NCBI RefSeq assembly: GCF_040932485.1
Contig: NZ_JBFRBH010000001.1
Location: forward strand, 3,460,212 to 3,524,211
Source of the DNA: Gymnodinialimonas sp. 202GB13-11
GTDB taxonomy: Bacteria; Pseudomonadota; Alphaproteobacteria; Rhodobacterales; Rhodobacteraceae
Length of the DNA stretch: 64,000 nucleotides
Direction: 5' to 3'
Shown here: piece after piece, positions 1 to 64,000 of the stretch
Position numbering within the stretch: position 1 is the first letter of the stretch
Layout of the letters: each line of letters opens with the position of its first letter
The notes under the pieces: generated by a model
The model's input: the letters and a program-made list of their open reading frames with translations, nothing else
Database searches by the model: none
Told to the model about the DNA's origin: nothing
Position numbers and translations under genes: made by a program

Positions 1-1476
1 ATCCCTGAAGTCCTGAAGGTCGAGGATAAAGTCATGCGCTTCAGCCCGTTTGGCGGCCGCGATGACCTCTTCCTCCGTGGCATCAGGACGGCCATAAAGG
101 ATGTTGTCGCGCGCGGTCCGATTGAACATCGCGGTTTCCTGCGTGACCATCGCGATCTGCTGGCGGAGGCTGTCTTGTGTGACATGCGCCACGTCCTGCC
201 CGTCTATCAAGATACGACCCTGTTCTGCATCGTAGAGCCGCATCAAGAGGTTCACGAGGGTGGATTTACCTGCTCCGGATGCGCCAACAACACCAAGTTT
301 CTGGCCGGGCTCCACAACCAGATGGATGCGATCCACGCCGCCCGCCCGTTGGCCATAGGCGAAGCTGACATTTTCGAATTCCACACGCCCGGTCAGGCGG
401 GAAAGGGCGCTGGCATCGGGTGCGTCGGTCAGGCCATGGGCGGGCGTTAGTGTGCGCATCCCGTCCTCCAACTCGCCGATGTTGGAGTAGATGCCCATGA
501 GAGTGAAGCTGACCCAGCCGGTCATTTGGCTGATGCGCATGGAGATCGCGCCAATGGCCGCGATGTCGCCGGGGGTCACGGCCCCGGTGCGCCACAGCAG
601 GACCGCACCAATGACCAACAGAACAGGCAACAGGCCCGCAACGGCCATCAGAACGAAGCGGAACGCGGTGGACAGATAACCGAAATGCAGCGCCGCCTCG
701 CGGTAACCGGACATGGCTTCGATAGCGGCTGTATCCTCATGATCCGTGTGGCCGAACAGTTTGACCGTTTTGATGTTTGTTACGGTGTCGACCACCTGGC
801 CCGTGACATTCGCACGGGCCGCGGCGCGGGCTTTGGCGCGGATACGGATGCGGGGCAGGTACCAGCGGATCAGGGCGGCGTAGACCCCCATCCAAAGGAT
901 CAACATGACCGCGATGCGCCAATCGATGGCGACGAGCAGGCCAATCGTGCCGAAAATGGTGATCACGGCGTAAACGGCGGCTGAGATGACTTCCTGCACG
1001 ACGTTTACCAGCGCGGAGGCTGATTGAGCCTGTTTCTGCGCGATGCGCCCCGCGAAATCATTGTCGAAGAAGGTGACATCGTGGCCGAGGGTCCAGCGGT
1101 GCAGACGGGACTGGATCAATGGCGCGAGGTTAGGCGGCAAAACGATGCCGGTGAAGGCAGCGGAGAGGCCAAAGAATAGCGGACGGATCAGCAGGTAGAA
1201 GCCGATATAGGCTGCGATCAGCAGCGCGTTGTCGGCCAGGTACGATGCGCTTTCGCTTGTGGTGCTGTCGATCATCACGCCGAGAAACCAGGCTGATACG
1301 ACCTCCATAAGACCGGCCATACCGGACGCTGCGGCGGCTAGTAAGATGACGGGCCAGGCGCCGGACAGGCACCACTTGATGAACGCCCACAACGTTTGGG
1401 GTGGTGGGCCGTCGGCGCGCGCAAAGGGCGGAATGAGGCTTCCAAGCCAGATGCCCAAGCGTTTGATTTGGGTCAT
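1..1476 (-). CDS. ABC transporter, fused permease/ATPase half (3' end missing)
   Basis: Half-size ABC exporter in the inner membrane, visible for its first 492 residues; the reading frame runs off the left edge. I translated it from the complement: an N-terminal six-helix exporter domain comes first, then a nucleotide-binding domain with Walker A (SGAGKSTL, about residue 403) and a Q-loop (MVTQET). The signature motif and Walker B lie outside the window. It starts with ATG inside an ATGA overlap with the ABC gene at 1473-3323, so the two are translationally coupled and probably form a heterodimeric exporter. The substrate is unknown (drug, lipid or peptide exporters share this layout). Confidence 0.85.
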   Translation of the reverse strand, partial: MTQIKRLGIWLGSLIPPFARADGPPPQTLWAFIKWCLSGAWPVILLAAAASGMAGLMEVVSAWFLGVMIDSTTSESASYLADNALLIAAYIGFYLLIRPLFFGLSAAFTGIVLPPNLAPLIQSRLHRWTLGHDVTFFDNDFAGRIAQKQAQSASALVNVVQEVISAAVYAVITIFGTIGLLVAIDWRIAVMLILWMGVYAALIRWYLPRIRIRAKARAAARANVTGQVVDTVTNIKTVKLFGHTDHEDTAAIEAMSGYREAALHFGYLSTAFRFVLMAVAGLLPVLLVIGAVLLWRTGAVTPGDIAAIGAISMRISQMTGWVSFTLMGIYSNIGELEDGMRTLTPAHGLTDAPDASALSRLTGRVEFENVSFAYGQRAGGVDRIHLVVEPGQKLGVVGASGAGKSTLVNLLMRLYDAEQGRILIDGQDVAHVTQDSLRQQIAMVTQETAMFNRTARDNILYGRPDATEEEVIAAAKRAEAHDFILDLQDFRD

Positions 1477-3323
1477 TCCGCGGCCTCCCCTGTGTCGATA
1501 CCAATGAACCCGCCCGATTGGCGCGCCCAGAAATTCGCATATAGGCCGTTTGCCGCGAGAAGCGCGTCGTGCGTGCCGTCTTCGACGATGCGGCCATCGT
1601 CGAGCACAACGATCCGGTCCATTCGGGCGATGGTGGAGAGGCGGTGGGCGATTGCTATGACGGTCTTGCCCTCCATGACGCCATAGAGCGTATCCTGGAT
1701 CTGCGCCTCGACTTCGCTATCGAGCGCCGAGGTGGCTTCGTCCAACACAAGGACCGGCGCATCTTTGAGGATCACGCGGGCGAGGGTGACGCGTTGGCGT
1801 TGTCCGCCACTGAGCTTCACGCCGCGTTCGCCGACATGGGCGTCGTAGCCTTTGCGGCCCTGCGGATCTTCGAGGTCGAGGATGAAGTCATGCGCTTCGG
1901 CCCGGTGGGCGGCGGCCAGCATCATCTCTTCGCTGGCATCGGGCCGCCCGTAAAGGATGTTGTCGCGCACAGAGCGGTGAAGCAGGGAAGATTCCTGTTG
2001 CACCATGCCGATTTCCCGCCGGAGCGTGTCTTGCTTGACCTGCGCGATGTCCTGCCCATCGATCAGAATACGACCTTGTTCCGCATCGTAGAAACGCAAT
2101 AGAAGCTTCACGAGCGTGGATTTTCCCGCGCCAGAGCGGCCCACAAGGCCGACCTTTTCACCAGATTTGATGGTCAGGTTCAGCGCATCGATGCCGCCCG
2201 CGCCGCGCCCGTAATGGTGCGAAACCGCGTCGAAGGTAACCTCGCAATCGGTGATCTGAAGCGGCTTTGCGTTGGGGGCGTCAGTCAGTTGGATGGGTTC
2301 GGTGATCGTCTCCATCCCCTCGGCCACGACGCCGAGCGAGCGGAAGAAAGTGCTGACCGCCCACATGATCCAGCCGGTCATGGCGTTGAGCCGTAGGGTC
2401 AGCGCTGTGGCGGCCGCGACCACCCCGACGGAGGCAGAGCCTTGCGACCACAGCCAGATGCCCCACCCCACCACGGCCACGATCAGGAGGCCGTTCAACG
2501 TGACGAGCATGACGTCCATCGTGGTGAAAATCCGCATCTCGCGCGCAAAGGTTTGGCGGGTGTCTTCGATGGCCTCCTTGGCGTAGGCCAATTCGCTGTC
2601 GTGGTGCGCAAAGAGTTTGACGGAGTGGATGTTGGTGTAACTGTCCACCACGCGGCCCGTGGTCATGGAGCGCGCATCGGCGGAGGCTTTGGAGGCGGGG
2701 CCAACGCGCTGCATCGTCCAGCGCAGGAGAAGGGCGTACAGGGCGAACCAAGCGATCAGAGGAATGGCGAGGCGGGGATCGGCCTCAGCCAGCAAAATCG
2801 CGGCACCGACCAGGTAGGCCAGCGAAAAGGTTATCGCGTCGAACACCTGAAAGATCGCATCCCCGGCGCTGCCCGGGGTTTGCATGATGCGATTGGCGAT
2901 GCGGCCCGCGAAGTCGTTCTCGAAAAAGCCCACCGATTGGCGCAGCACCTGTTTGTGCGCCCGCCAGCGGACAAGCGCGCCGAATTGCGGCAGGACGCCA
3001 TTGTTTAGAAGCGCAGTGCCAAGGGCCTGAAGGACGGGGCGCAGCAAGAGGATGAATGCAGCTGCAAGAATGAACTCCGTGCCGTGATCCCCCAGAACCT
3101 GCGCAGGGTTCCCGTCGGTGAGCAGATCGACAACGCGGCCAAGGTACCAGATCAACCCGATCTCAACGGCGGCCACGACAACAGACATCACGGCGGTGAC
3201 AGCGAAGAGCCCTTTGAAGGGTTGGGAGTACTCCCAAAGGAAGGGCCAAAGGCGGCGTGGCGGGCGGTCATCTTCCGGATACTCGGTATACGGATCGACC
3301 AGCCTTTCGAAAAAGCGGAACAT
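1473..3323 (-). CDS. ABC transporter, fused permease/ATPase half
   Basis: 616-residue half-transporter of the exporter type. Transmembrane helices occupy roughly residues 35-330. The ATPase domain has Walker A GRSGAGKST (about 395-403), signature LSGGQ (504-508), Walker B LVLDEA (525-530) followed by TSALD, and H-loop histidine near 560, so all catalytic motifs are intact. It precedes and overlaps (ATGA) a second half-transporter, which suggests a heterodimer. It lies 38 bp downstream of a LysE-family gene on the same strand. Function inferred: ATP-driven export of an unidentified lipophilic or peptide substrate. Confidence 0.9.
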   Translation of the reverse strand: MFRFFERLVDPYTEYPEDDRPPRRLWPFLWEYSQPFKGLFAVTAVMSVVVAAVEIGLIWYLGRVVDLLTDGNPAQVLGDHGTEFILAAAFILLLRPVLQALGTALLNNGVLPQFGALVRWRAHKQVLRQSVGFFENDFAGRIANRIMQTPGSAGDAIFQVFDAITFSLAYLVGAAILLAEADPRLAIPLIAWFALYALLLRWTMQRVGPASKASADARSMTTGRVVDSYTNIHSVKLFAHHDSELAYAKEAIEDTRQTFAREMRIFTTMDVMLVTLNGLLIVAVVGWGIWLWSQGSASVGVVAAATALTLRLNAMTGWIMWAVSTFFRSLGVVAEGMETITEPIQLTDAPNAKPLQITDCEVTFDAVSHHYGRGAGGIDALNLTIKSGEKVGLVGRSGAGKSTLVKLLLRFYDAEQGRILIDGQDIAQVKQDTLRREIGMVQQESSLLHRSVRDNILYGRPDASEEMMLAAAHRAEAHDFILDLEDPQGRKGYDAHVGERGVKLSGGQRQRVTLARVILKDAPVLVLDEATSALDSEVEAQIQDTLYGVMEGKTVIAIAHRLSTIARMDRIVVLDDGRIVEDGTHDALLAANGLYANFWARQSGGFIGIDTGEAAE

Positions 3324-3361
3324 GACAAACCCCGTGTCAGCCTTGCTTTATACCGCAGGGT

Positions 3362-3940
3362 TTACAGGAAGACCATGACAGCAGAAGCGAGCAAGCCCAC
3401 GGCCATGATCCGGGCGAAGACAGTCCAGGCTTTTGGGGTGGTCAGAAGTAGCGATAGCAGGAAGCCCGCGAAGCTCCAGAACAGGCAAACACCCAGGTTT
3501 AGGGTCGAGAATGTGAGGCCCAGACGCAGCGCTTCCCCCATCGGCGAAAGGCCGCCCGGAAAGCCAGAGGCCGCCGCAATAGCAACCGCCCAGATCTTGG
3601 GATTCATCCATTGGAAGAGGACGGCCTTAAGGGTGCTCCACGGACGGTCTGCCGTATCCGTTTGTCCCGCCGCGGATGAGCGCCACAGGATCACGCCCAT
3701 CCAGACGATCCAGGCGGCCGCGATAACCTTGAGGATCAGTTCAAGCGCCGGGTAGCTGGCCAACAACGCACCAATGCCAAGGCCGGTGAGCGCAGCGATG
3801 ATACCGACACCCAGAGCCACGCCAATGACGTGGGGTAGGGTGGGCACGAAGCCGAAGCGTGCGCCTGAGGCAGTTAGCAGGATGACATTGGGGCCGGGGC
3901 TGAAAAGACCTGCAAATACAAAAAGGAAAAGCGGGTCCAT
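3362..3940 (-). CDS. LysE/RhtB-family exporter
   Basis: 192-residue inner-membrane protein of the LysE/RhtB amino-acid exporter family. The N-terminus has the family's F(S)PGPN motif (residues 13-18), followed by about five or six hydrophobic segments. The length is slightly short of the usual 200-210. Its ATG directly abuts the TGA of cca (TGAATG), so the two are coupled. The family exports amino acids such as lysine, homoserine or threonine; the substrate here cannot be told. It belongs to the minus-strand run hslO-nudix-cca-lysE-ABC-ABC. Confidence 0.85.
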   Translation of the reverse strand: MDPLFLFVFAGLFSPGPNVILLTASGARFGFVPTLPHVIGVALGVGIIAALTGLGIGALLASYPALELILKVIAAAWIVWMGVILWRSSAAGQTDTADRPWSTLKAVLFQWMNPKIWAVAIAAASGFPGGLSPMGEALRLGLTFSTLNLGVCLFWSFAGFLLSLLLTTPKAWTVFARIMAVGLLASAVMVFL

Positions 3941-5077
3941 TCAGCGAAGTAGAGCCTGTTTCGTGAGTGTAAAATCGCTATCGATCCAGCGTTGCTCCAA
4001 TTCTTTCAGGCGTTGCCCGAGAGTAGGGCCTTCAAGATCGGGTAGATCGGCTGCACGTACAGGAAATTCCGCGGCTGACCCGGTTTCAGCCGCGTCTCTG
4101 TCCTTTGGATTCATCGGTTGCTCAAACAGCGCAGCGCGCAGCGCGAGGATGTCGTTCGCGGCGTTCGCACCGTGCCAGTAACCCAAAGCGCCGGGTTTCG
4201 TCGTCAACCCCATCTCCGCCCCATAGAGGGCCAAGCGTTTGGCGTCCGTCCTAGACAGACGTAGGTGATCGGCCGTGTCTGATCCGCCAAGCGCGGCCAA
4301 TCGGCGGATGGCATCAGGTGCCAAACAGTCCTCAACTCCGGTCAGAACAGTCAGCAGCTTCGATTGCGCGCCCGGCAGCAGGGCGGGAAGAACGCCCGTC
4401 TGCTCCATCGCTGCGACAGCAGGGGCCGGATCGGGCGAACGGAGCAGCTTCAAAAGCTCTGACGTGATCCGTTCTTTGGCAAGTCGTTCGAGCCCGTCGA
4501 TGTGCGTGGCACACGCGGCAAGTGCCTCGGCGTCAAGGCCATTGGAGGGGTCTGCGTACCAAGCGTGGAAGCGGAAAAAGCGTAGGATGCGGAGGTAATC
4601 CTCGATGATGCGCTGTGCAGGGTCGCCGATGAAACGCACACGCCGCGCGGACAGGTCGGTCAGACCCTCGCCGTTCGGATCAAGAACCTCTCCGTTGCGG
4701 GTCGCGTAAAGGGCGTTTATCGTGAAATCGCGCCGCGCCGCGTCGTTCGCGATGTCGGTTGAAAAGGCCACTGTCGCATGGCGACCATCCGTCTCTAAAT
4801 CGGCGCGTAGGGTCGTTACTTCATGTGGCTTGTTATGGGCGACTACTGTGATTGTGCCATGGTCAAGGCCAGTTGGTACGGCCCGTAACCCTGCGGCATC
4901 GGCAGCAGCAATGACCTGATCCGGCGTGGCATCTGTCGCAATATCAATGTCGTCCACAGGCTGGCCGAGCAGACCGTTGCGCACGCAGCCGCCGACAAAC
5001 CATGCGTTGTGATCACAAAGAGCATCGAACACTGCGTCGGTGCCAGGATGTGTCAGCCAATCCGCCTGCAACCGCAT
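3941..5077 (-). CDS. cca: CCA tRNA nucleotidyltransferase / poly(A) polymerase family
   Basis: 378-residue class II nucleotidyltransferase that adds or repairs the 3'-CCA of tRNAs in the cytoplasm. Visible motifs: the head motif FVGGCVRNGLLG, catalytic acidic pair DIDIAT, RRDFTINAL and LRILRFFRF. In the head motif Asn stands where many homologues have Asp. The start chosen is ATG at 5077, which overlaps the upstream Nudix stop by one base (TGATG). The upstream extension of the frame has no family similarity. Linkage to hslO and Nudix supports a housekeeping operon. Confidence 0.92.
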   Translation of the reverse strand: MRLQADWLTHPGTDAVFDALCDHNAWFVGGCVRNGLLGQPVDDIDIATDATPDQVIAAADAAGLRAVPTGLDHGTITVVAHNKPHEVTTLRADLETDGRHATVAFSTDIANDAARRDFTINALYATRNGEVLDPNGEGLTDLSARRVRFIGDPAQRIIEDYLRILRFFRFHAWYADPSNGLDAEALAACATHIDGLERLAKERITSELLKLLRSPDPAPAVAAMEQTGVLPALLPGAQSKLLTVLTGVEDCLAPDAIRRLAALGGSDTADHLRLSRTDAKRLALYGAEMGLTTKPGALGYWHGANAANDILALRAALFEQPMNPKDRDAAETGSAAEFPVRAADLPDLEGPTLGQRLKELEQRWIDSDFTLTKQALLR

Positions 5078-5661
5078 CACGCCACCCGATCCGCGAGTGA
5101 TTTCAGGATGCGCGCTGTGGCCCCCCAGATGTAGTAGGGTCCATACGGCACGGTGAAGAACTCCCGCCGCATGCCACGCCAGCGGCGGCCTTCGACGGCA
5201 TAGTTCGTCGGGTCCATCAGAAAGGGTAGGGGCACGCGAAAGCATTCCGCGACTTCCCCTGGCTCAACAACCGGTTCGAAATCATGTTCGATGCGCGCCA
5301 GCACGGGCGTTACGGAATAGCTGGTCACGGTCTCATGTGGGGGCAATTCCGCAAGAATAGAGACAGTTTCGGGGGCTAGCCCAACCTCTTCATGTGCCTC
5401 ACGCAACGCGGCCTGAACGATCGTCTCATCCCCATCGACTTTGCCACCGGGGAAGGCGATCTGACCGGGATGGTGTTTGAGGGTCGAGGCCCGTTTCGTC
5501 AGTATCACATGGTCGTCCAACACACCGATCAGCACGGCAGCCGGGCGCAATTTGCGCCCTTCGGGCAGGACCACGCCTGGATTCAGGTCGTAGTCAGACG
5601 ATGGCCGCGCCGGAACATCCAGCGCGGCCATGATGGTGTTCAGATCAACGGGGCGTCCCAT
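5077..5661 (-). CDS. Nudix hydrolase, CoA pyrophosphatase (NudL-like)
   Basis: 194-residue Nudix hydrolase. The Nudix box is complete (G-x5-E-x7-REAHEEVG), and just before it sits ILTKRASTLKHHPGQIAFPG, which matches the extra signature of CoA diphosphatases. These cleave CoA or acyl-CoA to 3',5'-ADP and phosphopantetheine. The ATG at 5661 is preferred: it has a GAGAA ribosome site about 6 nt upstream and overlaps the hslO end by 17 bp. A TTG at 5688 is possible but less likely. It is coupled to cca through TGATG. Confidence 0.88.
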   Translation of the reverse strand: MGRPVDLNTIMAALDVPARPSSDYDLNPGVVLPEGRKLRPAAVLIGVLDDHVILTKRASTLKHHPGQIAFPGGKVDGDETIVQAALREAHEEVGLAPETVSILAELPPHETVTSYSVTPVLARIEHDFEPVVEPGEVAECFRVPLPFLMDPTNYAVEGRRWRGMRREFFTVPYGPYYIWGATARILKSLADRVA

Positions 5662-6646
5662 CGGGATCTTTCTCGGCCTCGAACCCAAGTGTCAGCGGGT
5701 CGAACTCGTAATGAGCGCCGCAGAACTGGCAATCTGCCGTCACGCGCCCCTCATCCGTTGTCATATGGGCGATGTCCTTGGCCGAGTAGATCGACAAGGA
5801 TTGCCGCACACGATCCTCAGAGCATGTGCAACCGAACGCAACCGGTTGCGCATCGAAGACGCGCGGCTGCTCTTCATGGAACAGACGCACCAGAAGGTCT
5901 GTCGGTGACACGTGCGGCCCGATCAGCTCCATCTCATCCGCTGTTTCCAGCAGGATCTTGGCGCGGTTCCAATCTTCGGCCGTATCCTCATCCACAAGGT
6001 CTTCCGCAGTCAGCAGACCCTCTTCGCCAGTGCCCCCACCCTGCGCCTCAAGCGAGGATTCGGGCATTAGCTGCACCATCACGCCACCGGCGCGCCAGCT
6101 GGCCGCCTGCCCCGGTTCCTGAGCTTGCCCGTAGGACAGCTGGAACTGGGTCGGCAATTGCTCGGATTGAGCGAAGTAAGCCTCTGCACAGGCGGATAGA
6201 GACCCACCGGCCAACGGTGTGATGCCCTGATAGGGCGTCATGTCCGGGCCCTGGTCGATCAGGATCGCGAAGTAGCCCGACCCGATCTGCGGGAAGGCCG
6301 GTGCGGTCACATCCAGCTTCTCCGCATCATAGGACGCATATGCCCGGATGCGCGCAGGCTCTCCCTCCGCCTCAGGGGCGAGGAAGTCCGTGGCGATCAG
6401 CCGGATCGGCCCGTCGGAGCGGACCTGCAACGACAGTTTCCAGCGCAGCTTGATCGTCTGCCCGATCAATGCAGTCAACAGGGCCATCTCGGCCACCATC
6501 GCCTCAACCGGAGCGGGGTAGTCGTGCTGCCCAAGGATCTGGTCGAGCGTGGTGTCCAGCCGCGCCACACGGCCGCGCACATCGGAGCGGTCGAGCTGAA
6601 ATGGCAAAACAGTGTCGTCCCACGCGAGTTTCGTGGTCAGGGTCAT
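5645..6646 (-). CDS. hslO: Hsp33 redox-regulated molecular chaperone
   Basis: 333-residue cytoplasmic holdase activated by oxidative unfolding. The N-terminal substrate domain is followed by the redox switch: a CTC pair near residue 270 and CQFC near 303, the CxC...CxxC zinc site expected of Hsp33. The start is ATG at 6646 with a GGGGG-type ribosome site about 6 nt upstream. The C-terminus overlaps the Nudix start. It heads the minus-strand operon and is divergent from the glycosyltransferase gene at 6800 across 153 bp, which must hold both promoters. Confidence 0.94.
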   Translation of the reverse strand: MTLTTKLAWDDTVLPFQLDRSDVRGRVARLDTTLDQILGQHDYPAPVEAMVAEMALLTALIGQTIKLRWKLSLQVRSDGPIRLIATDFLAPEAEGEPARIRAYASYDAEKLDVTAPAFPQIGSGYFAILIDQGPDMTPYQGITPLAGGSLSACAEAYFAQSEQLPTQFQLSYGQAQEPGQAASWRAGGVMVQLMPESSLEAQGGGTGEEGLLTAEDLVDEDTAEDWNRAKILLETADEMELIGPHVSPTDLLVRLFHEEQPRVFDAQPVAFGCTCSEDRVRQSLSIYSAKDIAHMTTDEGRVTADCQFCGAHYEFDPLTLGFEAEKDPDGTPR

Positions 6647-6799
6647 ATTGCACCCCCTTTACGCAATCTTTGGAAGGTCTGGTCCCATATAGGGGGCGAG
6701 CGGGCAACACCAAACCCGAACCTGCCGCAGTTCTGCCTTGCACCTGCCGCATGGGCTTGGGACATGAAGGTTAACAAGACGCAGGCGACCCGAGACCCG

Positions 6800-8047
6800 A
6801 TGAAGATCCTTTTCGTGCACCAGAATTTCCCCGGCCAGTACCGTGAGCTGTTCTCATGGCTGCGCGCACAAGGCGGGCATGAGTTGGTGTTCCTGACCCA
6901 GCGCAAGGATGTGCCAAAGCTGGAGAATGCGCGGGTCATTCAATACGACACGCACCACAAGCCGAAAGAGGGCACCTATGCCCTGACCCAATATTGGGAG
7001 GAATGCGCTGGCAACGGGTTTGGCTGCGCGCAGGCCGCAGAGAAGTTGAAGAAAGAGGGTTTCACGCCGGATATCATTCTGGGCCACGTCGGCTGGGGTG
7101 AGTTGACGTTCCTCAAGCAGGTTTGGGCCGATGTGCCGATCATCGGCTACTTCGAGTATTACTTTCTGGCGAAAGGCGGCAGCGTTGGTTTTGACCCGGA
7201 GTTCCCGGCCAGCCCCCATGCACCCTTCACCATGCACGCGCGCAATGCCGTGAACTTCGCCAATATCCAGACCGTCGATCTGGGCCACTCGCCGACGCAA
7301 TGGCAGTGCGACACCTTCCCCGAGACGTTCCGAGAGAAGATTTACGTCAAGCATGACGGCATCCGGACGGACAATCTCAAGCCCGACCCGAAGGCGCAGG
7401 TCGCGCTTGGGCGGCTAGGCCGCTCCGTCACGCGGGAGGATGAGATTTTCACCTACATGGCCCGCAATATGGAACCGACGCGCGGCTTTCATTCCTTCAT
7501 GCGCGCGCTGCCCCATATTCTTGATGCGCGCCCCAATGCACGGGCGCTGATTATCGGCGGCAGCGATGTGTCCTACGGCAAGAAGTCCGGTGCGCAGGGT
7601 GGCTATCGTGCCGAGATGGAAAAGGAAGTTGGCAACAAGGTCGACTGGTCCCGCGTCCATTTCCTCGGTCGCGTGCCGTACGAGGATTACCAGAAGATCA
7701 TTCAGGTCAGCCGGTGTCACGTATACCTGACCGTGCCGTTCGTTCTGTCCTGGAGCCTGCTTGAGTCGATGTCGATGGGTGCGACCATCGTTGCGTCAGA
7801 TGTGGCCCCGGTGCGGGAGGCGATCACCCACGGCGAAAACGGGCTGCTGGCGGATTTCTTCAAACCCGAAGATATCGCGCGCAAGGTTATGGACGTGTTG
7901 GAGCGGCCGGGCACCTACGCCCATCTCGGGCCGAACGCGCGCAAGCATGTGGTGAAAAACTACGATTTCACAAAGGTTTGCCTGCCCGAGCATCTGCGGC
8001 AAATCAATGGGTTGGTGCCAAAAGCGAAACGCATCGCTCTGCCCTGA
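6800..8047 (+). CDS. Glycosyltransferase, GT4-like
   Basis: 415-residue predicted cytosolic or peripheral glycosyltransferase of the GT-B fold. The N-terminal Rossmann half starts MKILFVHQNFPGQYREL. The C-terminal half has the nucleotide-sugar region with LLESMSMGATIVASDVAPV, equivalent to the GT4 motif whose Glu contacts the donor. ATG at 6800 is chosen because the family domain begins there; an in-frame ATG at 6764 would add 12 residues. It leads a sugar-nucleotide and envelope-polysaccharide block (galE, epimerase, ugd), so it probably builds surface polysaccharide or LPS. Donor and acceptor are unknown. Confidence 0.85.
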   Translation: MKILFVHQNFPGQYRELFSWLRAQGGHELVFLTQRKDVPKLENARVIQYDTHHKPKEGTYALTQYWEECAGNGFGCAQAAEKLKKEGFTPDIILGHVGWGELTFLKQVWADVPIIGYFEYYFLAKGGSVGFDPEFPASPHAPFTMHARNAVNFANIQTVDLGHSPTQWQCDTFPETFREKIYVKHDGIRTDNLKPDPKAQVALGRLGRSVTREDEIFTYMARNMEPTRGFHSFMRALPHILDARPNARALIIGGSDVSYGKKSGAQGGYRAEMEKEVGNKVDWSRVHFLGRVPYEDYQKIIQVSRCHVYLTVPFVLSWSLLESMSMGATIVASDVAPVREAITHGENGLLADFFKPEDIARKVMDVLERPGTYAHLGPNARKHVVKNYDFTKVCLPEHLRQINGLVPKAKRIALP

Positions 8048-8147
8048 TAGCGGGGAAACCAGGCCCCCCTTTCGCCTTTGACGGCAAGGTCGTTTCCATG
8101 GCAGGTCCAAGGCAAGACAAGCGTGCAGCATAACAGGCAGACTGCGG

Positions 8148-9185
8148 ATGGCGGAGAAGATCCTACTAACGGGCGGCGCGGGCTATATCGGCTCACACAC
8201 CTATGTTGCACTGCTCGCAGCGAGCTACGAGGTGACGATCCTCGATAACTTCCAGAACGCAAACCGTTCTGTCATCGACCGTCTGGAGCAATTGACGGGC
8301 CAACCGGTCTCCTTTGCTGAGGCGGATATCCGCGACGCGACCACGCTTGCCGGCTTGTTCGCGGAGTATCAATTCGATGCAGTCGTGCATTTCGCGGCGC
8401 TAAAGGCCGTCAGCGAAAGTGTCGAACGCCCGCTGGATTATTTCGACGTGAATATCAGCGGTTTGATCAACCTGTTGCGCGTCATGGATGCGGCGGGCTG
8501 TCGGAACATCGTCTTCTCTTCTTCCGCCACGGTTTATGGCGTTCCGGATGAGACGCCGACGCCAGAGACCGCCGAATTCCGAGCCATGAACCCCTATGGT
8601 CAGACCAAGATCAGCGGCGAGCAGATCCTGAACCAGCTGACTGCTGCTGATGATCGCTGGAACGTCGGCATCCTTCGCTACTTCAACCCGGCAGGTGCGC
8701 ATGACAGCGCGTTGATCGGCGAAGACCCCCGCGACATTCCAAACAATCTGATGCCGTTTATCGCAAAGGTTGCCGCAGGCGAGTTGGAGGAGTTGCAGGT
8801 CTTTGGGGACGACTACGACACCCCAGACGGCACCGGTGTGCGCGATTACATCCATGTGGACGATCTGGCCAAAGGCCATGTCCTGTCGCTCGCTGCATTG
8901 CTGGGGGACGGCCAAAGCCACCTTGTCAACCTTGGCACTGGCGAGGGTCATTCGGTTCTGGAAATGGTTTCTGCCTACAAGCGGGCCAGCAACCGCGATG
9001 TGCCCTACCGCATAACCGAACGCCGTGCAGGCGATGTGCCGGTCTATGTGGCACGCGCGGACAAAGCGGAAGAAATCCTCGGCTTCAAGACTGAGCGTAA
9101 TCTTGATGAGATGTGCGCCTCCTCCTGGAAATGGATCGCCGGGCCGCATAGTAGCGAAGATCCGGGACCGGAGGAAAAGGGATGA
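8148..9185 (+). CDS. galE: UDP-glucose 4-epimerase
   Basis: 345-residue extended short-chain dehydrogenase interconverting UDP-glucose and UDP-galactose with bound NAD. The Rossmann motif GGAGYIGSH lies at residues 9-17, the catalytic serine region is SSSATVYG near 125, and the YxxxK pair is YGQTK near 150. Length matches GalE (about 330-340). Its stop overlaps the next epimerase start (ATGA), so the two are translated together. The role is precursor supply for envelope polysaccharide. Confidence 0.92.
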   Translation: MAEKILLTGGAGYIGSHTYVALLAASYEVTILDNFQNANRSVIDRLEQLTGQPVSFAEADIRDATTLAGLFAEYQFDAVVHFAALKAVSESVERPLDYFDVNISGLINLLRVMDAAGCRNIVFSSSATVYGVPDETPTPETAEFRAMNPYGQTKISGEQILNQLTAADDRWNVGILRYFNPAGAHDSALIGEDPRDIPNNLMPFIAKVAAGELEELQVFGDDYDTPDGTGVRDYIHVDDLAKGHVLSLAALLGDGQSHLVNLGTGEGHSVLEMVSAYKRASNRDVPYRITERRAGDVPVYVARADKAEEILGFKTERNLDEMCASSWKWIAGPHSSEDPGPEEKG

Positions 9186-10183
9186 GCCGCACCATTCTTG
9201 TAACGGGCTCGTCCGGCTTTATCGGCTTTCACCTGTGTCAGCGTTTGCTGAACGATGGCTGGCGGGTGATCGGCATCGACGCCATGACCGATTACTACGA
9301 TGTTGGGTTGAAAGAAGGGCGGCTTGCGCAGCTCGATCCCCATGGGGCGTTCACCAATGTCACTGCACGCATCGAAGATCCCGGCGTGTTGCACGATCTG
9401 TTTGAGACGCACCGCCCTGAGGCAGTGATTCACCTCGCCGCGCAGGCAGGCGTGCGCTACTCGATTGAAAATCCGGAAAGCTATGTTCAGGCCAACCTGA
9501 TCGGCACTTTCCGCCTTTTGGAAGCAATGCGGGCCTTCCCGCCAAAGCATTCGCTCTTGGCGTCTACCTCCTCGGCCTACGGTGCGAACACCGACATGCC
9601 CTATGCCGAGCAGATGAAGACTGACCATCAGATGTCGTTCTATGCCGCCACGAAGAAATCGAACGAGGTGATGGCGCATAGCTATGCCCACCTCTACGAC
9701 CTGCCCGTGACCATGTTCCGCTTTTTCACGGTCTACGGCCCATGGGGTCGGCCCGACATGGCCCCGCATCTGTTCACCAGCGCGATCTTCGAAGGACGGC
9801 CCATCAAGGTCTTCAACCATGGCGAGATGAGCCGTGACTTTACTTATGTGACTGATCTGGTCGACGGCATCGTGCGCCTGATCGACGCCGTACCAGGGTC
9901 CGAGCCTGTTGAAGGCGACAGCCTCAGCCCAGTCGCCCCGCACCGGATCGTGAATATCGGCAACTCCGACTCTGTCCCCTTGATGGAGTTCATCGGCGCC
10001 ATTGAGGCCGCAACGGGCATCGAAGCTGAAAAGAATTTCATGGAGATGCAGCCAGGGGACGTCCCCGCCACTTGGGCCGATGCCAGCCTGTTGCAGCATC
10101 TGACGCAGTACAAACCGAAGACGCCAGTTTCCGATGGTGTGGCACAATTCGTGGCTTGGTATCGTGACTATTATCAGGTCTGA
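9182..10183 (+). CDS. NAD-dependent epimerase, UDP-glucuronate 4-epimerase-like
   Basis: 333-residue extended SDR. It carries GSSGFIGFH (residues 8-16), STSSAYG (about 122-128) and YAATK (about 155-159). It resembles the UDP-glucuronate 4-epimerase branch (CapI/LspL type), in which an MTDYYDVGLKEGRL-like segment follows the Rossmann strand. With ugd at 10674 making UDP-glucuronate, it would give UDP-galacturonate for LPS or capsule; that substrate assignment is inference. The start overlaps galE by 4 bp. Confidence 0.83.
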   Translation: MSRTILVTGSSGFIGFHLCQRLLNDGWRVIGIDAMTDYYDVGLKEGRLAQLDPHGAFTNVTARIEDPGVLHDLFETHRPEAVIHLAAQAGVRYSIENPESYVQANLIGTFRLLEAMRAFPPKHSLLASTSSAYGANTDMPYAEQMKTDHQMSFYAATKKSNEVMAHSYAHLYDLPVTMFRFFTVYGPWGRPDMAPHLFTSAIFEGRPIKVFNHGEMSRDFTYVTDLVDGIVRLIDAVPGSEPVEGDSLSPVAPHRIVNIGNSDSVPLMEFIGAIEAATGIEAEKNFMEMQPGDVPATWADASLLQHLTQYKPKTPVSDGVAQFVAWYRDYYQV

Positions 10184-10201
10184 CCGGATAGGAGACTTGC
10201 G

Positions 10202-10597
10202 ATGAAAATCAGCCGTTCCGCCGAACTTGGCACGACCGCCGGGCCACAGGATTATTTCACAGGCGATGTCTCAATCACACCGCTCCGCCAGCCGAACGGG
10301 CCGGACCGGGCTGGGGTCTTACGGGTCCGCTTTGCTTCAGGCGCCCGCACGGCTTGGCACACCCACCCGCTTGGTCAGTTGCTGATCGTGACGCAGGGCG
10401 AAGGATGGGTGCAAACCGAGGGTGAGCCCAAGCAAATCATTCGACCCGGTGACGTGGTTTGGTTCGAACCCGGTGAGCGGCATTGGCACGGGGCGAGCGC
10501 GTCGTCAGATATGGAGCATATAGCGATACAAGAGGCGCAGGATGGTCGAGCGGCTGATTGGGCCGAACAAGTGACAGAGGCTGATTATCTGGGGTAG
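10202..10597 (+). CDS. Cupin-domain protein
   Basis: 131-residue single-domain cupin. Metal-site residues are visible: AWHTHPLGQ with two histidines (about residues 55-57) and Q/E positions, then PGERHWHG near 97. Such small cupins include (R)-mandelonitrile-lyase-like and quercetinase-like proteins, but no reaction can be assigned. It sits 18 bp after the UDP-glucuronate epimerase-like gene with GGAGA upstream of the start, so it may belong to the sugar operon or merely be co-transcribed. Confidence 0.8.
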   Translation: MKISRSAELGTTAGPQDYFTGDVSITPLRQPNGPDRAGVLRVRFASGARTAWHTHPLGQLLIVTQGEGWVQTEGEPKQIIRPGDVVWFEPGERHWHGASASSDMEHIAIQEAQDGRAADWAEQVTEADYLG

Positions 10598-10673
10598 CGG
10601 AAACGCCCCTCCCTTGACCGTTCCGCCATCATATCCGAGACACCGGGCAAAGGCCCAATAAGGACACGATACC

Positions 10674-11978
10674 ATGCGCATCACGATGATTGGCACCGGC
10701 TATGTCGGCCTTGTTTCGGGTGTTTGTTTCTCTGACTTTGGGCACGATGTGATTTGTGTCGACAAGGATCCGCGCAAGATTGAGATGTTGCGGGCGGGTG
10801 AGGTGCCGATCTACGAGCCGGGCCTCGACACGCTGATGGAAAAGAATGTGGAAGCCGGCCGGCTTTCCTTCACAACAGACCTCAAGGCTGCGGTGGATGG
10901 AGCTGAGGCAGTGTTCATCGCCGTGGGCACGCCCACACGTCGCGGCGATGGCCATGCCGATCTGACCTTTGTGATGGCCGCAGCGGAAGAGGTCGCGCAA
11001 GCGCTGACGGGTTACGCGGTGATTGTCACCAAATCGACCGTGCCCGTGGGCACCAACCGCAAGGTTAAACAGGCGGTGGCCAAGGCTAACCCAGAGGCCG
11101 ATTTCGACGTTGCCTCCAACCCGGAATTCCTGCGGGAAGGCGCCGCGATCGACGACTTCATGCGCCCTGACCGTGTTGTTGTTGGTGTGCAGTCCGAACG
11201 TGCGGGTGAGGTGATGGCCGAAATCTACCGCCCCCTGTTCCTGCGCGATTTCCCGATTGTCACGACCGATCTGGAATCGGCCGAGATGATCAAATACGCC
11301 GCCAACGCATTTCTTGCGACCAAGATCACCTTCATCAACGAAATTGCCGCGCTGTGCGAAAAGGTCGGCGCGGATGTGAAGGAAGTGTCCAAAGGCGTGG
11401 GCATGGACGGGCGCATCGGGAACAAGTTCTTGCATGCCGGACCGGGCTACGGCGGATCGTGCTTTCCGAAAGATACCAGCGCGCTGGCCCGGATCGGGCA
11501 GGACTACGCCGCGCCACAGAGCATCGTGGAAACAGTCATCCGTGTGAACGATGACATCAAGCACCGGATGATCGAGAAATTGCGCGACCTATGTGACGGG
11601 TCGTTCAACGGCAAGACCATCGCCGTGCTCGGCGTCACATTCAAACCCAACACCGATGATATGCGCGATGCCCCCTCGCTGACGATTGTGCCCGCGCTGG
11701 TGGGTGGTGGTGCCAAAGTGCGTGTCGTCGATCCGCAAGGCCGCCGTGAGGGGGAAGACCTGTTGCCCGGCGTGAACTGGGCGGACGATCCCTACAAGGC
11801 CGCGCACAACGCTGATCTTGTGGTGATCCTGACCGAGTGGAATGAGTTCCGCGCGCTCGATCTTGATCGGATGGCCAAGAAGATGGCGACACCGCGCATG
11901 GCGGACCTTCGCAACATTTACAGCCCGCGCGATGCGAAGCGCGCCGGATTCGAATCCTATGAAGGTGTCGGGCGTTGA
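10674..11978 (+). CDS. ugd: UDP-glucose 6-dehydrogenase
   Basis: 434-residue UDP-glucose/GDP-mannose dehydrogenase family enzyme oxidising UDP-glucose to UDP-glucuronate with two NAD. N-terminal NAD motif GTGYVGLVSG is at residues 7-16. The catalytic cysteine is in GPGYGGSCFPKD (about residues 258-269), and the C-terminal UDP-binding domain contains VLGVTFKPNTDDMR. The length is typical. AAGGA lies about 10 nt before the ATG. It provides the substrate for the upstream epimerase and closes the polysaccharide-precursor run. Confidence 0.93.
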   Translation: MRITMIGTGYVGLVSGVCFSDFGHDVICVDKDPRKIEMLRAGEVPIYEPGLDTLMEKNVEAGRLSFTTDLKAAVDGAEAVFIAVGTPTRRGDGHADLTFVMAAAEEVAQALTGYAVIVTKSTVPVGTNRKVKQAVAKANPEADFDVASNPEFLREGAAIDDFMRPDRVVVGVQSERAGEVMAEIYRPLFLRDFPIVTTDLESAEMIKYAANAFLATKITFINEIAALCEKVGADVKEVSKGVGMDGRIGNKFLHAGPGYGGSCFPKDTSALARIGQDYAAPQSIVETVIRVNDDIKHRMIEKLRDLCDGSFNGKTIAVLGVTFKPNTDDMRDAPSLTIVPALVGGGAKVRVVDPQGRREGEDLLPGVNWADDPYKAAHNADLVVILTEWNEFRALDLDRMAKKMATPRMADLRNIYSPRDAKRAGFESYEGVGR

Positions 11979-12060
11979 TAGCCGTCCCGGTTTGCGAATC
12001 TTTCTGCGAGGCCGTTCACCGGCCTTGAGCGGCTTCCCCAGCGTCAATTGTTACAATTCA

Positions 12061-12150
12061 CTCACGGTTTTCACGCGGTGTTCACGCGATTTCCAGACGT
12101 GCTCACCGCGCTGTGAAAATGTGCCTCACACGGTGATCACCTGCCGGTGA
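12061..12150 (+). promoter_or_regulatory. Phased TCAC half-sites and inverted repeats upstream of the 12255 gene
   Basis: The 276-bp spacer between ugd and the small secreted gene holds six TCAC tetramers at 12062, 12071, 12082, 12103, 12126 and 12137. Spacings of 9, 11, 21, 23 and 11 bp are close to whole helical turns. TTCACGCG occurs twice, 11 bp apart (12070 and 12081). TCACCG at 12103 and CGGTGA at 12131 form an inverted repeat, and TCACC-TGCC-GGTGA forms a compact one at 12137-12150. This looks like a multi-site operator; the regulator is unknown. Confidence 0.45.
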
Positions 12151-12254
12151 GACCACTGAAATCCTCTATTTTTCTGACCCTTGCGAGCCATAGCGTCTCT
12201 TCAGGCCGCAGCAAGATCGCTGAGGCCAAGGACAAATCTGAAGGGATAAGAACC

Positions 12255-12581
12255 ATGAAGACTCTCGCACTTGCTACCGCACTCGCCGCTTCCATCGCTG
12301 CTCCGGCTTTCGCACAGGATTCCACTCAATTCGCCATCATGCACTTCAACATGAGCCTCGATAACGCGCAGGAAATGCGCATGGTGCCATCGGGTGAAAT
12401 CATGATGGCCGATCTCGGCATGGGCTCGACCCTTGGTGATGTGTTCTCGCAGCTGAACCTGACCGCAGAGAACATGACGGAACTGCGCGGCACCGGCGAA
12501 ACCGTGACCGTCATCGCCTCTGATCCGGCCCACGCTGCTGCGATTTTTGAGCGCCTGATGGCTGCCGACGACGACAACTAA
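12255..12581 (+). CDS. Small secreted protein, family A copy 1
   Basis: 108-residue exported protein of unknown function. A signal peptide ends at about residue 20 (APAFA-Q). The mature part has an HFNMS..DNA segment and a C-terminal AAAIFERLMAAD, rich in acidic residues. The protein at 48540-48860 has the same two landmarks (HFNM..DNA and GADIFDRLRAA) and similar length, so they are paralogues. ATG at 12255 is preceded by GAAGGG. An intrinsic terminator follows at 12601, so the gene is probably monocistronic. Role inferred: periplasmic; nothing more can be said. Confidence 0.82.
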   Translation: MKTLALATALAASIAAPAFAQDSTQFAIMHFNMSLDNAQEMRMVPSGEIMMADLGMGSTLGDVFSQLNLTAENMTELRGTGETVTVIASDPAHAAAIFERLMAADDDN

Positions 12582-12600
12582 GTCGATCTGAATTCTTCGC

Positions 12601-12631
12601 GGCCCCTGTCTGCAATGGCGGGGGCCTTTTT
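12601..12631 (+). terminator. Rho-independent terminator after the 12255 gene
   Basis: GGCCCC (12601-12606) pairs with GGGGCC (12621-12626) and is followed by five T. It sits 20 bp after the stop codon and just before the convergent kdsD end. Confidence 0.8.
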
Positions 12632-12635
12632 CTGT

Positions 12636-13601
12636 TCAGGCCAGGCCTGCGCGTAACAGATCGTGCAAATGCACGAGGCCAATGGGCCTGCTGTCCGCGT
12701 CCACCACGAACAGCGCCGTGATCTTGTTCTCGGACATCATCGCCATGGCCTCAGCCGCCAGCATATCCGGTCCGATGACCCGTGGATGTCGGGTCGCGAC
12801 TTCACCGGCGGGCTGATCCGTCAGATGCGTTATATTGCGCCGCAAATCTCCGTCTGAGATCACGCCGACAAGCGCCCCGCCTTCCACTACTCCGGCAATG
12901 CCAAAGCTTTTCTCGGACATCACGACAAGCGTCTCAGGCATAGGTGTATCGGCCTCAACCAAAGGCAGGGCGTCAGCCCCGTGCATCAGTTGTGCCACCG
13001 TCGATAACTGTGCGCCAAGCTTTCCACCGGGATGAAAGGTGCGGAACTGTTCGGGCTGGAAACCGCGCCGTTCCATCACCGCAACCGCCAACGCATCCCC
13101 CAAGGCAAGCGTGAGGGTGGTCGAGGTTGTCGGTGCCATGCGAAGTGAGCAGGCCTCTTCCACATCCGGCAGCAACAGGCGGTGATCGGCGGCGCGCATC
13201 AACGTGCTGTCGGCCTTTTTCGAGATCGCCACCAAAGGGATCGAAAAGCGCGCAACATGGGCCACGATATCGCGCAGCTCGGATGTTTCGCCGGAATTGG
13301 AAATCAGGATCGCCAGATCGCCCGGCATGACCATGCCCAGATCGCCATGGCTGGCCTCAGCCGGATGCACAAAGGCCGATGGGGTTCCGGTGGAGGCGAA
13401 CGTCGCGCTGATCTTACGTGCGATATGGCCGGATTTGCCGATCCCAGAAAGGATCACGCGGCCTTTTGTTGCCAGCACAGCCTCGGCAGCCGCTTCGAAA
13501 TCCGCGGGCAACGCCTCGGCCAAGGCGCGCACGGCATCGCCTTCGGTTTTCAGCACGCGCGCCCCGGTATCGCGCAAGGAGGGGGTATTATCTTTGGCCA
13601 T
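12636..13601 (-). CDS. kdsD: Arabinose-5-phosphate isomerase (KpsF/GutQ family)
   Basis: 321-residue cytoplasmic isomerase converting ribulose-5-phosphate to arabinose-5-phosphate, the first step to Kdo for LPS. The N-terminal SIS domain shows GIGKSGHIARKIS and HPAEASHGDLGM (about residues 55-95). Two CBS domains follow (about 205-260 and 270-321). Length matches KdsD (328 in E. coli). It is convergent with the secreted gene at 12255. The nearby sugar-nucleotide genes agree with a role in envelope building. Confidence 0.9.
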   Translation of the reverse strand: MAKDNTPSLRDTGARVLKTEGDAVRALAEALPADFEAAAEAVLATKGRVILSGIGKSGHIARKISATFASTGTPSAFVHPAEASHGDLGMVMPGDLAILISNSGETSELRDIVAHVARFSIPLVAISKKADSTLMRAADHRLLLPDVEEACSLRMAPTTSTTLTLALGDALAVAVMERRGFQPEQFRTFHPGGKLGAQLSTVAQLMHGADALPLVEADTPMPETLVVMSEKSFGIAGVVEGGALVGVISDGDLRRNITHLTDQPAGEVATRHPRVIGPDMLAAEAMAMMSENKITALFVVDADSRPIGLVHLHDLLRAGLA

Positions 13602-13697
13602 ATGCGCCGTTTAGCCCGTTGATGTGCCCTTGGCGAGGGGATTGGCTTTCGACCGGCTAAAGGGCATGGCAGACAAAGCGCGAAGGAGAGCAAACTC

Positions 13698-14138
13698 ATG
13701 AACCGCCGTTTCGGTGCCGCACCCCGCCACGATGTCCGCTATCCGCCCCGACCCGGGGCTTATGTGATCATCGACGCGGGCGATTGCCTGCTCGCTTCCT
13801 TTCAGGAGTCGCCCTTTCCCGAACTCCAACTCCCCGGTGGCGGGATCGACCCGGGCGAGGGTACACTGTCCGCTCTGCACCGCGAAGTGATGGAGGAAAC
13901 CGGCTACCGCATCCACTCCATCCGCCGTCTAGGCATGTTCCACCGCTACACCTTCATGCCGGATTATGACCGTTACGCGCAGAAGCTGTGCAGCATTTAC
14001 TGTGCCCGTTTGGGCCCGCGTGTGTCGGACCCGACCGAACCGGGCCACAGCGCCGTCTTTTTGCCATGGAGCGTTGCGCTGGAGAAGCTGGCCGTGGCTG
14101 GCGACCGCGAATATGTGGCCCGTTATCTAGGGCTGTAA
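13698..14138 (+). CDS. Nudix hydrolase
   Basis: 146-residue Nudix protein with a complete box: GGGIDPGEGT..ALHREVMEETG (roughly residues 50-73). Substrate not identifiable; family members cleave NDP-X compounds or oxidised nucleotides. GAAGGAGAG lies upstream of the ATG. Its last 12 bp overlap the convergent end of the response-regulator gene at 14127. Confidence 0.85.
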   Translation: MNRRFGAAPRHDVRYPPRPGAYVIIDAGDCLLASFQESPFPELQLPGGGIDPGEGTLSALHREVMEETGYRIHSIRRLGMFHRYTFMPDYDRYAQKLCSIYCARLGPRVSDPTEPGHSAVFLPWSVALEKLAVAGDREYVARYLGL

Positions 14139-15416
14139 CGGGCGGCCTGTGTATTCCAGCAACAGGGCCGAGATATCATCAGGGAAGTCGGCAGACCCCG
14201 CGAACGCGACAAGATCTTCGCGCAGCGTTTCCAGAAAATCCGTCCCGCCACTGGCCTGATTGCGCTGCATCATGTCGATCAACCCTTCTTCCTCCAGCAT
14301 CTCGCCATCGGGGCGCGGGCATTCTGTCAGCCCATCGGAATAAAGCAGCAGGCGGTCGCCGGGATGAAGCTGCACCTCGAAAGAGCGGAACGGGATTTCC
14401 GGAAGGAGGCCCACGGGCATATCGCCGTCTCCAACCATCTCAACCATCCCGTCGACACGCTGCACCATGGGATGTGGATGCCCGGCCTGAACCATGCGCA
14501 CCAATCCAGTATCAAGGTTCAGGAAGGCCAGCGCGATTGTGAAATAGCGGTCTGTCTGCACCTCTTTCAGCATCAGATCGTTCAGGCGACCGGCTGCAAT
14601 GTCAGGCGGCAGATCAACCAATGACCCATCAAGGCCGCGCACCAGCGAGATGTTCTGGTCTGGTGAGGCCTCGGAAAGCATGCCCGCAATCCGCGCCGCA
14701 ATCATGGCCGAGGCGACCCCGTGGCCCGACACATCGAGGCTGAACAGCCCGACTGTGTCGTCGGTCACAGGGAAATAGCCCACCATATCCCCGCCGACAT
14801 GGCCGCTGGCCTCCAGCATTAGGGAAACCTCCGCCCCGTCGAAGGCACGGCGTCGATCCTGAAGCAGGGCAAGCTGAAGGCGCCGCGCTTCATCAAGATC
14901 GCGGTCAATAGCGCCGTAAAGCCCCTGCAATTCGTCCAGAGCGTCCGACAGAATACCATTCTTGCTGCGTAATTCGCGCTGCATCGCCACGATACGCGCA
15001 CCTGCATTCATGCGGGCGCGCAACTCCGGCGGACTGACCGGCTTTTGTAGAAAATCGTCCGCCCCTGCTTCCAGCCCTTCGGTCAAGGCGTTGCGCTCAC
15101 TACGAGAGGTCAGCAGCAGGACATATGCGTAGCTTCCAGTGACGTCCTCACGAAGGCGGCGGCAGAATTCCGGCCCGGTCATTTCTGGCATCATCCAATC
15201 GCACAGGATCAGCGAAATCTTCGGGTCTCGGGCATGGACGAGCGCTTCGTTGGGATCACCTGTCGAGATTGCGTGATGCCCCCACTTCCGCAGAAGCGCG
15301 CAAACAAGGTTCCGCTGTGCCGGACTGTCATCCAGAACCAGCACCTTCAACGGCTCGGCTTTCACACCGAAGGGGGCGTCTTGCAGCTCCGGCGACGGAG
15401 CGGTCGCAATACTCAT
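14127..15416 (-). CDS. Response regulator with PP2C/SpoIIE-type phosphatase output
   Basis: 429 residues. The receiver domain covers about residues 27-145, with acidic pair DD, phospho-acceptor Asp in LCDWMMPEMTG, conserved LTS and Lys in LQKPVS. A linker with coiled-coil character (150-185) leads to a PPM/SpoIIE-like Ser/Thr phosphatase domain with GGD (about 209), DVSGHG (about 229), LYSDGLTE and DDIS. RsbU-like proteins of this build dephosphorylate anti-sigma antagonists in partner-switch stress signalling. It is divergent from the Hpt gene at 15577, a likely phosphorelay partner. No anti-sigma gene is seen nearby. Confidence 0.88.
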   Translation of the reverse strand: MSIATAPSPELQDAPFGVKAEPLKVLVLDDSPAQRNLVCALLRKWGHHAISTGDPNEALVHARDPKISLILCDWMMPEMTGPEFCRRLREDVTGSYAYVLLLTSRSERNALTEGLEAGADDFLQKPVSPPELRARMNAGARIVAMQRELRSKNGILSDALDELQGLYGAIDRDLDEARRLQLALLQDRRRAFDGAEVSLMLEASGHVGGDMVGYFPVTDDTVGLFSLDVSGHGVASAMIAARIAGMLSEASPDQNISLVRGLDGSLVDLPPDIAAGRLNDLMLKEVQTDRYFTIALAFLNLDTGLVRMVQAGHPHPMVQRVDGMVEMVGDGDMPVGLLPEIPFRSFEVQLHPGDRLLLYSDGLTECPRPDGEMLEEEGLIDMMQRNQASGGTDFLETLREDLVAFAGSADFPDDISALLLEYTGRPLQP

Positions 15417-15576
15417 GAACTGGCCTCGCGTTCAGAATCGCCCGCCACAATTGCGCGCCAGGTCTTAATGCCCAGTGAAGCTTTCAATTTGAGCGACTTC
15501 TCCATGCGCGGGTGCGAATTTGTTAAGTTTTCCGGCCCTATGGTCCTCGCGGGGGCATCGACTGAGGTGCAGTTTT

Positions 15577-15900
15577 ATGTGTGTGGATTGGGAACGTTTA
15601 AATGAGCTGAAAGACGATATCGGCGAAGAGGATTTCGCTGACGTCGCAACGCTTTTCGTGTCCGAATTGCAGGACACTTTATCCGGTATGCAGGTCGCCA
15701 CCGCTGCGGCCGAGGATTTTCATTTCCTACGGGGGTCTGCTGCGAATCTTGGCTTCACAGCGCTCGTTGCAGCCTGCTCACGCGCAGAGGCCGCCGCAAA
15801 GGCGGGCGAGGCACCTGATGTGGCTGCCGTGAAATCGGCGTTCAACGCGGCGCTCGCCGAGATGTCGGCTAAAATGCCGGATCTTGCGATGGCGGCGTAA
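15577..15900 (+). CDS. Hpt-domain phosphotransfer protein
   Basis: 107-residue protein that is almost only an Hpt four-helix bundle. The phosphorylatable His is in HFLRGSAANLGF (about residue 47), the classic H-x-L-K/R-G-x4-G pattern. ATG at 15577 (MCVDWERL) is chosen because GAGGT precedes it; longer frames upstream lack family sequence. Divergent pairing with the receiver-phosphatase at 14127-15416 suggests it donates or drains phosphate from that receiver. Confidence 0.82.
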   Translation: MCVDWERLNELKDDIGEEDFADVATLFVSELQDTLSGMQVATAAAEDFHFLRGSAANLGFTALVAACSRAEAAAKAGEAPDVAAVKSAFNAALAEMSAKMPDLAMAA

Positions 15901-15904
15901 CGGA

Positions 15905-17152
15905 TCAGATCAGGAAGTCGGCGAGAATCTTGTCGTCGGTAATGTCGCGGAATCCGAAGCCGCGCGACGCCACGCGTTCAGCCAAATCCTCAAAACTGCC
16001 CGTGCGCTCGGTCTCGATCCCGATCAGGACCGAGCCGAAGTTGCGTGAATTCTTCTTGAGATATTCAAAACGCGTGATGTTGTCTTCGGCCCCCAGCAGA
16101 TCGAGGAAATCACGCAGTGCGCCCGGACGCTGCGGCAGGCGAAGGATGAAATACTTCTTCAGCCCCTGCCAATTCTGCGCGCGTTCTTTCACCTCGGGCA
16201 GACGCTCAAAATCGAAGTTCCCGCCGGAGGTCACACAGACCACCGTTTTGCCTTTGATCTTCTCCGCGACGTCATCCAGTACGTTGATCGAAAGCGCACC
16301 CGCCGGTTCCAACACGATGCCTTCCAGGTTCAACATCTCCTGAATCGTCACACAGATGCGGTTCTCGGGCGCGATCAGGACGTTCTTTTTCGACGTGTCT
16401 TTCAGCACTTCAAAGGTGCGATCTCCGATCCGTGCAACGGCGGCGCCGTCCACGAATGTATCCGTGATCTCAATGGTTTGCGGCGCCCCGATCTTGAGGG
16501 CGGCGGTCAGACTTGCACCCCCGGCAGGCTCCACAAGGGTCAGCTCTGTTGTTGCCCCCATATCGCGCAGATAGCTCAGCATTCCAGCGGACAGGCCGCC
16601 CCCGCCGACCGGCAAAACCAAATGGTCCGGCGCGCGACCCAACTGCTCCATCATCTCAACAGCGACCGAGCTTTGGCCCTGAATGACGTCCGCGTCGTCG
16701 AAGGGTGAAAGGAAATGGGCGCCTGCCTCAGAACACCAGGCTTTCGCGGCGGCCAGTGTTTCATCAAAGAAATCGCCTTCAAGAATGATCTCAACAGCAT
16801 CGCCGCCAAATGTCCGGGTTTTGAGCACCTTTTGATCCGGTGTCGTGACAGGCATGTAGATGCGCCCCCTCACCCCGAAATGAGAGCACACGAACGCCAC
16901 CCCCTGCGCGTGGTTTCCCGCGCTGGCGCAAACGAATTGCGTCTGGTCGGGCTGCGCGTCGCGCACCTTGCGCATGGCGTTGAAGGCACCGCGCAATTTG
17001 TACGACCGCACGGGCGACAGATCTTCACGCTTCAGCCATATCTCCGCCCCGTAGCGCTCGCTCAGGTAAGCGTTCTTCTGCAATGGCGTCGCAGGAAACA
17101 GATCACGCAGGGCATCCGTGGCGGACCGGGCGGTGGTGGCAAAATCTCTCAT
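15905..17152 (-). CDS. ilvA: Threonine ammonia-lyase (biosynthetic)
   Basis: 415-residue PLP enzyme converting threonine to 2-oxobutanoate at the start of isoleucine synthesis. The PLP lysine is in VRSYKLRGAFNAM (about residue 53), the phosphate-binding loop is PVGGGGLSAG (about 183-192), and CVTSGGN lies near 307. The C-terminal 85 residues form one ACT-like regulatory domain (RLPQRPGALRDFLDLLG), so it is the shorter biosynthetic form. ilvD of the same pathway lies at 24299. Confidence 0.93.
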   Translation of the reverse strand: MRDFATTARSATDALRDLFPATPLQKNAYLSERYGAEIWLKREDLSPVRSYKLRGAFNAMRKVRDAQPDQTQFVCASAGNHAQGVAFVCSHFGVRGRIYMPVTTPDQKVLKTRTFGGDAVEIILEGDFFDETLAAAKAWCSEAGAHFLSPFDDADVIQGQSSVAVEMMEQLGRAPDHLVLPVGGGGLSAGMLSYLRDMGATTELTLVEPAGGASLTAALKIGAPQTIEITDTFVDGAAVARIGDRTFEVLKDTSKKNVLIAPENRICVTIQEMLNLEGIVLEPAGALSINVLDDVAEKIKGKTVVCVTSGGNFDFERLPEVKERAQNWQGLKKYFILRLPQRPGALRDFLDLLGAEDNITRFEYLKKNSRNFGSVLIGIETERTGSFEDLAERVASRGFGFRDITDDKILADFLI

Positions 17153-17191
17153 GCCAAGGGAAGTGGCGCGTTTGCCCGCGCCTGTCCAGCC

Positions 17192-18004
17192 TCAGTTCAG
17201 CTGACGCCCCTCGATTAGGTTGCCGTAAAGCGTCGTCATAAGAGCCAGGTTCAGCAGCATTTGCAGCCATGTCACGACTAGGCTGAGGGCAACGCCAAAC
17301 CCGTTGAGTGTGACTTGCTGCTGCACGCCGAATGGCGTTTCAACGGCGGTCGCCTCTCCGAATCCCGCAATGATCCCCTGGTTCAGGATCGTACTGGCCA
17401 ACGCCAAAACAAAAATCGGCAAGATGATCTGACCAGCCACAGGCGCGGTCGCACGCCAGCTTTCACCGATCCCCAATTTTTCGCCAATCGCAGCGGCGGG
17501 AAGGATCAGGCCCACGCGCGTTGCCACCCAGGACAGACCAAAAACAAGGCCGATCCCCAAAAGAAGCGCCAGCGCCGGGGATTGAATGACTGCCACAAGG
17601 ATCCCGATCACGATGCCAACAGCAAAACCGACACCGATCATGATCAGAAAGATCAAAATGGAATTGCCAAAGTAGTTGCCAATGTTCGATCCGCGCCATG
17701 CGGGGAACAGGCCAGTGGGATATTCTTCCAACAGCACAAACCGATGCCACGCGACCGCAGCCCAAAGCCAGCAGACCACGCCTGCTAGAATGGCGATCAG
17801 AATGCCCAGGATGCCAATGCCAGTTACGTTGCCTATCTCGCCAGTGGCAGGCGAAAAGGCCGCGCCCGTCAGAAGACCGGGGTTCGTGGCCAGCACGATG
17901 CCGATTGGAATGATGATCAGCACCAGCGTGATCCGCGCCGCAGATACAAGGTTGCCGAACACCTGCTGCACCACGTGGCGCAGAAGTTGATAGCCATAGT
18001 CCAT
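17192..18004 (-). CDS. Polytopic membrane protein of unknown function
   Basis: 270 residues with about six hydrophobic segments: near residues 15-40, 55-80, 100-130, 130-160, 185-210 and 235-260. WRGSNIGNYFGN marks a loop. ATG at 18004 is preferred because GGAGG stands 8 nt upstream; the longer frame to 18100 lacks this. It is divergent from argG across 82 bp. It recalls general YciC/DUF-type six-helix proteins, but I do not recognise a specific function. Confidence 0.75.
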   Translation of the reverse strand: MDYGYQLLRHVVQQVFGNLVSAARITLVLIIIPIGIVLATNPGLLTGAAFSPATGEIGNVTGIGILGILIAILAGVVCWLWAAVAWHRFVLLEEYPTGLFPAWRGSNIGNYFGNSILIFLIMIGVGFAVGIVIGILVAVIQSPALALLLGIGLVFGLSWVATRVGLILPAAAIGEKLGIGESWRATAPVAGQIILPIFVLALASTILNQGIIAGFGEATAVETPFGVQQQVTLNGFGVALSLVVTWLQMLLNLALMTTLYGNLIEGRQLN

Positions 18005-18086
18005 GTGACGCGCCTCCGCTCGCTTGCCCCGCCTCTGAAAACCCGGTATCGCCCGCGCGGTCAACCATTTGCGACGGAGTTTACCC

Positions 18087-19304
18087 ATGTCTGCGCCCAA
18101 GAAGGTCGTGCTAGCCTATTCCGGCGGCCTCGATACCTCGATCATCCTGAAATGGTTGCAGACGGAATACCGATGCGAGGTGGTGACGTTTACCGCCGAT
18201 CTTGGCCAAGGGGAGGAGTTGGAGCCTGCCCGCAAAAAGGCCGAGATGATGGGGGCCTCCGATATCTACATCGAGGACTTGCGCGAGGAGTTCGTGCGCG
18301 ATTTCGTCTTCCCGATGTTCCGCGCCAATGCGCTTTATGAGGGGCTGTACCTGCTCGGCACCTCCATCGCGCGTCCGCTGATTTCCAAGCGCCTCGTTGA
18401 GATTGCCGAAGAAACCGGTGCCGATGCCGTCAGCCACGGCGCGACCGGCAAGGGCAACGATCAGGTCCGGTTTGAACTCTGTGCCTATTCGCTGAACCCT
18501 GAAATTCAGGTCATCGCACCTTGGCGTGAATGGGATCTTGGCAGCCGGACGAAGCTGATCGAGTTTGCCGAAAAGCACCAGATCCCGATCGCCAAGGACA
18601 AGCGTGGCGAGGCGCCGTTCAGCGTCGATGCGAACCTTCTGCACACGTCTTCCGAGGGCAAGATGCTGGAGGATCCGTCCGAGGAAGCGCCCGATCACAT
18701 CCTGCAGCGGATTTCCCGCCCCGAAGACGCGCCCGATGTGCCCGAGATGATCGAGATCGGGTTTGAAAAGGGTGATGCTGTCTCGATCAACGGCGAAGCG
18801 ATGAGCCCCGCTTCGATCCTGACCGAGCTGAACCGCCTCGGCGGCAAGCACGGCATCGGCATCCTCGATCTCGTCGAAAACCGCTTCGTCGGCATGAAGT
18901 CCCGCGGCATCTACGAGACGCCCGGCGGCACAATCCTTCTGGAAGCCCATCGCGGCATCGAACAGATCACGCTCGACAGCGGCGCAGGACACCTGAAAGA
19001 CAGCATCATGCCGCGCTATGCTGAGCTGATCTACAACGGCTTCTGGTTCTCGCCCGAGCGCGAGATGCTGCAGGCCCTGATCGACAAGTCGCAGGAGCAC
19101 GTCACCGGCACCGTGCGTCTGAAGCTCTACAAAGGCTCTGCCCGCACGGTGGCGCGTTGGTCCGATCACTCGCTCTATTCCGAGGCCCACGTGACCTTTG
19201 AAGAGGATATGGGCGCCTACGATCAGTCTGACGCGCAGGGCTTCATCCAGCTCAACGCGCTGCGCCTGAAGCTTCTGGCCGCCCGGAACCGCAAGTTCAA
19301 ATGA
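18087..19304 (+). CDS. argG: Argininosuccinate synthase
   Basis: 405-residue cytoplasmic ligase joining citrulline and aspartate with ATP to argininosuccinate. The N-terminal PP-loop [10 protein letters not shown] (residues 9-18) and the [13 protein letters not shown] segment (about 116-128) are diagnostic. ATG at 18087 has a GGAG site upstream; an in-frame upstream start at 18069 adds nothing conserved. It is coupled to a GNAT gene through an ATGA overlap. Confidence 0.95.
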
Positions 19305-19768
19305 CCATCTCGGTCCGCCCAGTCGAAAAGGCGGACCTTGATGCGCTGTTCGAGCTATGGCCCGCTGACGATCAGCGCCAATTCGTTGCGCCCAATGCTG
19401 TGACCGTTGCAGAGGCCGCCTATGAACCGGCGGCCTACGCTTTCACCATCTGGGCCGGTGACGTGCGGGTCGGCCTGATTGCGCTGATCGATATGACCGA
19501 ACTCGATCCGTCCGAAGTTGCCCCCGAGGATGAGCCGGAGGCCGGTTTGCTTTGGCGGTTAATGATCGGCGAAGCCCATCAGGGCAATGGCTACGGTACC
19601 GCTGCGATCCAATGGGCCTTTGAATGGGCGCGCGCACGTGGCCGTCCGCGTATGTCCGTAGAGGTGGTTGAAACCAACACCGTCGCCATTGCGCTCTACG
19701 AACGTATGGGGTTCCGCGCCACCGGTGTGATGTACGGCAACGAAGCGCAGATGGCGCGCGACCTCTGA
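19301..19768 (+). CDS. GNAT-family N-acetyltransferase
   Basis: 155-residue GNAT. The acetyl-CoA loop is in [13 protein letters not shown] (about residues 92-104), and the late motif has [19 protein letters not shown]. Overlap with argG by 4 bp implies co-translation, but the acceptor is unknown. Candidates include an amino acid, a ribosomal N-terminus or a small amine. Confidence 0.85.
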
Positions 19769-19846
19769 TCCTCCGCCGCTACGTTACACTTGCCGCCTTG
19801 AGTGCAGCTGCCTAGCCGTAGACCGACCCTCTATGGAGCACCCGAG

Positions 19847-20131
19847 ATGACCCTTTCCGATATCGCCGACCGTATCCGTGCCGCACTCTCCGAGAAGACC
19901 TTTGACGGCTCGCTCAAATTCGACTGCGGGGATGAGGGCGTCATCGTGCTGGCCGAAAATTCCGCCACGACGCAGGATCAAGACACCGACTGCACCATCA
20001 GGATCAGCCGCGAGAACCTCGGCAAATTGCTGACCGGCAAGTTGAACCCGATGACCGGCGTGATGATGGGCAAGCTGAAGGTCTCGGGCGATATGGGCGT
20101 CGCCCTCGGCCTTAGCAAACTGTTGGCCTAA
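19847..20131 (+). CDS. SCP2 sterol-binding domain protein
   Basis: 94-residue protein made of one SCP2-like lipid-binding fold: DGSLKFDCGDEG and the C-terminal LNPMTGVMMGKLKVSGDMG are typical. It starts at ATG 19847 after CCCGAG. It may bind acyl chains or hydrophobic ligands in the cytosol. It lies convergent with fadH (6-bp gap), a fatty-acid enzyme, which is suggestive but no proof of shared function. Confidence 0.82.
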   Translation: MTLSDIADRIRAALSEKTFDGSLKFDCGDEGVIVLAENSATTQDQDTDCTIRISRENLGKLLTGKLNPMTGVMMGKLKVSGDMGVALGLSKLLA

Positions 20132-20137
20132 GCGCCC

Positions 20138-22240
<2,103 letters not shown>

Positions 22241-22277
22241 TCACGAGGGCGCCCTTTCATCTTGCCAGAAAACCTCC

Positions 22278-22310
22278 GGGGGAGTCCGCAAGGACGGGGA
22301 CAGAGCCCCC
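22278..22310 (-). terminator. Probable terminator downstream of the 22330 gene
   Basis: Read on the minus strand, GGGGG (22310-22306) can pair with CCCCC (22282-22278), enclosing a nested GTCC-TTGC-GGAC hairpin (22295-22284). A TTTT run follows about 6 nt later. The same GC-rich style of spacer element recurs near 28160. Confidence 0.45.
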
Positions 22311-22329
22311 TTAACCGCGCCCGGTCAGA

Positions 22330-22701
22330 TCAATCCTGGCCCGTCTCGGCGCAATGGCGGCGGAAGGCGCGTTTCAGCATCTCCAACTCGTCGCGCAGCA
22401 GGGCTATTTCGCCCCGAATATCCTCATCCAGCGCGGAGCCTGCCATGAGTGTGACCCGATCCAGCACGTCGCCAGACGCGGTGGAGCGAAGACCGACCAC
22501 TTGCACCCCGTCGCTAACCACCTCAATCGGCAGGTCCAGAGACACAGCTACCGCGCCCTCCTCCTCGGGGTGCGGGGCCAATTGCGCGATCCCGATGATC
22601 TTGCCGCGATGAAGCGCTTCAATCTCGGTCTGCGCGGCGCCCGTCAAAATGCCTTCATACCGACCACCCTGTAGCGTGGTGCAAACCAGATTTTCAGCCA
22701 T
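22330..22701 (-). CDS. Conserved hypothetical protein, 123 aa
   Basis: Not recognised. A soluble protein with a beta-rich start (LVCTTLQGGRYEGILTG) and a helical C-terminus (EIALLRDELEMLKRAFR, about residues 96-112) that could form a short coiled coil. No signal peptide or membrane span. It lies 19 bp downstream of the 22721 gene on the same strand and likely shares its transcript. The pair may belong together, but no function can be given. Confidence 0.65.
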   Translation of the reverse strand: MAENLVCTTLQGGRYEGILTGAAQTEIEALHRGKIIGIAQLAPHPEEEGAVAVSLDLPIEVVSDGVQVVGLRSTASGDVLDRVTLMAGSALDEDIRGEIALLRDELEMLKRAFRRHCAETGQD

Positions 22702-22720
22702 GCTCAGCCCCCCAAAGACG

Positions 22721-23497
22721 TCAGAAATCAGCGCGCGGCGCGCGCAACAGGACCATGTCCCACAAGGCGATGCGGGTCATCTTCGGACCCTCGATGATCA
22801 GGTCCAGCCAGGCCTTTTCCAGCCGTTTCTCATTGATCTTGGAATAGGCCAGATCAAACTCCGCCTGGCCGTTGGATCCATCAAATTCCACCTGCCGCAC
22901 GATTTGTTCCACGTTCGGGCCATGCTGTACGTTCAGACGCGCGTATATTTCCACCGGTTGTTCGCGCTCGGCGACCAGCTTGATGGCAATGAAATGGTTT
23001 CGGGTCAGACCGACCAACGCCTCACCGGGCAGATCCTGCACGAACGAGATGAAAGAGCCGTCTGACCGGTAAACCTCCAGCACCAGCCCGAATTGCGATC
23101 CGTCCACCCAATCTGGCGTCCGATCCTGCATCAGGCTGAAATCGGCGTTGGTAGCATCGTGAAAAACCGTGATCCCACCCGCGAGTGGCTGCGGTGAACT
23201 TAACCCAACAACACCTCGTGGACGCATTTCGGCCTTCCAAGGGTTCGGGCGCACCGCCCAGTCACATTGGTCCGGCCGGTCGATACCATCCGTATCAGAC
23301 GCCCTGCGCGCCCTCAGCTCCGACCGTGCCTGTGCTGACATAACGTCAAGCCGGTCGCGCAATCCGCGGATGTCACCGGCCATCCGGTTCAACTCAGAAC
23401 TCGGCAGATCTTTTGGAACGCGTAAGGCGCGTTGCCAGCGTTTGAGCGTCTGGCCAAGGCCAAATCCGCCAAACATTCCGGGAAAATCCTGACCCAT
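22721..23497 (-). CDS. Conserved hypothetical protein, about 258 aa
   Basis: Not firmly recognised. The N-terminus is Gly/Phe-rich (MGQDFPGMFGGFGLGQ), a coiled-coil-like stretch follows (LNRMAGDIRGLRDRLDVM), then a beta-rich domain ending in LIIEGPKMTRIALWDM. Two ATGs compete, 23506 and 23497; the second is preferred because AAGGA lies 8-9 nt upstream of it but abuts the first. It sits between a lipoprotein-like gene and the 123-aa unknown, all on the minus strand after ilvD. Confidence 0.68.
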   Translation of the reverse strand: MGQDFPGMFGGFGLGQTLKRWQRALRVPKDLPSSELNRMAGDIRGLRDRLDVMSAQARSELRARRASDTDGIDRPDQCDWAVRPNPWKAEMRPRGVVGLSSPQPLAGGITVFHDATNADFSLMQDRTPDWVDGSQFGLVLEVYRSDGSFISFVQDLPGEALVGLTRNHFIAIKLVAEREQPVEIYARLNVQHGPNVEQIVRQVEFDGSNGQAEFDLAYSKINEKRLEKAWLDLIIEGPKMTRIALWDMVLLRAPRADF

Positions 23498-23565
23498 TCC
23501 GCTCATCCTTCGCACCCACGACCGACGCCTGGCCCTGATCATAGCAGGTTTCTCTTGGCAGACGG

Positions 23566-24312
23566 TTACCGGAATATCCGCTGAAACAGCCCGCCTTGAA
23601 AGAGGCCGCCACCGCCTTGTGCTTCCGCCTGTGGCAGGTCTGCCGCGTTTGCACCCGCAGCGTTCCCCGAATTTGCGGATTGAACCGCGTCCGCAAAGGC
23701 CGTCAGGGTCAGAAGCGCGTCCTGGTCGCTGACCTCCTGGTCCGCCAAGGCCAGGACAGAAAGCGTTGCAAGGCGTGGGCCGACATCCATGTAGGCGCGC
23801 CAATAGTCCTGCGCCACGCCGCCAAGCGCACCGGCGCTTGTGTCGCGCGCATGCAACAGAAACATGTCTCCGGCCACCCGCGTCTCAAGGATCGTCACGC
23901 TCGCCGGGTCACCGGATCGGCTCAACAGGCCACGCCCTGCATCCGACCGGAAGAGACCGTCCAACTCACCAAGATTGGCGGTCAACGCGCCCCCGCCGTC
24001 TGAGCGCGCCCCAACCGCTGCGGTCAAAACCGCAGGAATGTCCGGCTGCTGTGCCCGTGCCCGGCCCGAGATGGCCGCACAGTTGCCCAGCAGCACGAAG
24101 CCCGTATCGCCCTCATTCCGGGTCGAGGTCGGATCAACGCAGAACCCGCGCGGTCCGGTGATCGTCACAGCATCCGCCGTCACCTGCACCTCGCGTGGGG
24201 CGGAGCCATCCCCGCCTCCAAGGCTCACGCAAGCTGCGAGGAGGACCGCAGGTCCGAGGAGGGTCAGCCGACCAAGACGCGCACCGAAGTGCCGCGCCTC
24301 AGAGATCCGCAT
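23566..24312 (-). CDS. Putative lipoprotein of unknown function
   Basis: 248 residues. The N-terminus has a basic region, a hydrophobic core and a lipobox-like LLAAC (Cys at about residue 28), so it is probably lipid-anchored in the envelope. The mature part contains [20 protein letters not shown] and ends in a Gly-rich tail ([16 protein letters not shown]). Its start overlaps the ilvD end by 14 bp, so translation is likely coupled. No family function recognised. Confidence 0.75.
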
Positions 24313-26062
24313 ATACGTGCTTTTCCTTCGCCGCTCCCGGATGGGTCACCGCGCCATACCGCGCCTCACCCACAAGCTGCGCGTATTTCCACAGCACGCC
24401 CGACGCATAGATCGTCTCACGCGGGCCGGCCCAATCCGCCTTACGGGCGGCCAGCTCCTCGTCGGTCAGGGCCACGGAAAGCTCACCCGTGATTGCGTTG
24501 ATCGTGATCATGTCGCCGTTTTGCAAAAGGCCAATTGGCCCCGCCACGGCGGCTTCCGGCCCCACATGACCCACGCAGAACCCCCGCGTCGCGCCCGAGA
24601 AGCGCCCATCGGTAATCAACGCCACCTTCTTGCCCATGCCCTGACCGCTCAACGCCGCCGTTGTCGCCAGCATCTCGCGCATGCCGGGGCCGCCTTTCGG
24701 CCCCTCATTGCGGATCACGATCACTTCACCCGCCTCATAGGCGCGCGCCTTCACGGCCTCAAACGCATCCTCTTCGCATTCGAACACGCGCGCTGGCCCG
24801 GTGAAGACCTGCTGCTCCTCGCTCATACCCGCGACCTTCACGATGGCCCCTTCCGGCGCCAGATTGCCGCGCAGTCCAACAACGCCACCGGTCTTGGTGA
24901 TCGGGTTCTGAACCGTATGCACAACGCGCATGTCCGGCTCGCCCTGGATCTTGTCCAGCGCCTCTTCCATCGTCTCACCCGATGCGGTCAGGCAATCGCC
25001 GTGCAACAGACCCTCTTTCAGAAGCTCTTTCATCACCACCGGCACGCCGCCGACCTCGAACAGGTCCTTGGCCACGTATTGCCCGCCCGGCTTCATGTCG
25101 ACGAAGTAGGGCGTGTCCTTGAAGATGTCGCAGACGTCAAACAGGTCGAAATCGATCCCCGCCTCATGCGCAATCGCTGGCAAGTGCAGGCCCGCGTTGG
25201 TCGACCCACCGGTACACGCCACCACCCGCGCCGCGTTTTCCAGCGCCTTGCGTGTCACCACGTCCCGCGCGCGAATGTTCTTCTCCAGCAGGGTCATGAC
25301 AGCGCGGCCAGACGCCTCGCCATATTCCTTGCGGCCCTCATAGGGTGCGGGCATCCCGCTTGAGTTCAGCAGCGCCAGACCAATCGCCTCCGAGACACAA
25401 GCCATCGTATTGGCCGTGAACTGGCCACCACACGCGCCCGCGCTCGGGCAAGCCACACGCTCCAGCACGGCCAAAGCCGCATCACTCAACTCGCCATTCT
25501 GGTATTTACCCACGGCCTCGAACATGTCCTGTACCGTCAGGTCGCGCTTGGCGAAATCCTCCGGCACATCCGCGCCTTCCGGCACTTTGCCCGGCAGGAT
25601 CGTACCGCCATACATGAAGACCGACGGCACGTTCAGGCGCACCATGGCCATCATCATCCCCGGCAGCGACTTGTCGCAGCCCGCAAGGCCTACAAGTGCG
25701 TCATAGCAATGCCCGCGCATCGTCAGCTCGACTGTGTCCGCAATCGCATCGCGCGATGCGAGCGACGACCGCATCCCCTCATGCCCCATCGCGATCCCGT
25801 CGGTGACGGTGATCGTCGTGAATTCGCGTGGCGTGCCGTTTGCGTTCAGAACACCGGCCTTAGCCGATTGTGCCTGCCAGTTCAGCGCGATGTTGCACGG
25901 CGCTGCTTCGTTCCAGCAGGTCGCCACGCCCACGAACGGCTGCGCGATCTGCTCCTCCGTGATGTCCATGGCGTAGAAATACGACCGATGCGGCGCCCGC
26001 TCCGGGCCCTCCGTCACGTGACGGCTTGGCAGTTTCGATTTGTCTGGCCGGTTCTGCAACAT
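24299..26062 (-). CDS. ilvD: Dihydroxy-acid dehydratase
   Basis: 587-residue Fe-S enzyme that dehydrates 2,3-dihydroxy acids in isoleucine and valine synthesis. Cluster and active-site segments are visible: [12 protein letters not shown] (about residues 36-47), GCDKSLPGM (about 108-116) and [16 protein letters not shown] (about 178-193). ATG at 26062 ([15 protein letters not shown]) has GAGGAT upstream and matches the family start. It is divergent from the CPBP protease gene across 133 bp. Confidence 0.94.
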
Positions 26063-26195
26063 GGCGTGATCCTCGCTCCCTGATCGGTGACTTGGCCCGT
26101 GGAATAGACGCCCCATCGCAAGCGCACAAGCGCCATTGAAGGTGGCGCGCGCCCGGCGTAGGATTGTGAAAACACCAACAATATCGGCAGGCCCG

Positions 26196-27080
26196 ATGCA
26201 GTATATCGCCCACGAACCCTATATCGCGCCTGCGCGCGTCAAACCCGAACTCTGGCGATTGCTTCTAGGCATCGTGATGGTGGTGGCCGTCTACGCGCTT
26301 GGTGTTGGTATTGTTTTCGGCGGAGTGTTCGTGGTTGCAGGCCCGGCCAACGCCGAACGCTGGATGCTCGAGATGATCGAGGCAACGGGTCCGACCGGCA
26401 CGCTGCTTCTTTTGGCGACATTTATTGGCATGGCCGTCGGCCCCATGGTGGCTGTTGCGGCCTTCCATGCGCGCCGTATTAGGACACTCTTCGGCCCAAT
26501 CCCTCGCACCTTCCGCCACTTCCTGATCGCAATGGTCGTCTGCGGCGCTGCCTATTCTGTATCGTTCCTGTTCCCGAATGATGTGGAGATCATCCCGAAC
26601 CTCGATCGCACCATCTGGCTGTCCTTCCTGCCCTTGGCCCTGGTCGGTGTGCTGCTCCAGACCGGCGCAGAGGAAATCCTGTTCCGCGGCTATATCCAGC
26701 AACAGCTTGCCGCCCGTTTCCGCGCCACCTGGGTTTGGATGGTTCTGCCTGCCGTCCTCTTCGGTGTCCTCCATTGGCAGCCCGACATCATGGGCGACAA
26801 CGCCATCTTTATTGTCGCCGCCGCCACGTTATTTGGTCTGCTCGCCGCTGATCTGACGGCCAAAACAGGCTCTCTCGGTGCCGCCTGGGGCTTCCACTTC
26901 GCCAACAATACTGTGGCGATCCTCGTTGTGGCGATGGACGGCCCGCTCTCGGGCCTCGCGCTCTTCACCGCCCCGCTTGATCCATCATCAGCCGAGATTC
27001 GTCCCCTGATCCTGCTGGATATGGGCACCACCGTTGTAACCTGGCTCCTGATCCGCCTGGCAGTGACGCGGTTCCCCTGA
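26196..27080 (+). CDS. CPBP-family intramembrane metalloprotease
   Basis: 294-residue polytopic membrane protein with the CPBP (Abi/Rce1-like) motifs in order: EEILFRGY (about residue 169), FGVLHWQPD (about 198) and HFANNTVA (about 238). These supply the Glu and His residues of the predicted active site. About seven or eight helices. ATG at 26196 has AGG upstream. Bacterial members cleave membrane peptides or act in bacteriocin immunity; the target here is unknown. Confidence 0.85.
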
Positions 27081-27154
27081 ACCTTCCCCATTTGCATTTC
27101 CTTGCACCGCACAATATCTGGGCTTGAAGCTCAAACCACGCGGCTGAGGCGCTT

Positions 27155-28141
27155 ATGAACTGGATCACCAATTACGTCCGTCCCCGGATCAACTCGATCT
27201 TCTCGCGCCGCGAGACGCCTGAGAACCTGTGGTCCAAGTGCTCCGAATGCGGCACCATGCTGTTTCACCGGGAACTCAGCGATAACCTGAACGTCTGCAC
27301 GAACTGCGGCCATCACATGGCCCTGCGCCCCCGTGCCCGGTTTGAGGCGCTCTTTGATAACGGGGTCTTCACTGAGATCGACGTACCAGAACCGCTGGCC
27401 GACCCGCTGAAATTCCGGGACCAGAAACGCTATCCCGACCGCATGAAGGCTGCCCGCACCCAAACCGCCGAGGCGGAGGCAATGCTGGTCGCCCAAGGCG
27501 AGATCGGGCGTACGCCGATTGTCGCCGCTGCGCAGGATTTCAGCTTCATGGGCGGCTCCATGGGCATGTATGTCGGCAACGCCATCATCGCCGCCGCCGA
27601 ACGGGCCGTGCAACTCAAGCGCCCGCTGATCCTCTTCTCCGCCGCCGGTGGCGCCCGGATGCAGGAAGGCATCCTCAGCCTCATGCAAATGCCGCGCACA
27701 ACCGTGGCCGTGCAGATGCTGAAAGAGGCGAACCTGCCCTACATCGTGGTCCTCACCCACCCCACTACTGGTGGTGTGACGGCCTCCTACGCAATGCTGG
27801 GGGACGTCCAGATCGCGGAACCCAACGCGCTCATCTGCTTCGCCGGTCCCCGCGTGATCGAGCAGACCATCCGCGAAACCCTGCCCGAGGGCTTCCAGCG
27901 CTCCGAATACCTGCTCGACCACGGGATGCTCGACCGTGTGACCCCACGTGGCGAAATGCGCGACGAACTCATTTCCATCGTGCGGATGCTCATGGGCGAA
28001 ACGCCCCCCGTGAAAGGCGACCTACCGGCCCCGGACACCGATGCCGAGGAACAGCCAACGGAAGCCGCCACGCCGCAGGCCGAAGAAATCGCGCCTGATG
28101 CTTCCGCTGATGAGGCGCCAGACGCGGGCGACCGCGCCTGA
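27155..28141 (+). CDS. accD: Acetyl-CoA carboxylase carboxyltransferase beta subunit
   Basis: 328-residue beta subunit that, with AccA, transfers CO2 from biotin to acetyl-CoA to make malonyl-CoA. The N-terminal zinc ribbon has CSEC (about residues 29-32) and CTNC (about 48-51). The carboxyltransferase core shows [15 protein letters not shown]. The C-terminal 45 residues are acidic, Ala/Pro-rich and probably disordered, longer than E. coli AccD. folC follows after 100 bp, the common accD-folC order. Confidence 0.95.
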
Positions 28142-28159
28142 GGCCTGAGTGCGCTCTGC

Positions 28160-28203
28160 CCATCTTTGTTCCCCGAAAATGCCCGCCGGAGGCATCCAAC
28201 CGT
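28160..28203 (+). repeat. GC-rich extragenic element between accD and folC
   Basis: Contains CCCGCCGGAGGCATC preceded by a CATCTTTG..GAAAAT stretch. A similar arrangement (CATCTT..GAAAA..CCTCCGGGGGAG) lies at 22258-22286. Possibly a short dispersed intergenic element of this lineage; only two loose copies are seen here. Confidence 0.3.
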
Positions 28204-28241
28204 TTCAACACGCGCCCCGGCCAGATCCCTAGGCACCGCCC

Positions 28242-29510
28242 ATGACGCACCCGCGCTCCGACGCCCTTCTCGATCGCATGATGACCCTTCACCCCAAGGT
28301 CATCGACCTCACGCTCAACCGGATGCACCGCATCCTGACCGCCCTGGGCGAGCCGCAGACGAACTTGCCCCCCGTCATCCACGTCGCAGGCACCAACGGC
28401 AAAGGCTCTACCATCGCGATGATCCGCGCCGGTCTCGAAGGGGCAGGGCAAGCCGCCCATGTCTACACTTCCCCCCACCTCGCCCGCTTCCACGAACGCA
28501 TTCGCCTCGCCGGTGATCTGATCGACGAAGACGCCCTGTCCGACCTGCTCGACAAGTGCCTCGCCGCCAACGGCCCAGAGACGATCACCTATTTCGAGAT
28601 CACCACAGCCGCCGCCTTCAAGGCCTTCGCCGAGACCCAAGCCGACTATACCCTGCTTGAGGTCGGCCTCGGCGGCCGCGTCGATGCCACCAACGTGGTC
28701 GATCAACCCGCGTTGACCGTCATCACCCCCGTCGACCTCGACCACCAGCAATTCCTGGGCGACACGCTCGGTGCCATCGCGGGTGAGAAGGCGGGCATCA
28801 TCAAGCCCCGCATCCCCGTCGTCATCGGCCCCCAAAAGGATGAAGCGCTTGAGGTGATCGAGAACCGCGCCAGCGGCCTCTCCGCCCCAATCTTCGCCCA
28901 TGGTCAGCATTTCCACGTCACCACCGAACGCGGCCGCCTGATCTATCAGGATGAAACCGGCTTGCTGGACCTGCCCATGCCGGCCCTCGCAGGCCCGCAC
29001 CAGATCCAGAACGCAGGCACTGCCATCGCTGCTTTGCGCGTGCTTGGCCAAGGCAACCCCGACGCCGCCATGACCGACGCCACATGGCCCGCCCGCATGC
29101 AACGCCTGCGCCACGGCCCTCTGGTCGCGGCCGCGCCGGAGGCCGAGCTCTGGCTCGACGGGGGCCACAACCCCCACGCCGCCCGCGCAATCGCCGCCAC
29201 GCTTGACCCGCTGCCAAAGCGCCCCACGCACCTGATCTGCGGGATGCTCAACACCAAGGACGTCACCGGCTATATGACGCCGCTCAAACCCCCCGCGGAA
29301 AGCCTTACCGCCGTCTCCATCCCCGGCCAGACTGCCACGCTTTCCGCCGAGGACACTGCCAAAGCCGCCACGCAGGCCGGCCTGACCGCCACTACCGCCG
29401 ACAGCGTCGAGGCCGCGCTCGCCTCCATCACCGCGCACACCCCCCACGCCCGCATCCTGATCTGCGGCTCCCTCTACCTCGCGGGTGAAATCCTCAAGTC
29501 GAACGGCTAA
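28242..29510 (+). CDS. folC: Bifunctional folylpolyglutamate / dihydrofolate synthase
   Basis: 422-residue Mur-ligase-fold enzyme adding glutamate to dihydropteroate and to folates. The ATP loop is HVAGTNGKGST (about residues 47-57), then YTSPHLARFHERIR (about 76-89) and LEVGLGGRVDATN. Length is usual for FolC. It ends 54 bp before a secreted-protein gene. Confidence 0.94.
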   Translation: MTHPRSDALLDRMMTLHPKVIDLTLNRMHRILTALGEPQTNLPPVIHVAGTNGKGSTIAMIRAGLEGAGQAAHVYTSPHLARFHERIRLAGDLIDEDALSDLLDKCLAANGPETITYFEITTAAAFKAFAETQADYTLLEVGLGGRVDATNVVDQPALTVITPVDLDHQQFLGDTLGAIAGEKAGIIKPRIPVVIGPQKDEALEVIENRASGLSAPIFAHGQHFHVTTERGRLIYQDETGLLDLPMPALAGPHQIQNAGTAIAALRVLGQGNPDAAMTDATWPARMQRLRHGPLVAAAPEAELWLDGGHNPHAARAIAATLDPLPKRPTHLICGMLNTKDVTGYMTPLKPPAESLTAVSIPGQTATLSAEDTAKAATQAGLTATTADSVEAALASITAHTPHARILICGSLYLAGEILKSNG

Positions 29511-29564
29511 GGGCAGGCATTCCACCGGTTGACCCCACCCGCTGGAAACACCACCTTCCGTCAT

Positions 29565-30074
29565 ATGCGCTTGACCCTCCCTTTCCTCGCCCTCCTCGCC
29601 GCTACGCCAGCCCATGCCGTGCAGCTTCAATTCTGCTGGACCGGCGCGAATGGCTACACGATGGAAGGCGTGATCGAATTTCCCGACGCATATCTTGATA
29701 CCGGCATCATAACCGAAACCGATGTCACGAAATTCCAGATCATCGGCTTTCTGGACGGCGTCGCCGTCGGGTCCTGGAACATGCGGGACGCGACGTCTGA
29801 GACCTCCTGGACCCTGCGTTTTGATACCGACACGCTCCGCTTTCCCACCGGCGGCATCCGCAGCGAAAATTCGTATCAGGAATGGAACGCCAACGGCTCC
29901 GTCAACGATTGCGGCGCGGTGGGCGGCTTCGGCTTCAACGGTGGCAACTACGCGCAGGATGTGTGCATCGACAATGTCTGGATCGAGGACAGCTCAATCG
30001 ATCCCAACACCCCCCTTTTCGCACAGCCCATGGATGTGGAGTTGATTTGCGAAACCGTCGTGCCCACAAGCTAA
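29565..30074 (+). CDS. Secreted protein of unknown function, 169 aa
   Basis: Exported protein with a clear signal peptide (LLAATPAHA-V, cleavage near residue 19). The mature domain has FCWTGANGYTMEG, four cysteines and many beta-prone segments. Not recognised. ATG at 29565 is chosen because it begins the signal peptide. Its TAA overlaps the ATG of the CatA-like gene (TAATG), so the two are translationally coupled although one is periplasmic and the other probably cytosolic. Confidence 0.72.
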   Translation: MRLTLPFLALLAATPAHAVQLQFCWTGANGYTMEGVIEFPDAYLDTGIITETDVTKFQIIGFLDGVAVGSWNMRDATSETSWTLRFDTDTLRFPTGGIRSENSYQEWNANGSVNDCGAVGGFGFNGGNYAQDVCIDNVWIEDSSIDPNTPLFAQPMDVELICETVVPTS

Positions 30075-30703
30075 TGGACCAGATCATCGACCTCGCCACT
30101 TGGCCCCGTGCCGCGCAATACGCCCTCTTCCGAAATTTCCAGAGCCCACACTACGCCACGACCGTGCGGATGGACGTCACCGCGCTGATGGCCGCCAAGG
30201 CGGCCAACGGCACTTCGCCTTATCGCGGGTCGCTCTACGCCATCGGATACGGGCTCCATGCCGTGCCGGAACTGCGCACGCGATTTCGCGGTGACGTTGT
30301 CACGCTCTATGACCGCATTGCCCTGTCGATGACCGTTCCGCGCGACGATGGCAGCTTTGGCTTCGGCTATCTCGACTATGACCCGGATTTTGCCGCCTTC
30401 GACAAGGCCGCGCAGGCAGAAATTACCCGCGCTCGCACAGCACCGATCGAACCCGACAAAGACGGGCGCAATGACCTCGCCTACCTCTCTTGCACGCCAT
30501 GGCTTGACTATGTGTCCATCACCAACGCCATGCCCTCGCCGGAGGACTGCATTCCCCGCATCGGATGGGGCAAGATCGTGCCCGAAGGCACGCGCTATTC
30601 CATGTCGATGACGGTGGAGGTGCACCACGCCATCGCCGACGGCCTGCATATCGGACGCTATTTTGAGGCGGTGCAAACCGCTCTGGATGGCTTCGCGCTC
30701 TGA
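30074..30703 (+). CDS. CatA-like O-acetyltransferase
   Basis: 209 residues resembling chloramphenicol acetyltransferase (type A). The catalytic motif is HHAIADGLH near residue 184 (H-x3-D-G), and YVSITNAMPSP earlier fits the fold. Length matches CatA (about 215). An acetyl-CoA-dependent reaction is expected, but environmental homologues often do not act on chloramphenicol, so no resistance is claimed. It is coupled to the secreted protein upstream by TAATG. Confidence 0.82.
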   Translation: MDQIIDLATWPRAAQYALFRNFQSPHYATTVRMDVTALMAAKAANGTSPYRGSLYAIGYGLHAVPELRTRFRGDVVTLYDRIALSMTVPRDDGSFGFGYLDYDPDFAAFDKAAQAEITRARTAPIEPDKDGRNDLAYLSCTPWLDYVSITNAMPSPEDCIPRIGWGKIVPEGTRYSMSMTVEVHHAIADGLHIGRYFEAVQTALDGFAL

Positions 30704-30802
30704 CTCACGCGGGATATGGCCGATGCGTCCGACTTTGATCCGTATCAATCCTCGAAGTGCCCCGGTCTGTTAACCTTTCCAAAATAAGGAGGAGCAGGCC
30801 CC

Positions 30803-31213
30803 ATGACCCAGATCCGATCCATCACTCTTTGCGCCACACTTCTGGCCGTCGGATGCACGCCCACCCTCGACGATCAGGTCACCGCCACACGGGGCGCACA
30901 GGTCTTTGCTGAGAATTGCGCCGCGTGCCACGGCACCAACGCGCGGGGGGCATCCGATCTGCCAACAGCCACAGGCGACGCGCCGGATCTGACCCTGATC
31001 GCCCAACGCAACGGCGGCACTTTCCCTGAGATCGAGACGATGGCCACCATCTACGGCCCCGCCTATCACCAAAGCCGCGGCACCATCATGCCCGAATTCG
31101 GCGCGGATGATCTCGGCCCGCTTGTCGTTGTCGAGGTGGAGGAAGGCGTCGGCACACCCATCCCCGCAGATCTCATTGCCCTTTCAGAATACCTGCAATC
31201 CGTGCAACGCTGA
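30803..31213 (+). CDS. Class I c-type cytochrome, probable lipoprotein
   Basis: 136-residue exported monohaem cytochrome. Haem site CAACH is at about residues 39-43, and the likely distal Met is in GTIMPEFG (about 99). The leader has a lipobox-like LAVGC (Cys 18), which would anchor it to a membrane on the periplasmic side. A strong AAGGAGGAG ribosome site precedes the ATG. Function: small electron carrier; the redox partner is not evident in the neighbourhood. Confidence 0.86.
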   Translation: MTQIRSITLCATLLAVGCTPTLDDQVTATRGAQVFAENCAACHGTNARGASDLPTATGDAPDLTLIAQRNGGTFPEIETMATIYGPAYHQSRGTIMPEFGADDLGPLVVVEVEEGVGTPIPADLIALSEYLQSVQR

Positions 31214-31251
31214 CGCTCGAAGTAGTAGGTTAGCGCGAAGGCATAGCTGCA

Positions 31252-31893
31252 ATGGATTGGGCCAGTCTGTTTTCCATCTTCTTGGCCTTCTTTGTGGTGG
31301 CTGTCTCACCCGGCCCGGCAACCCTTGCCGTCAGTACGGTCTCCGCAAGCCATGGCCGCGCAGCGGGCGCGCAATTCGGTATCGGGCTTGGGTTCGGTCT
31401 CGCTTTTTGGGGGATCGTTGCGGCAACCGGTCTTGGTGCAGTTTTGCAAACCACCACGCAGCTTCTGCTTGCCATCAAGATTGGTGGCGGTTGCTACCTT
31501 CTATGGTTGGCCTACAGCTCGGCCCGTGCAGCGATGCGCCCGAATACGACCCTCGTCGAGGAGCGGGGCAGCCTACCGTCCGGTCGCTGGTTGCTCCGCG
31601 GCTTGACGTTGAACCTTTCCAACCCAAAGGCGGTTGTGGCCTGGATGGCCGCTTTGGCCGTCGGCCTGCGCCCCGATGATGGTCTGGCAGCCGTCGCCGT
31701 GGCGACTTGCGGATGTGCGATGATTGGCTTCGCGATCTATGCAGCCTACGCCGCTCTGTTCTCGCTCGGCCCAATTCGACAGGTCTATGCCCAGTTTCGC
31801 CGCTGGATCGATGGCGTCGTCGCCGGACTATTCGCAATCGCAGGGCTGGCTCTGATCCGCTCGGCGTTTCAACGCGGCGCAACTTCGCCCTAA
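31252..31893 (+). CDS. LysE/RhtB-family exporter
   Basis: 213-residue inner-membrane exporter. N-terminal VSPGPATLAV (about residues 18-27) is the family motif, and six hydrophobic stretches follow. The family excretes amino acids; the specific substrate is unknown. Convergent with the ASCH-like gene (4-bp gap). A second LysE relative lies at 3362. Confidence 0.86.
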   Translation: MDWASLFSIFLAFFVVAVSPGPATLAVSTVSASHGRAAGAQFGIGLGFGLAFWGIVAATGLGAVLQTTTQLLLAIKIGGGCYLLWLAYSSARAAMRPNTTLVEERGSLPSGRWLLRGLTLNLSNPKAVVAWMAALAVGLRPDDGLAAVAVATCGCAMIGFAIYAAYAALFSLGPIRQVYAQFRRWIDGVVAGLFAIAGLALIRSAFQRGATSP

Positions 31894-31897
31894 AGCC

Positions 31898-32419
31898 TCA
31901 ATCCTTCTTCCGTCCAAACGGTTTCACCGGCGCGTCCTCAAACTGCACCGGCAAATCACCAAACAAGCCACCCTCCGCACCGCCCCAATCGCGCATCCAT
32001 GGCAGCGGCTCAGCCAGCGCGCCGCCTTCGGCCCACTCGAAATATCCCAGTTCACCCCCTGCCGGGATCGGCGCACATGGCACCGGGTCCTGCAACAGCA
32101 ATCCGGCCTCGCCGCCGAACCATGGGCTGTCGCTTGCCGTGACAATCTCCACTACCTCCACTGTCCCGATGATCGCCCGCCTCGGCAGCGCATCCGGGCG
32201 TGGCACACGCACGCTATCCCGCGCCCATCGCCAGACGAGGTAGTCGTATTCCGCTTGCTTCATGCCAATCGCCGCATGGATCGCGATACGCCCCGGCGTC
32301 ATCCGCCCCGCCCGAATCGACCCGAGGGATCGGTTTTCCACATCCTTGCCGCCGTGGATGATCGCCCAGGCCGAGGGCTGGCGGACGGATAGGGCAAGAG
32401 GGGGGATATCTGTGGTCAT
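31898..32419 (-). CDS. ASCH/PUA-like domain protein
   Basis: 173-residue soluble protein. The opening ALSVRQPSAWAIIHGGKDVENR is characteristic of ASCH-type beta-barrels, which are thought to bind RNA or modified nucleotides. GRIAIHAA and AIIGTVEVVEI follow as core strands. The remaining C-terminus is Gly/Pro-rich. The upstream spacer carries three short inverted repeats (32459-32536), suggesting dedicated regulation. Biochemical role unknown. Confidence 0.75.
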   Translation of the reverse strand: MTTDIPPLALSVRQPSAWAIIHGGKDVENRSLGSIRAGRMTPGRIAIHAAIGMKQAEYDYLVWRWARDSVRVPRPDALPRRAIIGTVEVVEIVTASDSPWFGGEAGLLLQDPVPCAPIPAGGELGYFEWAEGGALAEPLPWMRDWGGAEGGLFGDLPVQFEDAPVKPFGRKKD

Positions 32420-32458
32420 GGGTTGTTTCGATTATGATAGAAGAACGCCTGCAAAGTC

Positions 32459-32536
32459 TTCCCGTTCGGGAACACTTTTGACGCCGTTAACCCAGAAATT
32501 CCTCCCGTTCGGGAACAACTCCTCCCGCATGGGAGG
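32459..32536 (-). promoter_or_regulatory. Three inverted repeats upstream of the ASCH-like gene
   Basis: TTCCCG-TT-CGGGAA (32459-32472), TCCCG-TT-CGGGA (32503-32514) and CCTCCC-GCAT-GGGAGG (32521-32536). Centres are 43 and 20 bp apart, roughly four and two helical turns. They lie 40-117 bp upstream of the minus-strand start at 32419. No T-run follows, so they look like operators rather than a terminator of zapE. Confidence 0.5.
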
Positions 32537-32576
32537 ACTTCTGGGCGTGTGGCGAAGGGGCTTCAGGTAAGATTTT

Positions 32577-33659
32577 CTAACCCGTGACTGATCCCCAATC
32601 CGCGCTCTGCATTTCACGCAAGCGGCTGGCAGTCCGCTCGAATTCGAACGCCCCGGTGCCTTCGACATACAGCGCCTCTGGCTCAGCGGCTGCACTGGCC
32701 ACAAGGCTCACCTTCCCCTCGTAAAGTGCGTCAATCAACGTCACGAACCGCTTCGCCTCGTTCGCCTTTTCGCGGCTCATTTTTGGGATGTCCTCCAGCA
32801 CCAGAACCTTCGTCGCACCCACGAGTGCAAGGTAGTCTGCAGGTCCCAGCGGCTTGCCACACAGATCATCGAACGACGCCCGCGCCTGCCCCGCCCAAAA
32901 GCGTGGGATAACCACCTCACGCCCCTTCACCTCCAGCACCAGCGACTCTTCCTTGCCGCCGGTCAGATCGCTCCAGATAAGGTCGATGGATGCCTTGGCA
33001 CTGGCATCTGCAGGCGCAAACCAAACCTGTTCACCCGATAGGCGATCCTGCCGGTAATCCGTGTCGGCCGCCAGTTCGTGCACCTCCAGCCGCTCTTCCA
33101 GAAGCGCAATGAATGGTAGGAAGAGCTGCCGATTTAGCCCATCTTTATAAAGGGTTGAGGGGTGCCTGTTGGAGGTTGTGACAATCACGACGCCCGCTTC
33201 GAACAACCGCTCGAAGAGGCGGCCTACAATCATCGCATCGGCAATATCAGTGATTTGCATCTCGTCGAAACACAGCAGTTTCAGGTCGCGTGCGATGTCG
33301 TCGGCCACGGGTTTGATCGCATCCTCGACACCCGTTTTTCGGGCCTCATGCAACGCCGCCTGAACCTCCTGCATGAAGGCATGAAAGTGCACCCGCCGCT
33401 TGCCCGGAACCGAAGCGTGTTGAAAGAACAGATCCATCAACATCGACTTGCCGCGACCGACCCCGCCCCATAGGTAAAGCCCCTGCTTTCCCATCGGCTC
33501 CGCCTTGCGAAACCGCGCCAGAAAGCCGGTGCGCTCCGGGGCTTCCAGACGTTCTCGCACCTGTTCAAGCAGATCAATGACCATCCGCTGCGCCGGATCG
33601 GGCCGAAGCAGGCCTTCGGCCACGCGCGTGTCGTATAGGGCGGTCAAATGCTGCGACAT
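32577..33659 (-). CDS. zapE: Cell division ATPase ZapE (AFG1-like)
   Basis: 360-residue P-loop ATPase. Walker A is GGVGRGKSMLMD (about residues 65-76), Walker B is LLCFDEMQITD (about 132-142), and sensor segment VTTSNRHPSTLYKDG follows. ZapE associates with the division ring and destabilises FtsZ polymers in E. coli; the mitochondrial AFG1 relatives act in protein quality control. Length fits (about 370). It often sits near mdh/suc genes, which are not in this window. Confidence 0.92.
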   Translation of the reverse strand: MSQHLTALYDTRVAEGLLRPDPAQRMVIDLLEQVRERLEAPERTGFLARFRKAEPMGKQGLYLWGGVGRGKSMLMDLFFQHASVPGKRRVHFHAFMQEVQAALHEARKTGVEDAIKPVADDIARDLKLLCFDEMQITDIADAMIVGRLFERLFEAGVVIVTTSNRHPSTLYKDGLNRQLFLPFIALLEERLEVHELAADTDYRQDRLSGEQVWFAPADASAKASIDLIWSDLTGGKEESLVLEVKGREVVIPRFWAGQARASFDDLCGKPLGPADYLALVGATKVLVLEDIPKMSREKANEAKRFVTLIDALYEGKVSLVASAAAEPEALYVEGTGAFEFERTASRLREMQSADWGSVTG

Positions 33660-33795
33660 GGGGCAAGTCTTTATGCAAAAGGCACGAGTTTGCCCATAAA
33701 AATCAACAAGATCAGGAAATGTGAAGCCTCAAGTCAAAACCTCTGATTTGACGCCCGTGCGCAACCCGGCCAATCTCCCCAAACGCCAATTCGGG

Positions 33796-35052
33796 ATGAG
33801 AGAGATGGACCGCACCGACCGCCTGATAACGCCCGTTTTGATCGGCGGCTGCGCCATCATCCTGATCAGCTTTGCCATCCGCGCGAGCTTTGGCTTGTTC
33901 CAGATCCCAATCGCCGAGGAGTTCGGTTGGCTCCGCGCCGAGTTCTCCATGGCAATCGCCATTCAGAACCTCGCATGGGGCATCGGACAGCCGATTTTCG
34001 GCGCAATTGCCGAGAAGGTTGGCGACCGCAAAGCCATCGCCCTAGGGGTGGCTTTATACGTGATCGGGCTTGTCGTATCGGCCTACGCCATCACGCCAGG
34101 GCAGCATCAATTCCTTGAAATTCTTGTGGGTTTCGGGATCGCGGGCACTGGCTTCGGCGTGATCCTCGCCATGGTTGCACGTGCGGCGTCGGACGAGAAC
34201 CGGTCGCTGACATTGGGTATCGCGACCGCCGCAGGCTCAGCCGGGCAGGTGGTGGGCCCGCCGATAGCCGAGGCCCTTCTGGGCGCGTTCCCTTGGCAAA
34301 CGGTGTTCCTGATTTTCGCCGGAATCATCTTTGCATCTCTACTGTTCTTGCCTCTGCTCAAGGCACCCGAGAAACCGGAAACGCCCGAGCTGGAAGAAAC
34401 CCTTGGTCAAATCCTCGGCAAAGCCTTCCGCGACCCCTCCTTCACGCTGATCTTCATCGGCTTCTTTTCCTGCGGCTATCAGCTGGCCTTCATCACCGCC
34501 CATTTCCCCGCGTTCATCACCGAATATTGTGGCCCCATCGCGCCCGGCGGTGTTCTGCATACGATGGGCGTCACGACGACCTCGGCGCTCGGGGCCATCG
34601 CTATCGCTTTGATTGGGCTAGCGAATATAGCAGGCACGTTGCTTGCGGCCTATCTTGGCAAAACCTATTCCAAGAAGAACCTACTGGCGCTGATCTACAT
34701 GGGCCGCACAGTTGCAGCAGCAACCTTCATCCTGCTGCCGATCACTCCCACAACGGTCATCATCTTCTCGGTTGTGATGGGGTCGCTCTGGTTGGCAACC
34801 GTGCCCCTGACCTCGGGCCTCGTCGGTTACATCTACGGCCTGCGATACATGGGAACGCTCTATGGGATCGTCTTCTTCAGCCACCAACTTGGTAGCTTCG
34901 TGGGCGTCTGGCTCGGTGGTTTTATGTACGACCTTTACGGCAACTACACAGTCGTCTGGTGGGTTGGCGTGGGTGTCGGTGCGCTAAGCGCCATTGTGCA
35001 TCTGCCGATCAAAGAAATTCCTTTGGGCAAGCGCGCGCCGCAGGCCGCCTAA
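33796..35052 (+). CDS. MFS transporter
   Basis: 418-residue major-facilitator carrier with about twelve membrane helices. The loop-2/3 signature appears as GAIAEKVGDRKAI. ATG at 33796 is used; another ATG lies at 33805 and a GTG frame start at 33721 would add 25 hydrophilic residues. Related to the monocarboxylate/oxalate-formate antiporter branch by general look, but substrate unassigned. Its stop overlaps the convergent OCD-family gene. Confidence 0.85.
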   Translation: MREMDRTDRLITPVLIGGCAIILISFAIRASFGLFQIPIAEEFGWLRAEFSMAIAIQNLAWGIGQPIFGAIAEKVGDRKAIALGVALYVIGLVVSAYAITPGQHQFLEILVGFGIAGTGFGVILAMVARAASDENRSLTLGIATAAGSAGQVVGPPIAEALLGAFPWQTVFLIFAGIIFASLLFLPLLKAPEKPETPELEETLGQILGKAFRDPSFTLIFIGFFSCGYQLAFITAHFPAFITEYCGPIAPGGVLHTMGVTTTSALGAIAIALIGLANIAGTLLAAYLGKTYSKKNLLALIYMGRTVAAATFILLPITPTTVIIFSVVMGSLWLATVPLTSGLVGYIYGLRYMGTLYGIVFFSHQLGSFVGVWLGGFMYDLYGNYTVVWWVGVGVGALSAIVHLPIKEIPLGKRAPQAA

Positions 35053-35957
35053 CGCGCTTTCACAGCATCCAGGATGTAGCGCGCGACCATCAGGTCCAGA
35101 TGCGCGCCGCCGCCGTTCTTGCACAGGGTGATTTCGCTGTCCGAGCCACGTTCAAAACGGTCCATGTCGTAGAAGTCTCCGACCACGTCCGACTCGAAGA
35201 ACACGCCTTCCTCCAACGGGATCTTCAGTTCACCAATATGCCCGAACGTCGTGGCGCGGCTGTCGACGAATACCCGCGCGCGGCGCAGGCAATCGTCGTC
35301 CGCTTCGCGCATGTCGGGGCGGTAGGCGCCAATCAGGTCGATGTGCTGGCCGGGTTGCAGACATTTGCCCTTTAGGATCGGTTCGGTGGTCATGGTGCCG
35401 GTGGCGATGATGTCGGCGGCTTCCACGGCCTCGCGCAGATCAAGCGCGATGGAGACATCAGGGTAGTCCGCGCGTATGTTTGCGACGTTTGCGAGCGTTC
35501 GGTTCCAGATCGTGAACTCCGAATTGGGAAAGGCTGCGGCGTAGGCCTCCCGCATGGATCGCACCACGTTGCCGGCCCCGATCAGCAGGATGTTTTTGCT
35601 GTCCGGTCGTGCCAGCTTGCGCGCGGCCAGAAGGCTGTCGCCGGCTGTCTTCCACTTGGTCAGCAGGTGAAAGTCGATGATTGCCTCAAGCGTGCCGTCC
35701 GTATCGGAAAACAGACAAACGCCCCCATGGATCACAGGCTTGCCCTCGTCCTTGTTGCCCGGAAAGATCGTTGCGGTTTTCACCAACTGCCCCAGCCCGT
35801 CAATCCAGGCCGCGCGGGACAAAAGCGTATCGTCACCGCGATAGAGGAAGGTGTCGTCAATCTCGGCCCGCGGCATTTTATGGCCTGCCTCGATCGCATC
35901 GCTTAGGGCGATCCAGTCCAGCTTCTCCTCGGCCTCTGGCCCGATAATCAACGTCAT
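35049..35957 (-). CDS. Ornithine cyclodeaminase / mu-crystallin family protein
   Basis: 302 residues. The NAD(P) motif is LLIGAGNVVRSM (about residues 123-134), and KTATIFPGN early and GAYRPDMRE later are usual for the family. Members are ornithine cyclodeaminase, 1-pyrroline-2-carboxylate reductase or alanine dehydrogenase; the choice cannot be made here. ATG at 35957 overlaps the HAD gene stop (ATGA), so the two are coupled. Confidence 0.83.
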   Translation of the reverse strand: MTLIIGPEAEEKLDWIALSDAIEAGHKMPRAEIDDTFLYRGDDTLLSRAAWIDGLGQLVKTATIFPGNKDEGKPVIHGGVCLFSDTDGTLEAIIDFHLLTKWKTAGDSLLAARKLARPDSKNILLIGAGNVVRSMREAYAAAFPNSEFTIWNRTLANVANIRADYPDVSIALDLREAVEAADIIATGTMTTEPILKGKCLQPGQHIDLIGAYRPDMREADDDCLRRARVFVDSRATTFGHIGELKIPLEEGVFFESDVVGDFYDMDRFERGSDSEITLCKNGGGAHLDLMVARYILDAVKAR

Positions 35958-36577
35958 GCCTGTGCCTCCTCTGCGCTCAACAGGCCCTCTTGCAGCAACC
36001 TGTCTGCCCATCCTTGCGGCCCGTCGAATAGATGCGTCTGCCACCCGCGTGCCTGTGCGGCCTCGATATTATCCGCCCGATCGTCGGCGAAAAGGAGGGT
36101 TTCCGGCAGTAGGCCACAATCCGCCTCGACGCGGGCATAGATCTCGGCGTCAGGCTTGGTAACGCCCATATGGCCCGAGATGTAGGAGCGGTCGAATTCC
36201 GTCAGGAAGGGGTAGACCGGCTTGGCGATATCGAAGGTTTCGATCCCGAAATTCGATAATGCAAAGACCGCCACGCTGCGACGACGCAAATTGCGGAGGA
36301 GGGTCACAGAATGCGGGATCGCGGGGCTTGCCATATGCAGCCAGTCATCATGCCACAGCATGATTTCGTCGTGCCAGTCGGGGTTTGCGGCTGCGCATTC
36401 CGTCACCATCGCGTGGAAGTTCTCACCCCGATCCACACGGTCATTCATCACATGCAGGTCGACCGTCGCAAACATCGCGCGGCGGCGCTCTTCCCCAATC
36501 ACGCGGTCATAGTGCCGTTCGGGCTGCCATTCGATCAGCACATTGCCGATGTCGAAGACGACGGCCTCGATGCCCAT
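35954..36577 (-). CDS. HAD-superfamily phosphatase (HAD-IA, YihX-like)
   Basis: 207-residue hydrolase. Motif I is VVFDIGNVLIEW, the D-x-G form seen in YihX-type sugar-phosphate phosphatases rather than D-x-D. Motif II is ALSNFG (about residue 110), motif III Lys in GVTKPDAE (about 138), motif IV FADDRADNIEAA (about 163). Substrate unknown. It is linked by TGATG to fghA upstream and by ATGA to the OCD gene downstream. Confidence 0.85.
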   Translation of the reverse strand: MGIEAVVFDIGNVLIEWQPERHYDRVIGEERRRAMFATVDLHVMNDRVDRGENFHAMVTECAAANPDWHDEIMLWHDDWLHMASPAIPHSVTLLRNLRRRSVAVFALSNFGIETFDIAKPVYPFLTEFDRSYISGHMGVTKPDAEIYARVEADCGLLPETLLFADDRADNIEAAQARGWQTHLFDGPQGWADRLLQEGLLSAEEAQA

Positions 36578-37410
36578 CAGGCGGAGTAGAGCGCGTCGGC
36601 GTGGAAGGCGATATGTTCTTCCATGAAGCTCGACACGAAGAAGTAGGAATGGTCGTAACCAGGCTGCATCCGAAGCGTCATTTGCTGGCGACGCGCGGCG
36701 GCGGCATGGGCCAATGCCTCGGTTTTCAGCAAGTCACCGAATTGGTCATCGGCCCCGGTGTCGATGAGCATCGGGCCGTCGAAGCCGGTGGCGTGCATCA
36801 GAAGCGTTGCATCGTGAGGCGCCCATTTCTCTTCATCCGCACCGAGATATGCGTTGAGCTGTTTGCGGCCCCAGTCGCTGTCCGTCGGGTTGCAGATTGG
36901 CGCGAACGCTGAGACGGAGGCAAACCGTTCGGGGAAGCGCATCGCGATGGTCAGCGCCCCATGGCCGCCCATGGAATGGCCTGTGATGGCTTGGCGCGCG
37001 GGATCGAGCGCGAAATTTTCGAAGACCGTGTTGGGCAGATCCTCGGTGATGTAATCCCACATCTGGAAGTGCTGTGCCCAAGGGGCCTCGGTCGCGTTCA
37101 CGTAGAAACCCGCACCTTGGCCGAGGTCGTAGGCCGCATCATCCGCCACGCCGTCGCCGCGTGGCGACGTGTCTGGGAAGATCAGCGCGATGCCTTGCTC
37201 CGCTGCCCATCCCTGCGCACCCGCCTTGTTCATGGCGTTCTCATGGGTGCATGTCAGGCCTGACAGGTACCAGAGCACCGGCACCGGGCCAAACTGTGCC
37301 TCTTCCGGAAGGAACAGACCAAAGGTCATGTCGGTCTGAGTGGCGTTGGAGGCGTGGCGATAAACACCTTGCGTGCCGCCAAAGGCCTTGTTTTCGGAAA
37401 TCGTTTCCAT
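36577..37410 (-). CDS. fghA: S-formylglutathione hydrolase
   Basis: 277-residue alpha/beta hydrolase (esterase D family) splitting S-formylglutathione to formate and glutathione. The nucleophile elbow is GHSMGGHGA (Ser about residue 147). The N-terminal LWYLSGLTCTHENAMNKAG region and C-terminal GYDHSYFFVSSF supply the other catalytic parts. Works with the formaldehyde dehydrogenase encoded at 40461-41573. Start ATG 37410 is followed by the typical family N-terminus. Confidence 0.93.
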   Translation of the reverse strand: METISENKAFGGTQGVYRHASNATQTDMTFGLFLPEEAQFGPVPVLWYLSGLTCTHENAMNKAGAQGWAAEQGIALIFPDTSPRGDGVADDAAYDLGQGAGFYVNATEAPWAQHFQMWDYITEDLPNTVFENFALDPARQAITGHSMGGHGALTIAMRFPERFASVSAFAPICNPTDSDWGRKQLNAYLGADEEKWAPHDATLLMHATGFDGPMLIDTGADDQFGDLLKTEALAHAAAARRQQMTLRMQPGYDHSYFFVSSFMEEHIAFHADALYSA

Positions 37411-37471
37411 CTGCTCGGGTCCCCCGTATGTTTTTTACTGCCTAACGCGCGGGTGGGGCGGCGCGCAATCC

Positions 37472-38410
37472 TTACGTGCCTGTCAGCGGGGCCAACCACG
37501 CGATCACAGCGGATACCGTCAGGATCGACACGGCAGTCGAGATCAGGATTGCAGCGGACACACGCTGCGGCGCGACCCCGTAGTGCTGCGCGAGGATGTA
37601 GACATTGCCCGCCACCGGCAGTGCGGCGGCTGCGATCATCACACCGGCATCGTAATCCGGTACGTCGAACAGGAAGAGGGCGGCGATTGCCACGGCTCCG
37701 GGGTGGAGGACCAGTTTGCAGAACGTCAGCCAGCCAGCGACTGACATACGCTCGGCCGATTTGCCCGCGAGAGACGCACCGATAGCAAAGAGCGCACCGG
37801 GTGTAGCGGCAGCGCCCAAGATGGCCAGGAACTCATTCACCGGACCCGGCACGTTCCATCCGGTCGTGGACCAGGCCAGACCCAGAACAATTGACACAAT
37901 CATCGGGTTTTTCAGCAGACCAATCCCGACCGTGCGCAGAACGCCAAGTGACATGCGGCCATCCCGGCTTCCGGTGACGATAATCACGATCAGGCTCGAA
38001 AAGACGATCAGGTCGACCGAGAGCACCAGGATCACTGGGCCAGCGGCGGCCTCTCCCAAAAGCACCACCAGCATGGGGATGCCCAGGAAACCCACATTGC
38101 CGATGATGGCGCATTGCGCCTCGAACGCGGCTTCGGTCACGGGTCGTTTGCGGATCATCGCAATCAAAGTCGCCAGCAAATATACGACAATGCAGCCGGA
38201 AAGATACGCGCCGACAAATTGCCAATCGATGATCTCTGCCAGCGACAGGTTCGCCGCGAACCGGAACAGCATCGCTGATAGCGCAAAGTAGAAGACGAAC
38301 TTGGTCAGATAGGCAGCGGCCTCGGACGTGAAGAACCCGGTGCGGCAGGCCTGAAACCCCAGCGCAATCAGCGCAAAGAACGGCAGGGTTTTCAGGAAGA
38401 TATCGACCAT
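37472..38410 (-). CDS. AEC-family transporter (auxin efflux carrier-like)
   Basis: 312-residue membrane protein with about ten helices, typical of AEC/malonate-type permeases. Segments CAIIGNVGFLGIPM and GATPGALFAIGASL-like ATPGALFAIGASL match the family. Divergent from a TetR regulator at 38531 across a 120-bp spacer with a near-palindrome, so it is the likely target of that regulator. Substrate unknown, perhaps an organic acid. Confidence 0.85.
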   Translation of the reverse strand: MVDIFLKTLPFFALIALGFQACRTGFFTSEAAAYLTKFVFYFALSAMLFRFAANLSLAEIIDWQFVGAYLSGCIVVYLLATLIAMIRKRPVTEAAFEAQCAIIGNVGFLGIPMLVVLLGEAAAGPVILVLSVDLIVFSSLIVIIVTGSRDGRMSLGVLRTVGIGLLKNPMIVSIVLGLAWSTTGWNVPGPVNEFLAILGAAATPGALFAIGASLAGKSAERMSVAGWLTFCKLVLHPGAVAIAALFLFDVPDYDAGVMIAAAALPVAGNVYILAQHYGVAPQRVSAAILISTAVSILTVSAVIAWLAPLTGT

Positions 38411-38478
38411 GGTCCAGCGCTACGACACAGGTGTTGCCCTGTCCAGACGTCAAACCTGACGAAACGTCCAGCTTGCCG

Positions 38479-38497
38479 AAACTGAACTGGTTAGTTT
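38479..38497 (+). promoter_or_regulatory. Candidate TetR operator
   Basis: AAACTGAAC-TG-GTTAGTTT is a near-perfect inverted repeat (one extra G in the left arm), centred 43 bp upstream of the TetR start in the divergent promoter region. Autoregulation and control of the AEC gene would be usual for this family. Confidence 0.4.
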
Positions 38498-38530
38498 ACA
38501 ATAGCTGTCAGGAAGGGAAGACGAGCCAAA

Positions 38531-39163
38531 ATGAACGCCGAGACGCAGATCAAGAAAGGTCGAAAATTCGACCAGGTCATCGCGGGTGCGCGCGCCGTCT
38601 TCATGCGTGAAGGTTTTGAAGGCGCGTCCGTCGACGAAATCGCGCGCGATGCGGGCGTGTCAAAGGCGACGCTGTATTCGTACTTCCCTGACAAGCAGCA
38701 CCTGTTCCTTGAAGTTCTGAAGCTCGAATGCGACGCGCAATCCGAGGTCGAGGTTCTGTTTGAGCAGACCGGCCTGAGCGTCGAAGAAAAGCTCTGTGTG
38801 ATCTGCAAAAAACTGATCACCTTCTTTCTGAGCGATTTTGGGCAGGATATGTTCCGCGTCTGCGTGGCTGAAGCGAAGCGGTTCCCGGAGTTGGGCGAGA
38901 CCTTCTACCTTAGCGGCCCGAGGCATTGGGGTGAGAAGATCGCAGGTTTCCTCAGCAGTGAAAAAGCGCGCGCTGTACTGGATATCGAAGATCCATTCCT
39001 CGCCGCCGACCAGCTGGCGCAGCTGTGCCGCACAGACCTGATGCTGAAAGTCATGTTCGGGATCGAGAAGAACCCCGCCGAGGCCGAGATTGACCGTATC
39101 GTTGATGAGGCCGTGCGGACATTCCTTGCCCGCTATCGTCGTGCGCCGAAAGCTGCGGGTTAA
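38531..39163 (+). CDS. TetR-family transcriptional regulator
   Basis: 210-residue regulator. The helix-turn-helix is SVDEIARDAGVSKATLYSYF (about residues 37-56), complete and typical. The C-terminal ligand/dimer domain is helical with no recognised ligand. Divergent from the AEC transporter. The end overlaps the convergent NYN-protein gene by 4 bp. GGAAGGG lies upstream of the ATG. Confidence 0.9.
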   Translation: MNAETQIKKGRKFDQVIAGARAVFMREGFEGASVDEIARDAGVSKATLYSYFPDKQHLFLEVLKLECDAQSEVEVLFEQTGLSVEEKLCVICKKLITFFLSDFGQDMFRVCVAEAKRFPELGETFYLSGPRHWGEKIAGFLSSEKARAVLDIEDPFLAADQLAQLCRTDLMLKVMFGIEKNPAEAEIDRIVDEAVRTFLARYRRAPKAAG

Positions 39164-39873
39164 TCCAAACGCCGCACCAATAGCTGGTTGCCCGCACCGC
39201 GCTTCACCTCAAGCATCTTCAGGCTTTCGACCAGATCGCTCAGTTTTCGTTTGCCATAGGTGCGCGTGTCGAAATCGGGGTTGGCTGCAGTCATGTATTG
39301 ACCCAACTGACCCAGCGAATACCAATCATCTTCCTGTTCGATCGATTCCATCGCGCGAAAGATCAGGTCACGTGCTTCGTTCAGTGGGCGCCCTTCCGGT
39401 TTGCCATTCGATTTTTCCTCACCCTTGGGCGCTTCCGGCAGGATGTTCTCAATAAAGATGAATCGCTTGCAGGCCTTGCGAAATGCCTCAGGCGTTTTCT
39501 GTTGGCCGATACCGTAGACGTCGAGGCCCTGTTCGCGAATGCGGCTGGCCAAGCGGGTGAAGTCGCTGTCGGATGAACACAGGACAAAACCGTCGAAACG
39601 GCTGGAATGCATCAGGTCCATCGCGTCGATCACCAGCGCAATGTCGGAGGCGTTCTTGCCCACAGTATTAGCGGGTTGGTGGAAGGGAACGATCCCGTAC
39701 TCGGCCTGAACATTGGACCAGCCCTTCATGTGGGTTGAGCTGAAATCACCGTAGATGCGTCGAACGGAGGCTTCGCCGAAACCGGCAATCTCATCAAAGA
39801 TCGCCTTGGCGTGTTTGTGGCTGGTATTGTCCGCGTCGATCAGGACGGCGAGAAGCGGTGTATCGTTGGCCAT
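39160..39873 (-). CDS. NYN nuclease domain + OST-HTH (LOTUS) protein
   Basis: 237 residues. The N-terminal NYN/PIN-like domain shows AVLIDADNTS (Asp about residues 10-12), DIALVIDAMDLM and CSSDSDFTRLASR, the acidic cluster of a predicted metal-dependent RNase. The C-terminal 80 residues look like an OST-HTH/LOTUS winged helix (WYSLGQLGQYM, YGKRKLSDLVESL), a fold that binds RNA. ATG at 39873 chosen; the longer frame is unconserved. Likely RNA processing or decay; targets unknown. Confidence 0.84.
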   Translation of the reverse strand: MANDTPLLAVLIDADNTSHKHAKAIFDEIAGFGEASVRRIYGDFSSTHMKGWSNVQAEYGIVPFHQPANTVGKNASDIALVIDAMDLMHSSRFDGFVLCSSDSDFTRLASRIREQGLDVYGIGQQKTPEAFRKACKRFIFIENILPEAPKGEEKSNGKPEGRPLNEARDLIFRAMESIEQEDDWYSLGQLGQYMTAANPDFDTRTYGKRKLSDLVESLKMLEVKRGAGNQLLVRRLD

Positions 39874-39952
39874 GTCTGCTCCGGTGTTTCGAGGCAACCT
39901 GACATAGGTGCCATCGAACCGCCAGCCGCAGCAGAACGACCCAGCGTAACGC

Positions 39953-39981
39953 AAAGAGGCCGCCCCAGAATGGGACGGCCT
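39953..39981 (-). terminator. Terminator downstream of the 40009 gene
   Basis: On the minus strand AGGCCGTCCC pairs with GGGGCGGCCT around a five-base loop, followed by CTTTG. It separates the secreted protein gene from the NYN gene. The reverse strand also ends in TTTC, so it may act both ways. Confidence 0.65.
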
Positions 39982-40008
39982 TTCAAATCTTGAACTGGCG
40001 CGCTTGGC

Positions 40009-40425
40009 TTACTTGGTTGCAGCAGGCGCCGGGGCCGGAGCCGCGCCGCCAGGGACGCCGTTGCCGTCAACGACTTCATCCCAGATATCGCCAAGACGGT
40101 CCGCGATGGTTTCGCGCGCATCGCTGTCGTCATCGTAATTGTAGACGACAAGGAACGGCTCAACGAAACCGCCGTCTTCCGCACAGATGAACAGGCCATC
40201 AACCACTTCACCGCGCAAGTCGTAGCCGCCAACAGTCCAGTTCGACCGGCCCGTAAAGCCATCGCCACCAAAGCGCGCGCGATAGGTGTTAAAGGTCGTC
40301 TCTGCGTAGTTCATGCAGGTATCCAGATCGCCGATGGCCGAAAAGTCTGTCACGGTCCAACCTTCGGCCTGCGCACCACCCGCGGCGGCAAGGGAAAGAG
40401 TAGCTGCAATAAGCGTCTTTTTCAT
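40009..40425 (-). CDS. Secreted protein of unknown function, 138 aa
   Basis: Signal peptide MKKTLIAATLSLAAAGGAQA with cleavage near residue 20. The mature part begins EGWTVTDFSAIGDLDTCMNY, has two cysteines and an acidic stretch YNYDDDSDARETIADRL, and ends in an Ala/Pro repeat tail. Not recognised. AAAGGA precedes ATG 40425. It follows the formaldehyde dehydrogenase gene with a 35-bp gap, then a terminator. Confidence 0.78.
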   Translation of the reverse strand: MKKTLIAATLSLAAAGGAQAEGWTVTDFSAIGDLDTCMNYAETTFNTYRARFGGDGFTGRSNWTVGGYDLRGEVVDGLFICAEDGGFVEPFLVVYNYDDDSDARETIADRLGDIWDEVVDGNGVPGGAAPAPAPAATK

Positions 40426-40460
40426 TTGGGGTCCTTTCAAAAGTCTTTCTTGGGGAAGGG

Positions 40461-41573
<1,113 letters not shown>

Positions 41574-41648
41574 TTTTCCTAGTCCTCCCACAGACTTGCT
41601 TTGATGCCAGACTGTGACAAACTCGCCATCAAAGCAACGGAGGATAGC

Positions 41649-41924
41649 ATGACCCGGTTTGCCCTTTTGTCTGTCATTTGCGTGATCGCGTCGTGTGCGC
41701 CCACCGATCCCTTTGCAGACTTCGATGCCTTAGGCCCCGACGCGTGCGGTGCGGATGCGGCGCAAGGGCTGGTTGGTCAGCCCCTTGAGGCCGCTGCGGG
41801 GGTCACTGCACCGGGCGGCGTCCGACGCATCGGGCCGGAAGATCTGGTAACAACGGATTTGGCTCCGGAGCGCATGAACATTTGGCATGACGGCACAACG
41901 ATCACGCGCATCACCTGCAGCTGA
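41649..41924 (+). CDS. I78-type inhibitor-like lipoprotein (copy 1)
   Basis: 91 residues. The leader ends in a lipobox-like VIASC (Cys about residue 16). The mature domain has [35 protein letters not shown] and ends ITRITCS, the pattern of the I78 peptidase-inhibitor family (Cys near each end, G-L-x-G-x-P/L, R-x-I-x-P, N-I). Such proteins are thought to inhibit serine proteases in the periplasm. First of three such genes in a row. ATG 41649 follows GGAGGATAGC. Confidence 0.78.
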
Positions 41925-41987
41925 GGGTCGGGGAGTCCTTACCCTACGCGCTCGTGAGTAGTATTTCAGGCCGCCTCCGGCCATGAC

Positions 41988-42013
41988 ATCTCCAGATTTT
42001 AGATTTTGGAGAT
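41988..42013 (+). promoter_or_regulatory. Hairpin covering the ribosome-binding site of I78 copy 2
   Basis: ATCTCCA (41988-41994) pairs perfectly with TGGAGAT (42007-42013) around a 12-nt AT-rich loop. The right arm contains the GGAGA Shine-Dalgarno, 7 nt before ATG 42020. Weak, short stem: it could melt or be opened by a factor, acting as a translational switch. Confidence 0.5.
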
Positions 42014-42019
42014 TTCACA

Positions 42020-42370
42020 ATGACCCCTTCCTTCAAGGCGATTGCCGCCGCCCTTCTTGTCACCCTCACCCCGCTGGCCGCCAGCGCCCAATCCTTTGGC
42101 ATTGGCCATACTGGCCCCGGCAGCTGGCCGAATAGCATCAACGGCACGCTCCCCACCCCCGGCCAGAGTGTTGGCACGCCGGTCCTCGTTACGGATTGCG
42201 GTGCCGCACGTCTGCAAGATTTTCTGGGTCGCAACATACGTCACGTTACCGTTCCCTCCAGGGCGCGGGTGATCGGCCCCGATACGATCGTGACCTTTGA
42301 TTACCGCACGGACCGCCTGAACATCGCTTATGAAGGTTATGGCACCATCACGCGGGTCTATTGCGGGTGA
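42020..42370 (+). CDS. I78-type inhibitor-like secreted protein (copy 2)
   Basis: 116 residues with signal peptide (TPLAASA-Q, about residue 24), then a 30-residue Gly/Pro/Ser spacer and an I78-like domain: DCGAARLQDFLGRNI, VIGPDTIVTFDYRTDRLN and a last CG at the C-terminus. Same order as copies 1 and 3. The ribosome site is inside a hairpin (41988-42013). Probable periplasmic protease inhibitor; inhibitor activity is inferred from family only. Confidence 0.8.
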   Translation: MTPSFKAIAAALLVTLTPLAASAQSFGIGHTGPGSWPNSINGTLPTPGQSVGTPVLVTDCGAARLQDFLGRNIRHVTVPSRARVIGPDTIVTFDYRTDRLNIAYEGYGTITRVYCG

Positions 42371-42386
42371 TCTGATCGTCTGCCTT

Positions 42387-42417
42387 TGTGGGTGTGAGCG
42401 AAAAAGCTTCACCCACA
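42387..42417 (+). other. Stem-loop between I78 copies 2 and 3
   Basis: TGTGGGTG(t)GAGC pairs with GCTTCACCCACA around GAAAAA. No T-run follows, so it is more likely an mRNA processing or stability element than an intrinsic terminator. Confidence 0.45.
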
Positions 42418-42505
42418 CCCAAGGATGGGGCGCGCAGCCGCGTCATAAGCATGACTAAGACCTGCAACCGGCCAATTGCGCCCCATTCCCACGGAGAGTT
42501 TTCCC

Positions 42506-42790
42506 ATGTCCGTTTCCAAAACCCTCGCCACTGCGGCTTTCCTTACAGCGCTGATCCCCTCCATAGCGGCAGCGCAGGACACCACCCCCGAGGCCGGTCC
42601 TATGGAGGCGACCCCGTGCGGTGCCGAGCATTTTCAGGACCTCATCGGCACCCATGTCAGTGAGGTCGCGCTGCCCGAAAACGCGGAAGTGGTTCGGCCC
42701 AACACGATCCGCACGATGATATACTTGGCCGAACGGCTCAACATCGGGTTGGACGAAAACGACCATGTAGCACTTGTCTACTGCGGGTGA
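42506..42790 (+). CDS. I78-type inhibitor-like secreted protein (copy 3)
   Basis: 94 residues. Signal peptide ends SIAAA-Q near residue 23. The mature part has PCGAEHFQDLIGTHV, VRPNTIRTMIYLAERLNIGLD and the final CG, matching copies 1 and 2. GGAGAG precedes ATG 42506. The three copies differ strongly in sequence, so the array is old or has diversified. It ends 137 bp before rimP. Confidence 0.8.
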   Translation: MSVSKTLATAAFLTALIPSIAAAQDTTPEAGPMEATPCGAEHFQDLIGTHVSEVALPENAEVVRPNTIRTMIYLAERLNIGLDENDHVALVYCG

Positions 42791-42818
42791 TCTGCCAGCC
42801 GTACGCCGCGCCTTGCGC

Positions 42819-42911
42819 TTGGGAATGATTCCCCCTATGTACCGCTCAACAGCGGCGCTGGGGAAACTTGGCACCACCGGAAAATCAGCGGGCCGCACGG
42901 CCCGCTTTTTC
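42819..42911 (+). promoter_or_regulatory. rimP leader with attenuator-like terminator
   Basis: Three successive hairpins: GGGAA-TGA-TTCCC (42821-42833), CCGCT-CAAC-AGCGG (42842-42855) and the strong AGCGGGCCG-CA-CGGCCCGCT (42887-42906) with TTTTT to 42910. The last is a classic intrinsic terminator, only 17 nt before the rimP ATG. That leaves no room for a promoter downstream, so rimP transcription should pass through it. Confidence 0.6.
42887..42910 (+). terminator. Rho-independent terminator ahead of rimP
   Basis: Nine-base-pair perfect GC stem (AGCGGGCCG / CGGCCCGCT) plus T5. It may end the I78 transcript, attenuate rimP-nusA-infB, or both. Confidence 0.8.
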
Positions 42912-42927
42912 GTTTCTAGGACCCTTG

Positions 42928-43512
42928 ATGTCTGACCTGATCGCAAAGACCGCCATCGACCGTCGCATGGCTGAAATCCTCATCCCGGTGATTGAAAACC
43001 TAGGGTTCGAGGTTGTGCGCATTCGCGTGATGGGCGGCAAGACGAACACGCTGCAAGTCATGGCTGAACGCCCCGAAGGCGGGATCGAAGTGGACGAATG
43101 CGCCGAGATTTCGAATGCGATCTCTGTGGTGCTCGACGTCGAGGACCCTCTGGAAGACGCTTATGCGTTGGAAGTCTCCAGCCCCGGTATCGACCGGCCT
43201 CTGACCCGCCTGAAGGATTTCGAGACCTTCGAAGGGTATGAGGCCAAGGTCGAGACGACCGACATGATCGACGGCCGCCGCCGCTTCAAAGGCGTGCTCG
43301 CCGGTGTTGAGGGCGAAGATGTGCTTCTGAACCTCGACGTGAACGGCGAAACCCAAACGGTCGGTCTGAATTTCGATTGGCTCAGCGACGCGAAACTCGT
43401 CCTGACCGACGACCTGATCAAAGAGATGCTCAAGCAACGCAAGGAAGCGGGCATCATCGACGAAACCCAGTTTGACGAAATCGAGGAAGACCCCTCGACG
43501 CCTGAGGAGTAA
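42928..43512 (+). CDS. rimP: Ribosome maturation factor RimP
   Basis: 194-residue cytoplasmic factor for 30S subunit maturation. The N-terminal domain ([15 protein letters not shown]) and the SSPGIDRPL signature (about residues 87-95) followed by an Sm-like C-terminal half identify it. The acidic tail is longer than in E. coli (150 aa). First gene of rimP-nusA-ylxR-infB, with nusA 5 bp downstream. Confidence 0.95.
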
Positions 43513-43517
43513 GACCC

Positions 43518-45290
43518 ATGGCCATCACATCAGCCAACCAGCTGGAACTGTTGCAAACCGCCGAAGCGGTGGCGCGCGAAAAGATGATCGACCCCAATCT
43601 GGTGGTCGAGGCGATGGAAGAGTCGCTGGCCCGCGCAGCGAAGTCTCGCTACGGCAGCGAACTTGATATCCGCGTCTCCATCGACCGCAAGACGGGCCGC
43701 GCCACGTTCACCCGCGTGCGCACTGTCACCGATCCCGAGCTTCTCGAAAACGACAAGGCGGAAATGCCGCCTGAAGAAGCGACGGCGCTCATCAAGGGCG
43801 ACCGTCCGAATGTCGTCGTTTTCAACGCCAAGTCGCACATCTATGACGAAGAAGGTGAGTTGGTTGAAACTAAGGATGTGAAGCGTTTCGTTCTGCGCGC
43901 GCCCACGGAAACCGACCGGATGCTGACTGAGGGCATCGACCAGAATGTTGAGCCGCAGCTTGGCGACATGATCGCCGATGAAGTGCCGCCGGTCGAAATG
44001 GGCCGGATCGCCGCGCAATCCGCCAAGCAGGTGATCCTGCAAAAGGTGCGCGAAGCTGAGCGTGACCGTCAGTACGAAGAATTCAAGGACCGCGCAGGCA
44101 CCATCATCAACGGTGTCGTCAAGCGTGAAGAATACGGCAACGTCATCGTCGACGTGGGTGCCGGTGAAGCGCAACTGCGCCGGAATGAGAAGATCGGCCG
44201 CGAAGCCTATCGCAACGGCGACCGCATCCGCTGCTACATCAAGGATGTCCGTCGTGAGAATCGCGGCCACCAGATTTTCCTGAGCCGCACCGCGCCGGAA
44301 TTCATGGCCGAGCTGTTCAAGATGGAAGTGCCCGAGATTTACGACGGCATTATCGAGATCAAGGCCGTGGCCCGTGACCCGGGTTCGCGCGCCAAGATCG
44401 CCGTGATCTCGTACGATGGTGGCATCGACCCGGTGGGTGCCTGCGTTGGTATGCGCGGCTCGCGCGTGCAGGCCGTCGTGAACGAGCTTCAGGGCGAAAA
44501 GATCGACATCATCCCCTGGAACGAAGATGCGCCGACCTTCCTAGTGAACGCGCTTCAGCCCGCCGAGGTGACCAAGGTTGTTCTCGACGAAGACGCCGGC
44601 AAGATCGAAGTCGTGGTGCCTGATGAGCAACTTTCCCTAGCCATTGGCCGTCGCGGCCAGAACGTGCGTCTGGCCAGCCAATTGACAGGCCTCGACATCG
44701 ACATCCTCACCGAAGAAGAGGAATCGAAGCGTCGTCAGGCGGAATTCGAAGAGCGCACCAAGCTGTTCATGGACACACTCGACCTCGACGAATTCTTCGC
44801 ACAGCTTCTGGTCTCCGAAGGCTTCACCGCCTTGGAAGAGGTCGCCTATGTGGAGTTGGACGAGCTTCTGGTTATCGATGGTGTCGACGAGGACACCGCG
44901 AACGAATTGCAGGCCCGTGCCCGCGACTATCTCGAAGAGCAGAATAAAAAGGCGCTTGAACAGGCGAAAGAGCTTGGCGTCGAAGATAGTCTCATTGAAT
45001 TTGAGGGCCTCACGCCCCAAATGTTGGTGGCCCTTGGCGAAGACGGCGTGAAGACGCTTGAGGATTTCGCAACCTGTGCGGACTGGGAACTGGCCGGTGG
45101 CTGGACAACCGTCGACGGGGAACGCGTCAAGGATGACGGCCTTCTGGAACCTTTCGATGTGACGCTTGAGGAGGCGCAGAACATGGTAATGACTGCACGT
45201 CTGCAACTCGGCTGGGTGACCATCGAGGAGCTTGAGGCGCAAGCCGCCGCCGAAGCCGAAGCTGCTGCAGAGGAGACGGCAGAGGGCTAA
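43518..45290 (+). CDS. nusA: Transcription termination/antitermination factor NusA
   Basis: 590 residues, longer than the 495 of E. coli. The N-terminal RNA-polymerase-binding domain covers about 1-130, S1 domain about 135-200, and two KH domains follow (VGACVGMRGSRVQAVV near 310; LAIGRRGQNVRLAS near 374). A C-terminal region has two acidic helix-hairpin-helix-like repeats and an Ala/Glu-rich tail. NusA modulates pausing, termination and antitermination; it could act on its own leader. Confidence 0.95.
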   Translation: MAITSANQLELLQTAEAVAREKMIDPNLVVEAMEESLARAAKSRYGSELDIRVSIDRKTGRATFTRVRTVTDPELLENDKAEMPPEEATALIKGDRPNVVVFNAKSHIYDEEGELVETKDVKRFVLRAPTETDRMLTEGIDQNVEPQLGDMIADEVPPVEMGRIAAQSAKQVILQKVREAERDRQYEEFKDRAGTIINGVVKREEYGNVIVDVGAGEAQLRRNEKIGREAYRNGDRIRCYIKDVRRENRGHQIFLSRTAPEFMAELFKMEVPEIYDGIIEIKAVARDPGSRAKIAVISYDGGIDPVGACVGMRGSRVQAVVNELQGEKIDIIPWNEDAPTFLVNALQPAEVTKVVLDEDAGKIEVVVPDEQLSLAIGRRGQNVRLASQLTGLDIDILTEEEESKRRQAEFEERTKLFMDTLDLDEFFAQLLVSEGFTALEEVAYVELDELLVIDGVDEDTANELQARARDYLEEQNKKALEQAKELGVEDSLIEFEGLTPQMLVALGEDGVKTLEDFATCADWELAGGWTTVDGERVKDDGLLEPFDVTLEEAQNMVMTARLQLGWVTIEELEAQAAAEAEAAAEETAEG

Positions 45291-45315
45291 CGCCCTCTGG
45301 CCCGCGCCCGCGCTG

Positions 45316-45948
45316 ATGAGCCGCGGTGGCCGACATAAGGACCGGAGCGACGGTCCCGAACGCAAGTGCATCGCCACGGGTGAAGTCGCGCCAAAGCGCG
45401 GCTTGATCCGCTTTGTGGTCGCACCGGATGGGCAGATCGCACCGGATATTCTGGAACGTCTGCCCGGTCGGGGCATTTGGGTCAGCGCGGATCGAGCGGC
45501 CATGGAACTAGCGGTGAAGAAGAACCTCTTCTCTCGTGCGGCTAAGCAACAGGTTCAGATGTCCGAGGATTTGGTTGACCGTGTTGAAGCCGCTTTGGCC
45601 CGCCGTCTGACCGACCTGATCGCGCTCAATCGCAAGGCTGGTGGCGCGGTCGCAGGCTTCGAAAAGGTGAAGGATTGGCTGGCCACGAAGAAGGTCGCCG
45701 TATTGCTCCAGGCCTCTGACGGGTCCGAGCGTGGAAAATCAAAACTCTGGACCCCGGAAGGGGCCCGGTATTTCAGCGTCCTGACAGCCCAGGAATTGGG
45801 TTTGGCATTCGGACGCCAAAGTGTGATACATGGCGCGCTTGCCGCTGGTGGACTCGCCCCCCGTGTTGTAGAGGGGGCCGCGAAACTCCAGGGACTGCGC
45901 ATTGCAGACGGTGGCCAGACCACCGGGAAAGACGAAAAAGACGCATGA
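45316..45948 (+). CDS. YlxR-like RNA-binding protein (DUF448) with L7Ae-like C-terminus
   Basis: 210 residues. The YlxR domain is [10 protein letters not shown]...[17 protein letters not shown] (about residues 14-65). The second half (about 95-190) looks like an L7Ae-type fold as in other alphaproteobacterial versions. Always found between nusA and infB. Its stop overlaps the infB start by 4 bp (ATGA). ATG 45316 is chosen; the longer frame reads back into nusA. Confidence 0.88.
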
Positions 45949-48422
45949 GCGATCAGGACGGAAAAAAACCTTTGGGCCTCTCCGGTGGGGCTCGGTCAGG
46001 CCGCGTGAACCAAAGCTTCTCACGTGGGCGGACGAAGTCTGTTGTTGTCGAGACCAAGCGCAAGCGCGTGATGGTGCCCAAGCCCGGTGCCCAATCGGCG
46101 GCCGCGCAGAATGCCGAAGGCGGCAAGCGCGAGAAGTCGGTCCCAGACGCAGAGATGGAGCGCCGTCTAAAGGCATTGCAGGCCGCCAAAGCCCGCGAAG
46201 CCGAAGACGAAGAGCGCCGCGTCGCCGAAGAGCGTGAGCGCGAAGAAGAACGCGCCCGCCGCCGTGCAGAGGCCGAGGCCAAGGAACGCGAAGAGCGTGA
46301 GCGCGAAGATGCGCTGAAGGCCAAGGAAGAAGAAGATGCCCGTCGCAAGGCCGAGGAAGAGGCGCGCCGCAACGCACCGCCTCCGGCCGCTGATGCAGCC
46401 GCCGCCGCCGGTGCCGCCGCAGGCGCGCCACGTGGTGGCGCCAAGCAGGCCCCCGCCCGCCGTGAGCCGGAGCGTGACAACAAACGCAACGACCGCGGTC
46501 GTGGCAACGATGGCGGCAACCGCCGCTCGGGCAAGCTGACCGTGAACCAAGCGCTGTCAGGCGGTGAAGGTGGGCGCCAACGCTCGCTTGCCGCGATGAA
46601 GCGCAAACAGGAACGCCAGCGCCAAAAGGCAATGGGCGGTTCGGTCGACCGCGAAAAGGTCACGCGCGACGTGCAGGTGCCTGAAACCATCGTTGTGTCC
46701 GAACTGGCCAACCGCATGACCGAAAAGGTCGCCGATGTGGTCAAGGCGCTGATGAACAACGGCATGATGGTCACTCAGAACCAAGTGATCGACGCCGATA
46801 CGGCGGAACTAATCGTCGAGGAATTTGGCCACCGTGTTCAGCGTGTGTCCGATGCGGACGTGGAAGATGTGATCGACGCGGTGGAAGATGCACCCGAAGA
46901 TCTGCAGGCGCGTCCGCCGGTCATCACGATCATGGGCCATGTCGACCACGGCAAGACCTCGCTGCTCGACAAGATCCGGCAGGCGAACGTTGTCTCCGGC
47001 GAAGCTGGCGGTATCACGCAGCATATCGGCGCCTATCAGGTCACAACCGAAAGCGGCGCGGTGTTGTCGTTCCTCGACACACCCGGCCACGCGGCGTTTA
47101 CGTCGATGCGGGCGCGCGGTGCTCAGGTGACTGACATTGTTGTTTTGGTTGTCGCTGCAGATGACGCTGTAATGCCTCAGACGATCGAGGCGATTAACCA
47201 CGCCAAGGCGGCTGAAGTGCCGATGATCGTGGCCATCAACAAGATCGACCGTCCTGCGGCTGATCCAATGAAAGTCCGCACCGATCTGCTTCAGCATGAG
47301 GTGATTGTTGAGGCGATGTCCGGCGAAGTGCAGGACGTCGAGGTTTCGGCGATGACCGGCCAGGGCCTTCCTGAACTGTTGGAAGCCATCGCGCTCCAGG
47401 CCGAATTGCTGGAACTGAAGGCCAACCCCGACCGTGCCGCCCAAGGTGCTGTCATTGAAGCGCAGCTTGACGTGGGCCGTGGCCCCGTCGCGACCGTGCT
47501 GGTCGAAAACGGCACGCTCAAGCAAGGTGATATCTTCGTCGTGGGTGAGCAGTGGGGTAAAGTCCGCGCGCTCGTCAACGACCAAGGTGATCGAGTGAAG
47601 GAAGCCGGGCCGTCCGTTCCGGTCGAGGTCCTGGGCCTCAACGGCACGCCTGAGGCTGGTGACGTTCTCAACGTTGTCGACACCGAGGCGCAGGCCCGTG
47701 AGATCGCGGAATATCGCGAGCAAGCCGCCAAGGACAAACGCGCCGCCGCGGGTGCTGCAACCACGCTTGATCAGCTTCTGGCAAATGCCAAAGCAGATCA
47801 GAACGTGGCCGAATTGCAGATCGTGGTGAAAGCCGACGTTCAGGGCTCTGCCGAAGCAATCGTTCAGGCGCTTGAAAAGATCGGCAATGACGAAGTGCGT
47901 GTTCGCGTCCTGCACTACGGTGTGGGTGCGATTACGGAATCGGATATCGGCCTCGCCGAAGCATCCGGTACACCGGTCATCGGCTTCAACGTCCGCGCCA
48001 ACGCACCTGCACGGGCATCGGCGAACCAGAAGGGCGTGGAAATCCGCTACTACAGCGTGATCTACGACCTTGTGGACGATGTGAAAGCTGCCGCATCTGG
48101 TCTTCTGGGCGCCGAAATCCGCGAGAACTTCATCGGTTACGCGACGATCAAGGAAACCTTCCGTGTCACGGGTGTCGGCAACGTTGCCGGTTGCCTTGTA
48201 ACCGAAGGCGTTGCACGCCGCTCCGCCGGTGTGCGCCTGCTTCGCGACGATGTTGTGATCCACGAAGGTACGTTGAAAACCCTCAAGCGCTTCAAGGATG
48301 AAGTGAAAGAGGTTCAGTCGGGCCAGGAATGCGGCATGGCCTTCGAGAACTACGACGACATTCGCCCGAACGATGTGATCGAGATCTTCGAACGGGAAGA
48401 GGTTGAGCGCTCGCTCACTTAA
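45945..48422 (+). CDS. infB: Translation initiation factor IF-2
   Basis: 825-residue GTPase delivering initiator tRNA to the 30S subunit. A long charged N-terminal region (Arg/Glu-rich coiled coil about 70-150, then Ala and Arg-Gly stretches) precedes the IF2_N motif. G1 is GHVDHGKTS (about residue 330), G3 DTPGH, G4 NKID. Domains II-IV follow. The operon ends here with a strong terminator at 48448; rbfA and truB are not adjacent. Confidence 0.95.
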
Positions 48423-48447
48423 TCTCGTCACAGGTTCAAGCATCGAA

Positions 48448-48473
48448 GGGCGCCCAATCGGGCGCCCTTTTTT
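48448..48473 (+). terminator. Rho-independent terminator of the rimP-infB operon
   Basis: GGGCGCCC-AATC-GGGCGCCC followed by six T, 25 bp after the infB stop. Confidence 0.9.
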
Positions 48474-48479
48474 CATATG

Positions 48480-48511
48480 AAAACGCCCCCCACCGTTTCG
48501 GGTGAGGGGCG
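48480..48511 (-). terminator. Terminator of the 48540 gene
   Basis: On the minus strand CGCCCCTCACC pairs with GGTGGGGGGCG around CGAAAC and is followed by TTTTC, 28 bp after the stop codon. It lies back to back with the infB terminator. Confidence 0.75.
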
Positions 48512-48539
48512 CGTCCGGGGGAGAGAAACCGGAGAAGTC

Positions 48540-48860
48540 TTACTCGTCTTCGAGCGACGCTGCGCGCAGGCGGTCGAAGATGTCAGCGCCATAGGCGGGC
48601 TGGCCGTTGACGAGCGTCGCGCCGTTCACGCCGCGCAGGTCGGAGGCGACATCCTGGTCGCTGTTGAGGATCTCGAAGGTCTGACCAAGCGCGCCGCTGG
48701 GCGACACCGACTGGCCAACACCGTTCACATTGGTGCGCTCCAGCGCGTTGTCCTCGAACATGTTGAAGTGCTGGATCGCGGCGACGGAGGCTGCGGATTG
48801 GGCGAAAGCCGGGGCGGCAACGGTGGCGGCAACGGCGGCGATGAGAGCGATCTTTTTCAT
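48540..48860 (-). CDS. Small secreted protein, family A copy 2
   Basis: 106 residues. Signal peptide ends APAFA-Q near residue 21. The mature part carries IQHFNMFEDNALERTNV and ends GADIFDRLRAASLEDE, matching the landmarks of the 12255-12581 protein (HFNMS..DNA, AAIFERLMAAD). Function unknown, probably periplasmic. AGGA lies upstream of ATG 48860. It has its own terminator, so it is a single-gene unit like its paralogue. Confidence 0.82.
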   Translation of the reverse strand: MKKIALIAAVAATVAAPAFAQSAASVAAIQHFNMFEDNALERTNVNGVGQSVSPSGALGQTFEILNSDQDVASDLRGVNGATLVNGQPAYGADIFDRLRAASLEDE

Positions 48861-49022
48861 TTTACTGGTCCTATTCAGTTTTGGTGTGTGGGCCTGATTT
48901 GGGAGGTGGCCCGGGTTTGGTTTGGTTTCGGTGGAGAGCCTCTGTGGCCGTCCGATGAGATGAATATGCGGGGTGCGGGCCTGACATTCCATACACGGAA
49001 GCGCGAGAATTAGCGGATATAG

Positions 49023-49036
49023 GTGCACATGTGCAC
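49023..49036 (+). promoter_or_regulatory. 14-bp perfect palindrome between the 48540 gene and tspO
   Basis: GTGCACATGTGCAC, 163 bp upstream of the minus-strand 48540 gene and 105 bp past the tspO end. The rest of the 280-bp spacer 48861-49140 shows no gene. A regulator-binding site is possible; nothing else supports it. Confidence 0.3.
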
Positions 49037-49140
49037 AGACTTCCCCATGCGCTGCACGAACCCCACGCCCGCGTGATCACGGCTCGCGGCGGCGTGAGAC
49101 GGGGGAGGGTTGATTGAAATATTTGGAGGATTCGGAGGTC

Positions 49141-49614
49141 TTAGGCCGAGTCGCTTGCCGCCTGACCTGGGTTGAGCCGCCAAACGGCCAAGTTCAGTGC
49201 GCCAGCAACCGTGACCCACAGAAGATAAGGCGCCATGAGCCAGCCCGCCAATGCATCAAGCGCGAAGAAGCTAACCATGGAGCCGCACACGGCTAACCAC
49301 AGCAGAACAAGCACAAACATACCTGCCTTGATGCGTTCCAATCCGAAGAACACAGGCGTCCACAGAGTATTCAGGGCAATCTGCATCGCCCAGAACCCCA
49401 TGGCGTGGGCATTGCCATCCAAAACCGCAATGCGCGTCGCTGCATAGGCGGAGGCAAGGTAGAGGGTCGTCCACGCGACAGGAAACAGCCAGTCAGGCGG
49501 CGTCCACGAGGGCTTTGACAATGCGCGGTACCATTGGCCCGGCGGAAACATCGATCCGGTGGCCGCGGCCGCGCAGCAGGCCCCTAGAAACAAAAGAAAG
49601 ACGCTCCAATCCAT
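49141..49614 (-). CDS. tspO: TspO/MBR family protein
   Basis: 157-residue five-helix membrane protein. The diagnostic region is KPSWTPPDWLFPVAWTTLY (about residues 34-52), with many conserved tryptophans later. Family members bind porphyrins and, in Rhodobacter, modulate photosynthesis gene expression through tetrapyrrole traffic. No photosynthesis genes are seen in this window. It lies 41 bp downstream of the lytic transglycosylase gene on the same strand. Confidence 0.92.
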   Translation of the reverse strand: MDWSVFLLFLGACCAAAATGSMFPPGQWYRALSKPSWTPPDWLFPVAWTTLYLASAYAATRIAVLDGNAHAMGFWAMQIALNTLWTPVFFGLERIKAGMFVLVLLWLAVCGSMVSFFALDALAGWLMAPYLLWVTVAGALNLAVWRLNPGQAASDSA

Positions 49615-49655
49615 GCGTCATACCTACGGCAATCCGTCGGAACGTCCACCCCGCA

Positions 49656-51602
49656 TTATTGCCGGAGCCGCTCGCTCAACCCAATGGTCGGCAATTCGCC
49701 GGTCAGCTGCGCCTCATAAATCGGCAGGCTTTCTATCACGCGCATGATGTAGTTTCGCGTCTCGGAAAAGGGGACATCCTCGATCCAATCAATGATGTCG
49801 TCGGCGTCCCGCGGGTCACCAAATCGATCGACCCAGGACCGTACGCGCCCGGGGCCTGCATTGTAGCCGACGGACACAAGGATCGGGTTCTCGTCATAGG
49901 CGTCCAGCAATCCGGCAATGTAGTTCGATCCGAGCAATACGTTGTAGGCCGGGTCATTGCGCAGCCGTGAGAGGGAAAAATCGATGCCAAGCTCCCCCGC
50001 CGAGTCTTGGCCAGTGGCTGGCATGACCTGCATCAGCCCAAGGGCACCCGCCCCGGATTCCACAACCGGATCAAACTCGCTCTCTCGCCGCGCAATCGAC
50101 AAGGCAAAGGCGCGCGGGATCGGCAGGGAGACATCCTCAAGATCGGCCAATGGGTAATAAGCCCGGAAAATCTCATGCCCCGATTGTGCCGCGCGCTTGG
50201 CGACGACGAGGGCAAAGTGCGGTTCCCCTAGGTCAAGCATTAGATCGCCCATCATACCGGCCTCGCGTTCGTCCAGACGCTCGGTGATATGGGTGAAGAA
50301 CCGTTCGGCCAAGGTGCGTTGATCCGCGGTGTAGAGCAGCATCGCGGCGTGGAAGACGGGTAGGTTCGTGAAATCTGCCGTCGCCCAGTCACCGTAGTCG
50401 CGATCGCCCAGAAATTCCGAATTCACCGGATAACCGCCACGCTCCTGCGCCAACTGTCCGTAGAAGCTCGACTGGTATTGCGCCCCAAGTGCGTAGGCCT
50501 CTGCCGCCTGTTCGGCGTTCCCAGCTGCCTCATGGGCGCGCCCAAGCCAATAACCCGCCCGTCCGACCGATATGGGGGAGAATACAACCTCCCGGAAATC
50601 GCCAAAATGCGCGACGGCGCGGTCGTAATTGCCAAGTTGGAAGGCGCAGTACCCTGCGATCCATTCCAGATCGGAGAAACGGCGGTAATCCACGGCCGCA
50701 TCAATACGGTGGCTGGACGCCATACGATAACAGGCCTCGTGGTCGCCCTCCCGCATCACGTCCCGCGCAAGGTCTGACCGGCGGCGGCCCCAAGCTTCGG
50801 GGCGGCCCAAGTCAGCTGCACTTGCCGAATGTTCCATCATCAGCTCGGCCGCGGTGTCCCAGTATCCCTCCGCCATGCGCCAAAGGAACCGCTCGTAAGA
50901 CAGGCCCGGATGGCCTTGCAGCGACTCAGGCACGCGATCGATCAGGTCGTTCACACCAGCACGGCGGTCCCGCAAAGCAAGACGGGCCTCGGCCATCGCA
51001 ACCCAACCGTCCGGCACAAGTGAGAACATGGCCCGCGCCCGGTCTTCGGCGTTTTCCCAAAGCAGGTGATCAAGCCGCGCGATGTGATGGTCTTGCGTCA
51101 GGATGGAGCCATAGGCGCGGTTCAAGGCCTGCGCGTGCGGCCCCGTCATTACAAGCGACGTCCAGGCGCGGATGACCTCGGCCTCCGCAGCGGCACGATC
51201 GCCCGTCTCTTCCAGCGCACGGGCATAGGCGAGCGCCCCGGCGCCGGTCTGCGGCAATTCATCCGCAAAGAAATCCAGCACGTTCTGTGGATCGCCGCCT
51301 TCGGGGATCGAAGGCTCTCCCTGTCGACGCAAATAGGGCAGCCCGGGCCAATCAGGATTGCGATCCACAAACGAGATATATTCGCCAAAATCCCCTTCAC
51401 CGCGGCGCAGGCGCGTCCATGCCAGCAAATCCAACGCGATGGGGTCTTCGATGTTCTGTGCAGCTTCAGACCCACCGGCTAGATCGCCACGATTGTAAGC
51501 GTCCAGCGCGGTGGCCAAAGCCTCAGCATCAGTTTGCGCAAAAAGGGTCGTGGGTGCGGTACCAATAATGGCGATGAAGCACAGGGATATCAGGCGTCGC
51601 AT
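49656..51602 (-). CDS. Soluble-type lytic murein transglycosylase
   Basis: 648 residues, exported (signal ends TTLFA-Q near residue 23). A long alpha-helical superhelical region (about 30-470) as in Slt70 precedes the catalytic SLT domain (about 490-630). Catalytic Glu is in IARRESEFD, followed by [13 protein letters not shown] and [11 protein letters not shown]. It cleaves peptidoglycan glycan strands to 1,6-anhydro products in the periplasm. ATG 51602 begins the signal peptide. Divergent from dapA across 154 bp. Confidence 0.92.
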
Positions 51603-51756
51603 GGTGGCGGCGTCTCCAGTTTCGTCAAATCCCCCGAGAGGAGAGGATAGGGCAGTTATCCACAGACGCAACTCACGAACTTGGCAATTCCACACAAGCG
51701 GCGTATTGGGGCGACACTTCGCAATGAAATCCACATGGAAACAAAGGACGCGCGTG

Positions 51757-52629
51757 ATGTTCCGAGGCTCTCAGGTTGCTCTGGTCACTCCGATGGCAAA
51801 TGGTGCAGTGGATTTCGATGCGCTCAAACGCCTCGTGGAATGGCATGTCGCCGAAGGTACGCATGGCCTTGTGCCCGTGGGCACAACGGGTGAAAGCCCG
51901 ACCCTGACCCATGAGGAGCATGAGGCTGTCATTCGCTGTGTTGTGGAAACGACCGGCGGGCGTATTCCTGTGATGGCCGGGGCCGGGTCGAACAACACTA
52001 TAGAGGCGCTGCGTTTTGTGGAATTCGCCAAAGAGGTCGGCGCAGATGCCGCCCTTGTCGTAACGCCCTACTACAACAAACCGACCCAACGCGGCCTGAT
52101 CGCCCATTTCAGCGCGCTGAATGAGGTCGGCATCCCAATCTACATCTACAACATCCCGCCTCGTTCGGTCATCGACATGACGCCAGAGACGATGGGAGAG
52201 CTGGCGAAGCTCGACAATATCGTCGGCGTCAAAGATGCAACCGCAGACCTTAGCCGCGTGCCGCGCACGCGCCTGACCTGCGGGACGGAATTCATCCAGC
52301 TTTCCGGCGAAGACCCGACGGCCGTTGGCTTCAACGCCCAGGGCGGCCACGGCTGCATCAGCGTCACGGCCAACGTTGCGCCCAAGCTTTGTGCCGAGAT
52401 GCAGTCGGCCACGCTGTCCGGAGATTACGCTACGGCGCTGGAGTATCAGGACCGTCTCATGCCGCTGCACACGGCGATCTTTGCAGAGCCCGGTCTGGCA
52501 GGGGCGAAATATGGCCTCTCCGTTCTGGGGCATTGCAGTGATGAAGTGCGCCTGCCGCTGACCGATGTCACGGACGAAACCAAGGGAATGATCGAAGCCG
52601 GGATGCGCCACGCGGGCTTGATCAACTAA
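51757..52629 (+). CDS. dapA: 4-hydroxy-tetrahydrodipicolinate synthase
   Basis: 290-residue TIM-barrel aldolase condensing pyruvate with aspartate semialdehyde for lysine and meso-diaminopimelate. Substrate loop [10 protein letters not shown] (about residues 43-52), catalytic Tyr in [10 protein letters not shown] (about 134) and Schiff-base Lys in GVKDATAD (about 162) are present. ATG 51757 has AAGGA 8-9 nt upstream, better than upstream in-frame starts. Next to a murein enzyme, fitting cell-wall supply. Confidence 0.95.
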
Positions 52630-53103
52630 ATGGCCCCGCGCGAAGGGGAAACACGGTTACCGTTCGATCCGGCGGATCGGGCGGACGCCCACGTCACCTT
52701 CATCGGCCATATCCGCAGCGACTGGGGGCCGGGTACGGCGCCCAAGAACGTCCGCCAAGCTCGGGATACCGGGAAAGGAGCGCGGATCGAACTCAAAAAC
52801 GACTATGCCGCTGCCCTGACCGGGCTTGAAGTCGGCCAACCCATCCAGCTGCTCTACTGGGTCGATCGCGGCGAACGGGATCTCGCCACTCAATCGCCGA
52901 AACACGCGAACGGTCCACGCGGCACCTTCAGTCTGCGCAGCCCCGTCCGCCCGAACCCTATTGCCTTGGCGACCGTGAGCATCACCTCAATCGACGGTCC
53001 CACCATAGGCATCGACGCCATCGACGCATGGGACGGCACCCCCGTCCTCGACATCAAGCCATGGATCGCGACTGTTGATGTCCCACCGGGCTGGCAGCCG
53101 TAG
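52630..53103 (+). CDS. trmO: tRNA (adenine-N6)-methyltransferase TrmO
   Basis: 157-residue UPF0066/TsaA-type beta-barrel. Signature pieces: FIGHIRSDW near residue 24 and FSLRSPVRPNPIALATV near 101 (the RSPxRPNPIGL-type motif). In E. coli TrmO methylates t6A37 of threonine tRNA using AdoMet; this protein is shorter (235 in E. coli) but has the core. The start directly follows the dapA stop (TAAATG). Confidence 0.87.
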   Translation: MAPREGETRLPFDPADRADAHVTFIGHIRSDWGPGTAPKNVRQARDTGKGARIELKNDYAAALTGLEVGQPIQLLYWVDRGERDLATQSPKHANGPRGTFSLRSPVRPNPIALATVSITSIDGPTIGIDAIDAWDGTPVLDIKPWIATVDVPPGWQP

Positions 53104-53127
53104 CCCTGAGCGCCTATATGCGAGCGC

Positions 53128-53604
53128 ATGGCCAAGAAACCTGAGAACCCAAATTATAAGGTGATCGCCGAAAACCGGCGTGCGCGTTTCGATTATGCGA
53201 TCGAAAGCGATCTTGAGGTTGGTATGATCCTTGAAGGGTCCGAGGTCAAAAGCCTTCGCGCGGGCGGATCCAACATCGCCGAGAGCTACGCCGAGGTGAA
53301 GGATGGCGAGCTTTGGCTCGTGAACTCCTACATCGCGCCCTACAAGCAGGCAAAGACGTTCCAGCATGAGGAAAAGCGGCGGCGCAAACTGCTCGCCTCC
53401 AAACGCGAACTCTCGCGGCTTTGGAACGCCACGCAGCGTGAGGGCATGACGCTTGTGCCGCTGGTCATGTACTTCAACCACAAAGGCTTCGTGAAGATGA
53501 AGATCGGCGTGGCCAAGGGTAAGAAGAACCAGGACAAGCGCGAGACGTCCGCCAAGCGCGACTGGAACCGACAGAAGCAGCGTCTGCTGAAGCAGAACGG
53601 CTGA
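53128..53604 (+). CDS. smpB: SsrA-binding protein SmpB
   Basis: 158-residue partner of tmRNA in trans-translation. Family markers: [40 protein letters not shown] and the basic C-terminal tail [14 protein letters not shown], which probes the empty mRNA channel. The usual dapA-smpB linkage of alphaproteobacteria is kept. No tmRNA gene was recognised here. A second rescue factor, arfB, is at 57713. Confidence 0.95.
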
Positions 53605-53672
53605 TCTGCTGGGAAAACAGGCAGCCTTTCCCCCTGCCGATCTTTTCTTGTGCAAGTTACTGCACCTTCCAC

Positions 53673-53690
53673 GGGGCCACCCTCGGCCCC
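53673..53690 (+). other. Hairpin in the smpB-53710 spacer
   Basis: GGGGCC-ACCCTC-GGCCCC, 20 bp upstream of the small membrane protein start. No T-run follows, so a leader or decay element is as likely as a terminator. Confidence 0.4.
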
Positions 53691-53709
53691 AACAGGAAGG
53701 GAAACACTC

Positions 53710-53997
53710 ATGGAACTCATCATCTCTCTGATCGCGGGTGCGGTTGGCGGTAACGCGGCTGGCGCTGCGGCCCCTCGGATCAACCAGGGCACGATCATCA
53801 ACTCGATCGCAGGCATCCTCGGCGGCGGCGTCGGTGGCGCAATCCTGTCGGCTCTTGGCCTTGGCGGCGTGGCGGAAGCTGCCGCAGGTGGCGGCATGGA
53901 TATCGGCACAATCTTGGCGCAAGTCGCCGGCGGTGGTGTTGGTGGCGGCGCAGGCCTCGCGATTGTCAGCGTCATCCGCAACATGATCGGGCGCTAA
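53710..53997 (+). CDS. Small Gly/Ala-rich membrane protein
   Basis: 95 residues with three hydrophobic segments (about 1-20, 30-60, 70-92) full of Gly-Gly-x repeats (GILGGGVGGAIL, VAGGGVGGGAGLAIV). The start MELIISLIAGAVGGNAAGA recalls conserved small membrane proteins of Rhodobacterales without a known role. AGGAAGGG before ATG 53710 is a strong ribosome site. Could alter membrane packing or assemble as a glycine-zipper oligomer; that is inference. Confidence 0.75.
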   Translation: MELIISLIAGAVGGNAAGAAAPRINQGTIINSIAGILGGGVGGAILSALGLGGVAEAAAGGGMDIGTILAQVAGGGVGGGAGLAIVSVIRNMIGR

Positions 53998-54004
53998 GCC
54001 CTGC

Positions 54005-54032
54005 TTGCCCCAGGGTCTGAGCCTTGGGGCAA
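54005..54032 (+). other. Hairpin after the 53710 gene
   Basis: TTGCCCCA (54005-54012) pairs with TGGGGCAA (54025-54032), 8 bp after the stop. No T-run follows; it may protect the 3' end or assist Rho-dependent termination. Confidence 0.4.
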
Positions 54033-54096
54033 CACTTGCGCGCGGCATCCGGCGGGCGTAGGCCTATCTCGTCCATTAAGCAGACGGGAATGCATC

Positions 54097-54960
54097 ATGG
54101 CTGGCGTGATTACGGGCGACGATCCGAAAACCTTGGTCTCAACCGAATGGCTGGCCGCGCACTTGAATGACCCCGATCTGCGCATCATCGACGCCTCCTA
54201 CTACCTGCCCGACATGGGCCGTGACGCGAAGGCCGAGTATGACGCCGCCCACATCCCCGGCGCGCGCTTCTTCGACATCGACGAAATCTCGGATGCCCGT
54301 TCCGCTCTGCCCCACATGGTCGCCCCGGTCGAAAAATTCATGTCCCGGATGCGCGCCATGGGTGTGGGCGACGGGCATCAGGTCGTGATCTACGATGGCA
54401 TGGGCTTGTTCTCCGCCGCGCGGGTCTGGTGGAACTTTCGCCTGATGGGCAAGACGGATGTGGCCGTTCTGGATGGCGGCTTTCCGAAATGGCAGACCGA
54501 AGGGCGCCCGGTTGAGGATATGCCCCCGGTCGTGCGCGACCGCCACATGACCGTGCAACGCCAGGCACATTTGGTGAAGGACGTCACGCAGGTAGCCTCG
54601 GCCAGCAAGCTTGGCGATTGGCAAATCGTCGATGCGCGCGGTCCCGGTCGTTTCAAAGGCGAAGAGCCCGAGGCGCGTGAAGGTCTGCGCTCGGGCCATA
54701 TCCCGAACTCGAAGAACGTCCACTACGCCACGCTGTTCAACGCCGACGGCACGATGAAAGAGGGCGATGCCCTGCGTGCGGCGTTCGAGGCCGCCGGTGT
54801 CGACGTCGACAAACGCATCATTACGACCTGTGGATCCGGTGTGACGGCCGCGATCCTGATGCTTGGCCTCACCCGCCTCGGCAACCTGGACGTGTCGCTC
54901 TATGACGGGTCTTGGGCTGAATGGGGCCAGTTCGAACAACTGGCGGTCGAAACCGGATGA
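54097..54960 (+). CDS. sseA: 3-mercaptopyruvate/thiosulfate sulfurtransferase
   Basis: 287 residues with two rhodanese domains (about 12-140 and 165-282). The active-site loop of the second is TCGSGVTAAI (Cys about residue 248), the CG[S/T]GVTA form of mercaptopyruvate sulfurtransferases. It moves sulphur from 3-mercaptopyruvate to thiols or cyanide. The end overlaps the GNAT start (ATGA). Confidence 0.92.
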   Translation: MAGVITGDDPKTLVSTEWLAAHLNDPDLRIIDASYYLPDMGRDAKAEYDAAHIPGARFFDIDEISDARSALPHMVAPVEKFMSRMRAMGVGDGHQVVIYDGMGLFSAARVWWNFRLMGKTDVAVLDGGFPKWQTEGRPVEDMPPVVRDRHMTVQRQAHLVKDVTQVASASKLGDWQIVDARGPGRFKGEEPEAREGLRSGHIPNSKNVHYATLFNADGTMKEGDALRAAFEAAGVDVDKRIITTCGSGVTAAILMLGLTRLGNLDVSLYDGSWAEWGQFEQLAVETG

Positions 54961-55511
54961 GCACGATCCCTGCCGGCACCGAGGTGCCGTTCACGATCAC
55001 TTACCTTGAGATGACGGCGCGCCGCGATTATGGGGTGCCGCAGCTTGATGGTGATATCCGGCTGGAACGTGCGATTGATCCGCCCGTCTGGTACTTCCTG
55101 TCGCTCTACGATGCCGTGGGCCGCGAATACGAATGGCAGGACCGCTTCGATCAGGCGGAAGAGGACCCCGCAGCGCTGCAAGCCTTTGTCCGTGACCCCG
55201 ATGTCGTGATCTGGACCGCCATCCGCAACGGTTGGCCTGCTGGCTTCTTCATGCTCGATTGGCGAGACGCTGCGGTCTGCGACCTCGCCTATTTCGGCCT
55301 TGTCCCGCAGGCGGTTGGCACGGGCCTTGGCCGTCCGCTGCTTCAAACCGCCATCGCTATGGGGTGGGACCGTGAGGGTGTTGAGAAGATGACCGTGAAC
55401 ACCTGTACGCTCGATCACCCGTCAGCACTCCCGCTCTACCAGAAGATGGGATTTGTGCCGGTCGAACGGGAAGAGCGTACGCGCGTTCTGGTCTATGATC
55501 GAAAGGCCTGA
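54957..55511 (+). CDS. GNAT-family N-acetyltransferase
   Basis: 184 residues. The acetyl-CoA motif is reduced but visible in FGLVPQAVGTGLGRPLLQTAI (first 20 being about residues 121-140), followed by NTCTLDHPSALPLYQKMGF near 160. Acceptor unknown. It is coupled to sseA by ATGA and followed at once by tyrB, so the three are probably one operon. Confidence 0.86.
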   Translation: MSTIPAGTEVPFTITYLEMTARRDYGVPQLDGDIRLERAIDPPVWYFLSLYDAVGREYEWQDRFDQAEEDPAALQAFVRDPDVVIWTAIRNGWPAGFFMLDWRDAAVCDLAYFGLVPQAVGTGLGRPLLQTAIAMGWDREGVEKMTVNTCTLDHPSALPLYQKMGFVPVEREERTRVLVYDRKA

Positions 55512-55514
55512 GTG

Positions 55515-56699
55515 ATGTTTGAAAGCCTGTCGACGCCCGCCCCCGACAAGATCATTCAGTTGATTGGCCTGTTCGCGGCGGACCCACGGCCCGACAAGGT
55601 CGACCTTGGCGTGGGTGTTTACCGCGCGCCGGATGGGCGAACGCCGATCATGCGTGCCGTGAAAGAGGCCGAGAAGCGGGTGTGGGATGCGCAGGAGACC
55701 AAGGCATATGTTGGTTTCGCGGGCGACCCGGCTTTTCACGCGGCCATGCGGCAGCTGATCCTGGGGGATGCGGTTCCCATGGATCGTGTCGCGGCCTGCG
55801 CCACGCCGGGCGGCACCGGGGCGGTGCGCCAGATCCTTGAGATGACGCGCGAGGTTACACCCGAGGCGCGCATCTGGATCTCGGACCCCAGTTGGCCGAA
55901 CCATGCTGTGATCGTGGATCATTTAGGCCTGAGCCGCAGGTCCTACCGCTACTACGACGCCGCAACCGGCGGGATTGATCGCGACGGCATGTATACCGAT
56001 CTGGCGGATGCGAAGCCCGGTGATCTGATCCTGCTTCACGGGTGTTGTCACAACCCGACCGGGGCCGACCTATTGCGCGATGACTGGGCCCGGGTTGCCC
56101 AGTTATGTGCGCAAACGGGCGCCATCCCGTTCATCGACATGGCCTATCAGGGCTTTGGCGACGGGTTGGAAGAAGACGCGGCGGGCACAAGATTGCTGGC
56201 CGCGCAGCTGCCGGAGTGCCTGATCGCTGCCAGTGGCTCGAAGAACTTTGGCCTCTACCGGGACAGGGTGGGCATCGCGCTGGCTGTGACCTCCGGCGGG
56301 GCCGCCCGTGACGCAGCGGCCGAGCAGTTGGTGGCGATGAACCGCAAGGCCTATTCCTTCCCGCCCGACCATGGCGCGCGGATCGTGGATGTCATCGTGT
56401 CGGACGAGGCGTTGCTTGCGGATTGGGCGGGCGAGCTGGCCGATATGCGTGTTTCGATGCAGGCGAACCGGAAGGCCCTGGCGGATGAGCTTCGTGCCGC
56501 AATGGGCTCGGACCGGTTCGGGTTTCTTGCATCACACAAAGGCATGTTTTCGCTGTGTGGGATCACGCCAGAGCAAGCGGTGGAGCTGCGTGAGGGCCAC
56601 GGCGTCTACATTGTGGAAGACGGCCGCGTGAACGTGGCGGGACTGACGCCTTCAAACATTCCGATTGTAGCAAAGGCGATGGCTGCGGTGCTGCGCTAG
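55515..56699 (+). CDS. tyrB: Aromatic amino acid aminotransferase (class I, AspC/TyrB type)
   Basis: 394-residue PLP transaminase. N-terminal KVDLGVGVYRAPDG, HGCCHNPTGAD (about 176-186) and the PLP lysine in SGSKNFGLYRDR (about 239) define the class Ia subfamily, which acts on aspartate and aromatic amino acids with 2-oxoglutarate. ATG 55515 with AAAGG upstream is preferred to the overlapping GTG at 55512. Aspartate versus tyrosine preference cannot be read with certainty. Confidence 0.9.
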   Translation: MFESLSTPAPDKIIQLIGLFAADPRPDKVDLGVGVYRAPDGRTPIMRAVKEAEKRVWDAQETKAYVGFAGDPAFHAAMRQLILGDAVPMDRVAACATPGGTGAVRQILEMTREVTPEARIWISDPSWPNHAVIVDHLGLSRRSYRYYDAATGGIDRDGMYTDLADAKPGDLILLHGCCHNPTGADLLRDDWARVAQLCAQTGAIPFIDMAYQGFGDGLEEDAAGTRLLAAQLPECLIAASGSKNFGLYRDRVGIALAVTSGGAARDAAAEQLVAMNRKAYSFPPDHGARIVDVIVSDEALLADWAGELADMRVSMQANRKALADELRAAMGSDRFGFLASHKGMFSLCGITPEQAVELREGHGVYIVEDGRVNVAGLTPSNIPIVAKAMAAVLR

Positions 56700-56791
56700 G
56701 GCTTGCCTTGCTGGCTGATTGGTCGTATCCGGCGCGCCTGCCTCGCTTGGGGCCAAGTCTCCGACTACCTTGTCAAAACGGAACAGATATC

Positions 56792-57409
56792 ATGACCCGT
56801 ATCCTGCCCGGCATCCTTGCCATGGCGGCCATTGTCGTCGCCTCGAATATCCTTGTGCAGTTCCTCTTCGGCCAATGGCTGACCTGGGGCGCGTTCACCT
56901 ATCCGCTGGCCTTCCTCGTGACCGACATCATGAACCGCGTCTACGGCGCGGCGCAGGCGCGGAAGGTTGTGTTTGTGGGCTTTATCGTGGGCGTTGTGTG
57001 TTCGCTGATCGGCACGCAGATCATGGGTGAGTTCGGCCCGCTGGTCACGCTGCGCATCGCGCTTGGCTCAGGCATCGCGTTCCTGACGGCGCAGTTGCTG
57101 GACGTTGCCATCTTCGACCGGTTGCGGAATGGTGGATGGTGGCAAGCCCCTGTTTTCTCAAGCGTAATTGGATCGAGTGTCGACACAGCTTTGTTCTTCT
57201 TCATCGCGTTTTCGGGCGCTTTGGTGAGCGTTCTTCCGGGCGATGTGGCCTGGGCGAATGAGGTTCTGCCGATCCTAGGCGTGGGTCCTGAAGCCGCTTT
57301 GTGGGTGTCGCTGGCGATCGCCGATTGGGGTGTGAAACTTGCCCTCGCATTAATCGCCTTGATCCCTTTCCGCCTCATCACACGGCGGTTTGTGGCACAG
57401 GTTGCGTAA
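56792..57409 (+). CDS. yhhQ: Queuosine-precursor transporter (YhhQ/COG1738 family)
   Basis: 205-residue membrane protein with about six helices. NILVQFLFG, WGAFTYPLAFLVTDIMNRVYG (first 20 residues near 32-51) and the late Asp in WGVKLALAL match the family, which imports preQ0/preQ1 for tRNA queuosine. The 92-bp leader shows no recognisable preQ1 riboswitch. The gene ends just before the mini-ORF transcript region. Confidence 0.88.
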   Translation: MTRILPGILAMAAIVVASNILVQFLFGQWLTWGAFTYPLAFLVTDIMNRVYGAAQARKVVFVGFIVGVVCSLIGTQIMGEFGPLVTLRIALGSGIAFLTAQLLDVAIFDRLRNGGWWQAPVFSSVIGSSVDTALFFFIAFSGALVSVLPGDVAWANEVLPILGVGPEAALWVSLAIADWGVKLALALIALIPFRLITRRFVAQVA

Positions 57410-57463
57410 TTTCTTTTGACATCCACAAAATCTGTGGCAGGCTGGGGATAACAGCAACCAATC

Positions 57464-57480
57464 GAAAGGAGGTGATCCAG
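57464..57480 (+). promoter_or_regulatory. Full-length Shine-Dalgarno complementary to the 16S rRNA 3' tail
   Basis: GAAAGGAGGTGATCCAG is the exact complement of the typical alphaproteobacterial 16S 3' end (CTGGATCACCTCCTTTC, 17 nt). The core AGGAGGT ends 6 nt before the GTG start. Ordinary genes in this window use 4-6 complementary bases. Confidence 0.75.
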
Positions 57481-57536
57481 TGTCTAGAAAGGTATTGGAG
57501 AAGTGTGACGGGACAACTTGGGAGGCGCGCCTCTAG
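57480..57536 (+). CDS. 18-codon mini-ORF with extreme ribosome-binding site
   Basis: Frame GTG..TAG encodes MSRKVLEKCDGTTWEARL. Support: 6-nt spacing from a 17-nt Shine-Dalgarno and location between a possible -35 (TTGACA, 57416-57421; no convincing -10 seen) and a strong terminator at 57610. No signal peptide, membrane segment or run of regulatory codons. It may be a leader peptide whose translation steers RNA folding, a ribosome-titrating decoy, or a true micropeptide. Not recognised from any family I can name. Confidence 0.55.
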   Translation: MSRKVLEKCDGTTWEARL

Positions 57537-57609
57537 GGCAAACCCTTGGGCGCAGCGCCCATCCCAAGGTGGTATATCCTAACCGATCCCACCTCCTGAA
57601 CTTTCGAAA

Positions 57610-57634
57610 GGGTCGCCCACGGGCGGCCCTTTTT
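57610..57634 (+). terminator. Rho-independent terminator between the mini-ORF and arfB
   Basis: GGGTCGCC-CACG-GGCGGCCC (one U-G pair) followed by five T. A CTTTCGAAAG palindrome directly precedes it. It would give a discrete transcript of roughly 180-200 nt or attenuate arfB. Confidence 0.85.
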
Positions 57635-57712
57635 CGTGCCAAATTCGGGGGAAAGCAGCGTAAAGAAGCCGTAGTGAACCTGTAGTTCTTTTGTAGTTAC
57701 ATCGGAGCCGAC

Positions 57713-58132
57713 ATGCCCCTGCGCATATCCGACAGCATCGAGATCGAGGATTGGGAGATCACGGAGCAGTTCGTGCGCGCCTCGGGGCCGGGGGGGCAGA
57801 ATGTGAACAAGGTGTCCTCCGCCGTGGAGCTGCGGTTCGAGGCGGAGCGGTCGCCGGCGTTGTCGGGGGCGGTGAAGGCGCGGCTACGGCGGATCGCGGG
57901 GCGGCGGTGGACGAAGGACGGGGCGCTGGTGCTTCAGGTCTCGGAGGAGCGGTCACAGGCGCGAAACCGCGAGATCGCGCGGGAGCGGTTGGCGGAGCTG
58001 ATCCGGCGGGCGCTGGTGGTGCCGAAAAAACGGCGGCCGACGCGGCCCACACGGGGGTCGGTGGAGCGGCGGCTGAAGGCGAAGAAGGTGCGCGGCGAGG
58101 TAAAGGGGCTGCGGGGCCGGGTGGAGGAATGA
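57713..58132 (+). CDS. arfB: Peptidyl-tRNA hydrolase / ribosome rescue factor ArfB
   Basis: 139-residue release-factor-like protein that frees ribosomes stalled without a stop codon. The catalytic GGQ is in SGPGGQNVNKVSS (about residues 25-37). A basic tail RPTRGSVERRLKAKKVRGEVK (first 20 near 103-122) inserts into the mRNA tunnel, as in YaeJ. Length equals E. coli ArfB. GGAG lies 7 nt before the ATG. TGTAGTT occurs twice 11 bp apart at 57681 and 57692 in its immediate upstream region. Confidence 0.93.
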   Translation: MPLRISDSIEIEDWEITEQFVRASGPGGQNVNKVSSAVELRFEAERSPALSGAVKARLRRIAGRRWTKDGALVLQVSEERSQARNREIARERLAELIRRALVVPKKRRPTRPTRGSVERRLKAKKVRGEVKGLRGRVEE

Positions 58133-58137
58133 GGCGG

Positions 58138-58155
58138 CTGCTCACGCGTGAGCAG
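58138..58155 (+). repeat. 18-bp perfect palindrome after arfB
   Basis: CTGCTCACGCGTGAGCAG starts 6 bp past the arfB stop. A transcript would form a 7-bp stem with a tight loop. No T-run follows, so it may be a protein site or 3'-end stabiliser. Confidence 0.5.
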
Positions 58156-58321
58156 TGGGGGTTAAGGGATTGGTTTTGTTGGGGAAGTGGGATCTTTTTG
58201 AGGTTTGGTTAACCGTGTTTTGAATGGGCTTGGGTGAAACACAGGCAGTTGGATATGTGGAAGTAGGGTGCGTGAAACACACTGGCGTGCGGCAGAATTT
58301 GTGGGAGTAGTGGGTTGCATC

Positions 58322-58358
58322 CGCCCTACGTTTGCTGCGGAGCGTGAAGCGTAGGGCG
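58322..58358 (+). repeat. Stem-loop CGCCCTACG / CGTAGGGCG
   Basis: Nine-bp perfect arms around a 19-nt loop. The style (CCCTACG..CGTAGGG with GTGAAACACA nearby) recalls dispersed palindromic intergenic elements, but only one copy is in the window. Confidence 0.4.
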
Positions 58359-58578
58359 CGGTGGCAGTGGTGTTCTTTAGGGGCGACTTGGCGACTTTGA
58401 CGGTGACTCAGGGGGGGTCGCCGTGGATGAAAGTGGAAAGCCCTTGAGAGGAAGGGTAATGGCTTCAATTTTTCTTGCGAATTCAACTAGCTATTCAAAA
58501 TGTGAATTCTGTTGCTTGTTTTGTCAGTCTTACCCGTGAATGATCGTTCTATGGTTTTCAAAAACGAGACGATAACTA

Positions 58579-59730
58579 ATGACTATCACCCGCCTAACGT
58601 TAGTAAAATCACTAGCGATATTCTTTATCGCCAGCTCCTCGAACGCGCAATCGGTAGACGACCAATGCAGCTTCATTCTAGAACTTTCGCGCCAATCGAC
58701 TAGCGCTCTCACGGACGAGACTCTTAGGGCCGCAGAACTCCGTGATAGTTGTGATATCGGTTATAATCTCTTTATGGAGGAAAGCAGTTCCAGCTCTGGC
58801 GGTTCAATTGAGATCTTTGGTCAAGGGCGTGGCGGTGGTGGTGCATCGGACCTTAGCATGGTGACCGAAGAGTCTTACCGCGAGACTTGCGAGCTCCTTG
58901 AGAGGACCAATTTTCGTACTGCAATGTCAGAGACCATCAGAGATGAAGTCTCTCCTCTTGCATTCGCAGTCTTGAGTCAATGTATCGGCGAAGTCGCAAA
59001 CTCTATCGGCCAATCAGCCTTCATTTTTCCCAACAATACCCTGGATGGAGAGTATATTGTTCGGCTTGAACAGAACTCAAATATTCGCCCCATCGTTATT
59101 GAGCAAATCACACCCGGTGACGTTTGCACTATAGATAGTGAACAAATTGTAACTCCGAGTAGTCATCCTTTATCAAGAATTGACCTGGAGTGTGTAAATG
59201 AAAATCCGGGCGACCTTCGGATAGCAATTAATCTGTCAGTGGGAAGTATCCCGGTGATAGCGCTCCCAGGAGAACGCCCGTCGCAGAACATGAGAATTTC
59301 GGTGGAGTCCTTCTATTCTGATGCTGACCTGCGGAGTTGGGTTCTGCAAGAAATTCAATTGTTTGATCGTGAAGGGTCCGTAATACCGTTTGAGATTACA
59401 AGCGTGTCTAGTTGTTTCGAAAACTGCACAGTCCGAGGTGGCGACCAGTTAAGCGATGGAAGTGTTGCTGCAAATAATTTTTGGGCACCTGATTACTCAG
59501 TAGATTCTGAGGGAGCTTGGATAGAGTTGGAACACGCTGAAGCCGTCATTGAGAGGGTAAGGGTAGTTCAATGGTCCGATGCGGGATGTATGGCCAACTG
59601 CCAAGACCCAGATTCGTCGACCGTCCGGGCGAATGCAAGACACCTCCTCTTCGAATTGAACGGAGGGGCCGAGCGAATTGCTGTGCGGTTGTTGGATCAG
59701 GGCGATCAGACAGTGGTCTTACGAAACTGA
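58579..59730 (+). CDS. Secreted protein of unknown function, AT-richer gene
   Basis: 383 residues with signal peptide (ASSSNA-Q, about residue 23). The mature region has helical segments with spaced cysteines (DDQCSF, LRDSCDIG, YRETCELL, LSQCIGE), a Ser/Gly linker, then a beta-rich C-terminal half with two further Cys pairs. Not recognised. It uses codons such as ATA, AGA and TTA far more than its neighbours and is clearly AT-richer, which points to acquisition. The edge gene at 63479 has a similar N-terminal architecture. Confidence 0.75.
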   Translation: MTITRLTLVKSLAIFFIASSSNAQSVDDQCSFILELSRQSTSALTDETLRAAELRDSCDIGYNLFMEESSSSSGGSIEIFGQGRGGGGASDLSMVTEESYRETCELLERTNFRTAMSETIRDEVSPLAFAVLSQCIGEVANSIGQSAFIFPNNTLDGEYIVRLEQNSNIRPIVIEQITPGDVCTIDSEQIVTPSSHPLSRIDLECVNENPGDLRIAINLSVGSIPVIALPGERPSQNMRISVESFYSDADLRSWVLQEIQLFDREGSVIPFEITSVSSCFENCTVRGGDQLSDGSVAANNFWAPDYSVDSEGAWIELEHAEAVIERVRVVQWSDAGCMANCQDPDSSTVRANARHLLFELNGGAERIAVRLLDQGDQTVVLRN

Positions 59731-59765
59731 ACAGTGGGTGTTGTCTGGTTGTGGTGTGGCGATAG

Positions 59766-61058
59766 CTAAACCACCACCTCCACCCGTTCCTGCTCGCCCA
59801 CGCCGAACACCCGCTTATAGCGCTCGATCTCGGCGTCCGGCCCCATAGCTTTCTCGGGGTTGTCGCTCAATTTGACCGTCGCCTTCCCGTTCGCCGATAT
59901 AGCCTTGCAGACCAAGCTGAACGGAGCCAGCGCGTCGTCTTCCACCAAGCCCCGGAAGTCATTCGTCAGGAGCGTGCCCCAACCGAAGCTCACCCGGACG
60001 CGGCCTGCGAATTGTTTGTGGAGGGTCTCGATCTTGTCGACGTCCAGCCCGTCGGAGAAGATCACCAGTTTCTCGCGGGGGTCTTCGCCGCGGCTTTTCC
60101 ACCAGTTGATGGCGATCTCGGCGCCGGTGGCGGGGTCGCCGCTGTCGATGCGGATGCCGGTCCAGCCGGCGAGCCAGTCGGGGGCGTCTCTCAAGAAGCC
60201 ATTGGTGCCGTAGGTGTCGGGCAGGATGATGCGGAGGTTGCCGTCGTGTTCCTCGTGCCAATCGGAGAGCACGTCATAGGGGGCGGCGGCGAGGGCCGTG
60301 TCGTCCTCGGCCAGGGCGGCGTAGACCATGGGGAGTTCGTGGGCGTTGGTGCCGATGGCCTCCAGATCGCGGTTCTTGGCGATGAGGCAGTTGGACGTGC
60401 CAGCGAAGCTGTCGCCGAGGCCTTCGCGCATGGCCTGCACGGCCCAATCCTGCCAGAGGAAGGAATGCCGCCGCCTTGTGCCGAAATCTGCGATGCGCAG
60501 GTCGGGGGTCTGTTGCAGGCGTTCGATCTTTTCCCAGAGCTTGGTCATGGCGCGGGCATAGAGGACTTGGAGTTCGAACTTGCCCATGCGGTTGAGGACG
60601 GCGCGGCCGCGGAGTTCCATGAGGACGGAGAGGGCGGGGATTTCCCAGAGCATGACCTCGGGCCAGGCGCCCTCAAAGGTGAGTTCGTATTGATCGCCCA
60701 CGCGTTCCAGGTGGTAGGGGGGCAATTGCAGGGCTTCGAACCAGTCCATGAATTCGGGCGAGAACATCTGCCGTTGGCCGTAGAAGGTGTTGCCGCGCAT
60801 CCAGGTGCTTTCGCCGCGGGTGAGGCGGAGGGTGCGGATGTGGTCGAGTTGTTCGCGCAGTTCGCCTTCGTCGATGAGGTCGGCCAGCGGGATGGATTTG
60901 GTGCGGTTGATGAGGGAGAAGGTGACCTGCGTGTCGGGTTTGTTGCGGAAGACCGACTGGCACATCAGGAGTTTGTAGAAATCGGTGTCGATCAGGGACC
61001 GGACGATCGGGTCGATCTTCCATTTGTGGTTCCAGACACGGGTGGCGATGTCGACCAT
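59766..61058 (-). CDS. pncB: Nicotinate phosphoribosyltransferase
   Basis: 430-residue enzyme making nicotinate mononucleotide from nicotinate and PRPP in NAD salvage. The N-terminus [16 protein letters not shown] and [12 protein letters not shown] (about residues 214-225; contains the phosphorylated-His region) are family signatures, with [11 protein letters not shown] (about 304) in the phosphoribosyl site. ATG 61058 has GGAGAG upstream; the frame continues 47 codons further upstream without similarity. Slightly longer than E. coli PncB (400). Confidence 0.93.
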
Positions 61059-61313
61059 GCTTGGGCTCTCCGATGTTGCAGGAGCGGTTAGAGCAAGGTC
61101 AGCGGGGGGAGGCAAGCGGCCTGTTTTGGGCGTTGCGGGGGTGCGTTTGGCCGAAATTCGCCGGTTTTTCGGTGTTTCTGCCTCTTTTTTCGTTTTCACG
61201 ACAAACTAATGGATCGGTTTCGGCGCCGTGGTTAGCGTAAAGGAATGTGACGCAGGGGAATGCCTCACGCGGGCCCGGCCTGGTGTCACGTCAACGGCAC
61301 AAGGGACAGCATC

Positions 61314-61745
61314 ATGAAATTAGTCATCGGACTGGATGGCCAAAGCTCGGGGGAGAAAGCCCTCGACTTTGCCAAGAGTATCGCCAAGGCCAGTGAGGCC
61401 TGCGAGTTGATCGTGGTTTACGTGATCGAATGGTCACCGTTCTCGTTCCAGACGGCGGAAGAGAATGAGCAGCGGCACAAGCGGCGTGAGGAAGAGATCG
61501 CGATTGCGATGGAGCGGGTGGTGGAGCCTGCGGTCGCGTCGTTGAAGGCGGCTGGGCATGAGGCACGGGCCATCGTGCGGCACGGGGATGTGGCCGATAC
61601 GATTGACGCGATTGCCCATGACGAGGGTGCCACGCAGATCGTGGTCGCCCGGTCCAGCGCCGGGGGTTTCTCGTCACGCATCTTCGGAAGCTCAACCGCC
61701 AATCTGGTCATGAACGCGCGCGTTCCTGTCACCGTCGTCGCATAA
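61314..61745 (+). CDS. Universal stress protein (UspA family)
   Basis: 143-residue single Usp domain. The C-terminal nucleotide-binding motif is visible as VVARSSAGGFSSRIFGSSTANLV (first 20 near residues 111-130): G-x2-G-x9-G-S type, so the ATP-binding subclass is likely. AAGGGA precedes ATG 61314. It is 12 bp upstream of a sodium:alanine symporter, and Usp domains often modulate neighbouring transporters. Confidence 0.9.
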   Translation: MKLVIGLDGQSSGEKALDFAKSIAKASEACELIVVYVIEWSPFSFQTAEENEQRHKRREEEIAIAMERVVEPAVASLKAAGHEARAIVRHGDVADTIDAIAHDEGATQIVVARSSAGGFSSRIFGSSTANLVMNARVPVTVVA

Positions 61746-61757
61746 GGATCCGGGCAC

Positions 61758-63314
61758 ATGAAAAAGCTATCTACACTTCTATTTGCGTGGGTCGCCTATC
61801 TGGCCGTTTCCATGCCCGCCTTCGCGCAAGAGGCTGCGGCCACGCTCGACGAGCAGGTGAACGCGGCATTTGCCAGTGCGACGGGTTGGTTCGTGAATTT
61901 CATCTTCATGTCGATCCCGGGCACGAATTTTCCGTGGATTGTGATGTGGCTGGTGATCGGTGCGACGGTGTTCACGATCTACTTCGCTGCCGTGCAGTTC
62001 CGGTTCTTCGGCCATGCCATTGCGCTGGTGAAGGGCGACTATTCCGACCCCAACGATGCGGGTGAGGTGAGCCACTTTCAGGCGCTGGCCACAGCCCTTT
62101 CGGGCACGGTCGGCCTTGGTAACATCGCGGGCGTCGCGGTGGCCGTAGGCATTGGCGGGCCCGGGGCGACGTTCTGGATGATCCTTGCGGGTCTTCTGGG
62201 GATGGCGTCGAAGTTCACCGAGTGCACCTTGGGCGTGAAATACCGCAATGAATACCCGGACGGGACCGTTTCGGGTGGTCCGATGTACTACATCTCGAAA
62301 GGCTTCAACGAGCTGGGCTTGCCGGGGGGTAAGATCCTGGCCGTTCTGTTCTCGATCTTCTGTATTCTGGGTGCGCTGGGCGGGGGCAACATGTTCCAGG
62401 CCAATCAGGCGCATGTGCAGATCACGCAGATCACCGGCGAATTCCCTGGCTGGATCACCGGCCTTGTTTTTGCGGCGGTGGTGTTCGCGGTCATCGTGGG
62501 TGGTATCAAATCCATCGCGCGCGTGACCGAGAAGATCGTGCCGTTCATGGGCATCCTTTATGTCGGTGCGGCCATCGTGGTTCTGATCGTGAACATCGAC
62601 ATGATCGGCTGGGCCTTTGGCCAGATCTTTGCGGGTGCCTTCACGGGCCTCGGCGTTGCGGGCGGCTTTGTCGGCGCACTGATCCAGGGCTTCAAGCGCG
62701 CGGCGTTCTCGAACGAGGCGGGCGTGGGCTCGGCGGCGATTGCACACTCGGCGGTGAAAACCAAAGAGCCGATCACCGAAGGGTTCGTTTCGCTTCTGGA
62801 GCCGCTGATCGATACGGTTGTGATCTGCACGATGACGGCCTTGGTCATCATCATCTCGCAGCAGCTGATCATCGACGCTGAGACCGGCAACTACATGCTG
62901 AACGAAGCAGGCTCGGCCATTGCAACCGTGGACGGCAACGGCGGTGTCGCGCTGACATCCGCAGCGTTTGGGTCGGCCATTGGCTGGTTCCCGTTCGTGC
63001 TGGCGATTGCGGTGATCCTGTTCGCGTTCTCGACCATGATCTCCTGGTCCTACTACGGGTTGAAGGCGTGGACGTACCTGTTTGGCGAAGGGAAGACGAC
63101 GGAGCTGATCTTCAAGCTGATCTTCTGTGTGTTCATCGTGATTGGTGCGGCGGCCAGCCTTGGGCCGGTCATCGACTTCTCGGACGCGGCGATCTTTGCG
63201 ATGGCTGTGGTCAACATCTTCTGCCTCTACTTCCTGATGAAGGTCGTGAAGCAGGAGCTGGCCTCTTACAGCGCGCGTCTGCGGTCGGGTGAGATCAAGA
63301 AGTTCACGCACTGA
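61758..63314 (+). CDS. Sodium:alanine symporter (AGCS family)
   Basis: 518-residue inner-membrane symporter. An unusual N-terminus with a cleavable-looking leader (MPAFA-Q near residue 22) precedes about ten helices. The family motif is VGLGNIAGVAVAVGIGGPGA (about residues 118-137), and RAAFSNEAGVGSA (about 313-325) is also typical. It imports alanine or glycine with sodium. AAGGA lies ahead of ATG 61758. Ends at a strong terminator. Confidence 0.92.
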   Translation: MKKLSTLLFAWVAYLAVSMPAFAQEAAATLDEQVNAAFASATGWFVNFIFMSIPGTNFPWIVMWLVIGATVFTIYFAAVQFRFFGHAIALVKGDYSDPNDAGEVSHFQALATALSGTVGLGNIAGVAVAVGIGGPGATFWMILAGLLGMASKFTECTLGVKYRNEYPDGTVSGGPMYYISKGFNELGLPGGKILAVLFSIFCILGALGGGNMFQANQAHVQITQITGEFPGWITGLVFAAVVFAVIVGGIKSIARVTEKIVPFMGILYVGAAIVVLIVNIDMIGWAFGQIFAGAFTGLGVAGGFVGALIQGFKRAAFSNEAGVGSAAIAHSAVKTKEPITEGFVSLLEPLIDTVVICTMTALVIIISQQLIIDAETGNYMLNEAGSAIATVDGNGGVALTSAAFGSAIGWFPFVLAIAVILFAFSTMISWSYYGLKAWTYLFGEGKTTELIFKLIFCVFIVIGAAASLGPVIDFSDAAIFAMAVVNIFCLYFLMKVVKQELASYSARLRSGEIKKFTH

Positions 63315-63334
63315 GCAGAGCGGATGTGACATTG

Positions 63335-63370
63335 GGAGAGGCCGTGGGGAAACCTGCGGCCTCTCCTTTT
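63335..63370 (+). terminator. Rho-independent terminator after the AGCS symporter
   Basis: Perfect 10-bp stem GGAGAGGCCG / CGGCCTCTCC with a 12-nt loop and TTTT, 20 bp after the stop codon. Confidence 0.88.
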
Positions 63371-63478
63371 GTGCTGAGCGCGGAAAAATGATCTTTAACA
63401 TGGGGATATTGCCCCAAAGACCGGGCGTTCGTGCAAGGGTAGGCAGGACGCACGCTTTGCAGTTGAAGGACCCTTTCC

Positions 63479-64000
63479 ATGCGCCCCACTTATCTGATTG
63501 CCCTCTTTTCCCTGACCACCACTGCGGCCTTTGGGCAGACGGCGATTGATCGCTGCACGGGATTGCTGGATGCGGAGTTGATCGACCGATCCTCCGTCAG
63601 TGAGACGCGACAGACGATCATGAATGAGTTTGCCAGTTTCTGTTCGCAGGAAGGATCGCTGAGTGAGGCGTTTGAGGGGACGAGTTTCGGATTTCAGGGC
63701 GCGATGCAGCGGGGGCGGAACTCGGGGTCGGCGGGCCTGAGCTTTGACAGTACCAGCGGCGAGACGGAGGCTTGGTTTCGCAATGTCTGCGATCAGGGGT
63801 CGAGCGCGTTTTCGGATTTCCTGCAGACGGACAGTTTCATCACGTCCGGCGCGGGGGTGACGCAGCAATACAATGAATGCGTCGCCACTTTGGTGAGTGC
63901 GGGTCAGACCTTCCTGACCGGCGAATTGAGCGAGACCGGCGTGCTGGAACGCTTCACGGTGCAGTTCCGGTATGAAGCGGGAAGCTCCGGCCCGCGCACG
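63479..64000 (+). CDS. Secreted protein of unknown function (3' end missing)
   Basis: The first 174 codons are visible and the frame is open to the right edge. Signal peptide ends TTAAFG-Q near residue 19. The mature part has cysteines in IDRCTGLL, FASFCSQE, FRNVCDQG and YNECVATL, spaced like those of the 58579 protein, followed by a beta-rich start (LERFTVQFRY). GAAGGA precedes ATG 63479. Function unknown. Confidence 0.7.
   Translation, partial: MRPTYLIALFSLTTTAAFGQTAIDRCTGLLDAELIDRSSVSETRQTIMNEFASFCSQEGSLSEAFEGTSFGFQGAMQRGRNSGSAGLSFDSTSGETEAWFRNVCDQGSSAFSDFLQTDSFITSGAGVTQQYNECVATLVSAGQTFLTGELSETGVLERFTVQFRYEAGSSGPRT

Follow-up and report, generated by a model that had tools for sequence, protein, structure and literature searches.

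A divergent relative of the CC2171 RNA family joins an overlong Shine–Dalgarno sequence to a mini-ORF of conserved length

The window, a 64,000-nucleotide stretch of the genome of Gymnodinialimonas sp. 202GB13-11 (Rhodobacteraceae), contains a compact element between a yhhQ-like gene for a queuosine precursor transporter upstream (56792-57409; PF02592 and TIGR00697) and arfB, the gene for an alternative ribosome rescue factor, downstream (57713-58132; NF006718 above cut-off). Judged from the window sequence, it has the appearance of a small stand-alone RNA gene, and its parts, like both neighbours, lie on the forward strand. A promoter-like −35 hexamer, TTGACA (57416-57421), and a −10-like hexamer, CAGGCT (57438-57443), are set apart by a 16-nt spacer that holds an inverted repeat, CCACA-AAATC-TGTGG (57423-57437), as a putative operator, and transcription would start near 57450. 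An overlong Shine–Dalgarno (SD) sequence (57464-57480), identified by 16S comparison and duplex energies as a 17-nt complement of the 16S rRNA 3′ end, ends on the first G of the GTG start (57480-57482) of a mini-ORF (57480-57536) with 18 codons (VSRKVLEKCDGTTWEARL) and a TAG stop (57534-57536). Alignments of relatives define four helices: P1 joins the SD core GGAGGTG (57468-57474) to 57590-57596, P2 joins 57477-57483, including the first bases of the start codon, to 57492-57498, P3 joins 57514-57522, in codons 12-15 of the ORF, to 57563-57571, and P4 joins CGG at 57509-57511 to 57583-57585. The 3′ arm of P1 is part of an anti-SD strand that mimics the 16S tail, CACCTCCT...TTTCG (57590-57606; fold and alignments), of which CACCTCCT occupies 57590-57597, 116 nt downstream of the SD core. 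A predicted intrinsic terminator, a hairpin with T5, follows at 57607-57634, where a simple terminator scan listed none. A sequence-only reading of this DNA had described the GTG start, the 18 codons and the anti-SD 116 nt after the SD, all of which are present, and a strong intrinsic terminator, which appears in the fold and has counterparts, as a hairpin and T run, downstream of 131 of the 148 elements analysed below. The gap between terminator and arfB is occupied by a GTAGT-type repeat array with a period of 11 bp (57658-57701); this stretch is matched at six further sites in the same genome, and some relatives carry arrays of other words (GTATA, GTACA) at that position. smpB lies about 4 kb upstream of the element (53128-53604), and these two ribosome rescue genes are less than 5 kb apart.

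At Rfam gathering thresholds the window has no match. A sensitive scan of 57380-57720 aligned the element with RF01867 (CC2171) over model positions 1-159 at 40.0 bits and E 3.2e-7, below the gathering threshold of 75 bits, with the alignment resting for the most part on the first 30 nt and on the terminator and with much of the middle skipped. The element is related to the CC2171 sRNAs but has diverged from them; the sequence-only reading had recognized no named family. Searches of one open-access library returned no function for the RNA and, among the papers listed, no mention of 'CC2171', and RF01867 occurs there in two papers as bare table entries that, in the accessible parts of those articles, describe no function, ORF or SD. 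Searched against 289 genomes of the class, the RF01867 model gave 9 matches above threshold and 61 at E 0.001 or better. By BLASTN the element matches 38 of 61 genomes, its own included, and its 5′ module matches 30 of 37 genomes of its own family (none in G015, G016, G019, G025, G026, G027 or G029). Of 385 class genomes, 87 contain the motif AAGGAGGTGRTCNNRTGNC, nearly always as a single copy, compared with 5 of 385 for a mirror control; the match in L165 opens a long ORF and was set aside. Three matches were found among 274 genomes of another class of the phylum, that of G448 (probably Gammaproteobacteria), all with short ORFs and, on visual inspection, terminator-like hairpins. The SD of the other-class elements L237, L249 and L250 (probably Gammaproteobacteria) begins UAAGGAGG. 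A 200-genome sample of the phylum yielded five matches outside the class, of which L237 looks real and L238-L241 are long ORFs of one kind rather than this RNA. Among Rhodobacteraceae, no element was seen in the 400 bases inspected of L057 and of L061 or in 330 bases of L078. The motif is also present in six viral contigs; a similar element of 14-16 codons is found in L257, L258 and L260, the element of L259 has 33 codons and that of L262, near a contig end, 21, and L261 reads 71 codons. Phage origin was rejected as a reading; the flanks of the viral-contig elements may be those of phage or of host.

The predicted fold of 57416-57634 reaches −91.5 kcal/mol (z −4.1; none of 200 shuffles attains this value) and pairs the SD with the anti-SD. 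Run unguided on 49 Rhodobacteraceae sequences, RNAalifold recovered the pairing of SD with anti-SD, a hairpin at the start codon, the ORF stem P3 and the short P4. With three filled-in pairs, this structure leaves 92.5% of 1225 cells paired, compared with 34.6-51.9% when partners are slid by 1-3 columns, and contains 84 double-changed cells, compared with 29.2 (sd 7.7) in shuffles. That alignment had been filtered on a 3′ motif, and the analysis was repeated on 64 sequences without the filter: 87.8% of cells are paired (38.1-54.2% when slid) and 64 are double-changed (25.6, sd 7.9, when shuffled). A slide of −1 in the larger set gives 67 double-changed cells to the structure's 64, but pairs only 54.2% of cells; together with the fall of P3 to 71.0%, this indicates that P3 is partly out of register in the 64-sequence alignment. 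Helix by helix, the cells paired in the 49 and the 64 sequences amount to 96.8% and 99.1% for P1, whose seven pairs change on the partner side only, 96.9% and 96.1% for P2, 95.9% and 95.3% for P4, with both-side changes in two and then three of its three pairs, and 85.0% and, unfiltered, 71.0% for P3, with both-side changes at six of nine pairs and in up to 23 of 49 sequences at a single pair. Just outside P1, C replaces A or G in 12 of 74 loci, and the neighbour of the anti-SD is G in 7 of these 12, as against 1 of 48 loci with A. Through this C:G co-change one base beyond P1 the inner helix is lengthened or kept while the 16S match is shortened, and in Rhodobacteraceae loci with a tail match reduced to about 11 nt the internal helix is often one pair longer. 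The conservation in close relatives that the sequence-only reading had proposed as a check is thus found for the SD, the ORF frame with its stop, the SD:anti-SD helix and the terminator, and the covariation it proposed for the SD/anti-SD pairing is seen at the outer base of a conserved helix. The alternative pairing it envisaged fares less well: the CCTTGGG:CCCAAGG stem is present in the window, but in relatives only 56.7% of its cells are paired, compared with 85.0% for the rival ORF-arm stem in the same alignment, and as a conserved switch it was set aside. A small stop-codon hairpin, with 88.4% of cells paired, does no better than shuffles and was dropped. In folds with the SD or start region freed, the only ones examined for antitermination, the terminator stem persists.

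The built-in anti-SD is lineage-specific and does not extend to a general design. In single-sequence folds of 51 Rhodobacteraceae elements the SD core is paired with a post-stop strand at a mean of 0.92 (shuffled 0.69), whereas in 97 elements from outside the family the mean is 0.61 against 0.72 in shuffles, so that the SD is rather open there; folding these 97 brought out no common anti-SD. In 43 of them, codons 2-6 pair with a post-stop strand, usually near the terminator, at a mean probability above 0.5, compared with a shuffle mean of 1 in 97. Since a common anti-SD is missing and the early-codon helix is confined to part of the set, no single conserved output strand emerges. A separate arrangement is seen in L212, L244, L257, L258 and L260, whose ORFs of 14-16 codons carry GTCACCTCGCTG...GATC/GTC within the ORF; the anti-SD is placed elsewhere than in Rhodobacteraceae, and pairing with the SD is predicted in L212 and L244.

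The 17 nt of GAAAGGAGGTGATCCAG (57464-57480) reproduce exactly the complement of the 16S 3′ terminus of three genus mates (L253, L254 and L255), and the same 17-nt identity holds for one further member of the family (L256) and two of the class (L251 and L252). In the element's own 4.0-Mb genome AAGGAGGTGATCC occurs once, at the element itself, and the 16S end is not readable in the assembly. GCGGYTGGATCACC gave a single match, 1.5 kb into L247, where the bases lack a 16S context, and GCGGYTGGATCACCTCC matches 6 of 41 genomes, its own not among them, from which we conclude that 16S sequences are absent or masked in many of the assemblies searched. The duplex of the SD with a 16-nt 16S tail amounts to −29.9 kcal/mol (ViennaRNA). 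Scored over a uniform 20-nt region, the SD reaches −24.9 kcal/mol, compared with −19.0 for the runner-up among 903 SD-like start triplets in the window and −15.1 for the best SD among its 185 ORFs of at least 100 codons. About 9.7 kcal/mol is needed to open the SD, and its duplex with the 16S tail returns about −29.9; hiding alone would therefore not exclude the 30S subunit at equilibrium. These energies predict that ribosome entry would be favoured in the window RNA, with the closed form acting as a kinetic or competitive gate at most. A tail-matching run of at least 15 nt is found in 98 of 145 alphaproteobacterial elements, a set on which the selection motif alone imposes about 11 nt of match. 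The base preceding AAGGAGG is A in 128 of these 145 and T in all three elements from another class, in agreement with 16S tails UUUC and UUA, respectively. The GATCC part of the match is lost in 14 of 74 Rhodobacteraceae loci, where about 11 nt of pairing remains, so that a whole-tail match is not strictly needed; the proposal that the SD is complementary to the entire 16S tail stands as an exact 17-nt complement to the 16S of six genomes and gives way at these loci.

An SD duplex far stronger than that of any other start-like site in the window could make the RNA a ribosome decoy, which would tie up 30S subunits and lower initiation elsewhere when abundant. The extended-SD rpsU mRNA of Flavobacterium is indeed described, in the available part of one study, as forming unusually stable initiation complexes (PMC9976891). 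A decoy would, however, need neither the conserved stop codon nor the covarying ORF stem, its SD is predicted to be hidden in Rhodobacteraceae, and because almost every matching genome has one copy, the RNA would need to be very abundant; we consider this reading unlikely. The same SD could instead select a specialised 30S subunit with a fully exposed 16S tail, for example one lacking bS21, in the manner of Flavobacteriales rpsU, and so report ribosome composition or maturation. Runs of at least 15 nt in 98 of 145 elements picked for a shorter match would be in keeping with this, as would, in the accessible portions of three sources, the statements that bS21 would hinder extended SD pairing (PMC13009471), that bS21-free ribosomes favour extended SDs (PMC9976891) and that only 24.6% of Caulobacter coding sequences have SDs (PMC4117421). 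Pairing of only about 11 nt in 14 of 74 Rhodobacteraceae loci argues against it, the ORF encodes no ribosomal protein and none is named beside the element in ten sampled loci, and selection of such subunits appears quite improbable.

What is conserved in the ORF is its length, not its sequence. Read from the SD-placed start, 140 of 148 elements reach a stop after 18-30 codons, compared with 20 of 148 for each other frame; the set omits three members with 55-56 codons, with which the count becomes 140 of 151. Outside the motif set, the ORF of L055 has 17 codons and that of L069 has 13. The second codon is TCN (Ser) in all 148, partly by construction because the search motif requires C there. 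Exactly 18 codons are present in 50 of 51 Rhodobacteraceae elements, with start, Ser and stop retained while the stop itself varies (TAG 29, TGA 16, TAA 5), and codon positions 1, 2 and 3 vary alike (0.75, 0.76 and 0.77 bits). With start and stop kept and codon-position entropy equal, the peptide is for the most part unconstrained or set by pairing within the RNA, and it shows little selection. The conserved length and stop would also be expected of an ordinary small mRNA for a functional peptide of 18-30 residues, and Ser2, Leu6, Glu7, Gly11 and Thr12 are almost invariant in Rhodobacteraceae, with some synonymous change. Part of this constant stretch coincides with helices P2 and P3, however, the peptides have little in common across the class beyond Met/Val-Ser, and the overall lack of an excess of third-position change disfavours a functional micropeptide as the main product, leaving it a slim chance. 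L168, L234 and L235, outside the set, combine a similar landing module and terminator-like hairpin with ORFs of 55-56 codons and, by eye, signal-peptide-like starts. These would suit the micropeptide reading, and in some lineages the mini-ORF may have expanded to encode a small secreted protein.

Neighbouring genes are shared locally and in part of the class, with no class-wide partner. Across 73 Rhodobacteraceae element loci, which include two fetched twice (L152 = L077 and L155 = L056), a yhhQ-like gene is found no more than 200 nt upstream in 68, and arfB no more than 600 nt downstream in 65, the latter count being inflated because L038-L093 were fetched by arfB itself. arfB is 1.1 kb away in L046, L070 and L073 and 1.6 kb away in L089, and was not found in about 1.5 kb downstream of L026, L032, L034 and L156. 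None of arfB, yhhQ, smpB and the aminotransferase was found in the flanks of about 1.5 kb of 30 class loci, a search in which the positive control worked, and the largest clusters of common neighbours comprise 6 of 107 loci. One such cluster is a DUF188 (YaiI/YqxD) gene that directly follows the element in six genomes, each of a different family (L118, L119, L122, L191, L236 and L243), on the same strand as the element in five loci and inverted in L191; given this neighbour, the element may have a cis role in some lineages. In ten loci sampled for one ORF per side, the Pfam names differ from locus to locus: periplasmic binding protein and RNB domain, crescentin rod, zinc dehydrogenase, glutathione peroxidase, AnmK and TonB receptor, cyclopropane synthetase, HAD hydrolase, GSDH and integrase, or no family.

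Upstream of the SD, TTGAC is found at 45-80 nt in 38 of 51 Rhodobacteraceae elements, and the best-scoring −10 (at least 8/12) ends 21-23 nt before the SD in 26 of these 51 and in 23 of 97 others. Mean promoter scores are barely above shuffled values (7.84 against 7.37, and 7.61 against 7.18) and a plain consensus scan found no promoter, so that the evidence for one is its position. A loose form of CCACA-N5-TGTGG, a possible operator in the promoter spacer, occurs in 31 of 51 Rhodobacteraceae elements and 11 of 97 others, counts made without a shuffle control. Because a promoter-like site lies at a fixed distance and no partner is class-wide, we treat the element as a gene of its own, and with promoter-like site and terminator bracketing the RNA a role as leader of arfB is improbable. 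A cis attenuator of arfB, its terminator read through when ribosome rescue or initiation fails, is attractive with arfB within 600 nt in 65 of 73 loci of a biased sample and smpB in the window, but is very unlikely given the synteny, arfB not being close downstream in 8 of 73 Rhodobacteraceae loci and missing from the flanking DNA of all 30 class loci examined.

The reading we prefer, and hold tentatively, is that of a translation-gated riboregulator: a stand-alone sRNA gene whose ORF is read for the act and not for the product. To the computed anatomy, conservation, covariation, ORF length constraint and lack of a class-wide neighbour it adds transcription, translation, a switch and an output in trans, all of which we infer. 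An RNA of about 185 nt would be made from its own promoter and end at its own terminator, and its constant part would be a ribosome-landing module consisting of a strong SD, GTG or ATG, a Ser codon and a short ORF of kept length. A 30S subunit would pair with the SD, and initiation would open a long-range helix between the 5′ region and the strand that directly precedes the terminator. In Rhodobacteraceae this is the SD:anti-SD helix; in many other lineages it is formed by early codons and that strand. Translation of the ORF would then melt the overlapping stem, a throwaway peptide would be released and the RNA would refold; the output would be the freed 3′ strand or an altered stability of the RNA, acting in trans. 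The evidence fits an RNA built for entry and remodelling by the ribosome. Weighing against this reading are an SD that the energies above do not hide well, the lack of one output strand common to all lineages, the poorly registered part of P3 in the larger alignment and the DUF188 neighbour of six loci. Most Caulobacter ncRNAs are intergenic, with no translation shown for them in the accessible part of the genome paper (PMC4117421), which counts against translation unless this RNA is exceptional.

A further reading, to which we give a low probability, is that the RNA gauges the 16S 3′ end: it would pair with the mature tail, and initiation on it would work best for 30S subunits with an intact, uncovered tail. 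The favoured subunits would be newly matured or lacking bS21, translation of the fixed-length throwaway ORF would serve both as readout and to reset the RNA, and the device would be old in Alphaproteobacteria, with a few further examples in a second class that is probably Gammaproteobacteria. On present sequence comparisons CC2171, filed as a Caulobacter sRNA, appears to belong to a far broader group of mini-mRNAs whose SDs are very strong, in a class in which Caulobacter is reported to place SDs before only some quarter of its starts (PMC4117421). Should the ORF be translated, the element would be a natural single-gene probe of the effects of long SDs on initiation, and of whether cells read out the availability or composition of 30S subunits.

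Likeness to RF01867 CC2171 is seen in the gap-free alignment of model positions 1-30 (SD, GTG and TCT), a full-length covariance match, a similar size and a terminator directly after the closing helix. The two differ in that the element scores 40 bits against a threshold of 75 with the middle of the window RNA skipped, and in that the CC2171 closing helix joins early codons (CAUUGUCA type) to the pre-terminator strand where the window element joins SD to anti-SD. Exceptionally strong pairing of SD and 16S tail is shared with Flavobacteriales rpsU, as far as the available text of that study describes it (PMC9976891); the rpsU-type criterion is below −13 kcal/mol, and the element reaches −29.9 kcal/mol by ViennaRNA, although the energy scheme of that paper may differ. 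There the ORF encodes bS21 and the protein feeds back, whereas here a poorly conserved mini-peptide is encoded on a stand-alone RNA. In other systems, extended SDs retain ribosomes and select those poor in bS21, according to the accessible sections of two papers (PMC9976891; PMC13009471). Sinorhizobium rnTrpL and other dual-function RNAs are likewise small RNAs with a tiny ORF, rnTrpL in an alphaproteobacterium, in the excerpted account (PMC10117765), but rnTrpL is leaderless and a trp attenuator, and the element has an overlong SD and no fixed downstream gene. The Caulobacter sRNAs SisA-D also carry an anti-SD motif, which the part of the report that could be consulted takes to pair with targets (PMC12559287), whereas the anti-SD of the element pairs with its own SD, and in some lineages only.
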